Shown in pieces: positions 1-64,000 of a stretch of DNA of 64,000 bases. The position numbers and the translations under genes are program-made. Location: the NCBI GenBank assembly GCA_907163375.1, contig CAJQUW010008951.1, forward strand, positions 250,501-314,500. The letters are read 5' to 3'. The DNA comes from Prostheceraeus crozeri (taxonomy: Eukaryota; Platyhelminthes; Polycladida; Euryleptidae). Below the pieces are notes generated by a model. It was given only the letters and a program-made list of their open reading frames with translations, did not search any database and was not told the DNA's origin. Within the stretch, counting starts at the first letter, position 1. Every line of letters starts with the position of its first letter.

Positions 1-292
1 TCGGTAAAGAAACTTTCAATGTGTTTATTCCAGAAAAGCGCCAGGTTTCTTAGCCGTTTGAAGAAGAAATTATCCAATAATTAGACTTTCTATCGGTGAA
101 TTCTTCAGATGTTCTTACAAACAGGACACCAACCACTTTCAATTATGACCTTGTGAACCAATTTTTAATTCACTATGCAATATTGAAAAATTGGAAACTA
201 GTTGTCAGTGACTGCTACAAATAGACACACTATGTTAATCCATGGAATAGTAGGCTATTTCACATGAAACAATGCCGCCATCTCACTTGCAA

Positions 293-440
293 AAAAACGG
301 TCTCTCCCTTTGCTTCGACACGTAGTGTTTATTTTTGTAAATGACAATAAAAACCCGACGCGTTTCGTCCTGTAGACAGTGTCAAGGGTGCTGGCCAGAA
401 ATAAACACTACGTGTCGAAACAAAGGGAGAGACCGTTTTT
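293..440. repeat. Snap-back inverted repeat
   Basis: The arms at 293-336 and 397-440 are inverted copies of each other and match at 42 of 44 positions by hand. The 60-nt spacer carries, on the minus strand, a decayed hammerhead-like core. The layout resembles the end structures of Penelope-like elements, where a tail copy is found inverted. No coding remnant lies within 1 kb, so the element type is inference. Confidence 0.7.
354..388 (-). ncRNA. Decayed hammerhead ribozyme-like motif
   Basis: On the minus strand, a 3-bp helix (GUC with GAC, loop UACAG) is followed by GAA, the 6-nt palindrome ACGCGU, C, and then GGG, which can pair with the CCC just upstream. This is the order stem II, GAA, stem III, cleavage base, stem I of a type I hammerhead. 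The first core segment reads CUUGACA instead of CUGANGA, so the motif is probably inactive. It shares the palindromic stem III with the motifs at 16.72 and 25.78 kb. Confidence 0.35.
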
Positions 441-2202
441 CTTTTTGAAACAATCCTTATACCACTACATTAATCCCGGGATTCATCAAAATCACGGGAT
501 TTCGGGTTTATAAAAATCCCACGATTGTGATCTCTCTTGGTCATTTTAATGACGTAAACTGTGTTCCTAAGTCTTAAAGACACCATTCAAATGCTGTATG
601 TATTCACTTGATTCATTTTTTATCCGTCAATTAGCTAAATGCCTTTTGCGCAATAATGATAACACTTTTCACTGAATTATCATGACATAGGCTACTATAG
701 CATATTACCTTGGTAGCATAATATGATGATATTATCATCATGAAGAAATGCAGACAAAAGAGCCTTAGTTCTTATGAAGTAGCATAATACACATTATCTC
801 AGAAGTCGAAGGCGGCTTTACAAACCCTTAGCATATTGCAATGAAAGGTTTGAATGCGTGTACAGGGTATGTCACTCAAAGCCAAGAAAAAGTTTAGAAT
901 TTTTTAATGCAACTTGGAGGTGCATCAAGTTATGTGTTGGCGATCATTAAATGGGAGAGATAAAAGCAATAGTGTGCTGATTCATTTATTCAAAATTAAC
1001 GATAATGTCTTTTTATCCCCTGATCGACGTCGTAAATTAGTTGCATCTGATGTTGAGTTTCCGATACGGTGATAGAAAAAGTGAGGTGAGTCTATCACAG
1101 CTATTAGTTTCTCACGTGAGGAATATCACAGACGCCAAAACGATGGTTTATGACGAAATGCAATTAAGTCCGGACCATTGATTTTATGCTGGTTTGAGCA
1201 AAATGTCCTTTTTCTTCTGAAAAAAATTGTAATGAAGAATACAAGAGCCATTACCGTGAAAAATTCCGATAAATTCAATAATGAAATGGGACATGCCATG
1301 AACGTTCTCAGAAAGTGCAGTATTATCTGTAGAAGCTTAGTTCCGCGCTTAAATTGCAAAATGGTTAGTTGACGTTTGAATGCGAATATTATCCCATACC
1401 ATTTATCAATCAGGGCCAGTCAATATCGGCAATATTGACAAATTACTCAAGTTAGGCACTAATCAATGCTAAAAAATGCAGCAGCTGTAGATTCTATCCG
1501 TATGGCTGGGCATGCTGTACTGCTTGTAAATAACTGATTTCAAATGATATTCTAGATAAAGCGAAATAAGAATAATCGCGAATCTTTACAAAGAACTACT
1601 CTAACAAATTAGCCACATACATGTAGCCGACCATATGCAACAGGGATTCGGAGTGTCATCAGTTTTATAGGACTCCTAGTAGCCTAAGTAGCAGAAAAGC
1701 GTGACAATTACGTATCGGGTCTACTCTATGCGTTAAGCACCAACACCTATTCACATTATCCATGGCAGGCCTATCAATAATTGCGTTAGATATACATCGA
1801 CTATAATGCTGGATTGGGTTAAGTATAGGTCAAATCATGTTATATCACTCAATGTACATGTATGTGATTGTGTTAAGTGAACAAATATCAGTGAATCCGT
1901 ATTCCAACAAGTAGATCCACGAGCAATGTTGCAGAAAGACTTAATGCTTCAAATTTTGTTTTGGTATAACGTAAGTTTTGTATGTTGGTGGAAATATTCA
2001 TGTTTACACGCAGATTTAGCTTAGACATTTTGATATCGGCTTCACTGTTATCCGTACATTTAATCGGCACTTAAATGCAATGAGTCATGAACTCACAACA
2101 TAGTCCTATGCTTAGCACGGTGACACATAATGATCAGGTCATGGCATATTGGCAATTGGCAGAGGGATGCCTGTGCCGCGGGCTGCAACCAGGTGGAAAA
2201 TA
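441..2202. other. No gene recognised
   Basis: This is AT-rich sequence with only short, unrelated open frames on both strands. I saw no transposase or reverse transcriptase motif and no terminal repeat. Confidence 0.5.
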
Positions 2203-3543
2203 TGCAGGGTGAATGAAAATAGTTTGGCGGTATTCTCTCGCCATTCCTAATGCTAATTCACTGTAATGTTTTTATCTATACTTATCTCCCACCGGCGTCA
2301 ATCTATTTATTCATTCGGCAACCTATTAACTCGAATTGTTATTGTTTAGATTTCGAACGCTTTCAGGGATCAAAACGATCAATTAACTTGCAAATCATTC
2401 ATTTCTTTTCAATCATGGCAGAGTTAACTACTGAAGAGAAGGTCAACTTGATGTCTTCGGCTGTAACTTATAGCAGTGAGGAAAGCAGGAGACTGTTTGA
2501 AAAGTAATTTGGCAGCCCTCCCCCTCCAGTTTCCACTGTAAAATACTGGAAACAAAGATTTATTGAGACTGGCTCGGTCGACGAACGAAAACGAACAGGA
2601 AAAACATGCTCCGCGACTTCTTATGATAATAAAGACATGTTATTCAATTTGTGGAGGCAACTGATACAATATCTACTCGTGAAATGGCTGAACGTCTCTC
2701 CATGTCACAATTTTCTGCTTACAGAATTTTGAAGAAAAATTCCACGATTACAAGGCAGAAACGTCTCAATTATTATTGAAGGATGATGCAGATAGGAGAC
2801 TGGAATTTACCCATTTCATGCTTCTTCAACGCTATCAAAACGACCCGGTTTTTCTGCGAAAGATCAAATTCTTAGACGAGTGTGTCTTTGACTTGAACAG
2901 CAGATTTAATCATCAGAATGTTCACAAACCGGCGAGAGAAAACCCGCATTTCAAAATGGGTAGTCCTGGTAAAACCCAAACATTAACAGTCTGGGGTTGA
3001 ATTGGATATGGAGGAATCATCTCTTATGATGTATCCCGGAATGCAATGAACGGATCTCGATATTGTGAAGTACAGAACGAAAAAGTCATCCCGTGCTTTA
3101 CATCTGGCACTGGAAAACAATTGATCGGATGACAAACCTCCAGGAAGATGGATCGGAAGACGTGGACCAATCGTGCCCCCGAGAAGCCCTCATTTAACAG
3201 CATGTGACTTTTGGTTTTGGGCTCACTTGCGGAGCAAAATTTACGCACCTCCTGGCATCGTTTTTCCCAACCTGAATGTTCTTGGAAGAAGAATTGAGGA
3301 GGAAATGGCCAACATAAATCTTGAGATGTTTCGCCGCACAATGAACAACTTTCTCGAACGAATAAATCGCTGTCGTGAAGCAAATGGTGATTTGTTTAAG
3401 TGATGCTTCTGTGATATTACAATTGTGGAGCAAATTTGTTATTTGTATGAACAATCCGTGTCAGCAAATGTATATTCTTTTTCTATAATATTTCGTTTTC
3501 GGTATCTATTTTGTAACGCCAAACTATTCTCATTCACCCTGTA
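2203..3543 (+). mobile_element. DUF4817/DDE_3 (Tc1-mariner superfamily) transposon with inverted ends
   Basis: The left end (from 2205) and the right end (to 3541) are inverted repeats beginning CAGGGTGAATG. They stay alike for about 24 bp, with one difference in the hand alignment. The right end is followed by TA at 3542-3543; the left end is preceded by TG at 2203-2204, which looks like a mutated TA duplication. The 1.34-kb unit is the expected size for an IS630/Tc1/mariner transposon and contains a broken transposase in the same orientation. Confidence 0.85.
2415..3403 (+). pseudogene. Broken DUF4817/DDE_3 transposase
   Basis: The reading frame starts at ATG 2415 with an N-terminal domain (TTEEKVNLMSSAVTYSSEES, then a PPPPVSTVKYWKQRF region) typical of DUF4817 helix-turn-helix transposases. 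It breaks after about 30 codons and continues in other frames. The DDE_3 part is visible at 2776-3000, with DECVFDLNSRFNHQNVH and an ENPH motif followed by a VWG segment. The C-terminal part is at 3173-3403, with PPRSPHLTACDFWFWAHLRS and an IEEEMANINLEMFRRTMNN stretch. In the family, the enzyme cuts and pastes DNA with a DDE catalytic triad. Several frameshifts and stops make this copy inactive. The family is common in arthropods, which is one of the better clues to the host. Confidence 0.85.
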
Positions 3544-6480
3544 CATCTTAAAATCCTTCGACAGAGAGTTGATGGCTGATAACTGACTTTCAAATAACTG
3601 ACTTTCAAATTGACATCATGAAACGCTATCAATGACGAGGACCTAATAATTGATTTGTTCGAATTATAAGATTCTCGCATCGGAACTAGTCCTTGTATAC
3701 GGACGTTTGACAATGAAATCATCTGTCTTCATGACGTTCGAAAATATGACTATGGTTTCAAAACCGTGGAAAGAAAGACAGCAGCCACTTATCAATGCGC
3801 TGTACTTTTATTATGTGTATCCAATTGTCATCCCATCGGCTTTATTCTGACAATTTATTTCAATGCTCTCAACAAGAAATTCGCAAAACTTATAAATCAG
3901 CATCTTCAAGCGTAACTTACTTCAAAAAGATGAACTTTAAAGAGTATTTTTAGTATTTATTTTAGTTTCATACAATGAAGCACAGTGATCTATGAGAGGC
4001 GTCTACGCCACCCTTTTATATATAAATACATGTATAAGAGAGGCATGTACATGTAGTTTCGCAAGAATTACTTACTGGACTAGTTCTTTTTATACAGCGT
4101 GATGCTTTAATAAATATATTGTTCATCTTCGTCTAGCATACTTAAAGATTATGTGATTATTTCAAATAATTTGGCACATGTTTTTTCAGCAGAATCAAGA
4201 AGAGAACAAAAATTGCAATCAATATGTGCATCAATGATGCGAAAAGCAAGACGTTCTACTTGAAGGAGATCATGTAGCAAGTACTTAGGAGCGTCACAGA
4301 AACAACGAAATGCCCATAAAAGAATATATCGAATTAAGACATAGTAACAAGTCAGTTTAAGTGAAGAATCAACACTGTATACTGACTACATCTTTCCACC
4401 TTCATGAGTCAGTCGGCACTCCAGGTGTCTGTTCCATGGTATCGTGAAATTCTTTCACTTAACAGCATTAAGAGTTAGTATCGAGAGTCATACTTGTTGA
4501 GTTATATACTCGCACACGATTACATTGCATGTGTTTAGTTGCAACATCCCAATCAATACTCGTTAAACACACAGTACGAGTTTGTCATGAATACATGCTA
4601 ACTTAGGCTGAGTAATTCTTTAACCACTGTAACGTACCTCTGCGTCATTTATGAGTTTACACATGCTATAATAATAATAAAAATACAGTGCCTGTGAATC
4701 GATTTTCTTTGATATCTTACCCAATATTTCCAATCGAAAAACATCACCCTGCCTCAAAGAAGACAATTTGATAAATAGCCATTCAAAGGTCATTTGATAG
4801 CATTTCGGAATTTTAGAAGCCTTCTCAATTGCAGTGCAAACTCACGAAAATTCATAAAGTCAATCTACCCGTCCAAACTGTCATGACTATCATGTTTTGA
4901 GATAGATTTTTTGTTCACAGACAGACGCTGCAGAGCTGAAAACATCGATTGATTGAGCAGGGAACACAAAATCAAATTTTTAATACAAATTACTCAAGAT
5001 TATATTAGATTAAAAGTGCCTCTTAAATTCGATAGAAAACAGAATAAATGCAAATTTACGTTATTTTTATTAATTGATTTTGTGATTAACTGGTTGATCA
5101 CCATTTCATTTATCACGGTGGGGACCACCTGCAATATGACAGCTGAGTTTTTATCAGGTGTACCACATGGTTCTATCATTGGTAGGTAGGCACTAAAGCT
5201 ATCAGAAAATAGCAGATAAACGATTTACTTACTCTTTATTTTACAAATGTAGTTCTACTCTGCCTATTTCCACTTGTAATTTTGTATCACATTCAAATAG
5301 TCTACTTACATTTCCACTTATTGTATATGTACACCTACTTCATCAGCAAAGCTTCATCGAAAATCAATGATCACAAGTAGGAATCCCGCATTGGTCTCAG
5401 TTGATTCATAAAGACTCAGAATTTAAACATGCTTCCCGAGAAGTCAAAATGAAGTATGATTCATATTTTCTGACTTTGCAAAATAACAGGAATTGAATAA
5501 TTGTGACAAAGAATCTATTAATAATCATCATTTTTATCTTTTTGCCCTTTAGATGAATATTTGATCTTTGACTGAAAATTAATCAAGACCTGAACAGGTT
5601 CTTTATATAATACTTGCCAAATGTTGAGTGGTATCAATCATTCTCGTCAAAATTTATCAGCTAGTCAACCACGTTTCCTCATATGTGCCTAATATCAGAT
5701 AACTGTCTTCCTTCCAGCTGTTGGCGATGAGAACTTTGTGACAGTTTTGATCACTCATTTCAACGAAGCAAGTAGGATTTATTTGCGTACTTTATAAAAT
5801 GGTAAAGCCTTCAAGAGAGTAATGAAGTTTACAATTAGAAAACTTTACCATAGTGGCTATTTATAGCCAATCATTAGGTGATAAGACACCATATTTCAAA
5901 TTTACTATTGCTGTCTGATAGAAGTTCCTAGATGTGAACTCAATGACTTCATGACCTTCAATACCACATGTCGAACTTCGCATCGTGGGAATAGGGTGAT
6001 TGCTTTGGTGCAAATCAATTTAATGAAGTATTTTCTTATTAATAGTGATTTTCGGGGTTAGATAATCTGAAAAGATGGACTGAGGATAGGACTGAATTAG
6101 GACTGAATTTTGAATTTTTGAGAAAGCACCATACCTCATTTATCCTAAGCTCAATTCTATCATTCTTTTTCTGATCTGATATTTTCGAGTATCTAAACAA
6201 AATTCTCAGTAATCGTTTACTATGGACTTCAAATCGCTCAATCAAGAGTTTGCACTGTATGGAACAACGGGGAAATAAACGCCAGACATGGATAGTTTGA
6301 ATAATTATTTATTGACAATAAAAGATCGACCGAAAGAGAGTGCACTTTCTTCATTTCGAATGTATTTGTTACAAGGATGCACTAGAAGACAGACTGCCTG
6401 AATAGGAAAAGTTATTTCAACTAAGAGTTTGAGTCTATGGCACTAGACGTTTTATCGGATGCGGTTCAGAACAGACAGAT
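3544..6480. other. No gene recognised
   Basis: This is AT-rich non-coding sequence. A 15-bp unit (taactgactttcaaa) is directly duplicated at 3580-3609. No protein motif was recognised in any frame. Confidence 0.5.
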
Positions 6481-6499
6481 CGATTTATTTTTAGTATTT

Positions 6500-6930
6500 G
6501 ATAAATAACAATGCATTCGAAACATTTTCCTACATGGAAGAATTTTGTGCATGCATTGATAAGCTTTGAATTACAATGGATTTTTATCATTCTTCGGGTG
6601 CTGAACTCGTACCCAATAAACCTTAAAGAAGATTGATGAGGGACCACGTGCATGTCTAAATCATACAGGTTGAACATGAGAAAAGTATTGCTGTCGAAAT
6701 AGGTCTAATTGAATTGATGTCGAATATCACACAGTCCTATGCATACATTCGTGGCATATACATTGTATATGATGGTGCTTCACTTTATCGACAGATGGAT
6801 GAAATGATTCCCATGTCTTCTGACTCTGGATATAGACATTGATGGCACGACGTGTCGATGACTTGACCCCGTCGATGAAGTGAAGCACCATCATGTATGT
6901 TAAAATCCAGAAATTTTAGTGCTTTATGGA
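6500..6930 (+). repeat. Dispersed repeat family R1, copy 1
   Basis: The left part (about 6540-6677) is nearly identical to the reverse complement of 11221-11330. The right part (6678-6765, resuming after 6898) is nearly identical to the reverse complement of 9841-9925. The right part keeps an open stretch reading EKSIAVEIGLIELMSNIT, which is also open at 9.9 kb, so a coding origin is possible. I do not recognise the protein. The copy is interrupted by a small MITE at 6766-6897. Confidence 0.65.
6766..6897. mobile_element. Small TA-flanked MITE inserted in repeat R1
   Basis: The ends are inverted repeats (left TATATGATGGTGCTTCAC, right the reverse complement of TACATGATGGTGCTTCAC), alike over about 27 bp. 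Both ends carry TA, as expected for a mariner-type duplication. Comparison with the uninterrupted R1 copy at about 9.84 kb shows that R1 homology resumes after the right end (tgttaaaatccag), which supports an insertion of about 130 bp. Confidence 0.7.
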
Positions 6931-7284
6931 GTGATTCTTGTCTTTTGCATATTGTGGCCAAGATATAGGTCTATTGTCAATATTCAACACACCATTCGAT
7001 TGGTTTTCGTCTGCTCTAACCAAGTATGTCTATCACTTCAAGTTTCATACAAGTTTTTTGACATAAACAATCATTTAAATTTCAAAAACACCTCATGTTT
7101 GCTTGTCCACACGAAAGATGCACTTATTTGGAATGCTGTACAACAAAGAAAAGTAGCATATATTTAAGCGGACTTTGGCTCATGGAATCCCTAATGCCCT
7201 TGAATCAAAGAAATATCAAGAGTTTAGAAATCAGTCAAACTGAAATTGGAGCTAGGTAGACATATATAAAAATGTCCACTACTT

Positions 7285-7715
7285 TTTCCGTCATTTCATC
7301 GACGCCGTTTTCGTCATCACCTCGACGCCTCCAAATTTTGATTGACTGCATCAATTCAAACGAAACTGTGCATGTAGAATGCTGAACTGGTCGTGATTGA
7401 TAATCAAAAGTCGCTTAACGAATGGTCATTGATTTTGTATTGTTTGTCTTGAAAAATTTCATATTTTCTATAAAAATGTGACCACAATTCGTCGTCACAT
7501 CGACGGCTACTTATTGTGTTCTCCTAACCAGAAGAGATGCTTGGATTTAATATTTTTGTGATAAATAGCCTGCCCTAAGACTTCCATAATGGCATAATTG
7601 GATTTGTCATTCGACCCCTTGACTTTGTTCCATGCTTCAAAAATAGCACAAACTGTCATCATATCGACGCCACCGATATTATGATTTTCAGCGTCGATGT
7701 GATGATGGAAACTTA
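7285..7715. repeat. Cluster of GTCATCACATCGACG-like motifs
   Basis: Variants of a 15-17-nt word lie at about 7292, 7311, 7491 and 7656, and in inverse orientation at about 7694. The last two form a near-perfect palindrome of about 60 nt around 7656-7711. More copies occur at about 9633-9665, and related words lie in the MITE at 6766-6897. No gene is visible here. Confidence 0.5.
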
Positions 7716-7749
7716 ATTCGCCTTTAAATCTGCACTGCTTTGACACAAC

Positions 7750-9620
7750 ATCCTTGAACGATACTTGATGTCTTCACCCTCTTTTTATCTTTCAATCAAC
7801 GAGTCGCTTCTTTCAAAGGAGAAAGTGACAAAAGAAGGAATCGAATTATTGATCACAAACTCCGGTGCCGATTCTGATGATTTTTTACAGATGATCTAAA
7901 TAAGGTTTCAGAGTCTACGAATGGAATAACAATATGAGGATAACCGAAAGCACTGAGAGAGATCAGCAACTGTCATGGCAGCTGGTATTGAAAATTATAC
8001 GAGTAACTGACATTGTGACATTCGACCTTTTAGTAGGCTACCTAATTAATTTCATTACAATATATGCAACTGATATTTAGACTGCATCAAGGTCGATATT
8101 CTTTAAAAAGTCTCACATAGCCTATTTTAAGTCTAGACCATAGGAATCTCTTCAAGTATACAAGAAGGTTTGTACCTAGATTGAACTAATTTTATCAAAT
8201 CTCCATTGAAATTTATTAAAGAACACAACATAAGTTGTAATAATTTCAATACATTGCGAATATTTTTTTCATACTGCACTCAAATGCTATAGACCTCACT
8301 TTAGATTTTGTCAATCACTTCAGCAGGATTTTGATATTATGGATTAGATGCCACTGCTATGGGCCGATCATATAGAGATCACGATGATGTGATAGCAAAA
8401 TACTAGAGTGGGTTAATAGACCTATCTTGAATGGCAATATGAAGTATAACAATGAGCTTCAGCATGCGCATTGTACATTCTGTCATATTTTGCTGATGAA
8501 TACTATCTATGATTATTTAAACCTTTTGTGCATCTGTTAGGCTTACATGTACATGCACATGTCTTCCGTGTATGTTTTTGGAGAGGCTTAGACCTTTCAT
8601 GGAAGCAGATGTCTCATCAAGCACACTCAAATTCAAGTCTTTATTGATTCTTTATCATCACATTATTTTAAAAAATGTTAACAATTTTGTCGGCAGAGCT
8701 TTGATGAGTTTTATACGTTGAATGCTGTGCAGGTTTATCAGACCTATCACGAATCCGTCTTATAAAGCAATCACGCTACAAACGATCCATGAGATATAGG
8801 CTACTAAGACAAATCCTGAACAAAGCTTAAATTCCAACAATAAAGCAACCGAAAATTTATCCGAACAACCCTTAATATATTCTATAAAGTAATAACCCAA
8901 AACGTTTTTTCATTCTAAATCAACTTTCGCGGAAACCGCATGATAATAAGGCAGCAATTCGAAGTCGATGTGGCCTAAATGGATCCAATCTATATCCTAG
9001 TTATAGCACTTATTCATGGATATCCATACTCATCCTAAACTAAAACATGCAAACCCCATAACTTTAAAACTGAAACTTCAAAAATATGACTGTCAAAAGA
9101 ATCTCATGTAGTCTACCGGTATGACAACTTCCATAAATCCTGTAAATAAGATTAATTGAATATGCACTACAAACTCATTGTCAAGCATGAATAAATGCAT
9201 GCATGCCAGCATAAATCTACGTAAGGATGATGCCAGTGGAGACAGTTGTGTCCCACATTGTGTTTGATATTCATTTTAGTATATAGTTAATCATTTCAAG
9301 TAGGCCTATTCTAGGCCTACTCCATTTCATAATGCTGTAATGTGAATATAGGAGAATAGCCATAGAAAATGCAAGTTAATGCATTTATGATGACTTCAGC
9401 TATTAGAAACAGTACATGATAGCTAGAAACAGCTTCGAAATTGGAATTTAGAATCTTGTCTGTTGCAGGCTATTTGGGCCTACTTATTGCACTATAGGTC
9501 TAGATTGTCAGCTTTTGAATTCATCGTGAATACTGTGAGATGTCACATTGTGAGCATATGTCCTCAGCATGACTATTGAAGCAAAACAATGAATAAAAAC
9601 ATGCGCATGCATATGATATA
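7750..9620. other. No gene recognised
   Basis: This is AT-rich non-coding sequence with no recognisable transposon protein or terminal repeat. The word 'taggcctac' and close variants recur around 9300. Confidence 0.45.
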
Positions 9621-9739
9621 TTGACTTTTGTCATCACCGACGCATCAGCGTCATCACATCGACGGCCACATATCAGAAACTCGGCTACATATCTCCTAAT
9701 AGTAATTGGATTGTGATTTAGCACACATAATGTATCATC

Positions 9740-9964
9740 CTACAAGAACCAAATAAAACTATCAGGAGCAAACGAAATTAAAGTTTCGAGAATTTTTTTG
9801 AATGGAGAAAAAGTGGACCTCTTTTGCTGGATTTTACCATATATGCCACGAATGTATGCATAGGACTTTGTGATATTCGACATCAATTCAATTAGACCTA
9901 TTTCGGCAGCAATACTTTTCTCCGGTGGCGCCGCGTGCTCTGAGACCATAGGCCTTCGCTCCAT
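9740..9964 (-). repeat. Dispersed repeat family R1, copy 2, with 74-codon open frame
   Basis: On the minus strand a 74-codon frame contains EKSIAAEIGLIELMSNITKS followed by a basic stretch. The first part is preserved, with few changes, in R1 copy 1 at 6.7 kb. The protein is not recognised. Conservation between two copies suggests a former mobile-element coding region rather than a host gene, but this is inference. Confidence 0.45.
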
Positions 9965-11220
9965 AGTGGATTCCTATATTTCTGCAGCAGACAGCATGAA
10001 CTGCATACAATAATTAATTTGACGCTGTCTTAATTTCAGTGAATTTTCATACTGATGCCCACATGAATATTCAAGTCATGCTGACATGCATGACAACGGA
10101 ATTAAATGAAATTATGTGAGAAATAGAAACTAATAGTTAAATGAAAGTTACTCTAAAGTCCACAGACTACCCAATATTGACTATACTGCATGTGAATTAT
10201 GATTCACTGTGAGTCCTATGTGACAGCCTCTTTTTCTGAACAGTCTCATCAGCATGCAATCCTAACGCGACTCTTGGTTTCCTAAGATTTAAAGCGTCAA
10301 ATGACAATGAAAATACGATGTTGATTTCTCACTTGACGCTTGATAGCCTTGATCACTACAGAGAACATTGACTCTCGAGGAAGCTCTCGCTAACGCAAGA
10401 CTCTTGTGTTTATTATAGCTTGTCAATCACTTACATGTTTCAAAATTAGGGCTGCTGAAACGTTTTTGTGTTCCTCATATTCTATCCTTTGAGAGTGGTT
10501 TAGTTTTTATTTCAACACCATTAACTTCGTGTACGATGGTTAGAATTTTTCTGCATAATCCCTCGGACGACTGGCTGTTGTAGAAAATGACCCTATTGAT
10601 CGCCACCATAAACATAATATCACAAATACGCCTTCAATCATTGAATATCTTAGACTGAATCACATCAAATTAGGGAACCTTCATCGCTATCTCCTTTCAG
10701 CGGCTTCTAACCTTCCGATCCGACATTCAGCCGTTGGTGAACGCAGGCACAACGATTCAACGCGTCATCATCTTCTCCAAAATTTGGCGAAGCCACGAAT
10801 AGGGAAAATTTGCGCCTCTCTCTCTATCTGAATCTCAGAATTTATAAAAAGATCTTTTCTTGCATTGCTGCAATTTATATGCATCTGCTTTTCTATCTGC
10901 AGAAGACGAGTCTAACTATCGAGCTATGCGCACACGCTACACCTATCACACAAATCTCTGTGATTTGCTGTGAAGACATCCCTAGCTCATTGTGTGATTG
11001 CTTGAACATCCTCTAGTTAACAGCTGACAGCTGGTGCTCTGAACGTATCTGAGAGTAGTGACTTGAAACTGTAAAGTGTATGTAAAGTTGTAAACGTAAG
11101 ATGCTCTCAAAAACGAAAAAATGAAAACTATTTGAACCTTTGTTTTATGAGTGCAAATCTTTATATTTGGGTATGCGGCGAAGGCCTCGCAGGCACGGAG
11201 ACGACGCCACTGCTCTTCTC
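9965..11220. other. No gene recognised
   Basis: This is mostly AT-rich sequence with a mildly GC-richer patch near 10690-10800. The open frame at 10810-11016 has no recognisable domain. Confidence 0.4.
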
Positions 11221-11345
11221 ATATTCAACCTGCATGATTTAGACATGCACGTGGTCCCCATTAATCTTCTTTGAGGTTTATTGGGTAAGAGTTCAGCACC
11301 CGAAGAATGATAAAAATCCATTGTAATTCAAAGCATGTATCATAC
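11221..11345 (-). repeat. Dispersed repeat family R1, copy 3 (partial)
   Basis: This stretch matches the reverse complement of about 6540-6678 nearly base for base, with a handful of substitutions. It lacks the second half of R1 that is present at 6.7 and 9.9 kb. Confidence 0.65.
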
Positions 11346-12670
11346 ATGTGCATTGATAATCTAGCTTTCATAGTCAAGAGCCACCATGTATGGTGATCCT
11401 TATGACATTATGACCATGTTTAGTCTCAGGCTTAAACTAAAAACATTTGTTGCTATTTTAAAAAATGGGAAATTTGGTTTTGTCCTTTTGCATTCCTGAA
11501 TTTGAATGCATTCTGTCCGATTCTCGGGATTAAAAAAATAGCCTTGAATCTCATAATATACTATCAATGGTGTCCTCCTGATAAATAGAGTCAAAAATTT
11601 AAGAACCATATTGACGAGCATTGTAGGACGAGGCGAAGTGTCTATGACTGCTAATGAATTTAATTATAAAATTGCTCATGTCTGAGGACCCTATCTTCTG
11701 GCCAGGTGATCTAGCAATCTGCAATCTTTTATGATTTTTGATGATGTTATAATGTTGATGAATTAAAACATAAATGAATAACATTAGATATATACTTGAA
11801 ATGTAGTTTTCTAGCCGTTTGCAAAACTGAAAGTATTGCTTCAATTTTCTCATGCATAACTGTCAAGAATATCAAAAGCTCAATTTTCTCCATTTCTGCC
11901 GATTCAAAATCATACAATATCAACATTTTAAAAAGTTCAGTTAACAATTCAACTGCTTCGATCAAAAAAATTACTGGAAAATTGACAATACTCAGTCAAA
12001 CAAACGAAGGCAAAACTTATCAGTCTTATCAGAGGAAAATTGATGTCTGTTACAAAGGGAATAATAATGCAGATGTACGTAAACAGTTTCTTTTGAAGTT
12101 TATTCATTTACAATTATCGCTTGATTCTTAAATCGATGCAAAGTTGACGCTGCAGAATTCAAAGTTTTACTGGCGTTGAGAAATTAGCGTTTGTGATGTG
12201 TCTTGCGCATAACATATTCCATCTTATTTCCTTTCCCTATTTAATCGTTGAAAAGCAGTCTCACTTTTGATTTCGAATCCTGTAAAGCTTTAAAATCGGG
12301 CACAATCATATTCAAGGAATTCTTCATGTGTTTGATGTCTCTTAGAGATCGAGGTTGAACTGAACTCTCGTCGTCAATTGCATGATGACTTTCAAAGACA
12401 TGTGTGTTTACATGGGATCTATAGACTCCAATTCTAAAACTCCACTCAAATTTCCCCATGCTTCTTTCATTTTCGAATGATTGAAGCGTTTAACACAAAC
12501 GTATTAAAAAAAGAGTTTTAGACAGGTGGAGGTGTTCGCTTGTAGCTGTATGATTACGGCTGACACCAGTAGGCCTGTGATATGTTATAAAAGAGCATTT
12601 TATTAATTTGAATACATAAATAACTTGATAGGAAATAGCTTAGGCAACGAACCGCATTATTCCCATCCAT
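11346..12670. other. No gene recognised
   Basis: A 111-codon plus-strand frame at 11796-12131 overlaps similar-sized minus-strand frames. It has serine/asparagine/lysine-rich composition and no recognisable domain, so I do not call it a gene. Confidence 0.35.
11608..11650 (+). other. Decayed relative of the 42.66-kb hammerhead-like motif
   Basis: The stretch reads TTGACGA, then a spacer ending GTAGGAC, then GAGGCGAAGTGTC. This parallels the 42664-42696 motif segment by segment. The GAA core is not preserved, so I treat it as a diverged copy of the same repeat rather than a ribozyme. Confidence 0.25.
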
Positions 12671-13040
12671 TAAATTTGTGCAACGGCTGTAAGTTGAATC
12701 CGGATCGGACCCAAAAATTTTGCCGAACACAATCTGAAGAAGATTACATTGGAATACCGAATTACTGCGATCGTGGAGAATACATTTCCCAATATTTGGG
12801 CGAGGGTCTTGGTAGAGGGAATGAAATGAACAGAAGCTTATTTGCATCGGTTCGCTACATCACTGTAATGCACAAGTCAACGAAATATATGCATTTTTAC
12901 AAATTTGCAAAGCATGTGTACAAAAGTATTATAATTTCATAAGTCCGAGAAAAGGCCCAAATATTCAGCCAGATCTTGAAATAATTTTGTAAATCCGGCC
13001 CGAACCCGAATTCAGGTTGGGTCGAGTTCGAACACGTCTA
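12671..13040. repeat. hAT-like non-autonomous repeat, copy 1
   Basis: The left end (taaatttgtgcaacgg) and the reverse complement of the right end (tagacgtgttcgaactcg) are alike. Both lead into stretches made of cccgaaccc-like words. The interior shares 'attactgcga.c.tggaaaat' and 'tttcccaata' words with 25.29-25.32 kb. Short 'tagaNNTGTGC' ends followed by such words are seen in non-autonomous hAT elements. No clear 8-bp duplication is visible, so the class is tentative. Confidence 0.45.
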
Positions 13041-13802
13041 ATCCGGAGTGAGAACCGCGACCAGTCTCGCCCCCAGTGATTTCGATTTAAAGGCTCGGAC
13101 CCTGCCAGCGGCCAGGGTTTTTCAAACTCAGCAACCATTTGGATGCAGCTGAAAATGATGCTTTAATAATCAATTATCAAATTTAAAATTCACTCATTAT
13201 GTTTTCATGGTCAGAACAAAGACATACGAGTATTCATAGGCACATATAGATAGCCATGAGCTAAACGCAATTTTTGATGAATATGATAAGTGTGTAATTC
13301 ATACATATATTGAAGCATGTGCATGCTTTTCAAAACGCAACTATGCGACTCGCGCCGGCAGAGGAAATTGCTATGCCATCACCAACTTATCCCGCCAACA
13401 AAATCCAGCAAAAACTCGCAGTGTAGTTTTCCATGACTTGCTCTGTGCAGAGCGCAGTTGTTTTGAATTCCTTTTATGAATCATATACTTAGCCATAAGC
13501 CGCAAATGAAATTCCAGCACATCATTTTCAATCGCAATTGGCATGCACAATATACCACAAGCCGTAAGCCATGAGCCATAAGGACAGGGTTGAGCACGAT
13601 TAATCGGCACGCGACTTTTCTCAAGCTTGTTGTTTCCTAGTTATGTATCATTCCATACAAATGCAATAGAGGTCTTGGTTGATATCCAGATTTAATTTAT
13701 TTTCCACTATTTGATCACTAAATCCAAATAAAATAACACACCTTCTGTCTTTAATATATGATGTTATTTCAAATCATCATGTTATTTTAGTTGAGTGCGA
13801 TC
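13041..13802. other. No gene recognised
   Basis: This is non-coding sequence. The minus-strand frame at 13371-13610 has no recognisable domain. Confidence 0.4.
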
Positions 13803-14549
13803 CTTTAGACCAGTGATTCCCACCCTTGTATGATTTGTTACCCATACTTTTCTTTGAAATTGTCTCATTCATTACCCCCACGGAGGACTAACATCACTAT
13901 CAAATTATTAAGTGTCTAATATTATTTCAATTTTTTCATTATTTCAACAGTTTCAATCTTGTTGATAGAAGCAATGATAGACAAAGCACTTTATATGCCT
14001 CAAAATATTAAATTTTTTCCTTCAAGTAGCTAGCCAGGCTCATTAATATGTAGAAAAATAAAAGCGAGTACAATAGAACGAGTTACAACTGTACGAATTG
14101 TGTAGAACTGCACCTTAAAAACCCTGACATTGACTTTTGAATTGCGGCGAATTTTCGCTGCTTTATGGAGGGATTTTTTTAATATTTTTATTCGCTGTTT
14201 GTGGAGGGATTAACGAAAACCAGGATGCTCATTTTTAATCAAACAGAACAAGACAGTGTCACAAGTGCTAACTCATTGTGTTCTTGTTGCTTACTCAACA
14301 AGCTAATTAAATCGTACATAATCCTCTACGCTATGGAACTGTGTATCTACGCATCTAAACGCGGAACAACATGGAACAGGGAAGGAGTACACATGACCAC
14401 ATGGCCACAAGTGAACCACCTATAGAAACGTAGTCTAAGAAAGATATACATAAATTGTGAGAGGTGTTCCCATTACTCGAGAAAATTGGCAGATTACCCC
14501 TGTGAGGTAATTTACCGCTAGGTTACTTAGGTAAGCCACTGCTTTAGAC
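13803..14549. mobile_element. Non-autonomous hAT element with perfect 8-bp target duplication
   Basis: The 731-bp unit at 13811-14541 starts CAGTGATTCCCACCC and ends with the reverse complement of CAGTGGCTTACC. It is flanked on both sides by the identical 8-mer CTTTAGAC (13803-13810 and 14542-14549). The CAGTG ends and the 8-bp duplication are diagnostic of the hAT superfamily. The interior has two similar words (tttatggagggatt and tttgtggagggatt) and one 74-codon frame without recognisable transposase motifs, so mobility would depend on a transposase from elsewhere. Confidence 0.85.
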
Positions 14550-15808
14550 CATCAATAATAAGAAAAATAATGTTGATCACAACAACAAATTGCATGGAGA
14601 AAATTTTAACCTAATCCTATTTCAATAAGCGACCCTCAAGTCACAAGAAAATGTTGAGCTTCAATTACATTATTCTGGTCATGATAAATTTGATAAACGT
14701 GTCATTTGTGATGCATAGTTATGATTTTGATGGGTCAAAATAATGTCATCAAGCTCACTCTACGTAATCGATAGCAAAATATTTCACTATACGTCGACCA
14801 ATGGTTGGTTGCTTGTATATCCTCAATAAATACCAAGTCAGTGATACTATCTCTAAATTCATCGAAATTTCTGTTAATGTTTCAGTAGTACTTATGATTA
14901 AAGCAGTCAATCATATTATATAATCAGTAATTCGGTAAAGGCCTATTTATTTATGACAGTGCTTATGCGATATTTCATTCTATTATAGTTACATGATTAT
15001 CAAATCACTATCATTGTCATTTTGAATAAGTGAATTACCATTTTTTCATTTCGCTTTGTCAGTAATTGTTGAAACATAATTTACATTAGGTCTACATATA
15101 ATCGCATGTTTGAAAAATTCATTTAGTTGATGTTCTAGATTTTATCGAAGATTGAGAGGAATATAAAAAGAAAATCTCAGATTTCACTTAGTCATATATT
15201 CGAAGTGAATATGCTATAAAATGTATCGAATCGATTTTCATGTAATAATGGGTTAATTTTCCTTGGGCTACTTTCCATTGTTACTATGGCGACTGCTAGT
15301 GCTCCCTGATCTAAGAATTCAAAGTTCGTGCATGAAGAGGTGGCATCAGAAATTTGTCTGCGACTAAAGACTGAAACGATGAATAAAGAGCAAATTCTTC
15401 ACTTCAACATTTGAAACTGACATCAAATGATTCGAAGTAGGTTGCTTTCATTCGCTTCTGTGCTCTTGAAGTCGAAATGTCCGATGTAATCAAAGAATAA
15501 AATCTATTAACAGAAAGATTCAAAAAGTAATAGAATATTTCTTTCTCGGCTTATTGATCACTCCAGTGCGAATCCACTCAACACCATAAAACCAAAATCA
15601 TTTTACAACATTGGCCTCGGTGGCTCGGAAGCTACCATCGAATCAGCCGTCCGCTTCGCCATCAGGGCAAATTTTCGGCATAGCTAAAACACTTTTACTA
15701 AAATTCCTTTTTTCCTATTTCTTAAGACCTGATAACGCCGAGAGAATTCTGTTTATGTAATTAAATGAAGCGTTTCTCAATGGTTGGCTCTTCATGATTC
15801 TGCTACTA
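14550..15808. other. No gene recognised
   Basis: This is AT-rich non-coding sequence with a GC-richer patch at about 15610-15680. No protein motif was found. Confidence 0.45.
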
Positions 15809-16032
15809 CACTGTAAATCGCTGGATACGAAAATTACATACAAACGTATACCAAAATCACATACAATTTGAAAGTAACATCTGATACGAGATTCTCGTAT
15901 GTTTACAGAGATCTGGTATGTTTTTCATACGAAATCTCACTTACTTTCGTATGTGATTGGTATGTAGCGATACGAACTATTCTGAACAGAGTTTATTCGC
16001 AAACATGTTTCTGTGGCGTCGGTGGCCACCAT

Positions 16033-16662
16033 ACTCTCCATACAAGCTCTATTCAATAGATCACAAAGATTGACTAGTGACCCCCTTGACCGTGAGAACA
16101 ATAAAAATATCGTTCGTGAAATCTTCGTACAAAATGGATATCACCCGAAGCAAATTGAAAGAATATTTGAAAAAAGTCCTAAAAGAAAAAAAATGAAAAT
16201 GAAGACAGTGAAAAAGTAGATATGTACTGGAAATTACCCTTCATCAGTAGTACTTTGAGCGAAATAAAATCCAAGGTCAAGCAAATAAATAGAAGTTTAG
16301 AAAAAATCACGCTGAAAGTTGCCATCACCACCTTGAAAAGTCAAAACTTTGTAAAAAATTAAGACGGAATTCCTTTTGACGAATGCTCTTCCCTCGTATA
16401 CAAATACTCTTGTGAGCTATGCAATAAAAGCTACTTCGGAGAGACTCGTCGCCATTTGCACAAAAGAATTAACGAACACCTTAAAGGACGACCACCATCC
16501 GAAATTTCAATGCACGAGCATATACCAAAGAAAGAAAATTTCAAAATAATGATGAAAACGCTATACACTAAAATTGCTGAATCGCTATACATCAAATCTT
16601 TCACCAACAAGAATCAACTGATGAACAACGACATCCAATCAGAGCCACTTTTACTTTATTGA
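16033..16662 (+). pseudogene. Penelope-like reverse transcriptase C-terminus with GIY-YIG endonuclease
   Basis: The remnant begins with a linker (REIFVQNGYHPKQIERIF) that normally follows the reverse transcriptase thumb. It changes frame near 16205 and passes through one in-frame TAA at about 16360. It then gives LVYKYSCELCNKSYFGETRR followed by HLHKRINEHLKG, the classic GIY-YIG pattern of Penelope-like elements with a CxxC before the second motif. The C-terminal segment ends at a stop at 16660-16662. In the family this endonuclease nicks the target DNA for target-primed reverse transcription. The catalytic reverse transcriptase core is missing by 5' truncation, so the copy is dead. Confidence 0.85.
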
Positions 16663-16719
16663 TTTTCCAGTGATTGTAAATTTGCATAAAAACTAACTCT
16701 TTATTGTATTTTATCTCTA

Positions 16720-16764
16720 TGCACTGATGATGGTGGCCACCGACGCCACAGAAACATGTTTGCG
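16720..16764 (+). ncRNA. Hammerhead ribozyme (type I-like) in the Penelope-like tail
   Basis: The core segment CTGATGA lies at 16724-16730. It is followed by stem II (16731-16737 with 16745-16750, one bulged G, 7-nt loop), GAA at 16751-16753, a palindromic stem III ACATGT (16754-16759), the cleavage-site base T16760, and stem I TGCG (16761-16764), which pairs with TGCA at 16720-16723 (one G-U pair). All conserved core positions of a hammerhead are present, so self-cleavage after 16760 is predicted. Stem III can form only 2 bp around a 2-nt loop. In known Penelope-type hammerheads with such short stem III, cleavage is helped by dimer formation. Confidence 0.75.
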
Positions 16765-17146
16765 AATAAACTCTGTTCAAAATTTACGGCTTCTCTCTCT
16801 CAAAACGAACTATTCTATCTGTGATTGGCTGTTTTACACTGAAATACGAGTTGTTGGCATGTTTTATATACGAGACCCGATGCAAATTCATCCTTATTCG
16901 TATGCCTGTGGCATGTATTTGGTATGTGCAGCTTTAAGTCACATAGCAAGAAATATGTGTATTAAATACTACTGTCAAATAATACTTTCAGTAATACCAG
17001 TCGTGAATATTTTTTGTTTGATGGAGTGGTATTTAACTAGATTAGAGTTATTGTGAACTTAATGCTCCACGAGATTGTCGTCGTTGCTACGTGTCTAGCA
17101 ACATTAACAGGACGCTTAGTTAGCTCTACTTTATGAGCCAAGTTGA

Positions 17147-18576
17147 TACAGTGGTGGCCATAAATTTCAGACCACGTAGATGGCCATAAATTTAGGACCA
17201 CAATGCAAGTAACTAGTTAAGTTATGATGAGCTTGTAATTAAATCCCTCTTTAGAAGTTTGAAAACTAATGAATTCCACCACTTTTTATTATGAGCATAA
17301 TAAAATAATCAATATTTGGTGGTTCCACCACCAGCTTTTATCACTGCGGCAATTCTTCTGGGCATTGATGCCACCAAGTATTGACACAAGTCGGATGATA
17401 TTTCTAACACCCATGCTTCTCGAATAGCATTTTGAAGATCACTCAATGTGGAGGGAGACTTCTTCGACACTCTGACTTTGACGGATTGCCAGAGGTTCTC
17501 GATTGGATTCAGGTCTGGTGAGTTACCAGGCCAATCGAGACCCTCGATGTTGTTGGTAGAAAGCCATGTTGTCACTGATGCCGCTTTATGGCATGGAGCA
17601 GAGTCATGCTGAAATATTTCGCAGTTGTGACAATTCATGAAGGTTGTCAGCTTCTCCTGCAATACTTCTACGTACTTGGATTGATTCATCCTTTCGTTTC
17701 TTGCCATAAACGTGAGACCTCCACGACCTTGACCACTGAAGCATCCCCACACCATTATCTCGCAGGAGGATGCTTTACTGTTGGAGTCACAAATCGAGGA
17801 TTGTAGCGCTCTCCGCTAGGTCGTCGAACAGGACCAGACCGTTTGAACAACTGAAGAGTTGACTCGTCGGACCAAAGAACTTTTCTCCATTGATCCATCG
17901 TCCAATTCTTATAGCGTCGTGCCCATGCAAGTCGAGATTTCTACATTCTTGCGGTTAGTAATGGTTTTCTCGCGGATCTGTACGAGCGAAGATTCATATG
18001 AGCCAAATGTCTACGAACAGATCTGGGAGATAACACAGTTCCATGATCAGCTTACACTTTGGAAACAGAATTGCTTGAAATGAATGGTTGATTTTGGACT
18101 TCTCGGCGGATAAGGCGGTTATCCCTCAAAGTAGTTTTCTTCGGTGCACCTGATCGTGGACGGTCACTTAAGGATTTCACTTCGCGATACTTCACATTGG
18201 CTTGATGTACAGCAGTCTTTGATACATTGAATGTGTTCGCAATATAACGTTCACTACGACCATTTTCATGGTAGGCGACTATCTGCACTCTCACAGTTGG
18301 CTTGATGCTCTTTGCTTTGCCCATTCTCGGATTGTGACAGCTAATCGGTGAGCATTTGTATTTATCCGTTGGAATGTCTTTCAACCAGGAGAGTGGGCGT
18401 CGCTAAACAAAGTTGTGAATTGTAGCTATCTATGAGAAGAATGGTGAGTGACTCATCGTGTCACTAAGACTTTGATGGCTGTAAAAACAAAAGTATGGAG
18501 CAGTAACAGAAGTTGCTAAGTGGTCTTAAATTGATCGCCAAATCTACGTGGTCTTAAGTTAATGGCCACCGCTGTA
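17147..18576 (-). mobile_element. Tc1-like DNA transposon
   Basis: The 1426-bp element at 17149-18574 has inverted ends that begin CAGTGGTGGCCAT (left) and CAGCGGTGGCCAT (right, complement). Each end also contains a second, inner 'ggccat...accac'-type repeat, and each is flanked by TA. This is the standard Tc1 architecture. The element lies inside the larger TA-flanked unit at 15.8-19.1 kb and carries a transposase on the minus strand. Confidence 0.9.
17309..18324 (-). pseudogene. Tc1 transposase, frameshifted
   Basis: The likely start is the ATG at 18324 (MGKAKSIKPTVRVQIVAYHE), followed by a helix-turn-helix DNA-binding region (ERYIANTFNVSKTAVHQ) and the GAPKKTT linker. The catalytic domain shows SDEST at about 17870 (first Asp), then MVWGCFSG, QHDSAPCHK (second Asp) and WPGNSPDLNPIENLW (Glu), i.e. 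a DD34E triad. All three acidic residues are still encoded. The frame is broken between about 18050 and 17760: at least one single-base shift lies just before MVWGCFSG. The length (about 340 codons) is normal for Tc1, so the copy is a recent, lightly damaged one. Confidence 0.88.
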
Positions 18577-19079
18577 AACATCGGTTCATTCAAACGATAT
18601 CGTTCGTACAATCATGTTGACTTATATATCTCAAACATAACTATTTTTGCGTTCATGAATTATAATGTGTTTTTATTTCGGATTGATAATATGCTTAGTT
18701 CCAAAATTACATAATGCATAATTGTTGATGGTCAAATACTTATTGATTATTTATGAAATGCCTTAGACTTACGTGTATCAAAATCGAATTCAGTATTGAA
18801 GGTATGACTCTTGAATATCATTGTCTCACTACTTACAGAATAGTAGTAACATTAGTGTGATCTTTATTGACAAAAGGCCTTAAATCAAGATAGTTTGGAC
18901 ATGATTTATGCTTTCCTTCAACATTGTGCTGGTATGGCTTTAGTATGTAAAGCATACCACATTTGAAATAACATGCGAAAAGCATACAAATATATACCAA
19001 GAGAATACAGAAATATACCAAAAAAGTATTTTGGTATGCATCCTTCGTATGTGATTGGTATTGAGCGATTTACAGTGTA

Positions 19080-21340
19080 AAGTTGCTAATTAAGCATGAT
19101 GGTGTGTTTGATCCAAGTTTTGAACTTCTTCATAAGGTTATCTTTCAATAGTTCATTTTGAAATTGTTCCAAAAATAAGGAAAGTGACATTTTGTCAGAT
19201 TTTCTGTGCCGTTAACACTAGTTCCACTGAGAAAGGGTGCTTTTCGCTCCCCTGGCGAATTTTTGAACATCTTTTAGACCAAGCAGCCCATGGCCACCAG
19301 ATTTCTATTAAATTACATTTTACGTATTATGCAACTTTTGACAGAAGGATGATAAATTCGCCACAATACTTTTGGCGTGAGAGCTATTTTAAAATTTAAA
19401 TGTTTGGAAGGTGTTGGCTGATCTCGGTATATATTCACTTCTAGTGTATATTTATTCTTGATGAAATACGTTGCATATAATCGAATAATATTATAAATCC
19501 ATATAATTACATAATGGATTCTTCCTATAAATATAGAGATACTCACAAATGCAAAATCTTTAAATTTGAAATTATCTGCTTAGTATGTATGCATATTTGA
19601 AATTCAAATTGCAAAGATGATTCTTTTATTATTTTGTTCTTTTTTATTTCTGCATCTGATCAGCAATTATTGAAATTTTCCAGAATCATATTGCTTTTAG
19701 TATCAGTGTCTCGATAAAAGTCTCCGAATCGGGTTGTTTCTTCACCTGTAGAAACTAAATACTAAAATGTGCGATTCTAATGATATTTGCATTGAACTAA
19801 AAGTTTGATTGTTTGACCTTCGACTTCATCTTATACAATGATGTAATCTCAGAGCGATGAATAATCATCGCTTTATTAGCCACCATGACCAGATCTTTCG
19901 ATGAGCGTATGGTTTATTAGTTTTTGTTGTCATTTTCCATTTCAAATAGTGATCTAATAGAACTTTGTTAAAAATTGGCGGTTTTTTGACTTTCACCTCA
20001 GCCCAGGACATTAGAAATAAAACTGATGCTATTTTTCTGAATCCCCTTTCAATGCCTATTCGATTGATATGTGGTTTAGCAAAATTGGTTCGGTAGTTAC
20101 GGAGATCACCGGGGGCGAGGGTTAAGCCACATTTGAAGGTTCCTAGAATTGTAGAATATCATTTCACAGATATATTGGATCGAGTGCTTTTGAAAGAAAA
20201 TCTTCCACACTGCATACGCATTTGTTTTAGAAAGATTCCGTGCACGCAAATCAATCTCATTTCTAAGCATGCAGTTTTCTACTCAAACTTGGCTTCCACT
20301 ATAATCAACCATTTTAGAATGGTAAATAACTATATTCAAGGGGACTTGCAACTGAAAGGGGACGTATCTGTCACCTCACACCGAGATCTCGAGCACTTCA
20401 GCTCTCATTACGGATAAAGTCAAAGATCAAACATGGTAAAAGTATCAACATGGTAACACAGTTGCCTTCTAATTGATATTAAATTAAAAGAAGCAGATCA
20501 ATCATGATTTTTGATTATAATTACTTGGTATGCATTTGACAATATTGACGACATTAATTAACACCGACTTTTTGGAATACATTCACATACAGTTCCCTCA
20601 AGATCAACAAAGCTGTTACACAATGCATTTCAGTATGTTCAAATATGCACATGATTAATGAGTTGTGTGGTATGCTTCTATTTCGGAGATGCAATGGATT
20701 CTCAGACTATTCAATGGATCTCGTATTAAACTGCTTCTTGGCTCAGAATTCATTCCCTATTTCGGAAAAAGACGAATCAGTTAATCAAAAGGCATTTATT
20801 GAAACTATAATGCCATCATCAATGATATAAAAGAAGAAGAATTATTCAAAAGAAAGAAAGTCTTAATATAGTTGAAGCTCAATCAGTTTCTTTATCAAGT
20901 TGGCCTCTCACCATCTAATATTTGCTTCGTCAACATCGTTACTAATAATTCCTTTGAAAGAAGAGTTTTCTGCTTAGATATTGATGACTTGTTTTCTCAT
21001 ATACGCTCAGATAAGATAGAACCGATGACTTCTTTCCTGTATTGATAAGAGACATTCCTGCATAACGAGATGAAATTATCTTGGAGGGCAGTCAGTCAAT
21101 TTGCATGGCAGTTATATTTTCTGTTGCTAAACGATAGCGTAGCATTCAGAATAGTCACAGCGGTGAAAAAAGGATGTTTAAATATCAGTCAATTTTGACT
21201 TACAGCATGTAAAGCATGGGCATAGGGTAAATATAGAAGCAGCCTCAAACTTAGGGTTCATACAACTACAGTAGTACAAACAGAAATATGGTTGCTAACT
21301 TCTAACACCCTATCTTCCACCTGCTTCAAGAGGCTTCGTC
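19080..21340. other. No gene recognised
   Basis: This is AT-rich non-coding sequence. Open frames at 20133-20417 and 20645-20830 have no recognisable domains. I saw no terminal repeats. Confidence 0.45.
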
Positions 21341-21367
21341 TACTATCGAGGTACATTTTATAATCAA

Positions 21368-21988
21368 TTGCATGTCGAATCGAAGATTCCGTTGGTGATC
21401 TTTCAAAACAGTGTGAGGTTTTTAGGAGTTACGATGGACAGTGATTTGAAGTGGAAAAGTCATATCCAGCTGATTGAACGAAAATGTGCTCAACGCATCT
21501 ATATTCTGCGGAGAATTAAATCTTTTACCAGCGACGAGGAATTCTTGATGATATTCAATAGAATCATAAGATCTATCATGGAGTATGCCTGCCCTGCCTT
21601 CATCGGACTTTCTCAAGAACAATCACACTCCTTACAGAAAATTCAAAGACGATGCCTAAAAATCAAGGGCATTACTATATCTGAAGATCTTTCCTCGAGA
21701 AGGTCTCGCTTGTCGCTGAACATTCTGCGAGATATTTCCAATGCCAAATCTCTGCTGCATTTTCTGAATCCAGTGTTTCTACCAAGTGGTCCCATCTCAG
21801 TGCCTTTTTGCAGAACTTCCTTGTGTCGCAATTCTTTTTTACCATCAGTGTGTATAATCGCGTCATCTGCACTTCATGATTGAGTCACTTACTTTATTTT
21901 ATGATTTTTAAATCGCAATTTGTACCTTAATTTTTTGATTGCCATTTCAAGAATGAATAAACGTTTCTCTCTCTCTCTCTCTCTCTCT
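21368..21988 (+). mobile_element. LINE 3' end fragment with (TC)n tail
   Basis: A 171-codon open frame (21368-21883) reads as the region after the reverse transcriptase of a non-LTR retrotransposon: a VRFLGVTMDSDLKWKSHI segment, then IRSIMEYACPAFIGLS and LQKIQRRCLKIKG. A short 3' untranslated region with AATAAA (21956-21961) runs into a pure (TC)n tract at 21966-21988, which may be the element's simple-repeat tail. The fragment is 5' truncated, and neither the endonuclease nor the YxDD box is present. Confidence 0.8.
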
Positions 21989-22129
21989 TGCACACGTTTG
22001 CTAATCGTATTGTTATGTGATATCTGTGTATTGTATACTGTCTATGAGGACCATGTAATCCTGACTGCAATGATTTTACCATATAGAATCACACTACAAT
22101 GCCTCTGTGAGCATGTTTGAATTCGAATT

Positions 22130-23120
22130 GCAATCATTGACTATCAGCCTCGGCTGTCGTCCTTGCCTCGTCCTTGCATAGTCATTGCAGTCCTCTCAAG
22201 CATACTCGCGGTGATGCATTGAGCATGAATCGGAGGAATAATCTATGATCAAGCTTCTTCATCTCACTTTGAATGAGCGTATACATTGAGTTTATTTCTA
22301 TGTATGATTTGCGTTTCTTGTGATTTCAAGTACATTCATTTCCTACGACTAGCCATTACTAAACAGGCGAAACTGGCCCGGAATCCCGGAATAAATTAAC
22401 GACTTTTCCTTGAATCTCTTCTTCATTTGTGTTATTTCCGTTTTGATGGTTCTTAATTTCTATCACATACCTAGCAAAAAAGTAAAATAGAATTCTGAAC
22501 ATATCATACGTTGATATTTTTAAGTCTATATAAGCTTGAAATTATTGAAATTTTTATCCTTTTTCATGTAGAACTTTATAAATAACGGCAATCTTCAATA
22601 AAGCAGCTTGACTTATCATCATTTTTTAGTATGAATATAACATGCAGCTCAGAGATAATTTTATTCTATTAGAGTTTAATCAGTTTATCTTCTGAATAAA
22701 GAACTTGTATTCGAAAAATGATTATACACGAATTACAATATACAGTATGCACGAACATTATATTTAAGCAAAAGCTAAGTACAATGCAACGCACGCCCGA
22801 CATCGAAAAAATCCTAGCCTTGACGACCACCTCGGTAGAAATAATTTCATCGATCGAAGTCGACTTCGGCTTCGCTATAAACTTGGCATTGACATAGGCC
22901 TCATCATCGACAAATGTCTTCACCAAACGTCGGTCTCGACCGCGATAGAAATGTCTTGGCCTTGATTTCACTCAAGGCCTCAATCAACATGATTATATTA
23001 CTTTGCAATAAAATCACATTACACGCCTCCCTCGAAGAAAAAATGTAATTTTCGTGTAAATGACTGAAAATATGTGAACCTATGTCAATGGTCCACTGTG
23101 CAAGTGTACTCATAAATGCA
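22130..23120. other. No gene recognised
   Basis: This is non-coding sequence. Between about 22785 and 22970 several tcgac/catcga words occur close together, reminiscent of the 7.3-9.7 kb motif cluster, but I could not define a repeat unit. Confidence 0.35.
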
Positions 23121-23124
23121 TGTA

Positions 23125-23735
23125 ATCTGTATTGTCCACAGAATTAAATATTTTGTTTATCTGCTTCGGTTTGCTAGAAGTGTGATTAATACGAAATGGA
23201 CGGCACATTGAGGAACCTATTAGGTGGGCAAAAAGGAATTCCTAATACCTTACAGAGATAGGAAAAAAAGTCGTGCGTCGCTTGCGGATGAATGTGAGTT
23301 CCAGCAAAGTGCTTCGATTGCCAAAATTCCTTCAGATTCGAAGAATTCAGCATTGCCTACAAGTTTTCTCCATAATGTTGGCCCTTCCGATCATTATTAA
23401 AGAAAGTAGCAGGCGTACGAAAATTAGTTCACTTGATGATCCTCTCCTCGGCATTGCTCACTGTATAGTGCATACATTGAATCGAAGCCACGCATCGATG
23501 TGTGTTTTGGTGTGTGCGAGGTGATATCACAGCACGCGCGCATCTCTCACTGGCTCTACTGTCCTCTGCTGACAGCTTATTGTTCGCCATTTCCAATAGC
23601 AAGCGATACACGAATTATCCATTCGAGAAGGAGCAAGTTGTCTAATTCGGTGATTTCAATATTAAGGTTACATACAATTCTTCCTTTCTAGGAAACCGAA
23701 GCGCGCGCAGATGAATCTAATTCTGTGGTATTGTC
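23125..23735 (+). repeat. Dispersed repeat family R2, copy 1
   Basis: This copy aligns with 60000-60545 (shared ccacagaatta, ttgctagaagtg and ccttcagattcgaagaatt words, and a shared 3' block tcctttctag...ttctgtggtat) and partly with 44840-45000. The middle of copies 1 and 3 has an open stretch around LIPYRDRKKSRASLAD, with equivalent residues at 60.1 kb. The protein is not recognised. The shared tttcctttctag looks like a splice acceptor, but this is speculative. Confidence 0.6.
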
Positions 23736-25130
23736 TTTCTGAAAAACAAGTGAGTAGCATGATGGTTTCAAATTCTTGCATGAGAATTCATAAATTTGCT
23801 ACACCGGCATGTCCTTCTCAGTAAAGATGTTTTGAGATATGAAATCTCTCCTCAACCAACGTAAGTCTTGCAGTCAACTGAATTATTTTCTTAACTGTGT
23901 AATATCTCGTGTTTCGACTGCCTTTGCTTGTTGATCACTGTACCCCTTGACAAATTGCATTATCATTCTCATCTCGCCTACAGTTGTATAAATATATATT
24001 CGACCATGTTTCTTGTTCAGCGTCGATGATTTATTTTTGCTTACGAGCATTTGACTTCTTTCTCACCACTTCAAGGAATGATAGAGGCATTTCATACGAT
24101 TGAATGTTACAAAATATCACATTGGAATTATGAAGAACTTTTCACTTGATTGGATGTTAAACCCTAGCACTGTATCGCTTTTCTGTTGCACAAACTCATT
24201 ATTTTCATATGTATATATCAAAATGAGTTGAACTTCTGTTGACAACTATAATGCCGATGGTGAATATGTTTCTTGAAATAAATGAGATCTACTGAGAGTC
24301 TCAATAACCGATTTTTTAATGAGCTGCCATTCAAACGGTTGAAAAAGTGATATTCCGATGCAGAGCAGGGACCAAATATTGAACAATATGTCGTGGAAAT
24401 GTTTGGAATTCATTGGATTTCGTCATTGTAATTACTAGTTTTGACGACAAATGTTCTCTCAAAGTGGACTGGGTTCGTTTCATGTATCATTCAAGTATGC
24501 GATTCACATTTTCAGTTGAATGAATGACAGGAACAGATTGGCAAAATTCTGTTAGCTCAACATGCACAATATATATGTTAATGAAGTATAATCATTTGCC
24601 TGATGTATTAAATTCCATTATCAAACGTTTTTTTCATTCTGTAATTCACATGAAATCCGTACGTATAATCTGCGTCACAAAATCGATTTGAATCTGGGAA
24701 GAATGCTATCCGGATACATAATTGATTGAAATACAGAGCGATTTATTGCATTTCAAGTTTAACATGATGCTCTACGCATCTGCACTGTCAAAGTTCCATA
24801 TTACACACTAAAATTCATTGTAAAGCTGCCACTAAATGCTTAAAGAGGATAACTCCTTGCTTGTTTTTTACTGTTTCTTTTGGCCCTTATACAACGAACG
24901 TCTTTTCACTGACCTGCTGCTGCTCGCTATGTTATGTAACAGTGGCTCATCAGCGGATAATTGAAGTCTCTTTTTTATGGTCCGACCAAAATAACTTATC
25001 TGGCGACTTCTTCGAAATGCAATGCTTTATTTGATACCGAATCGAAATTTTTAAAGAATTTCTCCTTCTGCTTGCTCAGAGTACACTTTGGTGAACTTGC
25101 CTGACCGCAGCGATAGCAAAGTACATGTAC
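23736..25130. other. No gene recognised
   Basis: This is AT-rich non-coding sequence without recognisable protein motifs or terminal repeats. Confidence 0.45.
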
Positions 25131-25134
25131 AGTC

Positions 25135-25325
25135 TAGAGATGTGCAATGGCTATGAATTGAAACCCGAACCTTAACCCGACCCGACCATCTTCCACCCAA
25201 ACTCGAACCATAATTTTAAACCCGACCTGACAATTTTACCTACATTAAAAAACCCGAACACAACCCAAAACAATTTCATTAAAAAATCAAATTACTGCGA
25301 CCTTGGAAAATGTATTTCCCAATAG
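25135..25325. repeat. hAT-like non-autonomous repeat, copy 2 (partial)
   Basis: This copy starts tagagatgtgcaatggct and continues through several cccgaacc/cccgacc words to a block shared with the 12.7-kb copy (aaattactgcgaccttgg, then tttcccaata). It lacks the right half seen there and abuts a Penelope-like fragment. Confidence 0.5.
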
Positions 25326-25370
25326 GCCCTACCCTGATTTGAGTCCCGCAGGGGACTTTGTTTCGCAACG

Positions 25371-25556
25371 TTGTCCCAAAGATGCGGGTCGATTTCACAG
25401 GTCATCCGGTCCATGGACGTTGACCGTTCGGAGGTTGCTCGACATTCTTTTGAGAGCGACCATTTTATTGATGTGGGGTCCATGGAAGTGTTGGAGAAGG
25501 AGTCGCAGTGGCGAAAACGTATTGTGAAGGAGGCACTCTGGACACGAAAAGTTTAG
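25371..25556 (+). pseudogene. Penelope-like GIY-YIG C-terminal remnant
   Basis: The frame ends with RSEVARHSFESDHFIDVGSM and then EVLEKESQWRKRIVKEALW, the characteristic end of Penelope-like proteins after the GIY-YIG domain (a 'xVARHxxxxxHxID' helix, then a 'xxExxWxxRxxKEAxxI' helix). The GIY-YIG motif itself is not visible upstream; the sequence before 25371 is in a different frame and blends into a repeat. Only the last 60 or so residues remain, so it cannot be functional. Confidence 0.75.
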
Positions 25557-25777
25557 TCTTTCAACAGCGTGAAGCACAATATTAGTGACCACTGGAACTT
25601 TTTTTTGACTTTCTTCCTGTTTGACTTTTCTTCTTTACTACTTACTTTTCTTCATTAGTATTATGTCTTATTCGTTCTTTTGACGAGAGAATGTTATTTA
25701 TGTACGCATAGATTTGAGTTGTCACGTTTAGTTTGTCAGACCTTGAGTATTATTCATTCCGTGCATGGCTTGTGAAC

Positions 25778-25824
25778 ATTCGCCTGAAGATGGCTGCCTG
25801 TAGCGGCTGAAAGGCCTCGCCAAT
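25778..25824 (+). ncRNA. Hammerhead ribozyme (type I-like), second Penelope family
   Basis: The core segment CTGAAGA lies at 25784-25790. It is followed by stem II (25792-25797 with 25803-25808, 6 bp including two G-U pairs, 5-nt loop), GAA at 25809-25811, the palindromic stem III AGGCCT (25812-25817), and the cleavage base C25818. Stem I is 25819-25824 with 25778-25783 (5 of 6 positions pair). Every conserved hammerhead position is present. It lies 230 nt after the stop of a Penelope-like coding remnant and just before AATAAA, the same relative place as in the 16-kb copy. Confidence 0.7.
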
Positions 25825-26560
25825 AAAGAGAAATCGACGACATCGATCGTTTTGGGCTTCCCTCTCACGAAAAGTTATGCGGGTCGATGTGGTTGCAAAA
25901 CTTAACTCGGCATTAATGGGTCAAATGAATCTGGGGAGAAATAATTTTGCTCATCTATCCACTCCAAAGGTCATCTATGCTCATAAAAATGGTTTTGAAT
26001 TCATTCGAGAAAAAATTCGTCAATGATCTTCCTGATTAACCCGCTAATGACGAGCGCTAAATTTTCAAATGCAATTTGCGGGCGGTCTAGGTATGGTGAG
26101 AGGTGGGGAGTGGTACCATTAGAACAGCGTTGATCTCAGTGGCGATTTCTCAGGGTAATTAAGGTAAACAGTGTTTACTGTCAAATTATCATGCTAAACA
26201 AACTTTTACCCTTTCATTCCTAATGATAGAGCAATTCGTCCTTAAAGTACATTTTAAAGATTTTATTCTTATTATAGATAATTGTTAATGTTTGTGCTAC
26301 TCTATTTGAAGTTTGCTAGTAACACATTACAAAATGGTGAAATGTACAGGGTGAAAGGTGATTCTATATTAAGAAGATAAACACACATATGATGTGATTA
26401 TGTATTGGCATGGAAACTTCGCTTGTTGATAAATGTCATCCAGTAATATCTCGAGTTGGCAGATATCAGGGCAAAAACTCCTCTCAAACATTATCCAGTG
26501 TTACGGGAATGTATTGTCTGCTTTTTTTTATGATTTGTTTTTTTCATCAATAAAGATAAG

Positions 26561-26926
26561 ATGCATATTTTGCCAAACAAATTTCGTGCTGAATTGCAAG
26601 TTTTGTACAAAAATGATGAGTTTGTTGGTCAGACAGAAAGTGGAATAGGGATTTTTTACCTGTTGGTGCATAATTGTTCTGATGTTTATCCCACGACTGA
26701 AAAGCTACTCAAAGCACTCACCACGCTTAGCGTGTCTAGTTCTTGTTGTGAAAGATCTTTCTCTTCTCTCAAAAGAATTAAAAGATTTTCTAGGACGAGC
26801 ATGTCCGATGAGAGATTGTGTAGTTTGTCTTTTCTTTCGATTGAAAAAAAGCTCCTGAAAAATGTGTCCCTGAAAAATGGCATTCAGATGTTATCGACAT
26901 GTTTGCAATGTCAGAAAGAAGAATAG
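26561..26926 (+). pseudogene. hAT transposase C-terminal (dimerisation) fragment
   Basis: The 121-codon frame contains YPTTEKLLKALTTLSVSSSC, then CERSFSSLKRIKRFSRTSMS and DERLCSLSFLSIEK. This is the conserved hAT C-terminal dimerisation region as found in ZMYM-type hAT transposases. The N-terminal zinc finger and the catalytic part upstream are missing or unreadable, and no CAGTG-type ends with an 8-bp duplication were found around it. It ends at a normal stop at 26924-26926, so this is the true C-terminus of a dead copy. Confidence 0.85.
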
Positions 26927-29900
26927 AAGAAAAATGAATGTTGAATTGGAATGCTTTATTTTTACTTCATTTAGAAGGTACAAGTGTACGGATGCTGTAT
27001 ATACTCGCATGCATTTTAAAACGATTTGAGAAAAGGCGAACAATTACATAATAGTTGGACCTGGCGTTTGCCTAGTGATTTTAAGTTTAATAGGTTTATG
27101 CGTTTACTTTGGAATGAGAGACAATAATCGCCGGTTGATCTTCTCTACAGTTTTGTTACTTATTTGAGTGTTCTATGGCTTCTAAAAAAAGATGTGGGTC
27201 GATATACCAGCAAAAGTTGCCACACGGTATTTGTGGTTCAAGTAGTTTTCATTCCAATTTCTTGTATCTAAGACACCAGACAAAATGAATTAATCGCAAT
27301 TGAAACTACACAGTAAAATGTCAATTTGATGGAAATTCGCACATTTCGGTGCACCGGCCCGAGAACCGATGCAAACAGAAGAACCAGTGAATCTGCACAA
27401 CCCTAATCGCTAGGTATGACATCATTTCGGATGAATACGTTTGCAATTTCCTTTTGCAATTATTTTTCATATCTTTGTTTGCATGATAGACCCACGGATC
27501 ATAGTTGAGGTACCCGTATAATCGAGATGCTCGTGGTAAATATTCATTTCCGGTTGGCTTGATTTCTATTTTTGCTACTTTCGTCGATTGTTATCGTCGT
27601 CAGTGTAAAAACACAAATTTATTCTCCAAAACCTGCATCGTTCAGTCTGTTGCTTCTTTTTCATCTCCTCTCTGTTCCTTCTACCGATTTCCACTCTTCC
27701 ATGTAAAAGAAGATACAATTACGTGGCATTTCAAAGATCAATATCTAATGCCGGTTCGTATCACAGACCTTTTTCTCATATCTACATCTCACTTTACCAT
27801 CAACACTGCTGAAATGGAAGCCAATAATCGAAATAAATTCATCTTCAGTGTTGATTTCCACCAATTTAATCTCTGTGGTTGGATCTCTCCTACTTCAACC
27901 AGTCGGGAAATTGGCGCCCGAAAGACAATCTTATCGCAGGTCTTATCGAGCTACTCAGACCTATTCATGGTGAATCGGTGGAAAATATGGACAACGCTGA
28001 TTACCGGAAGCTTGTTTGACGACAGAGATAAATCTCGTCTCGTCTTCTGCACGAGTTTTTATCAGAGATAGATTTCCAACTTGAACTGTTTTGGCGAATG
28101 TCCGCTCATTACAGATAAAAGTGAAAAACGATTTTTTAGCATGAGAAGAATAGAGGTTGCATGGGAATGAGTAGATTACAAATCAATACAAATCTTTGAA
28201 TGCAAAATTTTTCTAGAGCTGGTTGGAGTTAGTGCTGATAATTCCAATTCAGATATCTCTGCTTTGCACATATTTGGCCCAAAGTCTGTCGATTTAAATT
28301 TTCCTTTGAAATGATGACATTCCTAGATAATCACACATGAACTTTGAAGCCGATATCGCAACGAAAAGTTGAATTGCACATGAATAATCTTCAAGTGTAC
28401 TGACAGCCTGACGACGATTTTATCAATCTTTGTACAGAATTGACAACAGCAATTATTTGTTGATTTACTCCAACCGTAGATTGATAATTATACCTTCATC
28501 GATTTTACATAAATTTTGTCATTAAATGGAAAATCACAGAACTTCAGCTTGTAAACTACAGGTGGTACGAGTTTCGTTCCGCTCCTATATTGTATTGTAA
28601 ATTGATTGCTCTCAATAACAAGCACTTCTGAATCTCTAGAAACAAACCATTATCTTGATATCGTGAAATGTGATGACACATGGGATTTATTTAATTTATG
28701 TATATATGAGGACACAAATATATACGAAAAATATATACGAGAAATATAAAAGAATATACGATTTCCACATGAAACATCAATACAAATTATATCTCTATTA
28801 CGTTCAAGCACTTAGTTATCAGTGGTTAATAGTTGCTACTGTATGAAAAATGATTTGTCGATTTCAAATATATTAATTGATGCAGGTCAGTTACCTTCTC
28901 TCACAGAGCCATTGACATGAATATGCCAATCACGACAGACCTAGTGCTAGTTTGGGGTGGACACTTGCTTCATTTAATTGTATTAAAATTAATGATTTTA
29001 CGAATATCGGAAATGCAAGATACTTATTGAATGAATACAATATGTTCATAAAAGCGGTACCTATGAAATCAAAATGGTCCTCAAAAAATGCTTTGATGCA
29101 GTTGCAACAGAAATGACGGCCGTGAAAATAATTTTCGGAAAGCAAGAACGTTCTCACAGTATGTAGTATATCTTCTTAGAATGAGTTGTAGCCTACTTGT
29201 CATATGTAGCATACAAAAATAAGAGCAACCAAAATGTACAAGAAATGATCGTGACAAAGCTACAGTCAAAAATACGTACAAATAAATACATAAATGATGA
29301 AGCATTCATTTGCTATTAGAAACGTCTCTTTCTTAGATATTCCGCAATCACAGCGATAGCGGAAGGCCTTTAGGTTATACAATATTAATCGCAAAGCAGA
29401 GATTTACGTATATTGTTTCGTGATACTACAGTGTTAGCTGTGTGCTTTCTCCATTTTTGGATATAACAGTGTAGTCTCTTCCTATGACGTCGCATCGATT
29501 TTCTAATTCAGACTTCTCACACTTGTATTTCCTTGCATTCTCGCCTCCATAGTGCAATTTGCAATCAGTATATGTCGGTTCTTTAGAAGCCTGCTTAAAC
29601 CAACCATAACAGAGCTCGCACATAATGGATTGAATGGAGGCGCGTAAATCCGATGCTATTCCATTTCTGAAATGCACAACGAATTTCTGAAGTTGACTCA
29701 AAGTTTATTTGATCGATACATTTGAAATTTAGAGGCCCTGTTGTCCCTCTTACGCAAGGCCTTTGATAAATGCGAATTATTCAACTATTTATGACTCAAA
29801 TACATTTGTTATCTACTGTGGACAGTAATTTCATGCTCTACTCTGTAAATAAGTAGCTTTTGGCTAATCTTTACCCAGCAGTTCATTTGTGACGTCACTG

Positions 29901-30530
29901 CTAGCTTCCGTCTCCCAAAAGTTCATCGGTTTATCACAGTACACTACTTTTCCTAACTTCCTTTTTTGGAGCCGCCCTTCTTAGCGTGTTTCTCTGCTCT
30001 TCTTTCCAACGTTTCTCCCGTAGAAGTTAGATATTGCGAATTCTTCAATCCTACATTTCTCCATCTAATAATTTCAGGAAAGATGACACAGCTACAGCAT
30101 TTTGAAACATTGAAGTAATATTGTAAAGTTTCAGAAATAAAAATCTCCTAAAATCAATGATCGGCACCTATTGATGACGAGTCATGAGCTGTCTTATCAC
30201 TGATGACGTTTGAAGTCAAACCGACTGGCTAGATAAAATCTATCAACAGCGCGGGATAATCAGAAATACAATTTCAGTCGTAAACACTGACGTTCGCTTT
30301 AATCCCAGCATATAAACAAAAGCTACATCATGCACTTCTTCAAAAGTTGAACTTTCATACAAATTTGTAATTTCGACATAGAAATTCATGCAATTCGATA
30401 GTATAGAAGTCTATACTAATGTGGGCCAAACATCAACTAAATTTCTATTTCAATTTTATGTTTTAGCACAGTTAAATATAGGAATCGTTTACAAATGTCA
30501 TTAACCAAAAACCGGACGGGCTTTTGTGGT
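26927..30530. other. No recognised gene (contains one 188-codon open frame)
   Basis: The longest unassigned frame of the window, 27505-28071 on the plus strand (188 codons), lies here. It has no recognisable domain, no clear signal peptide and no flanking transposon ends. It could be chance, an exon, or a decayed element. Around 28715-28760 there are several tatacga words. The rest is AT-rich and without motifs. Confidence 0.35.
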
Positions 30531-30549
30531 TCAGTGAAGAACACTCAGC

Positions 30550-31285
30550 CAGCAGCCGGAACGAGTTTCTGCAGGGAACGAGGCCGAAAGTGAGACTTTC
30601 ACAGAATGATGTGCACCCTCTGCCTACTACTACGAATCGGCGCGTCTGCCGAGTTCTAGCGAGTTCCTCTTCTTGTCAGATACGATTAAAGAAAAACACA
30701 TGTAAATCCAATGGGACGCAGATTTCAGTTTTTGGCTAAAATAATATGTTCTATGTTTTCGCTTATCAACTGGAGAGTATTAAGTCTACAGTCATAATTT
30801 TTGACATAGAATGTCCTCAGGTCATTTCCTATGATGTACATGTGCTATTATCATGATTCTGATTGACAATATATGTGAGAATGTGGCTGAAAATGGATAA
30901 AGTTGCTTAAAAATGTTTGTGTTTGCCGACATTAAGAGGCTCGCCAAATCTAAATGTGTCTAGCTTTATAGACAAGGGTGCATGAACATGAAAGCAAATG
31001 ACCTGAAGACATTCCATGCCAAAATTTATGACTCTGAGCTTAGTAGTTTTTGTTCAATCAGAGAAACATAGAAAATTTTATTATTTTTTAGTCAAAAACT
31101 GCGATCTGCGATCCATTGGATTAACATGTGTTTTTCTTTAATCCTGTCTGACAACAAGAGGAACTCACAAGAACTCGGCAGACGCGCCGATTCGTAGTAG
31201 TAGGCAGGGGGTGTACATCATTCTGTGAAAGTCTCACTTTCGGCCTCGTTCCCTGCAGAAACTCGTTCTGGCTGCCGGACTAAAA
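30550..31285. mobile_element. Fold-back element (long inverted repeat)
   Basis: The left arm (about 30550-30860) and the right arm (about 30960-31285) are inverted copies over most of their length. Shared words include gagtttctgcagggaacga, cgaatcggcgcgtctgccga and a block around aatgtc.tcaggtcattt. The arms differ at scattered positions and small indels, so the element is not brand new. No transposase and no clear target duplication are visible. A decayed relative lies at 44.5-45.1 kb. Confidence 0.75.
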
Positions 31286-31289
31286 GGTA

Positions 31290-33390
31290 TCAATAACAGT
31301 TGAAACTAATCAAGCATTCATTCTTCTTACTGCATTGCCGATTTGTCAACTTTCGACAAGGTGTGGTGGTTTCGACGCTGAATGAACACTGAGTGGGACC
31401 AATTTCTTGGAATTGCCGGTAGAGGCGTTACATTTGCTGTTTCTTTCCCCATAGCCACTTGAAGGCGGAGTTCAAACGAATCTTGAACGTGATGAGTGCT
31501 CGACGGTGCAGGAAGCTCTTTAAGTATCGAATATGATTCTGACTGAGAATTTGATGACGATATAAGATTAGATGCATTTACTAGAGTGTAAGGTTGAGTG
31601 TGACTCATTTATTGTGTGACTTCTTTTAATAGACTACAAACAGAGCAATACCATTATCCATTCCAGGGGCGTTTGGTGACTACGTTTCCTAGATCAATGG
31701 ACGATTATGTGCTGCCAATATTTCATACCTTTTTTATTAGCAGAAATGCTGCGTTTATTAGAGGGCGTAATGAGAGGATCTGCGCAATACTCTTCATAAA
31801 ATAGTCTGCATGCAAAGTACTCGCAAATGATTGTTAACATAGAAATCCTGCATTCCGCTATGTTTAAGTTAATGAGAGGAACTAGAATTGACACTATTTC
31901 AGCTGCTCGCTCAGACACTGATCGAAGTCGGTGCTGCTAGATCTTATGATGAATCTAATTAAGAAGATGTAATAGTTATTCATTTGTATATCAAAATGAT
32001 CATATATTTAAAGAAAAATTGCAATAAACGCTAACAGAGTGCACTGACAAGGTGTAAGAGCATAGCCATCGGAAGCCGACATCGTTAAGGTGCCGTTGTC
32101 ATAAAAAAGCATGATCACGATGCAATTGCTTTCAATGTGCGTGTCCAAGAAAATCGAGGAAATGGTGATATCTGATTATCTGATTATCTGATTATTTCAT
32201 CATTGATATGTTACTTTGAATTTCGCATTAAGCTGATTTGCACGACGAGAGTAAAGTACATTGTTTAGTCTTGTTTACAAGAATTCGGTGGAAGGAAATT
32301 AGCGCCTTTGCTCGACAGCAACATCTATCTTTCTTACACGACATTTTTGTTGACGTCAATCTTCAAGCTGCCAATCCACCGTCAAAATGACGTCAACATT
32401 TTAGCAATTGTCATTATTGACGTCAATTGTGAACGACCTCTTAGGGCAGAGTTTCCCTAAATACTATTTAGCGACCTACTATTTTAGTGACAAAATGTGC
32501 TGACAATTAGCTACATGAAGATCAAAACAAAGAGGACCACTAAAATATTTTGTCAAACCCCTAAATCATTCGATGTCATTCATTTGTCAGACTTGCAATA
32601 CTCAATCCGGCTTTAATGACGAAATCTTCCGACATTCAATGCATAGATTGTCCTTATAAGAATCACATTTTAATTGCACTAATGAAGATGCGAAGAATCA
32701 CAATATTGTGCTGAAATCTGATCATAAAATAACGGACCATCTAAATTATCGATTTTCATCCGTTTCATACATCATCAGAGGACCTACATTCTCAGCTCTC
32801 AATTAAGCTATGATAAGTGTGTATCCATCATGTTTGCTGTACAGTAGTCAAAGTATAAAAATCGCCCATTATACAGATCGCAAGGTTTCAATAAGAAGAA
32901 ATGTGAGCATAACAATGAATCAGACACGGGTCGGACTAAAATTTTCGGAGGTTTCTTTTGTAACATTGCTCATCGAAATTGCTGGACTAGAACATAAATG
33001 GTGACATCGTAAATTTATCAATAAAAAATCGTGATTTTATCGAATGAAAATGTATTATTCAATTACTTTTTGAAATCAACAGTAGTTGGAAAAGTTTTGG
33101 AGTATGGATTGGAAAATCAATTGCATAAGTTCACAAGTCTGTCTTAATATAGAAACCAACATACATGCAATTTTATTTTGATTTGAAAGACATTAAAGCG
33201 CATTTAGAATATGAACATCATAGAAATAATTCAATGCTGAAGAGACATATTCAATTTGTCTGGGAAAAAGCAAGCTAGAATTTTGAAGGAGAGAGCCATT
33301 GATCTCTGTTTCCAAAACCAATACTGAACAAAAGCACTGTTTATGGAAATGTTTTAATGAACTGAAATTGTCGAGAAATAATCAATGAAC
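31290..33390. other. No gene recognised; short tandem repeat at 32171-32194
   Basis: The unit tctgatta occurs three times in tandem at 32171-32194. A group of 'gacgtcaa' words lies around 32345-32425 (tgacgtcaat and close variants, several times). No protein motif was recognised in any frame. Confidence 0.45.
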
Positions 33391-33393
33391 AAC

Positions 33394-33573
33394 GGGGCTG
33401 TTCATTAACTAAAATTCTGCCGACAGAAAATTAAACCGATTTAATATTCTGCTGGCAGAACGACGGTATAACACCGAAACCGACTAAATATTCTGCCAGT
33501 TTCGGTGATATACCGTCATTCATTAAGTCGGCTGAATATTCTGCCGGCAGAATTTTAGTTAATGAACAGTCCC
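33394..33573. mobile_element. Palindromic MITE
   Basis: The ends are 35-bp inverted repeats (GGGGCTGTTCATTAACTAAA at left; the right end differs at two positions). The interior is also largely self-complementary: gacggtataacaccgaaac at 33462 faces gtttcggtgatataccgtc at 33502, and ttctgccRgcagaa words recur. Total length is 180 bp. The GGG ends resemble PIF-Harbinger MITEs and the Harbinger copy at 38.7-40.5 kb, but no clear 3-bp duplication is seen, so the class is open. Confidence 0.75.
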
Positions 33574-34474
33574 AATGATTCAGACTAAAAGGACTACTCG
33601 CAGTGAATTCAGATTTATGGGAGATCATTCAAGAAAACATTGCACATGTTTCAATTACACATCCATAAAGCAAGCAGGAATTAAGTGACAATTATAAAAC
33701 GCCGCTCAGAAAGGAAGTTATGAAAACATATATTGAAAAACCTAAAAGAAGAATGTCATCATAATATTTGCGATCACAAAGAAAAGCATTGAAACAACTG
33801 TCAAGACTCAATTTAATGGTATTCGCCTTTGGCCAATAAAAATTAAAGCTGATACCATGGAAGTACATAATCTTGTATTTTCGTGGAAGAGAGAGAGAGA
33901 GTGATCAGAGTATGGAAGCGATCTTTGTCATCGCTAAGATAAGGCGCAAAAATTATTATCACAGTATAATTTGATAATCAACATCAATGGATGTGGGTTT
34001 TAAATATTCATTCAATTAAGTAATTTAATTCAGTCCTACTCATTATGACAAAGTCCTTGCATCCTAACATCGATTTGAGAATTCAGATAATCTCTAAACT
34101 CAGAGCATCGGCATGCACAGCAGAAATTCAAGTCACGTTATCGATGATTCTAAGTATGTTTTCAAATGCAGTTTGTAAATCATGCATGTGTTAATATTCA
34201 ACTGACGATATCTGAAAATATTGTCATATCATGAAATTTCCACTATCGTATTGAGACTTACAATTTCAGCTCATGAAAATGTTTCAGTTTTTCCCGAACC
34301 TTGACTCATAATTCAGAAGTTCGATTTTCGAACGCCAGAATTCTGCGAATGTTCTCTGATGCCCAAATTCTGATGTTCAAATAAAACTGTATTATGTGCG
34401 ATAAGCAATTTTTTCAGTAATAGATGAAAAATTTAGTAATTTTATTTTTTTTTTAGTAATTTTATAATAAATAT
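33574..34474. other. No gene recognised; (GA)n at 33887-33901
   Basis: This is AT-rich sequence with a short GA microsatellite and a poly-T run near 34441-34454. No protein motif was found. Confidence 0.45.
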
Positions 34475-34593
34475 AAAATTATCTGCACACTGCCATTTGT
34501 TACAAGCTGATATTAATGGAATAGCTATGTGGAACTTCGAACGGTCAATCATTAAACGTGAATAAATCTAATGCTATTCATTTTGGTTGTGGC
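34475..34593 (+). repeat. Inverted 119-bp copy of LINE ORF2 sequence
   Basis: This stretch is the reverse complement of 35681-35799, inside the reverse transcriptase region of the minus-strand LINE, with one difference in 119 bp. It carries the same frame-breaking base arrangement around aacgtgaataaatc. It lies about 290 bp beyond the 3' end of that LINE. Confidence 0.85.
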
Positions 34594-35026
34594 GTTTCAT
34601 CTTAGTAAAGGAGTGTCTTGTGAAGGAGGAATCTGAGAATTTTTTGGATTATCAGATCCTTACAGTAACATTGCAATTTTTAGTAGGTCTTACCTGTCTA
34701 TTGTCTTATATTTGCATTTGGGGACAACAGATTCCTGATCTTTGTCTGTCACGTTTTAATTGCTTTTCCACATCATAGGTAAGAAAGCAGCTATATATGA
34801 AGAGCTCATGCAAAACGCGGCATACACTATCATGATCATTTTGAGAAATCCGCGATTTCTTGCTGTGTCGAGAATATCCAACTAATAATAATAATAATAA
34901 TGATATATTTGTCATACAACAAATTGGGTGATACATAAGAAGTATTGGCTCTAAAAGGGAGATCAATGCATTAACGGGAAAATGACGCACAACTATAATA
35001 AAGTGAACTTTTACGGTATACAACAA

Positions 35027-37809
35027 TTACCATATGTCATGTCTACTGAAGTAGGACGATATAAAGTTTTTGAAGTCGCTTATCGATGAGACGTTTTTCT
35101 CTGAAAATGTCATACGATTCCAATGTTGGACTATATTAACAGTGAAAAAACCACTACGATGCTTATGTTTGGACAAAGGAGTTAACATCAAATTGTGGGA
35201 ACTATTACGATGAGAATATTCGAACAAAATATCAGGCTGTAAACCATTCATCTGATTGACAGTTTCAAACACAAATATCAAGCTGTAACGGAGGCGCCTG
35301 GCAGATAGTCTAAGAAGTCCCAAGTTCATTAACTTAGACCTGTAATTTAATCCATGGAGCTGTGGTAAGAAATTACAAAATCTCTTTTGCACATTTTCAA
35401 TTTGGTTGGAAAGCTTATCAATATTTGGATGCCAAATAACACAACCATACTCCAAAATAGACCGGACGAACGTTTTATAAGGGATCAAAAGCATGAAAGG
35501 ATCCCGTAAGCGAATTGACCTTTTAATCATACCCAAAACTTTGTTTGCCTTCATAACAGTAGCATGTATATGTTCCTTGAAATTGATTGATGTTGACAAA
35601 GTAATACCCAAGTCATTCACAAGAACAGCTCTACTTAATACTAGTAATTGATCTTTTATCCTGTAATCAAAAAGAGAATTGCCACAACCAAAATGAATAG
35701 CATTAGATTTATTCACGTTTAATGATTGACCGTTCGAAGTTCCACATAGCTATTCTATTAATATCAGCTTGTAACAAATGGCAGTGTGCAGATAATTTTC
35801 CCATATTCATAATAAGCTTGACATCGTCGGCGTACTTGATTATCTCACAGCTTTTGACATGGCCATCGAGGTCGTCAATGAAAAAAGTAAATAAGATGGG
35901 ACCAAGGACAGTTCCTTGTATGACCCCACTTTTTATCAGCACAGGAGACGAGTATTTCCCACCAATACGTACCACTTGAGTTCTATTACGAAAGTAATCG
36001 GTCAGCCATTTGAAAAGGTTTCCTCTAACACCATATATCCATAGTTTATTCAACAATAGGTTATGGTGCACACTGTCAAATGCCTTCGCGAAGTCAAATA
36101 ATGTCACATCGATGCAGTTGCCTTTGTCTAATTCCTTTGTCAAAATGTCATAGAACATGATGCCTGCAGTGTCCGTAGATTTTCCTGGAACAAAACCATG
36201 TTGAGATTCTGGAAAGTGCCCATTAGCATAAAAAGCAATAAGAAGGGATTTATGAATTATTCGTTCTAATATACGGCATACTGTGCTAGAAAATCCAACA
36301 GGACGATAATTACAACACAAATTCTTCGGCCCAGACTTATGAATTGGTGAAATAACAACTTCGCGCCAACCATCTGGGATAGAAGCAGATGACATAATAA
36401 GTGAAAATAATATGGCCAATTTACTTGCTAAAAATACACCACCTTTCTTGATAATATAGTAGCAGAGCCCTTCTTTATCAGTCGATTGAGAATTTGGGAG
36501 ATTACAAATCACTTCGTGTACGTTATCACAATCAAAGTTCACATTATCCACAATTATATCAACATTACACGCCAAGCCATCATGAAAAACATGGTCAGGA
36601 GCACAATTGAAGTTCGACGAGAAATACTCATTGAATCGATTGGCAATCGATAATGGATTAGTCAAAAGTTCAGCGTCGGCGTCGGATAACGAATTAATTG
36701 GATGATTCAATTTCAACCTACTTCGAATGTATTTCCAAAAAGTTTTGCTACCTGACCCATTACCAATACCAGCACAGATTTCACGCTCCTTGTCTAATAT
36801 GCCTTTCCCTACTGCGAATTGAACTTTTTCTTGAGCTTGTCGGTACCTCCAATGATTATGAGAAGAAGGATGATTTTTGAAAGATGAGTATGCACGACGA
36901 GCGCCCGATATGCTGTTCTGACCTTAGCTGTGATATTATATTCTGATCTTTTTCTACGAAGTTGGACAGGTATGCATCCCAAATAGCGTTGATATCACGA
37001 AGAAAATTGAAACTCGATGGCCAGAATGCAGTCTGAAGACTTTGATAGAAAATGTTCCAATTGGCGTTGTTATAATCATGATAATAAACATTAACTTGCT
37101 CATTAGTATCATAATCGTAAGGAAGCTCGATGTCGTAGGTAACGATGCCATGATCAGATTTACCAAAATTCTCACAAACATTGACCTTATTAACATTTAC
37201 ATCGTTGGATGAAAAAACAAGATCCAATAATGTTTTGGATTGTGGACGAGTAGATTTGGTAACATTTTGAGACAAAAAATTGTCCAGACACCAATTCAAA
37301 ATTGGGGCATTAGAAGATGATGCATCACATAAATTCCAATTAATTTGAGGACAGTTGAAATCCTCACAAATTATAGACAAATCTGGACATAAATTCACAA
37401 CATCATATAAATGAGACAAAATTGAACTATCTTGCAGTAGATAATCGGGAGGAATGTAGACACAAGAAATCAACAAGCTATCCTCCTCATTCAAAATAAT
37501 CTTACATGTGACAGATTCAGCCTTACCGTCATCATAACAGAAATCATTGACCAACACAGAAGAAATATTGTTTGAAACATATATAATGACACCACCTCCA
37601 AGAGATTGGGCTCTATCACAACGATAACATGAATAGCCATTGATGTAAAAATAAGCATCAGAAAACGAAGCAGTGCCCCAAGATTCAGTGACACATACAA
37701 TAGTCGGGTTATTCTGAATAACATACATACGAAGTAAATCAATTTTATTTACCAACAAGCGAGCATTAATCAGAAAACATTTTAGAGAAGAATTATTGCT
37801 CATGCACAT
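35027..37809 (-). pseudogene. LINE ORF2: APE endonuclease and reverse transcriptase, two frameshifts
   Basis: The likely start is ATG 37809. The endonuclease (37809-36856) shows CVTESW, GGGVIIYVSNN, YIPPD, EDFNCPQINW and KSDHGIV. The usual GDFN box reads EDFN but keeps Asp and Asn, and the catalytic SDH is intact. A frameshift near 36890 moves into the frame that reads ARRAYSSFKNHPSSHNHWRY and on into the reverse transcriptase (to 35709), with QHGFVPGKST, FDFAKAFDSVHHNLL, SGVIQGTVLGPILF and the catalytic YADDVKLI. A second frameshift near 35715 leads into the C-terminal part (35716-35027), which ends in SSYFSRHDIW. About 930 codons in total is normal for the group. In life it would nick DNA and copy its RNA in place; this copy cannot make the full protein. 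Confidence 0.88.
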
Positions 37810-38011
37810 AGAGGATTTGCCAATGGTATACTTATCTGAAGGAATTTCAGAAAATGAATGAAAACTAAAAAATAGCGCTGAGATACAATGAAACGTTTTA
37901 GGATAGAAAACACTAAGAAATGTTAGGTAACTGCGGATCGTTCACGTGAATCGTTAATGCTAGCATCCCTATCAACACTTCAGAATAGCTGATTAGATAT
38001 TGACATCTCAT

Positions 38012-38721
38012 CTATGGTATGACCTCTCCATTAGAGAACAGTTTGCCATGTTTCATATAAATCTTTGTATTTGGTGGAGCTGACTGCTTTAATGATTTCA
38101 TTTTTTGACGCACGCGACGTTCTTCAAGGCGAGAAAGCTTTGGTAGGTCTTGATTTACGTAAACCGTGCCATACGCTTCTTTGCAGTCTTCATTATCTCT
38201 AAAGGTTTTCTGTGAATATAACATCATCCTTCTTACCCCAATATCATAAAACATGAAAACAGGCCATAAGCATGCGCTTTGAGCCTTTCCTGCCTAACCG
38301 GTAGCATGATGCATTGCTAGAGGAATCAAGTCCATCAATCAACTCCTGACCTAGTGCAACAATTTCATCACTATCTTCCGTCAGAGTTTCATTACGAAAT
38401 TCCATATCAGTTTCGGGTATTACAGAAAATATGAGATTGAATTGCCTTTTTTCTTTTTCAATTGTTTCAATATATTCTTGTTATTTGACAACCACTTTTT
38501 TTAATGCTCTTGAGATCAAGATCAAGGCGGATTTGCTCTGCCTGAACTTGTTCAAACCGCTGCTCCAATGATTCAAAGCGAGACACAATGTTATCTAGAC
38601 GCGAAACTATACGCGCCTCCGATTCGTCAATAAGTCGTTTAACGTCATTGAGCGTAAATAGACCTCCTGCACCTTGTGAATTCGATCGTGATCCAGATCT
38701 CGTATTTCTATTATTCGACAT
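38012..38721 (-). pseudogene. LINE ORF1 (RNA-binding gag-like protein), frameshifted
   Basis: The likely start is ATG 38721 (MSNNRNTRSGSRSNSQGAGG), followed by a predicted coiled coil (VSRLDNIVSRFESLEQRFEQ). After a frameshift near 38480 the frame reads KRQFNLIFSVIPETD and ASCYRLGRKG, the RNA-binding-like middle domain. After a second shift or deletion near 38255 it reads AYGTVYVNQDLPKLSRLEER, the conserved ORF1 C-terminal domain, ending in FSNGEVIP. In the family ORF1p coats the element RNA. The ATG lies 3 bp from the target site of the Harbinger insertion. Confidence 0.78.
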
Positions 38722-40514
38722 ATTCGGCCTATTGCAGAACTCGGGGTTAGCATAACTGCGAGTTAAGTTAACCTTCACTCATTTAGCTGGCAGTTACAAC
38801 AGCAACTGCGAACGCGTTGCAGAAGTCGCAGTTAAAATAACTGGCAGTTAAACATGGAATTCCCTTGCCAGGAATTGACCCAGTTAACACAATTTGACGT
38901 CACTGTTTCCATAACAATAGGGGAGTGATAACGTCTCTGCTCTCGTCTGGTCTACAACGATGCAGAAAAGAATCGTCTTATGGATATTGCTGAAGAGTCT
39001 CAACTGGCCGACATCATAGAAAGCAAAATGATATCTGTATCTGTGCGGGACATCAATTAATTAGACTCTATTTATTGCGCGGTAGCCTAGACGCAAGAGC
39101 CCACATGCGCTAATAGCAAACAACTATATGTACATGTACCTGTACGAGAATTGTAGGCCTACCTGTACCATGCAGTGTAATGGTGCATGCTAAGTACAGT
39201 ACCCCTAAGAAGTTGCAATGAAAAGCGACATCCGTTTCCAAAAATGTCTTTTTATTATCAACGTTGTCTGTCAAAAGTGGTTCTCAATAAACTCAGATCG
39301 AAATTGCATACCAGTACCTGTCGAAATAGTGTCAGATGAAGTAGATTCAAAGGAAGCATCGTCGGCTGTGTTTTCAATGTCGAATGTATCAAACTGAGAA
39401 ATCAGGAAATTGTGCAAGACAGCACAAGCAACGACAGTTCTACCAACCTTCTCAGGTGACAATCGCATACCATTCAGTAAACATTGAAACCTCTGTTTCA
39501 TGACACCGAAACGCCTTTCGATGACATTTCTTGTTTTGATATGAGCGTAGTTGTAGCGACTTTCTTTCGAAGTATTCGCCACACGAAGGGGAGTGAGCAA
39601 ATACTTTCTGCAAGCATAGCCGGCATCTCCTAGTAATATTCCATCGTGATCCCCGTTCTTGAATTGAGCACATAGTCGAGAATTATCGAATATGCGTGAA
39701 TCATGTGTACTTCCGCACCAACGAGCAACTATGTTTGTAATTTTCTAAGTGGCGTCACAAGTTGCTTGAACATTCAGCGAAAAATAATTCTTCCTGTTAC
39801 GATAGTGTTCATGTTCCGTGTTGGATGGTCTTGTGATCCGAATATGAGTACAGTCGATTGCAGATATGACTCGAGGAAATTGGGCTATTCTGTAGAAATC
39901 TTCCTTTGTTGATAAAAGCTCAGCAGCTTTTGGAAATTTGATGAAATCAGACCGACGCTTGCACAAAGAGAGCACTACCTTGTGAAATGCACGCATTGCA
40001 GTCGTCTTATGAACTCCAATTGTACCAGCCACTAGCCAAAAGAATGAGCCCGATGTCATGTATGCGATGCCGAGTGCAAGGGTCTGAATGGGTTGAAGGG
40101 AATAGCTTTTGTCCTGACCATTTTGAATATCGACTTCGATCAGATCGCACAATGTGCAAAAGGAATGCTTCATCATTCGAAAATGTTCGAAGAAATCATC
40201 GTCACTGAAAAATTTGAGGGGATTCCTTCGGTCAAGAATGCGTCGCTCAGGTGAAACAATTTCCGACAGAGTATCTGCCAACTCAGTTGCTTCAATAGAT
40301 TCCATCAGAAATCAAGCTACGAATGAAGAATATGTGACAGTTAGACCATTTAACCCTCACTCGGTGGAGGTTAAATTTTGCAATGTGTTTTCTTAACTGC
40401 CAGTTAACTTTAACTGGCAGTTACTTAACTCTCAATTCTGCACCTCATCGTTGAAAGTTAAATCGAAATTTAACTGCCAGTTAGCTTAACTCCGAGTTCT
40501 GCAATAGGCCCATT
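38722..40514 (-). mobile_element. PIF-Harbinger transposon with 3-bp target duplication
   Basis: The element at 38725-40511 has inverted ends reading GGGCCTATTGCAGAACTC (right end, complement; the left end has C in place of the first G) and is flanked by ATT on both sides (38722-38724 and 40512-40514). Subterminal sequence is rich in inverted taactgGCAGTTA words. A 3-bp duplication and a HARBI1-type transposase define the superfamily. The second protein normally encoded by such elements (Myb/SANT-like) was not found; 38725-39270 is 0.5 kb without a convincing frame. Confidence 0.9.
39271..40305 (-). pseudogene. HARBI1-type transposase with a single in-frame stop
   Basis: One continuous frame of about 344 codons runs from ATG 40305 to the stop at 39271. 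It is interrupted only by a TAG at 39747-39745. The DDE-type nuclease domain is complete: AIDCTHIRI (first Asp), WCGSTHDSRIF (second Asp), LLGDAGY and ERRFGVMKQRFQCLL (Glu), then AVLHNFL near the end. The N-terminal half carries FSDDDFFEHFRM and LALGIAYMTSGSFFWLVAGT, usual for Harbinger transposases. The stop lies between the first and second catalytic Asp, so the protein is truncated. Length and everything else look intact, indicating recent inactivation or an error at one base. Confidence 0.88.
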
Positions 40515-41010
40515 GACAGATAAATGACGATTCCGGTGATGTTAAAAGGTCACGTGAAAAAAATCGATAAATGACAATCACTGCGCGTGTGGGGTTTCTT
40601 AGCAATATGACGAAATTTCACAAAATCAGCTGACAACTGACAACTGACAATACCAGCTGTTAGAATAGAAAGGAAATGCAGCAGAATTGAAAGCACGATG
40701 ACGTTTGATGACGATGGAATGACACTTTGATAGCGGACACTGCGGAAATCCAAAGAGAGCGACGACCAAATGCAAACATGAACAATTCACAGATTATTGG
40801 AACCACAAATGAAACAGTAGCAATCCCAAAATGCACAAGACATCCACAACATTGACTAATGGCTATATGAAAATAAGATAGATCATACGACGCCAATTCC
40901 AACAATATACAAACTTGAAAAAATCACCGTCCAAAAAACAAACGCAATCTGCAAAAGTACACTTCCAGATGCGAGAGCGCAATCGCACGTCAGGTCTCTT
41001 CAAGCGAAGA
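40515..41010 (-). other. Probable LINE 5' untranslated region displaced by Harbinger
   Basis: If the Harbinger element and one copy of its target duplication are removed, this sequence joins directly to the LINE ORF1 start codon. It would then be the 5' untranslated region on the minus strand. No protein motif is visible. The upstream limit is unknown. Confidence 0.4.
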
Positions 41011-41091
41011 TTGATAATAATCAATCAATTTATCAATAATCAATCAATAATAATCAATTTTTAATAATAATCAATCTAATAATCAATTTTT
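41011..41091. repeat. Imperfect tandem repeat of aataatcaat units
   Basis: About 80 nt consist of repeated (ta)ataatcaat(c/t) words, a simple-sequence expansion. There is no coding content. Confidence 0.8.
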
Positions 41092-44000
41092 AGACTCACA
41101 GCAATAGAACTAGCTTTTGAGTCATTCAGTAGATTAGCAATTCATTTGGCCTGCACGATCAAAAATCTACTAGTTTTCGTGCAAAACGCCACCCTTTATT
41201 TACGATGAAAAATGCTATAACTGATAGTGTGCTGTGATTATATCATTTTAGGATGATACGGATGCTTACAGTGTATTATAATCAGATGTTGAATAAAACT
41301 TCAGCACATGTGGTTCGCTCTAGCTACCGCAAATCATGATAATATTTAGGTATAAACGTTTGCTGAGAAAGATGATGTTCATCCAGTACCGATGAGTAAA
41401 TATTTGACCACAGAGCACAACTAGGATTATTCCTCATTTGAAATCGAAGCAAATAGGTAAGATGAATTCAGTATAAAAAATGGAAATGGAAACGACGTTG
41501 TTATATTGTTTTAAGAGCCTCAACTGAAACCATTGGCGGTTATCACGTTTTGCATCACAACTGAATATTTAAATCAACGCTGTTACAGAGCTTTCGACTT
41601 AATTATTTACCGAGAACATTCGTCTACCATTAGGGTATATTCCTGTGGATTATCTCCAATTATTCAAATTTTGCACTTATCTCGTTTTGCATTCAAACTC
41701 TTCATATTTAGACGCATTTGCACAAGTATTTTCAGCATTCTCATGATTTGCATGACATAATCTCGTGTTTGTTTCAACTAGAATGGCGCCTAGAGCACAG
41801 AGCTTAGGATAGATTGGCCACTTTTTAAAATTAGTGAAGCGCTTTCCTCATCGAATGCTACCGAGTGTCGTGCCAGGAGATTCTCGACATATGCATTGTC
41901 ATATGAATATGAATGTAATGCAATTTCCTTAACACATTTTTGCATGAAAAATTTCTATCACACATCAGATAGTCTTAAACCAGATATTCTCTGATGGTCC
42001 TCCACATCATTAACGAATTTGATCCATCACTGTCATCGGTGAAACTCTCAAGGCACAACTTATGATAGGTGAAGGAAATTCTTTTCCACGATGACGAAAA
42101 TTAAGGAATCAGGGATAATTTTGTTAATTTCTTTCGCATATGAAAATTCATTCTTCATAAATTTGGTAGACATGCATTGTGGATTGTGGATTGATTAAAT
42201 GACTTTTGAATACCTTTGAATAATCAAATGTGCGTGTATTTACCTGGTAATCGATGATTTGTATTTTGAATCTCTAAAAGATGGACTTACACATGCAATT
42301 GCATTTTGACATTGTGAAATATGTATTTGTTCCACATCTAGGAAATTATAGGTATGTGGCAGCATAAGAATGATGGAACTAATTAATTTTATCATTAAAT
42401 AGAAGTTGATCTGCAAACAACCTTCACTCTTTCACCACTGAACAAGTGGAAACTTCGCTCACTCACTAAAAAATTCGAATCAGTGCATTTAATACTACAT
42501 TTCCTCTGTGATCCGGCGAATTTGCTCGGTGCAATCTTGCATGGTGGTCCGTTGTGTACGGCAAAGCCAGGACAAATCAGCGCAGGATAGCCTGTTGTGA
42601 AGTCGTTCGGGTTGTTCAAAAACTTTCGATTTTATCAACTAGTTTGGGCTATTCCAAGTCGCGCTGACGAGTTCTAGTAGGACGAAGCGTAGGGTCTACA
42701 TCTGCTAAGGAATCACGCACTTAAATTGTTCAAGTCTGAGGGAATCTTTCTAGCCATGCCCAGGAGAGCTGACAATTTGTAATATTTCGGTTAGTTAGAA
42801 TTCATCAATAGTATGACCATCTCGCATGTATAAAATTCACATGAGCCCATTTTGAAATATAAAATATCGCAAATAGACGCAGCGTTCATGCAGCATCAAC
42901 GCATTATTGCTTTCTATTCAATTTAAAATTTGTAAAAACGATTTAAAAAGGAAAAGGAGAATGACCTCTAAGATCAGTAGGTTATAACGTGTCCAGTTAT
43001 TTATCAATAGGACTGCAAGACACTTATTCTTAACTTTATCAAAAGGGCATAGGAAACTTTCCAACTCACTTGCTGTCGATAACATGACCAACTGCCGAAG
43101 GCAAACTGTACCATCAGCTCTCAGAAGCAAAATGTAAATCATTATGTGCGAAAACATTAGCTATTTATGGGTTACTAATACTGCAAATACCTGCGTAGCT
43201 ACCGGTATAGTCTTAAGTAGTGATCTTAAATTCTAATTTGCGCGTCATGCTCATTGAGTCGAAGTTGAGTTAATAATCATTTCACGCTATCTTCAGTTTT
43301 GAACGAACGCAATAAAATATAACTATCAATTACAGTAGGCTTAGATAAACATTTGAATGGATTCCAATCAGCGACTTTGGTAGCAGCTTCCCAAAACGGC
43401 AACAATTAGGCTATGAAGCTGTTGGTACGTAAGTGGTGACTGCGTTGTAAGTACAGTACATGTGTATTATGTAAGCTGATGTGTTTGTGACATGTGGACA
43501 ATACTGATCGAGGGTCGGCTTTTGGTGGTGATATAAAGCAATAAAATGCACAGAAAAGCATATATCGTATTTAAAAGCAGACGAGGATGAATCGAAATTA
43601 TAATGACAAGAGACATTTATTTTCGATACAAATGTCCTATGGCTAGCCACTTTGATAGTAATTTGAAGATCTCAGCGAATTTATAGTTTCGTAACTTCAG
43701 AGAGTGGCCTTTTCAAATTAATGCGCTAAAGAAGAGTTTTTCTTATTCCGGTTTGCTTTATTGTTAACGTACATAGCAAGCGGTGCTGGTGCTGACTTAC
43801 ATGACCTGTAAACAATTTCTTTGATTAGACATTCGACGAAGGAAACACAAGAACAATTCGGTGTAAAAATGAATCTGTATGAAACAATTTTGAGGTAACA
43901 TTCGGGGGGGAGGCAATGTTCAAAGCACATTTTGATTATACAGATACTGTCTGATCCCCATTAAACTCGGCCTTTAGTTTGTGTAAGATTTGACATATCA

Positions 44001-44500
44001 GACAGACAGAAGCTGGTCATCATATCTTGAATACATACTCCGCAAATTTCATTCTGTTTGTATCTCTTAACAAAATGCAAATAATGAAATCTTTAAATGG
44101 AAAATCTTTATCATAAATGAATGGAGCTTCGACTCTCAAGATATTTCTGTCAGTTATGCTACAAAAGAAATAGATCAACCATTTTCAAGAAGAATATGAA
44201 ATGATTTATCTTATCGTAGAAAGAAGTTGAATCCGAGAATGCATCAAGCAATGGCTTTGAATGTCGGCAAAGAAAGCTGTCACTCAATTGGCAAATCAAA
44301 GCGAAATCAATTTTTGTTATCCAACTTTCAAAATTCCAGCGCTTTTTATTTAAAGATTTTGTCCTGCATGAAGCTTTCCGTTTTGAAAACGTCAGATATT
44401 GAGCAGAATTATGTAAATGCAGGAAACATAGTTTGCTGTAGAACAGCGCTCTTTTCAAATTGCAATGTGCTGGGATAAAGTATATTTCTGATGATAATAA
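41092..44500. other. No gene recognised apart from a hammerhead-like motif
   Basis: This is AT-rich non-coding sequence with a GC-richer patch at about 42500-42760 that contains the motif at 42664-42696. Frames on both strands lack recognisable domains. Confidence 0.4.
42664..42696 (+). ncRNA. Hammerhead-like core, partly decayed
   Basis: CTGACGA (42664-42670) is followed by a 4-bp stem II (GTTC with GGAC, 5-nt loop), GAA (42684-42686), a weak 2-bp stem III with a 5-nt loop, and a GTC cleavage triplet ending at 42696. The two core segments fit the hammerhead consensus exactly. Stem III starts with G-U instead of A-U, and no convincing stem I can be drawn, so activity is doubtful. Confidence 0.4.
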
Positions 44501-44510
44501 CACATAGGCT

Positions 44511-45080
44511 ACTCATGACATAGTAAGTGACTTGAAGACATTCCAGCCAAAGATTATGGCTCAAGATTTAGTGCTTTCACTTAATCATAGGTAGCATGGA
44601 AAATCTCACTTTACCAAAACAATTTAGTCTGCTTCAAGAACCTGCTTCTAGAGCATGACTTGTTTCATGTTGTCTATCTTCTCTGGTTTCAGTAACTTTC
44701 ATTGTTAGAAGTAATTGGTTTCTGATGAAAAACATTTCCTGAATCTTTTCATGTTCAGCAATCAAAAAGTAGCAATGAACTCAACGCTAGTGTGGCAATA
44801 ACAGATTGATATTGTTTCAATGTGTCACTTAAATAGTAGGGCAAACTGATTCAAAACGATGGCACATGCAGGAATTTCGGATTTGAAGAATTCAGATAAT
44901 TGCGCGCTAAAATCTGTTTAGTCGATGAAGGTGGTCCTTCTGATCATTATTGAAACAGTTAGCAGGTGCACAAAGAACGTTCACAAGTGGTCCAGCAGCC
45001 ACGATGACTTTCTGCAGGGAACGAAACCGAAATTGAGATGTCAAAAATTATGGTTCTAGACTTAGCATTTTCAACCTAGT
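44511..45080. repeat. Decayed copy of the 30.5-kb fold-back element, with an R2 fragment
   Basis: 44511-44610 (gacttgaagacattcc and following words) matches the inner right arm of the 30.5-31.3 kb element. About 45000-45080 (tttctgcagggaacgaaac, then tcaaaaattatg) matches its left arm with an internal deletion. Between them, 44840-45000 is a copy of repeat family R2 (gcaaactgattcaaaacgat). Confidence 0.6.
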
Positions 45081-45089
45081 AGGTAAATA

Positions 45090-45700
45090 TGAAGACGTTG
45101 AGGCGCCATAGCAAGCAGCAACGCTGGAAGAGGCTGCTCGACTAATTGTCGTCCCTTCGAGCGTCGGAGATCAGTCCACTAACAACCTGAAGGAATTTCT
45201 GTGTCCAGTGACCGATAACTGCCACGGGTTGTAAAACGCAGCGTAAGACATCGACGAGCACTTTAGAGCCTTAGTTCTCTCAGTCCTGGAGGTGGCCTCA
45301 CTAGGATCTGAAACCGAACTGTAATGGTCGGATCTAGAGGTGGTGTCGACACACGTCGCGTCAGAGACTAGGGATTTACCATTGAAGAAGGGAAATAAGG
45401 TCAGGCCGCCTGGACGTTTGTCATCTGTGCCATCGAGCTCGGGGTTTTTAGGCACAATGGAAGGCCGGCAGCACAGAGGCTTCGTATCACGAGGTCGTTT
45501 AGGGCTGAATGAAAAATTACCTGCACTCCGACGACAAGAGAGAGATCCTTGTCTATCGATTGTACCACAGCAACGGCACTGATGTGACTCGCAGACAGGA
45601 AGGCCAAGACGGACAGAGACAGCTGTTGGACGGACAAATTCGTCGTCAAGAAGAGTTCCAGTTGTTGGTGACTGAACTGTATAACTATCTGTAGGTGGGC
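45090..45700. other. GC-rich patch with open frames on both strands
   Basis: Base composition here is clearly richer in G and C than its surroundings. On the plus strand 45509-45694 ends with a polar, glutamine/arginine-rich helix-like stretch (QRQLLDGQIRRQEEFQLLVT), which would suit a gag-like coiled coil. Other frames are open too, and no domain is certain. It could be a remnant of a retroelement gag, but I cannot assign it. Confidence 0.25.
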
Positions 45701-48700
45701 CTGATGACCTGATCTGGCATGTACTTTATCATCAAGAAACGACTTCTAGAAATGTTCAAATCAACCTATTCAAATATTCAAATTCAACAACATTCATCTT
45801 GCTATCGTTATTTGATGTAGCATTCTTCTTTGCTCAAATTTATTACCACAATCCATTATTCATTTCACTGTCGTGCCTTGTCGAAAATGTAAAGCATGTT
45901 CGCAGATCGCATCACATATCAAAACAAAAGGCATGTAGCTTAAGTATTGATTGCTCGATCATATTTATTATTCCCAAAGTTTTTCTTGTGTAATTATATG
46001 GGAGTGAGAACGAAAATGACGTTATGATAACTTTGACAACCCGCCTTGTCTTAACCTTCGAACTAAAATAGATAAACATTGTGAAACATCGATGAGACCT
46101 AAATGAAATATCAGTGAAACATTTCAAACTAAATTTTATCTGTGAGTAAAAAATTTCAAGGAAAAATTGAAAAGCCACAAAACAGATAGGCTACTACTCA
46201 GAGAGAGATTGATTTTCTCATTGTTTGTTACCACTATTCAAGTAAAAGTTAAAATCTGTGAGAGTGTGACAGCTCGACTGGAGTCACCCTCATTTAACTA
46301 CTTGAAGAAAGCATTATTGTCTATTTCTATAAAATTTCAGGTTGCATATCAATAGTGCCATTCAATACTCAGTCAATAGTGAAGTTCCTTATCGAAGGAA
46401 ATGCACACTATCCTCGTTCCTCCGTCAAGATCTTTATAAAATTCATAAAATCATAGTTTATACTACAGGATCAGTTTTCATGTGCAGATACATTCGATAT
46501 TTTTTTCAAAAACCAGATTAATTTAGTGTTACTGAGCGTTTGATTCTGATAATCTGCAGTATCGCAAATATATCAGAGATTGGCAAGAATAAAAAGAATA
46601 AAATTTTTTTAAGGGCCAATCAAAATATAAGTGATCTTTTTCTATACAGCAACACAAGAAACTGCCTTGTCGAGTATGCTATTCTTGCCACAGTCATTCT
46701 TAATTACATGCATACATTCATGGTTGGAAACGGCCGCCGGTCGAGCCAGGCTGTAAGTTTTGAAGACCGGCCGGCCGACTGCTCACTGCGCTGGCCTGCC
46801 GGTTGATTTAATTAGCCTCATGTCGACTGCTGGCGGCATTCATTCTAGAATTAATGATTCACTCAATGAAATTGATAGCAACATTGACAGAGCATGTAAT
46901 TGTAGGACTGTTTAAGAATGCCTATGTTATGTGACATAGATATCGCGACCGTTTCTTAAACTTTGAAAATTTAAGCTTATAACTGTAGTTTCAAACCCTA
47001 TCTCAAATGAGGTTTCCAGGATCGTATATTTTATCGCACATGAGTTTTGTAAGAACTGTACTTTCTTTGGTCTTTTCATCGTAAAATTATTCGCTATCTT
47101 GAATAATTTAATGACATGGGATAGATAGTTTACATAACATTTGAAGTTTAGTAATGATTGAATTTCAACACTGCATAGTAGGGCCCGCTGCGTGAACATT
47201 TGGATCGTGAATCATTGTTTGATAAGTAAGCGGCATGTGAAGGATTTTGATTGACGTTGTACATGGCACCACAAAAAGTCGCTGAGAACTTGCTGAAAGA
47301 AAAACTTGATGACATCTTTGGCGAGCTCTTTATTCCAGTCGCTTGTATATTACGTCAACTCGCGGTTATCAATATTAATAGAAAATATCTGCATTTGAAC
47401 TCATCTAACCCCCCTCACAAGTGAGGAAGTAAATATCACTTTATTGAATCGAGTTTGATGATGTAATTTCAAATGGAATATAGTAGGCCGACATTGCGCA
47501 AAACAGACATACCGTCAGGGATTACCCCGTTCTTCCTTATACATACTTATTGTGCTGTTTGGGTCATTATTTTGTTTTCCATGATCAGGTACTTGCAAAT
47601 GATTGAGTTTGAAAATGCAGTAATTGAACTCAATATTGACATTATTATTTTTGTAAGCTCTATCGTAGGCCTATGACTCATTAGATTGACAAATATGTCA
47701 CTACATGTATTGCTGCTCTGTCTTGACCATCGCAAAAAACAATGTTTCGTCAAAGCAGGAAAGCTAGCAGCTAACAAATGACCTGATTGGATATCAAATT
47801 GGATAGAAACTGATAACATTCAGTAGACCTACATCAATTTGAGCTCTGTCGTTTGATGTCTATTGAGCTTAATATGATCCTCTACTTTTCCAAGTGGGCT
47901 GGGACTTCGTGTTTTCTATTGATCACTTTTCTGGCCACAAGGGATTTTTTCTCAAAAGTGGTGGATGTGACCTATGAATTTTAAAATCAACAATCACCAA
48001 ATTATTGACGCAGGATTAATTGCGTGATGTTCTTAACATGCATTCTATACCGCAAAAATACGTTTAATGCTTCTCAAAAGACTACAAAAATTGGTCTTAC
48101 ACTTCACTTTCGAGTTTGAAATACATGATTTTATGATTTATTCCATTTCGCGGTTATTTCATTTCAGTGCTGATTTTCAGATCGTCTATAGTGATGTTTA
48201 CTTAGTTGTCGACTTTAATATTCGATTAAATAAAAAATAAACGAGTTTTATAGACTTAATGAACTCATCCATAATCTGCAGACCACATTTATCATAAAAC
48301 GCTTCTAAGGAGCACTAGAAATTAGTGATATCCAAGGATAGGCCATTAACTATCGTAGCGACAATCGTGACAAGTAATATATGAAGCAAATTTTACTCCT
48401 TCAATATTATCATTATCAGAAAATAAAAATCATAGAACCAGTCGATTGTTTGAAACTAGCAACAAATATTACAATTGGCAGTTATATAGTATCAGAAATT
48501 ATATCCGATGATATGGGAAAACCAAAAAGAAGCGTTTACATTGCATTCAAGCTTATATAAACTCGGAATATTTGCCTACGAGGCTCCCGCAAACTTCATG
48601 ACATTGGAATTTCTCATAGTCTTGTATATCTTGATTCTCCAACGCATGGAAGAAGATGGAATTGTCAAGTTCTATCATTAAGTTGGAAATTGTAGCAATT

Positions 48701-49360
48701 GTTAAATGGATAGGCTACTGTATTATTAGACATATATCGTAGACATTCTTTAAGTATAGATAAGCAGAATTCGGGATATTGTTTGTTAATGGATCTTGTT
48801 TTTGCATGTCAGTGAACACAATGCTGATGGACTTTTCCTGTAGTAGGTTATTTATTGATCATTACAGTCATAATTGAACTGAAGACGGATATGTTGTGAA
48901 GAGACAAAAAATGTCAGAGAAAGATTGACCTCCTTCCATATGAAAGTTTCAGACGATTTAGCTGACAAGAGATATGATTTGCTGGTTTATTCACTCGAGT
49001 AATTCCTCCAAGATAATTATCTATGACTGCATTAATTATGATTTTAGATATCAATTTGGATAAGTCACTTCTTTTGAAGCACAATTTCATGTCAGCATAT
49101 ATTGAGAAGATTATAATTATTGTCTCTCGCTGTTGAAAAAGTCATTCTGATGACATTCCTAAGTCAGTCCTCATCCTCACTGTTCACTTGGTGCGCCCTT
49201 AATGTTCGTTGAGGGACTTAGCCTGGGCTCTAAACTAAGAAGAGATGAAACATAATGCTTTTGTAAATAGGTACTCCATGAATTAAGCTGAGATTCGATT
49301 ATTATCAAATTCCTAAACCGCAGGCGGACTTTCCATTTACCGAAACATGATGAAATCAGC
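45701..49360. other. No gene recognised
   Basis: This is AT-rich non-coding sequence. A short GC-rich palindrome-like patch (accggccggccgac) lies at about 46760-46800. No protein motif was found. Confidence 0.45.
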
Positions 49361-49363
49361 ACG

Positions 49364-49447
49364 AAAATATAGCCACTTCGATAGCTGAGTGGTTGCCGAC
49401 TTGATCACCTGTCACAAATGTCACGAGTTCGAATCCGTCGATGTGCA
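49364..49447 (+). repeat. tRNA-like sequence (pseudogene or SINE head)
   Basis: An A-box-like word (tagctgagtgg) and, about 45 nt later, a B-box-like word (gagttcgaatccg) have the order and spacing of the internal RNA polymerase III promoter of a tRNA gene. The acceptor and T stems do not pair well, so this is not a functional tRNA. A tRNA-derived SINE head or a tRNA pseudogene is more likely. No SINE body or poly-A tail is obvious. Confidence 0.45.
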
Positions 49448-49691
49448 CTTTTCAAAAGTTTTTGCCTGACAACTGAAATTCTATTATGACAAACAAAACA
49501 GAACTATTATGTTTCAAAACAATCATGATTAGTTTCATCTTGGTTGATGACGCCCATTCTAGTCTGTAACTGGTTGCACATTAATGCACAGGAAAATGTC
49601 TTTTAAATATTTCTTGTTAAATGGTTTACACGTAAAAATCAGAAGTGCAATCCAGCAATCTCAAATTTCAAAATAATAGTCCAAATAACTC

Positions 49692-51973
49692 ACTCATGAA
49701 AGGAGAACATCACTTATAGCAAAAAAAGGATGTCTGTAAATAATTCTAGCAAATTAGTATTTTACTCATTTGCTATTTCTATACATTGTAATATTACTAA
49801 TTTATTATTCTCCTTACTTTTTAACTTTGCGGACACCAGGGATATATAAGTTGTATTTAAACTGTTGATATTAAACACCGACATACTTGAGTGTATTCCT
49901 ATTGAATCTTATATTGTGTGATTGGGAAACTGCTAGATATGAGAAAAAATTTAAATAACTTTTCGAATTTTGCAATTTTAATTTCGAACATCAGAGTTTT
50001 GCAATTAATGATGCTATCAAATCACAATCTTAATTGCATGAGCACGATTGTAATGAAACAATATCGGCACAATTATTATCTCTGTGCACAATGTTTGTTT
50101 GGAGTCTAACGAAATGTAGGAGTTTTTGATATAATACATGTGATGATTGGTAGAAAAGATTGTGAAAAAACGTTTCAATTAACTTTCAATTTGCATCTCA
50201 ACTGATGATATACGTTCTGATTACAAATGCACTACAAGTTGCCCCAGACTCGAGATTATTTCATTTTTAATCATTACTAGCATTCCAGAAAACTGGCAGA
50301 GAATATTGTTGGAGTCTCCTCATAGGCCATCATCAGAAACATAATATTTTCAAATTGACTTCCAAAAATCAAACACTTAAGCTTATAAAAAGCATTTTGC
50401 AATGTAACGAAGTCTTTTATCAAAGAAAAATCTCGATTTTCAATCCGAAATAAATCTTACTGTTGTTTTGTTATCTGTGGTATTCTTGGTGCTCAACCAA
50501 ATGTTAAAAAGTAAACTCGTTCTACAATATGACACTCGAAAGAAGCAGGTTTTTGAAGTTCTAAGTTGTGATTTGTCTTTTAATCTAATTTCCAAGGTCT
50601 TATCTTTATATTTTCCATTTACTTTTTGATATCCGACCTAGTCACCAAAGAAAACTAAAAAATCAACGAGGTGGAAATAAGAGTCTACGTATGTATTATT
50701 AATGATAAATTGTTAAATATTCCACCGTGCCATGCATTTTTACAGTTTAGTTGCCGTCATTACTTTATTACCTCTCACATGATCATCTACATGGTTGGTA
50801 TTTTGATGTCAAGAATCTTAATGCTAGACAGGTAGGAGGATCTGACTTATGCCTCCCTCTCCCCCGCCCCAACCCTAAGACCCATCTGATCACCGTACCA
50901 TGCATGAGATGGATTGTGTTGTGGCTTATGATTGTGAGTGCAAACTGCATACCTGGAAATGTATCACATCTAACTGAAAATACAGCTGATATTGTTGATT
51001 TTTTTAGTTTTCTTTGGTGACTATAGGTCGGATATCAAAAAGTAAATGGAAAATATAAAGATAAGACCTTGGAAATTAGATTAAAAGACAAATCACAACT
51101 TAGAACTTCAAAAACCTGCTTCTTTCGAGTGTCATATTGTAGAACGAATTTACTTTTTCAACATTTGGTTGAGCACCAAGAATACCACAGATAACAAAAC
51201 AACAGTAAGATTTATTTCGGATTGAAAATCGAGATTTTTCTTTGATAAAAGACTTCGTTACATTGCAAAATGCTTTTTATAAGCTTAAGTGTTTGATTTT
51301 TGGAAGTCAATTTGAAAATATTATGTTTCTGATGATGGCCTATGAGGAGACCCCAACAATATTCTCTGCCAGTTTTCTGGAATGCTAGTAATGATTAAAA
51401 ATGAAATAATCTCGAGTCTGGGGCAACTTGTAGTGCATTTGTAATCAGAACGTATATCATCAGTTGAGATGCAAATTGAAAGTTAATTGAAACGTTTTTT
51501 CACAATCTTTTCTACCAATCATCACATGTATTATATCAAAAACTCCTACATTTCGTTAGACTCCAAACAAACATTGTGCACAGAGATAATAATTGTGCCG
51601 ATATTGTTTCATTACAATCGTGCTCATGCAATTAAGATTGTGATTTGATAGCATCATTAATTGCAAAACTCTGATGTTCGAAATTAAAATTGCAAAATTC
51701 GAAAAGTTATTTAAATTTTTTCTCATATCTAGCAGTTTCCCAATCACACAATATAAGATTCAATAGGAATACACTCAAGTATGTCGGTGTTTAATATCAA
51801 CAGTTTAAATACAACTTATATATCCCTGGTGTCCGCAAAGTTAAAAAGTAAGGAGAATAATAAATTAGTAATATTACAATGTATAGAAATAGCAAATGAG
51901 TAAAATACTAATTTGCTAGAATTATTTGCAGACATCTTTTTTTTGCTATAAGTGATGTTCTCCTTTAATGAGT
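49692..51973. repeat. Large palindrome with 976-980-bp arms
   Basis: The left arm 49692-50667 and the right arm 50994-51973 are inverted copies with only scattered differences (for example ggagtctcc versus ggggtctcc, and one-base indels in A runs), which looks like about 99% identity by eye. The loop is 326 nt (50668-50993) and has a C-rich patch. The same 63-codon frame appears on opposite strands of the two arms but has no recognisable domain. No inverted-repeat end motif or target duplication is visible. It is either a recent inverted duplication or a long fold-back element. Confidence 0.9.
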
Positions 51974-53130
51974 GCAATGGGTTATTCGGGTTGTTCATTC
52001 AAAAATTCAGAATATATGAATGAATATGTTTCAAAAATTGAAAAAAAAGTTTCATAAAGGGTTCCTTTCTAAATGAGTAAGGTAATTCCTATGTTTTGTT
52101 ATGTTTTCTCTCAGTGTCTGATTTATTTACTAACTTCATCAACTTACAGCGAATTGAGCTAAAAGTATCCTCAAAGTTGCAAAATTTCTATCAAAGCCAC
52201 TTTAAAAGTGTGTAACAGGTTGAGAAATAGATTTCAATTCAGTCGACATTCAAAAAGATGTCCCAGTAATTCTGACAGATTGCTATATTTCTGATGACTT
52301 TTGATGAAAATATCGCTTTAATATGTCTGTCAATTTCCAATTGATAACTTATTTTGAGATTTTATTTATTTTTATCAATATTCCCAGAAATAGGTGATTC
52401 CATTATTTTTGCATTTATCAATTTGTTGATATCATTATTCTGTCATCAACTTTTATAACTAGAAAGCGTGTGTTCCTCTATCAAGATATTAATGTTGCAG
52501 TCCTTATCAACTTGTTGTGTGATAGATGAAGCAAGTGTCTAACACCATAATGACTACAGTGAAGTTTTTTTAAAGCTTTTAAAAAGTTTAAAATCGTCGT
52601 CGATTTTGTGAATTAATTCATCATAAATGCACAACACAGCCTAACTAAAACTTGCAGATTAAAAGGTTCGTTGCCATGATAACCTATGAATATATCTTTT
52701 CACGTTTAATTCACTAACTTTGTCTGCCAATCATTTAAGAAAAGAGGATGGGGATGCACTCGCAAGTGAATATTCTGATTTCTAATAACGCGCATTTCTA
52801 TAGTTTGGTTGCCTATATTGGCTTTCAGGATCATTGTTTCTCTTGTTTCTCTTGAACATTTTTATAAATATTCAACGCAAATCAGTTGAACTAATATTGG
52901 CAAATGATCATTTAATCCATTAATTTGTCGCTTCAACTGTATGATTAAGCGATTCTCGGCGATCGTGTGGGATTCGGAAATATACCTGGTATAGGGGCTA
53001 AATATACCATCACCCTGTTGCAACCATGTTCTGCAGTAGGACTACCTGCTTGTCTTCAAACTTTGATCGCCTCGCTCGCTCTATATTTTCAATGTCGTAT
53101 AGACATCGCATTAACATTGCCATATTGCAG
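51974..53130. other. No gene recognised
   Basis: This is AT-rich non-coding sequence without recognisable motifs. Confidence 0.45.
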
Positions 53131-53132
53131 TA

Positions 53133-53169
53133 CGCGACATGTTGCGGAGACCTGCTCCATCTTCAGGCG
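53133..53169 (-). ncRNA. Hammerhead-like motif, one core base changed
   Basis: On the minus strand CTGAAGA (53166-53160) is followed by a 4-bp stem II (GGAG with CTCC, 5-nt loop), GCA in place of GAA, the palindromic stem III ACATGT, C, and GCG, which pairs with CGC just upstream of the core. Only the central GAA is altered (A to C), which would be expected to abolish cleavage. The palindromic stem III is identical to that of the 16.72-kb motif. No Penelope-like coding remnant was found nearby. Confidence 0.5.
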
Positions 53170-54510
53170 GATAATAATTCCGCTGAACAAATAACATACC
53201 AGTATATGGCAACATAGCAGTGTCCTACATTACTGGCCTCAAAAAATCCATGCTAATGTTATATTCATATGTTAATCCATGCATGAACCTACATGGCCTT
53301 CTATTGTGCCTACATGCTATTATCACCCATTCAAGACTTGACAGCAATTTTACGTTGTCAGTCATATCCTACCTCTGTGGTTGAAGTTCTGTAGCGCCTT
53401 AGGCCACTGGATGGCAACTATGCAACTTTTTTCAACACATGCATTGACATAATATGACACATTGCTTTTTCAGTATTAAATTTATGTTTTTGACAATAAT
53501 CGTATAGAAATTTTATTGCCACTTTGCAACAATGATAAATAAAATTATTTACCCTATGTAAGCTGATCAAGTTTAATTATTTCTCATCAATCATCACATA
53601 GCTGTCATATCACGTAATTTGTTTGCAACAATACTTTGATGCCTATTCCTCCCCCAATCAAATTCTGCTAAAATACTAAAACTACATCGAACTGCATATT
53701 GCACTACTGTAGCATGAAGTATTTTTCACCGGTATGAAGAAAGACATTGTAGTCAAATAACAAACCGTGGAAAGCTAAAATTCATGGAGCAGAAAGTTCG
53801 ACGTTCATGAAACAAAATATTAGTAAATTGTCAACGCTTTGTAGAGAGAATGCAAGCGTTGTGAATACAGACCAATTCTTTATAATATATTCTACAAGCC
53901 TATTTTCACATTTTCAATGTCTTCAAATTCACATATTCATTTATTAAAACATTGTATATTCAAATCCAATGTGATGTGCTTCATATAATCAAATTCATCC
54001 ATAATCAAGCTCCCAATGATGTTTCAACTGGATCAGGATTGGAAACATGATCTCGTACGGTCACTGGATTATTTACATCCATGTAACTTACAATCGGTAT
54101 TTTAGATGGTCAAAAATATTCATCGATAAATTTCGCCGCTCTGGTCGACATCACAGTGTCATCCGGGCGAAGGCTGAGTTTAGGCGAGACCAGGTTAGAG
54201 TCTGGGCGTAGAAAAAGAGCGGGTTTCAGCTCTAGAATTTACCCGTAGTTTAGCCAAGTGCATGTAGAACCGGATAATTTTGCAATTCATCTTTACATAA
54301 TCATTGCTTAATTCTGTTTAAGATAATATATTTTTGGAGCTCTTAATTCTGCTGAGATTCCTAGATGCTCCGTGTGAAATTTCGTGAACCTGAAAGTAAG
54401 TCAGCCGATGTAAAGTGAAAATGATTACTTTTACTTTCATCCGCTCATTATAACTCTCACCCAACATTGGATGCCAGATCATCTTTCAGAATGCAGCATC
54501 AATGTAAAAA
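53170..54510. other. No gene recognised
   Basis: This is AT-rich non-coding sequence; frames are short and without domains. Confidence 0.45.
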
Positions 54511-54542
54511 TCGGCTACGTTTCGTTTCGCCTAATCTTTGTC

Positions 54543-55345
54543 CTAAATTTGTGTTGTGCAACAGGGGTTCAACTGGTCACCTGGTGCCATCCAATCGCGT
54601 ACGACCCTTGGCGACGTCATGCTGGATCCTCCTCCACTTGATTTGGTCTCTTGATTCACCAGTCATGCGACTCGCAGTCCACCCGGTTGCCTCGCGCAAG
54701 CCCCTCATCCATCGACATCTCGGTCTGCCTCTCCGTCTTTCTACCTCAGCTTGGCCAAACATAACATCTTTCTCAAGTGATCCGTTCTTCCGATTCATGT
54801 AGCCAAAGTAGCGAAGAGCTGCGGTGATGACTGCTGCTTGTAGTGGCTCTTCTGTTTTCATCTGCTGTAGCACCCACCTGTTGGTCTTTCGTGCCGTCCA
54901 GGGTATGCGGAGTAGTCTTCTCCAACACTAAGGTTCGAATGCAGCCACTCTTCTCCAGTCGGCCTTATGCATTGTCCAACAAGACGATCTGTAATACTAA
55001 GGCGCGTATCAATCGTACTTTTGTCATCGGGAGATTCCGCTCTCTCCAGATTTTCACTTGTCCACCATGGCTGACTTTCCCATTCCAATTCGTCTTCTCA
55101 ATTCTCCTTCTGTCCGTCCGTCAGCTGTGATCTTCGCTTTGAGAAGCACGTAGTTATCCGCACCTCCGCCCTTCTTCCAGCAAATTCGAAATTGCTCATG
55201 GAGTCTGTTGTCATTACCTTAGTCTTGCCTACATTCAGATATAGCCCCGCATTCTTGCTTGCTGTCATGAGCTTAGTTAGACCTTCTTTCATCTCTTCTT
55301 TCGATGAGGCTAGAATCGTTGTGTCATCTGCGTAGCACAAAGTGG
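54543..55345 (-). pseudogene. RTE-like LINE, C-terminal reverse transcriptase remnant
   Basis: Reading on the minus strand, 55340-55098 gives YADDTTILASSKEEMKEGL and LNVGKTKVMTT (catalytic box and thumb). After frameshifts, 54873-54577 gives LRYFGYMNRKNGSLEKDVM, ERRRGRPRCRWM and KGRTRLDGT. This is the well-known C-terminal pattern of endonuclease/reverse transcriptase LINEs of the RTE type and relatives. It is 5' truncated just before the YADD box, with at least two frameshifts, and is not functional. Its 3' end lies next to a word (tttcgtttcgcctaa at 54520) that also forms the ends of the unit at 55396-56080. Confidence 0.85.
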
Positions 55346-55395
55346 CTATGCTCCTACATCCAATTCTGACAGGGGTTAGAGAATATAAAATGCAT

Positions 55396-56080
55396 CGGTT
55401 CGCCTAACTCAGGAGAATCGTTTCGCCTAAGTAAAACAAAATTACTAAATCATCAAAATCAGTTAGTGTTAGAGGACACGAATGAGTCCAGTCATGGCAC
55501 CAATGATACCAGTGATGATTACAATGAATGATTCGGCCGTTTCACTTGTCATTCAATTTGATCTATTTGTAGTACTTCTCACGACGTACTGTAAAATTTC
55601 ACGATGTCCTGCTCGCTCGATTATCGCTTGTCGATTGTGAATGATTTCTAGAATAAAGCTCTTCATTCATTATTCAGAGAGCATGGATATGAGTGAGGCG
55701 GCGGGGTATATCAAATCCAAGAGAGGTGGTCAACTGCTGAAATTGAACGACTATCTTTTATCCATAAATCGGACGGTGGAGCCCAGAAATGACTGGAAAT
55801 GCCGGCGTAAAGGTTGTCACGCCAGTGCTATTTCCCAGGACGATACTTTAGTAGGTAAGAACAACTCTGACACACCCCCCTCCAGACTCAGTGAGCTCTA
55901 TTTAACTGATTAATGACTATAATACAATCGAATCTTTCCAATAAATGATATCCATGCAATCATGTATGTCATAGGCTTATCTGCGAATGTACCGGCTTTT
56001 TAGGTGAAACAAGAAATCTCATTAACTAAAGAATATCTTTAGGCGAGCCGTAATTAGGCGAAACGAAAGTAGGCGAACCG
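55396..56080 (+). mobile_element. Inverted-repeat-bounded unit carrying a FLYWCH exon
   Basis: The left end CGGTTCGCCTAA...TTTCGCCTAA (55396-55430) and the right end (56054-56080) are inverted repeats with an 8-nt length difference. A third partial copy of the end lies at 54512-54534 and another short one at 56040. FLYWCH fingers are typical partners of animal Mutator-like (MULE) transposases, so this could be a deleted MULE. No transposase and no exact 9-bp duplication were found. Confidence 0.5.
55641..55913 (+). CDS. FLYWCH-type zinc-finger exon
   Basis: The 90-codon frame contains SKRGGQLLKLNDYLLSINRT followed by NDWKCRRKGCHASAIS. This matches the first two thirds of a FLYWCH finger (SxRGGxxLxxxxYxxxxN, then WxCxxxxCxAxA with two of the metal-binding cysteines). 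The C-terminal histidines are not in this frame. The codons just after DDTLV contain a good splice-donor consensus (AG|GTAAGA, GT at 55855-55856), so the domain may continue in another exon. The start could be ATG 55641 or the later one in SMDMSEA. It is either an exon of a host DNA-binding protein or the N-terminal part of a Mutator-like element. Confidence 0.5.
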   Translation: MISRIKLFIHYSESMDMSEAAGYIKSKRGGQLLKLNDYLLSINRTVEPRNDWKCRRKGCHASAISQDDTLVGKNNSDTPPSRLSELYLTD

Positions 56081-56309
56081 TAATGCCTCCGTAAAATCTT
56101 ACACTGAAATCGAGGAATTCGACGCGGGTATAAAAAGTTGAGGCGCCTTTTGGTAGCAGAGGAGAGATGAAACTCACATTAAAGCCATGCATTATGTAAT
56201 TGATGACTCATTCCTTCCAAGAAATAAAGTGTTTTTATTCAGGTGAGATAAATTGATGACAATCAGATTAAACATTTACTCGATGATCCTTGTAACCCTC
56301 TTACTCTCT

Positions 56310-56441
56310 CGTTAAACTTGATCTTTGAGCTTTGTTTTTGCCAAATGATGTCAGCACGACTTCGACTTCTCATAATCTCCCCGATTCTCATTGGATATTC
56401 CTTGTATTTTTTCTGAAATAAAACTCTTATTATTATTATTA
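56310..56441 (+). repeat. LINE 3' terminus with (TTA)n tail
   Basis: The stretch ends ctgaaataaaactcttatta, continuing as (tta)n to 56441. This resembles the 3' untranslated end and microsatellite tail of CR1-like LINEs. No coding part is attached. Confidence 0.5.
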
Positions 56442-56445
56442 CCTA

Positions 56446-59400
56446 CGTGTTCAAGTCAGTCAAATTGTTGCATTTGACTTGACATTGAAAGGAATGTTTT
56501 TGAAATGAAAAACTCATATATGTCTTCTTTCTATCTTTATGTCTTGAAATCCGATGGAAAATAAAGAATTCCATCACAAAGGATTGTTAATTGCGACATT
56601 GATTCTCATTTTGAGGATTGATGGAAGGAAATCGCATCGAATTTACTCTACAGCGGATGAATTTTGAATGAAATTGAGATTGTCCTCCATTCGCTTTCAA
56701 CCGATCAAAATGTGCCCCTTGCTATGAATTATCGATAATAGATAACCGTCAAATCCCGCTGTAATTATACTTCTCTCGTTCATTTCCTTGACGTGAACAG
56801 TTATATTTGTAATGGAAATGTTTCTCAAATCCGCCAAACGTGTTGACGAAAGCGTTCTCAGATTCACCGCAAATTCTGATTAATTCTTCGATTGCTGCTC
56901 GTTATGATAGTTGAGCCATCGTCACGATTAGCGTTGGTTACAATGATCTCCGCAACCCAGCTTAGCTGTCTTCACAATGATCAGGATTAAACTTTTCGTC
57001 CGACCAGTATCAGGAGGGGATGATTTCTCTTCATTTTTCTGGACAACACTTTCCAGTGTTTGATGCGAGAAATTCCTCTGAGAATATCAGCTGACGACCT
57101 TTGTAGATGTTGTTGCGAGTCAATATGAGCAATCAAATTAACTTGATTTGAAATTGAGTCGATGAATGAAACACAGTGTCAGTCATATGTAAGACCTGAA
57201 AATCCATAGTAGGCTTGTGAAAATCACGTTATTTTAGCGATTGATTAGGGTTTAAAGCATACCATTCGTTGCAAAAAGTGAGCCTTTTGGTTTTTGATTT
57301 TTCAACTAAATGACATGCGACATGATCAACTTATGCTTATTAACAAAATAATCTTACTATCATTCTTTCATGTCAGTTATATTGTCACTATAAGTGTTAT
57401 GCTGCAATGTTTAGATGTGTGCTATAGTTAAATGATAGGCTGAAACATAATAGTTTGTTGATAAAGAAAGGCCATTTCCGATTATATTGGGGTCTTATTT
57501 TTAGCAGCGTTTTACAAAAATTGCCATAAATCGTCACAGTTCAAGGAGTTCAGACATCCGGCACTGCGAGTTTCATCAGTGCTACTTAGAAGTGTGTGTA
57601 CAGGAAATATTGGCATAAACACAAAAGGGCACGGAAATGACGTTTTTACCACATCACATCAGATTTGTGATAGACTTTCTAAATCCTTTTAAAACTATCA
57701 AAATGATTTTAGCATGGCCTTTTTCTATGGAAGTAATTCACGACCATATGTAAGTATATGCATATGGCTTTTACATGTGATATTGTGGTAAAATAAATTA
57801 TGAGACCTTAGCACCAAATAGGAATTCAAGGTCTATAATAACATGCCGGGTCATTTTGTGTTCGGCTGTCTATGAGTTTACCGCTGACTTCATGATTAAT
57901 TTTTGGTCATCCTCGATATAAACATAAATTTTTGAGTCTTAAATTTTGAAAGGTTCTGAGGAAAATTGAAAGCAAATTCAACTTAAATAATATATTCTAT
58001 AAAAATCATTTGCTCCTTAAAACGTGCAGTGTACAACGAATATTGGGTATATGATAATCAACAATACATTCTGTGTTCATAGCAAATCTTAACCTCTTAA
58101 GGGGTACTCCTTCTTTAAAGATTTTGAATAAAATCATGGTATTACATGGTCGTTCATTTAGCATCTGGTCGATTTCTTTTGTTGTCAAGACGAACCGGAC
58201 CGCAAGGCGTAGTAAACCCTTTTATCTTAAAAGAAACAACTTTATCCAACTCTTTGCATAGAAGATGATACGTATTGTTGTATTTATTTATTTATCTACG
58301 AGTCACTATAGGACAATGGTTCTCAACCTTTTATATTCCACGGCCCCCTTCCAAGTTAATCATTTTCCTGTGGCCCATTGTTCTATAGGCTACTTGATTT
58401 GATAGTTAATTATTTCTTCTTTCAATTTCTTTGTTACGATACTATCATGTTGTATGTCTTCACTATATCCTTGATACATCTCATGTGAATGTTCGATTTC
58501 TATTTTGCAACAGATATTATCTTTTCATTTTTAAGTTGATTTGCATAAATGCACGAATGTATGTAAGTACTACATTTTGGAGATATGTGAATTTTGAAAA
58601 AAATACTGTAAACCAAAAGACTATTCGACTTATTTTTTCGTTTTTTCACTAAATTTGTAAATGCCAGGCTAAACAAATAAAATATCCGCTTCTAGTAAAA
58701 ACAAATCATCATGCACAATAATCTGAGTTTAATATGATAGAACAATTACACAGAAAAAGTAACACCCATAAGATTCAATGGGAAGTACACCTTCTTGATA
58801 TTTGGCTTTGCGTTTGAAGTAGATATACGGATATCCCTCCGAACATCAAGGCGATTTCTATATTTAGTTTTGATTAAGACTAAATTCTCTTTTCCAAACG
58901 CACACACCTGTGAAATATAGCTTCTTGTTGATCTAAAAAGATCACATATGTGAGATAAAGCTAATATTACATCACAATTCCTCGCATCAGTTGTCACCCT
59001 GTGGTCTCCAAAACATAAATGAAAACAAAGCTAGCCATTGATCAATCATAGAATGTTGCAGATGTTCTCCTTGAAAATACGAATACTTATTTTCGGTCGG
59101 GCTAAGTTTCTATGAATTTACATTTGTCAATCACTTAATAGGATAAATCTGACATTGCCCCGAGCATTCCAGAACCTCAGTCTATAATCACAAATTTGCG
59201 CAGTCTCGGCTTCCTGCTGTATTTTTATCATAACTTTTTCAATTCGCAGATAACATGAGTCTAAAGTCTAATCCGTATTCTGCTGTACTTGGTGCACTGT
59301 TTGAAACATAGACATGTAGGCTTTTCTTACTGAGAAATTTCTCATAAAAAGAGAAAATGGAAGGTTCACGTTCGTGCATCTTGTCGTGGAGACTGCTCAT

Positions 59401-59999
59401 CTTGTTGAGTTTTGCTTCAAAGAACATGGAATATATCGTCCATTTTCACAAAATCTTCCATTGGGAATCAGTCTACAAGAAAATTGCGATGACCACTGTA
59501 CCACTCGCAGTTGATATGAAATAATGCGATTCCTCCTATCATGGTCAAAGGTCTGTGACTTCAGAGTCGTATGTGTTTTTCAAAATGGTTTTAGTCAAAA
59601 GCCAGCTGATGTCAGAGGAATTATAGTCAAAAGTCACTAGTCAGTGTCGTGTTGAGACTTGTCATTCGTGTCGCGCTTGTGTATTTTTATAATTAGAAAC
59701 TTCCTGTATATTAAAGCTGACTTGATGAACAACGGCCACAGGTCTACAGTACTTGGACAGTAATCAATTTATGCTGCATCCAAATCCGATCATCTGTTGT
59801 AATTTCCTAATTTCCTCGTCAGGAGCAGTGTCCTTCAGTAAATATTTGTTTGGCATTGACTATATGTTAAAAATAATGGCAAGATGAATTTTGTGTAAGA
59901 CTTTCCTTTGCGCTACATTCGTGCTACACTTAAGCGGTTTGAAGTTCGTGTCGTGTTCAAAAACTGCAATCGTTGCATGAGAAACTTCGTAGCTGATTG
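56446..59999. other. No gene recognised; hAT-type end at 58314-58380
   Basis: CAATGGTTCTCAACCTTTTA at 58314, followed by cacggccccc, is very close to the terminal sequence of common hAT elements, and the complementary CAATGGGCC end lies only 67 bp away (58380). It may be a minimal deletion derivative: the 7-mer ctatagg occurs on both sides but slightly out of register. The remainder is AT-rich and without motifs. Confidence 0.4.
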
Positions 60000-60545
60000 A
60001 TTGTATTGTGTCATCCACAGAATTAGATTGTTTTAGCGCATGACTTTGCTAGAAGTGCAAACTGATTCAAAACGATGGCACATGCAGGAATTGCTAAGTG
60101 GGGAAAAAGAAAGTTTTGATACCTTGCAGAGATGGGAAAAATAGTCGTGCGTCGCATGCGGATTGCTCTGATTTCCTTCAAAATGGTTCGATCACCGCGA
60201 TTCCTTCAGATTCGAAGAATTCAGATCATTACGCAAACTTTTTCTCGATAACGTTGGACTCTCCGATCTTTATTAAAGAAGTTAACAGGTACGCGAAAAA
60301 ACGATCACAAACTTCTCTGTAGAACTTGACATTGACTGTGTCTCTTTGCTGTGTGATCCGGTTGATAACAGTTACTGAAACTTTGCACAATTTGGCGTGT
60401 TTAATGTTGAACTGGCTGCTAATTGTTCGATTGCTATGGTATTATGTCAGCAGAATGTGCAATTGTATTAACGTTGCATGTTCCAATGTTTCCTTTCTAG
60501 TCAAACAGAAGAAGAGACGACCTGTCTATTTCTGTGGTATCATCA
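60000..60545 (+). repeat. Dispersed repeat family R2, copy 3
   Basis: This aligns along its length with 23125-23735. Its start (gcaaactgattcaaaacgat) is nearly identical to 44853. A 74-codon frame (60098-60322) contains LIPCRDGKNSRASHAD, equivalent to LIPYRDRKKSRASLAD in copy 1. The function is unknown. Confidence 0.6.
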
Positions 60546-61760
60546 CTCCATGAGAAGCCTAAGCAACTCAATTGGGAGAATTTGCGTCCAAAAATAGATG
60601 TGAAGATTAATTGACTGCGCTTCTTTACATGTGGAAGATTTTTGCGACTGGTATTCGCAATATTGAGAATGCCTGTGTGCATAGAGAAGTTTTAAGGGAA
60701 GTGATTTGCTCATATTTGAGTGACATTTATTTTCAATGTGTCGATATTTAAAGACTTCTGACGACAATTTTCAATAACATGCGACAATTTATGAAACGGA
60801 CTAGTTGATGTTTACTTGGAAAACATTGGAAGATAAAACAATCAGATCATCAGATTATTTGATAAACTTTCAATGCTGCCAATTTATTTTCTGACTGGTT
60901 TAATTCCATAAAACAAACTTGGGTCATCTTTGGACAAGTCAGGAATCTCTATTGATAATCAAGTAAAAGCGGTCGTGACAAGTTTATCAATCTTGACTTG
61001 TTATCAAGTCGGGAAAGTTTTTGAGATTTTACCGTGGCGAGACGGCAGCTCAGAGAGAAGATGTCTTCAACTAATTTCCGCTCATTCTTTCTCCGTCTCA
61101 CTTTCAGAACGAAGTGCAAATTAGATTAGAGCCGACGATTTGATATCATGGTGTGAGTTACCGACACATGGTTCTCAATATGGTCGCCGTTGGAGGCGAA
61201 ATACCATTGATATAAAAATGCTCGCTTCTCCTAAGCAGCGACTTATTCAGCAACTCTTAAAATGCTGAAAAGGTAACAGGATCAAAGTTGAAATCTGCAC
61301 GGAAGATGATATTCTCATTGCATTCAATGTCACTGAAACTAAGTAGATGATAATCAAAACGAAGAAATGCATCTGCAGATAGTTTGAGGGTTGTATTTCT
61401 ACACTTAGCGCAATTATCATGACATCATCAATTAGATATGATATCAAAATGATATTAATAACATCAATGTTAATTAATCAGGTGACTGTATCATTTCTTT
61501 ATCGTCTTCATCGCTCGGTCAGCTTCTGACAGACAATCAACTTCGCATCGGTTCAGCCATTCGCACCGGAGCCTCCGTTATTATTGCGCACATGTGCGCT
61601 CGCTACGGCTGAAAAGCGCACGGTAATGGAACGCATGGATTCATCTGCCAAAGAAGTACCGGTCATGCATCACCTTCGTCTATTAATGACGTTTCAAGCG
61701 AATAGAGTATGTTTTTTGTTTTTTGCTTAATTCCAAAAAAAGTGATTTTTGACAACCCTG
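60546..61760. other. No gene recognised
   Basis: This is non-coding sequence with a GC-richer patch at about 61540-61640 (cgcacatgtgcgc palindrome). No protein motif was found. Confidence 0.4.
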
Positions 61761-61767
61761 CTTGAAA

Positions 61768-61992
61768 TTAACGCTTTAAAAAGGTTTTACAACCGTGCTT
61801 ATAATACAGCATAAAACAGTAAGCACGACTTAAGAACAATTTTTGAAAACTCATAATTGCCCAAGCAGTAGTTCTCTTAATGTTTAACTGTTGCGCCAGC
61901 GGACGTAGTCCGTACGCGTTTACGTAGTCCTCGCTCTGAAGCCATGCATTGTAAAGGCGTTGCTTGTCTACTTCAGAAATTCTTGACGGCAT
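61768..61992 (-). pseudogene. Transposase N-terminal helix-turn-helix fragment
   Basis: From ATG 61992 the minus strand reads MPSRISEVDKQRLYNAWLQS and then LRPLAQQLNIKRTTAWAIM, a helix-turn-helix of the kind found at the N-terminus of IS630/Tc1-like transposases. After about 45 residues the similarity stops and no catalytic part follows. Assignment rests on the motif pattern only. Confidence 0.45.
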
Positions 61993-62028
61993 GTTTCCTC
62001 TTGACAAGATATTTGCGAGTATCAACAC

Positions 62029-64000
62029 TTGAATGTCTTATTTCACATTCGACTTCAAATGGACAATGAATTCATCTCATCTGGATCGCGATTAACAGCG
62101 CGAACAATAGATCAACGGTTGACTGCACTATTGCGCGTTAGAAAAACATAGATCAACGGATGAGCGGGGAAACCTATACTAAGGGCGGTTACTGGCTTAA
62201 ACACTTGGCCTTAAGACACAAAGTAAAGTAGCTTAAAGACATTAGTGTGAATAATTTGCTGCTTTAAAACTGTTCTTTTTGACAATACAGCCTTCTCATT
62301 TGATGCTGGAACCCTTATCATATTTACTAAAATGCAACATGCGATTATTCTTCCTGGCGCTGTGCTAATTAGTGAACCAGTGAGCATAATTGCGTAAATA
62401 CATAATTGATGAATTTTAAATCCATCTTAACACCAAAAAAAGCACAAATGAAAGTTGATGACATGTTATCAAAGGCAATGTTCATTGGTTTCCATAAATA
62501 AATGCTGTGTCGAAAGTATTTCTTGGAAGATTTATAAAGGACAAAAATGAAATTTGATTATTTGCATTATTCAGCAATTGCTAAGTCTTCATCAAATTAA
62601 TTTAATCAAAGAGCTATGGGGTTTTTGGGCTATCACTGTGTAGTGCAATATAATATTATATATCATTTTAGACATCATGCACTTTGATCTATTATATGTC
62701 AATTATATAGAAAGATGACAATATACAGACTATTTACAAATATAAAATCAGAAACAGTTCTATTCATAATCTAGGATTGGAGAAAAGCATAGAACGTAAT
62801 TGAAAACATGCACTAGATTTCGATAATATTAAAGGTCGGAAAAAGTAGTTAAGCAAAGCTGTGAAAGCAGTTTTTTAATTTTTTCTTTCCAATGTAAAGT
62901 AAGCTATAATTATGAAAACTTGCGTTGGAATACTTTTCGAAGTATATATGCTACAGTCTAATCAAAATATCGCTAATTGTTGTTTGCGACTTAAAATTGT
63001 TCTAGCCTTGTATGAAAGTGCATGAATTTGATATTTTTAACATTTTAAACCATTTTGAGAGAATGTTGTAAATACCACCACGATTGCAGGTAATTTACGG
63101 AAAATAACGGAAAAACTAGAAAACATAAAAATAACCTGATTTGGTCATAACCTAGCTTTTCTCGAAAAAAACATTCTTCTTTCCAAATGTGTCTGCTACT
63201 TATGATGCCAAAAATATGAAGAGAATAATAGCTTAAATATACCTGCTGAATGACATGTAGCTGCTTATTTTTTATCCATATTCAAAGCAACGGCTACTTA
63301 AAATCGGCTTCAATCGATAAGTAGATATAGAAGATAGTCAATGACATCAAAAGGGCTAAAATGTTAAAAGAAATTATTTTCAGTCCATCATTCGTAATCA
63401 TTAAAACGAAACAATGACCACTTGACCACGTGGGCACTTTATTTTACGTGCATATTATTTCACATAAGCTAATTATTATCGAAGATGTCTGATTTTATAG
63501 CTGAAGTCTCACTCAAATTCTTCGATGGAATCTTTGAATAAAGTTGAATGTTGAATGCGGGGTAGCTACTAGAGATAGATATAGTAAATGCAGTTTGATG
63601 TAATGTATACATCAACTGCTTTATCTATACCACAGAGATGGATTCGGCTGTCTGTAGGTTACTCTGGAGGTGACGCACTTCTATCTCAGCCATTGTATGC
63701 GATGGTAGAGAGAGGTGGAAATATCCGTCTCCCTTTGGCTAATGTGATTGGCCAAGCGCACGCAATGCGCAAGGAAAGTTGTACTAGGGAACACGTCGTT
63801 GTGACGAGCTGTCGTTATCACATTGAAGACTGAACATCTGGCATGTGAACAGTACTTATCTTGGACTCAATGTTTCTCCGTTATAAATTCATCAAATAGA
63901 AATATTATTCACATCGTTCGACTTCTCACAATCAAAATTTACTGACTGTGTGCGTTCAATGTGGTGTCAATGATTTAGTTCGTCAGAATTCAGGTTTGAT
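62029..64000. other. No gene recognised
   Basis: This is mostly AT-rich non-coding sequence. An 81-codon frame at 63588-63833 lies in a slightly GC-richer stretch but has no recognisable domain. Confidence 0.4.

Follow-up and report, generated by a model that had tools for sequence, protein, structure and literature searches.

Minimal type I hammerhead ribozymes (HHRs) of Penelope-like elements (PLEs) were reportedly described by Cervera and de la Pena in 2014 and by Lunse, Weinberg and Breaker in 2017. The relevant passages of published accounts give these ribozymes a hammerhead core, a tiny stem III, a place in the pseudo-repeat of the element and an arrangement in tandem units (PMC7761336, PMC6466107), and minimal variants are reported that lack helix III or the loop-loop tertiary contacts of canonical type I (PMC7761336). 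The role of the hammerhead in PLEs is called a mystery in a passage of a 2020 review (PMC7761336). In the Poseidon PLE of Anolis carolinensis, PAc, the start codon lies at the start of stem II and the cut falls 26 bp downstream; the Anolis HHR showed no cleavage when its protein was absent, and Frangieh et al. found that HHR mutants still insert in vitro, that unprocessed RNA is the main insertion substrate in vitro, and that no RNA-seq reads start or end at the cut (PMC11167929). The Penelope elements of Adineta vaga are described, in the sections that deal with their structure, as carrying inverted pseudo-repeats, target duplications of 8-10 bp and an optional 31-bp tail on one repeat (PMC3846280).

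The window analysed here is a stretch of 64,000 nucleotides. On its letters, the segment at 16720-16764 of the plus strand is a minimal type I hammerhead of the dimer-type PLE kind, an assignment to which direct reading, a strict motif scan and a covariance model (R2, described below) all point. The segment reads TGCA-CTGATGA-(20 nt)-GAA-ACATGT-T-TGCG, and the type I features CUGANGA, stem II, GAA, A15.1-U16.1 and H17 are present in order, with the ribozyme open at stem I. The original prediction had named these parts (CTGATGA, stem II, GAA, ACATGT, T16760 and a 4-bp stem I), and all of them are in the letters in the order claimed. Stem I joins TGCA at 16720-16723 to TGCG at 16761-16764 through 4 bp, one of them a G.U pair. 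The catalytic core CUGAUGA occupies 16724-16730, and AUGAUG at 16727-16732 (A6-U7-G8 and A9-U-G of the HHR core) is the ORF start in intact members of F1, the family to which the window copy belongs. The stem II region, 16731-16750, has 5 bp (16733-16737 with 16745-16749) around the loop CACCGAC, and its base is left unpaired at T16731 and G16732 on the 5' side and at A16750 on the 3' side, the alternative being 6 bp with a one-base bulge; a 10-nt palindrome, GGTGGCCACC, lies inside this region at 16732-16741. The core GAA at 16751-16753 is followed at 16754-16759 by the stem III palindrome ACAUGU, which closes no hairpin alone and can pair only with a second copy, and whose pairing is therefore predicted to be intermolecular. 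The cut, which we assign by the hammerhead rule, is predicted 3' of U16760 (H17), between 16760 and 16761.

By chance a window should hold 0.52 matches to the bare core CTGATGA-N6..36-GAAAC; this one holds two, so the core is by itself little proof of a ribozyme. The second match, at 45701-45740, is passed over by the strict scan and by the covariance models. The strict motif adds stem I, stem II, the A....T positions and H17 to the core, with or without a palindromic stem III. Without the demand for a palindrome it is matched 16 times in 1000 composition-matched first-order Markov windows, and with the palindrome it is matched in none of the 1000 simulated windows and once in the real one. 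Rfam yields nothing at the gathering threshold across the whole window, and at E<=10 over 16600-16900 it yields two unrelated weak matches and no hammerhead. It likewise yields no hammerhead in four sister-family flanks that bear the same motif, which indicates that the Rfam models miss the minimal PLE kind; an Rfam match is not a defining feature of that kind. The covariance model R2 was built from sister families F2, F3 and F5 only, with F1 excluded. Its top match in the window is 16720-16764, at 26.5 bits (E 6e-5), and it also matches a further family, F4 (17.6 bits, E 0.018). The expectation that a covariance model would recognise the motif thus fails for Rfam but is borne out by R2, which is independent of F1. 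A chance resemblance with no ribozyme history could appeal to the expected count of the bare core and to the missing Rfam hammerhead match; it is extremely improbable, and was discarded on the simulation, copy and family counts, given that the full motif arose in no simulated window, that F1 has at least 100 exact copies of its 39-nt stretch in the genome, that the motif stands at the equivalent place in five families, and that an independent covariance model matches it.

The element that carries the ribozyme is a single PLE insertion, short, dead and arranged head to head, at 15984-16804: a 49-bp inverted piece is followed by a 5'-truncated sense ORF, by the HHR-bearing pseudo-repeat and by a 26-nt tail. 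It is flanked by the target-site duplication ACGAACTATTCT, present at 15972-15983 on the left and at 16805-16816 on the right with 12/12 positions identical. The inverted cDNA piece at 15984-16032 (minus strand) is a 100% reverse complement of 16730-16778 and holds the tail-less end and the 3' half of the HHR; it ends at sense-copy position 16730, so that CUGAUG is missing, and it was rejected as a second ribozyme, with model R1 giving only 18.8 bits over model positions 11-39. The ORF remnant at 16037-16662 (plus strand) appears in the ORF list and corresponds to residues 597-803 of the ORF found in a tandem array of F1, with 96-98% identity by tblastn. Two lesions in this remnant make the window copy dead: the frame is broken near 16190-16200, and an in-frame stop codon follows at 16360-16362. 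Its natural stop codon, at 16660-16662, lies 57 nt before the HHR, a distance that had been put at 60 nt. Beyond the HHR, site B at 16778 is the inner reverse-transcription start, at which or within a few nucleotides of which tail-less ends stop, and the 26-nt tail at 16779-16804 leads to site A, the outer reverse-transcription start, at 16804. Among 104 distinct ends holding the site B sequence, 54 are tailed and 50 are tail-less.

Intact ORFs of 803 residues occur in the F1 tandem array on contig C7542 (L009, L010), whose units are seamless and about 2476 bp long, and such an ORF contains an RVT_1 domain (4.3e-14). A GIY-YIG match in the window remnant reaches 18.6 bits (E 0.0024; Pfam cut-off 22.6), and a search of the complete 803-residue array ORF at E<=0.1 does not list this domain. 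The 27-nt end of the pseudo-repeat, with at most one mismatch, is found at 157 sites in the 2.05 Gb genome (reversed control 0), and a 39-nt stretch of the HHR has at least 100 exact genomic copies. Judged by its sequence traits, namely a single ORF with reverse transcriptase, pseudo-repeats, tandem units, an inverted 5' copy, a tail and a target duplication, the host element is Penelope-like, of the Penelope/Poseidon type. The description of it as a young PLE agrees with the reverse transcriptase domain, with the closeness of the remnant to the intact ORF and with the similarity of F1 copies to one another (mostly 95-99% identity), and the ribozyme does sit, as proposed, in a terminal repeat of the element, its terminal pseudo-repeat. 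A retrozyme, which is a short non-autonomous repeat with no ORF, is ruled out by the 803-residue ORF that F1 encodes. Relatives outside the source genome were sought with one single-protein query each in viral contigs, genome contigs and phages, and none was found.

Several other mobile elements share the window. The PLE itself is nested in an AT-rich stretch with GTATGTGATTGGTATGT-like motifs scattered on both sides (~15830-15970 and 16850-16960), perhaps an older non-autonomous transposon. On the minus strand there are a Tc1/mariner-like element at 17155-18570 (DDE_3, 4.3e-14; a Sleeping Beauty HTH below cut-off; inverted ends by eye), a LINE-like element at 35030-37941 with Exo_endo_phos_2 and RVT_1 in overlapping frames, and transposase pieces with DDE_Tnp_4 at 39274-40311, which we take to be PIF/Harbinger-like.

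The same genome contains sister families of this PLE. Among the 56 matches listed by a protein search, identity is about 57-62% for F2, 49-52% for F3 and F5, and 44-46% for F4. F2 is larger than F1: its pseudo-repeat end is found at 439 sites (29 nt, 1 mismatch) and an 87-nt version of it at 365 sites (3 mismatches), and its tandem array on contig C2550, in which copies face either way, is built of seamless units of about 2465 bp. The comparison of ribozymes used 31 stretches beside sister PLE ORFs (L068-L098); because four of these are upstream flanks of elements sampled downstream too, the number of elements is smaller than 31. An intact core (CUGANGA and GAA) is present in 27 of the 31 stretches (13 from F2, 7 from F3, 6 from F4 and 1 from F5), a mutated core in three (L076, L092, L093) and no core in one (L075), and the HHR core is thus common to the five PLE families F1-F5. 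Stem III is ACAUGU in F1, F2 and F5, ACGCGU in F3 and AGCGCU in F4, and the palindrome is perfect in all 27 intact sister cores, counting three sequences across the families. These hexamer palindromes cannot form hairpins, and their self-complementarity outlasts changes of letters, which suggests pairing between two ribozymes. The three palindromes may represent only two or three independent changes.

Covariation in stems I and II was assessed in nine distinct related rows from F1, F2, F3 and F5; F4 was omitted because MAFFT shifted it by one column. In these nine related rows, which come from few families, double changes are seen at 4 of the 8 pairs in stems I and II together and at 2 of the 4 pairs of stem I alone. 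The cells of the two stems are paired in 93.1% of cases, compared with 86.3% in shuffles and at most 44% when the partners are slid.

Two ribozymes most likely act together as a dimer, either on two transcripts or within a single tandem transcript, on two of its units. Dimeric action had been proposed in the original prediction, and it gains from the palindrome being kept across sequence change, but the HHR dimer is not the lowest-energy predicted fold in any of the five families. For F1, a nearest-neighbour model gives -21.6 kcal/mol for the HHR dimer, -22.4 kcal/mol for two monomers, and -34.1 to -35.5 kcal/mol for the best predicted dimer, which forms through the GGUGGCCACC palindrome. The predicted fold of the 61-nt F1 monomer is no more stable than that of shuffled sequences (z -0.47), and the stem I mismatch TCCA is present in 4 of the 6 distinct HHR copies in the C7542 array. 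For F2, where stem I has one mismatch, the HHR dimer is very weak (-1.6 kcal/mol).

The relation between the ribozyme and the ORF was determined by tracing the reading frame upstream at five loci of four families (F1-F4, with F5 outside the sample). In all four families the start codon of the ORF lies inside the HHR, either 5' of the cut or across it, and the frame opens only within the HHR in F2-F4 and slightly above it in F1. Counted from the first base past the cut, the A of the in-frame AUG is at -34 and -31 in F1, at -5 in F2 (where the AUG is part of ACAUGU), at -19 and -1 in F3, and at -1 in F4; at position -1, in F3 and F4, the scissile bond splits the A from the UG of the AUG. In F1, the family in which the ORF interior was read, the next methionine is only at residue 157. 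Since the start codon is 5' of the cut or across it, cleavage would, in all four families, leave the ORF without the start codons that lie upstream. The A9-U-G of the core was considered as the ORF start in every family and rejected: the in-frame AUG of F1 differs from those of F2-F4, in which the main ORF begins later, still inside the HHR. The overlap could in part be a consequence of the position at which the pseudo-repeat chances to join the ORF. It has been seen in the literature for Anolis (PMC11167929), and we do not claim start-codon overlap in general as unpublished; its occurrence across families is the most useful lead obtained here.

Whether integrated copies derive from cut or uncut RNA can be read from how far they extend. 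The 39-nt stretch up to the cut is found at 140 genomic sites (2 mismatches allowed; the 100 listed are all exact), and 126 of these 140 HHR copies run at least 18 nt beyond the cut (57-mer, 2 mismatches); the remaining 14 may carry additional mutations or end sooner. Of 115 sites at the sampled loci, 112 match the 18 positions past the cut at 14 or more of them; of the remaining three, two run on for roughly 10 nt, and L014 falls about 3 nt short of the cut. Because most sampled loci were picked by sequence past the cut, the genome-wide proportion is the fairer count, and it implies that most integrated copies arose from RNA that was uncut at this site. As a rule, then, cleavage at the site equivalent to U16760 would not be the usual step before integration, and insertions that end at the cut, as expected from a cleaved RNA template, are ruled out for most copies, L014 being a possible exception. 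A pile-up of cDNA 5' ends at the cut was also looked for: no end falls exactly there among the 107 mapped (of 111 ends), nor does any among 110 blocks, where the nearest is 4 nt off. The derivation of copies from uncut RNA agrees with the insertion of HHR mutants and with the read data of Frangieh et al. (PMC11167929).

These results bear on the reading of the HHR as a relic, in which little or no catalytic activity is left and the sequence persists for its use as start-codon context, as a promoter or as a protein-binding site. Such a relic would accord with the competing predicted folds, with the preponderance of uncut templates and with the independence of Anolis PLE insertion in vitro from HHR cleavage (PMC11167929), but it leaves unexplained why CUGANGA and GAA are kept in 27 of 31 sister stretches while the stems co-change and stem III stays palindromic, a pattern of conservation that use as a promoter or start codon does not predict. 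We regard it as quite unlikely.

Short F1 cDNAs, considered separately, stop inside the HHR (window 16730-16750). Of the 107 mapped cDNAs, 23 have an inner end at a distance of 29-58 nt from site B, with 11 falling at 38-43 nt (window 16736-16741); 5 more end at 59-87 nt and 6 at 88-116 nt. The three counts become 20, 4 and 5 without the short-pair picks L099-L102, and L044/L045 and L064/L066 are duplicate loci. The cluster in the HHR could be produced by reverse transcriptase stalled on folded or paired RNA, or could reflect RNA 5' ends.

The two ends of an insertion differ. In 41 of 42 outward-facing end pairs one end is tailed and the other tail-less, which fits a process in which both DNA ends are extended from two RNA start sites, as demonstrated in vitro for the Anolis element (PMC11167929). 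For this count, loci with common flanks (L024 and L027; L064 and L066) enter once and the duplicated locus L044/L045 enters twice; L028 is paired by hand with its outermost end, beyond an internal unit boundary, nearest-end pairing having given a same-kind pair; and single ends without a partner are left out, together with L014, L036 and L059, whose tail-less end is short of site B. The sole same-kind pair, L020 (C692:701500-709000), consists of two tailed F1 ends that face outward with identical flanks; it resembles a single end duplicated in inverted orientation, or an assembly artefact. A flank repeat of 12 bp is the commonest (15 of 41 pairs); 5 of 41 have none, and the flank matches of 6-7 bp in 7 of 41 may be chance.

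A rival reading makes it the chief task of the HHR to cut tandem transcripts to units; a host RNA ligase would circularise these and so rebuild the AUG, and the circle would template long tandem copies in a retrozyme-like manner. The seamless arrays of F1 and F2 speak for this, as do the L028 insertion, which at 2593 nt is longer than one unit and passes through its internal HHR, and the animal retrozymes, whose dimeric HHRs are described, in the part of the source concerned with them, as cut and as ligatable into circles (PMC7229834). The arrays are equally explained by linear tandem transcripts or by unequal crossing-over, however, and the mapped ends and blocks include no cDNA 5' end exactly at the cut; the circular route is accordingly judged unlikely. 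A related proposal makes the HHR a conserved start-codon switch, in which ligated circles restore the AUG, only uncut tandem RNA or circles are translated, and circles are copied into arrays. It is, in our estimation, quite unlikely; if it were true, cleavage would cut the AUG off the ORF, in two families between its A and U.

The account that we think probable is that of a minimal PLE hammerhead which is active as a dimer, contains the start codon and limits translation, with copies made mainly from uncut RNA. For catalysis, dimerisation and the role in translation, we infer the following course. Two ribozymes would dimerise through the self-complementary stem III hexamer, cleavage would sever the start codon from the ORF, and the HHR would in this way limit the translation of multi-unit transcripts and trim them. 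New copies would come mainly from RNA uncut at the HHR site, by reverse transcription that is probably primed on both DNA ends and that would start at two sites, one 18 nt and the other about 44 nt past the cut.

The class to which this ribozyme belongs is already known, including its dimeric cleavage. Compared with the minimal PLE hammerheads in the relevant passages of the published accounts, it matches in the core, the tiny stem III, the pseudo-repeat site, the tandem arrangement and the expected dimeric cleavage, and shows no difference from what those passages describe that would take it out of the class. The animal retrozymes and the satellite hammerheads of newt and axolotl likewise have a weak palindrome-capped stem III and work better as dimers, in the portion of the source that treats them; they are non-autonomous repeats, with RNAs of about 170-400 nt, and that portion mentions no ORF in the ribozyme (PMC7229834). 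The Adineta vaga Penelope elements resemble the present ones, in the sections on their structure, in their inverted pseudo-repeats, their short target duplications and the tail on one inverted repeat, and the main text of that paper does not use the words hammerhead or ribozyme (PMC3846280). The likeness to PAc extends to the start codon in the HHR, the tandem units and the two reverse-transcription starts that bound the tail, and the start-codon overlap is thus known from Anolis too; in the PAc assay, however, the authors found the start site alike on both strands, whereas here each insertion has one tailed and one tail-less end (PMC11167929). The position of the cut also differs: in PAc it is 26 bp downstream of the start codon, whereas it lies 31 nt past the start of the nearest in-frame AUG in F1 and 5 nt past it in F2, and splits A from UG in F3 and F4. 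The present genome offers several divergent PLE families for comparison, one or more of them young. The HHR is kept in them as a dimer-suited motif, and across F1-F4 the register of its overlap with the start codon varies, but the cut never precedes the AUG. Set against the known systems, these families sharpen the question of the hammerhead's role in PLEs to whether cleavage switches off translation.
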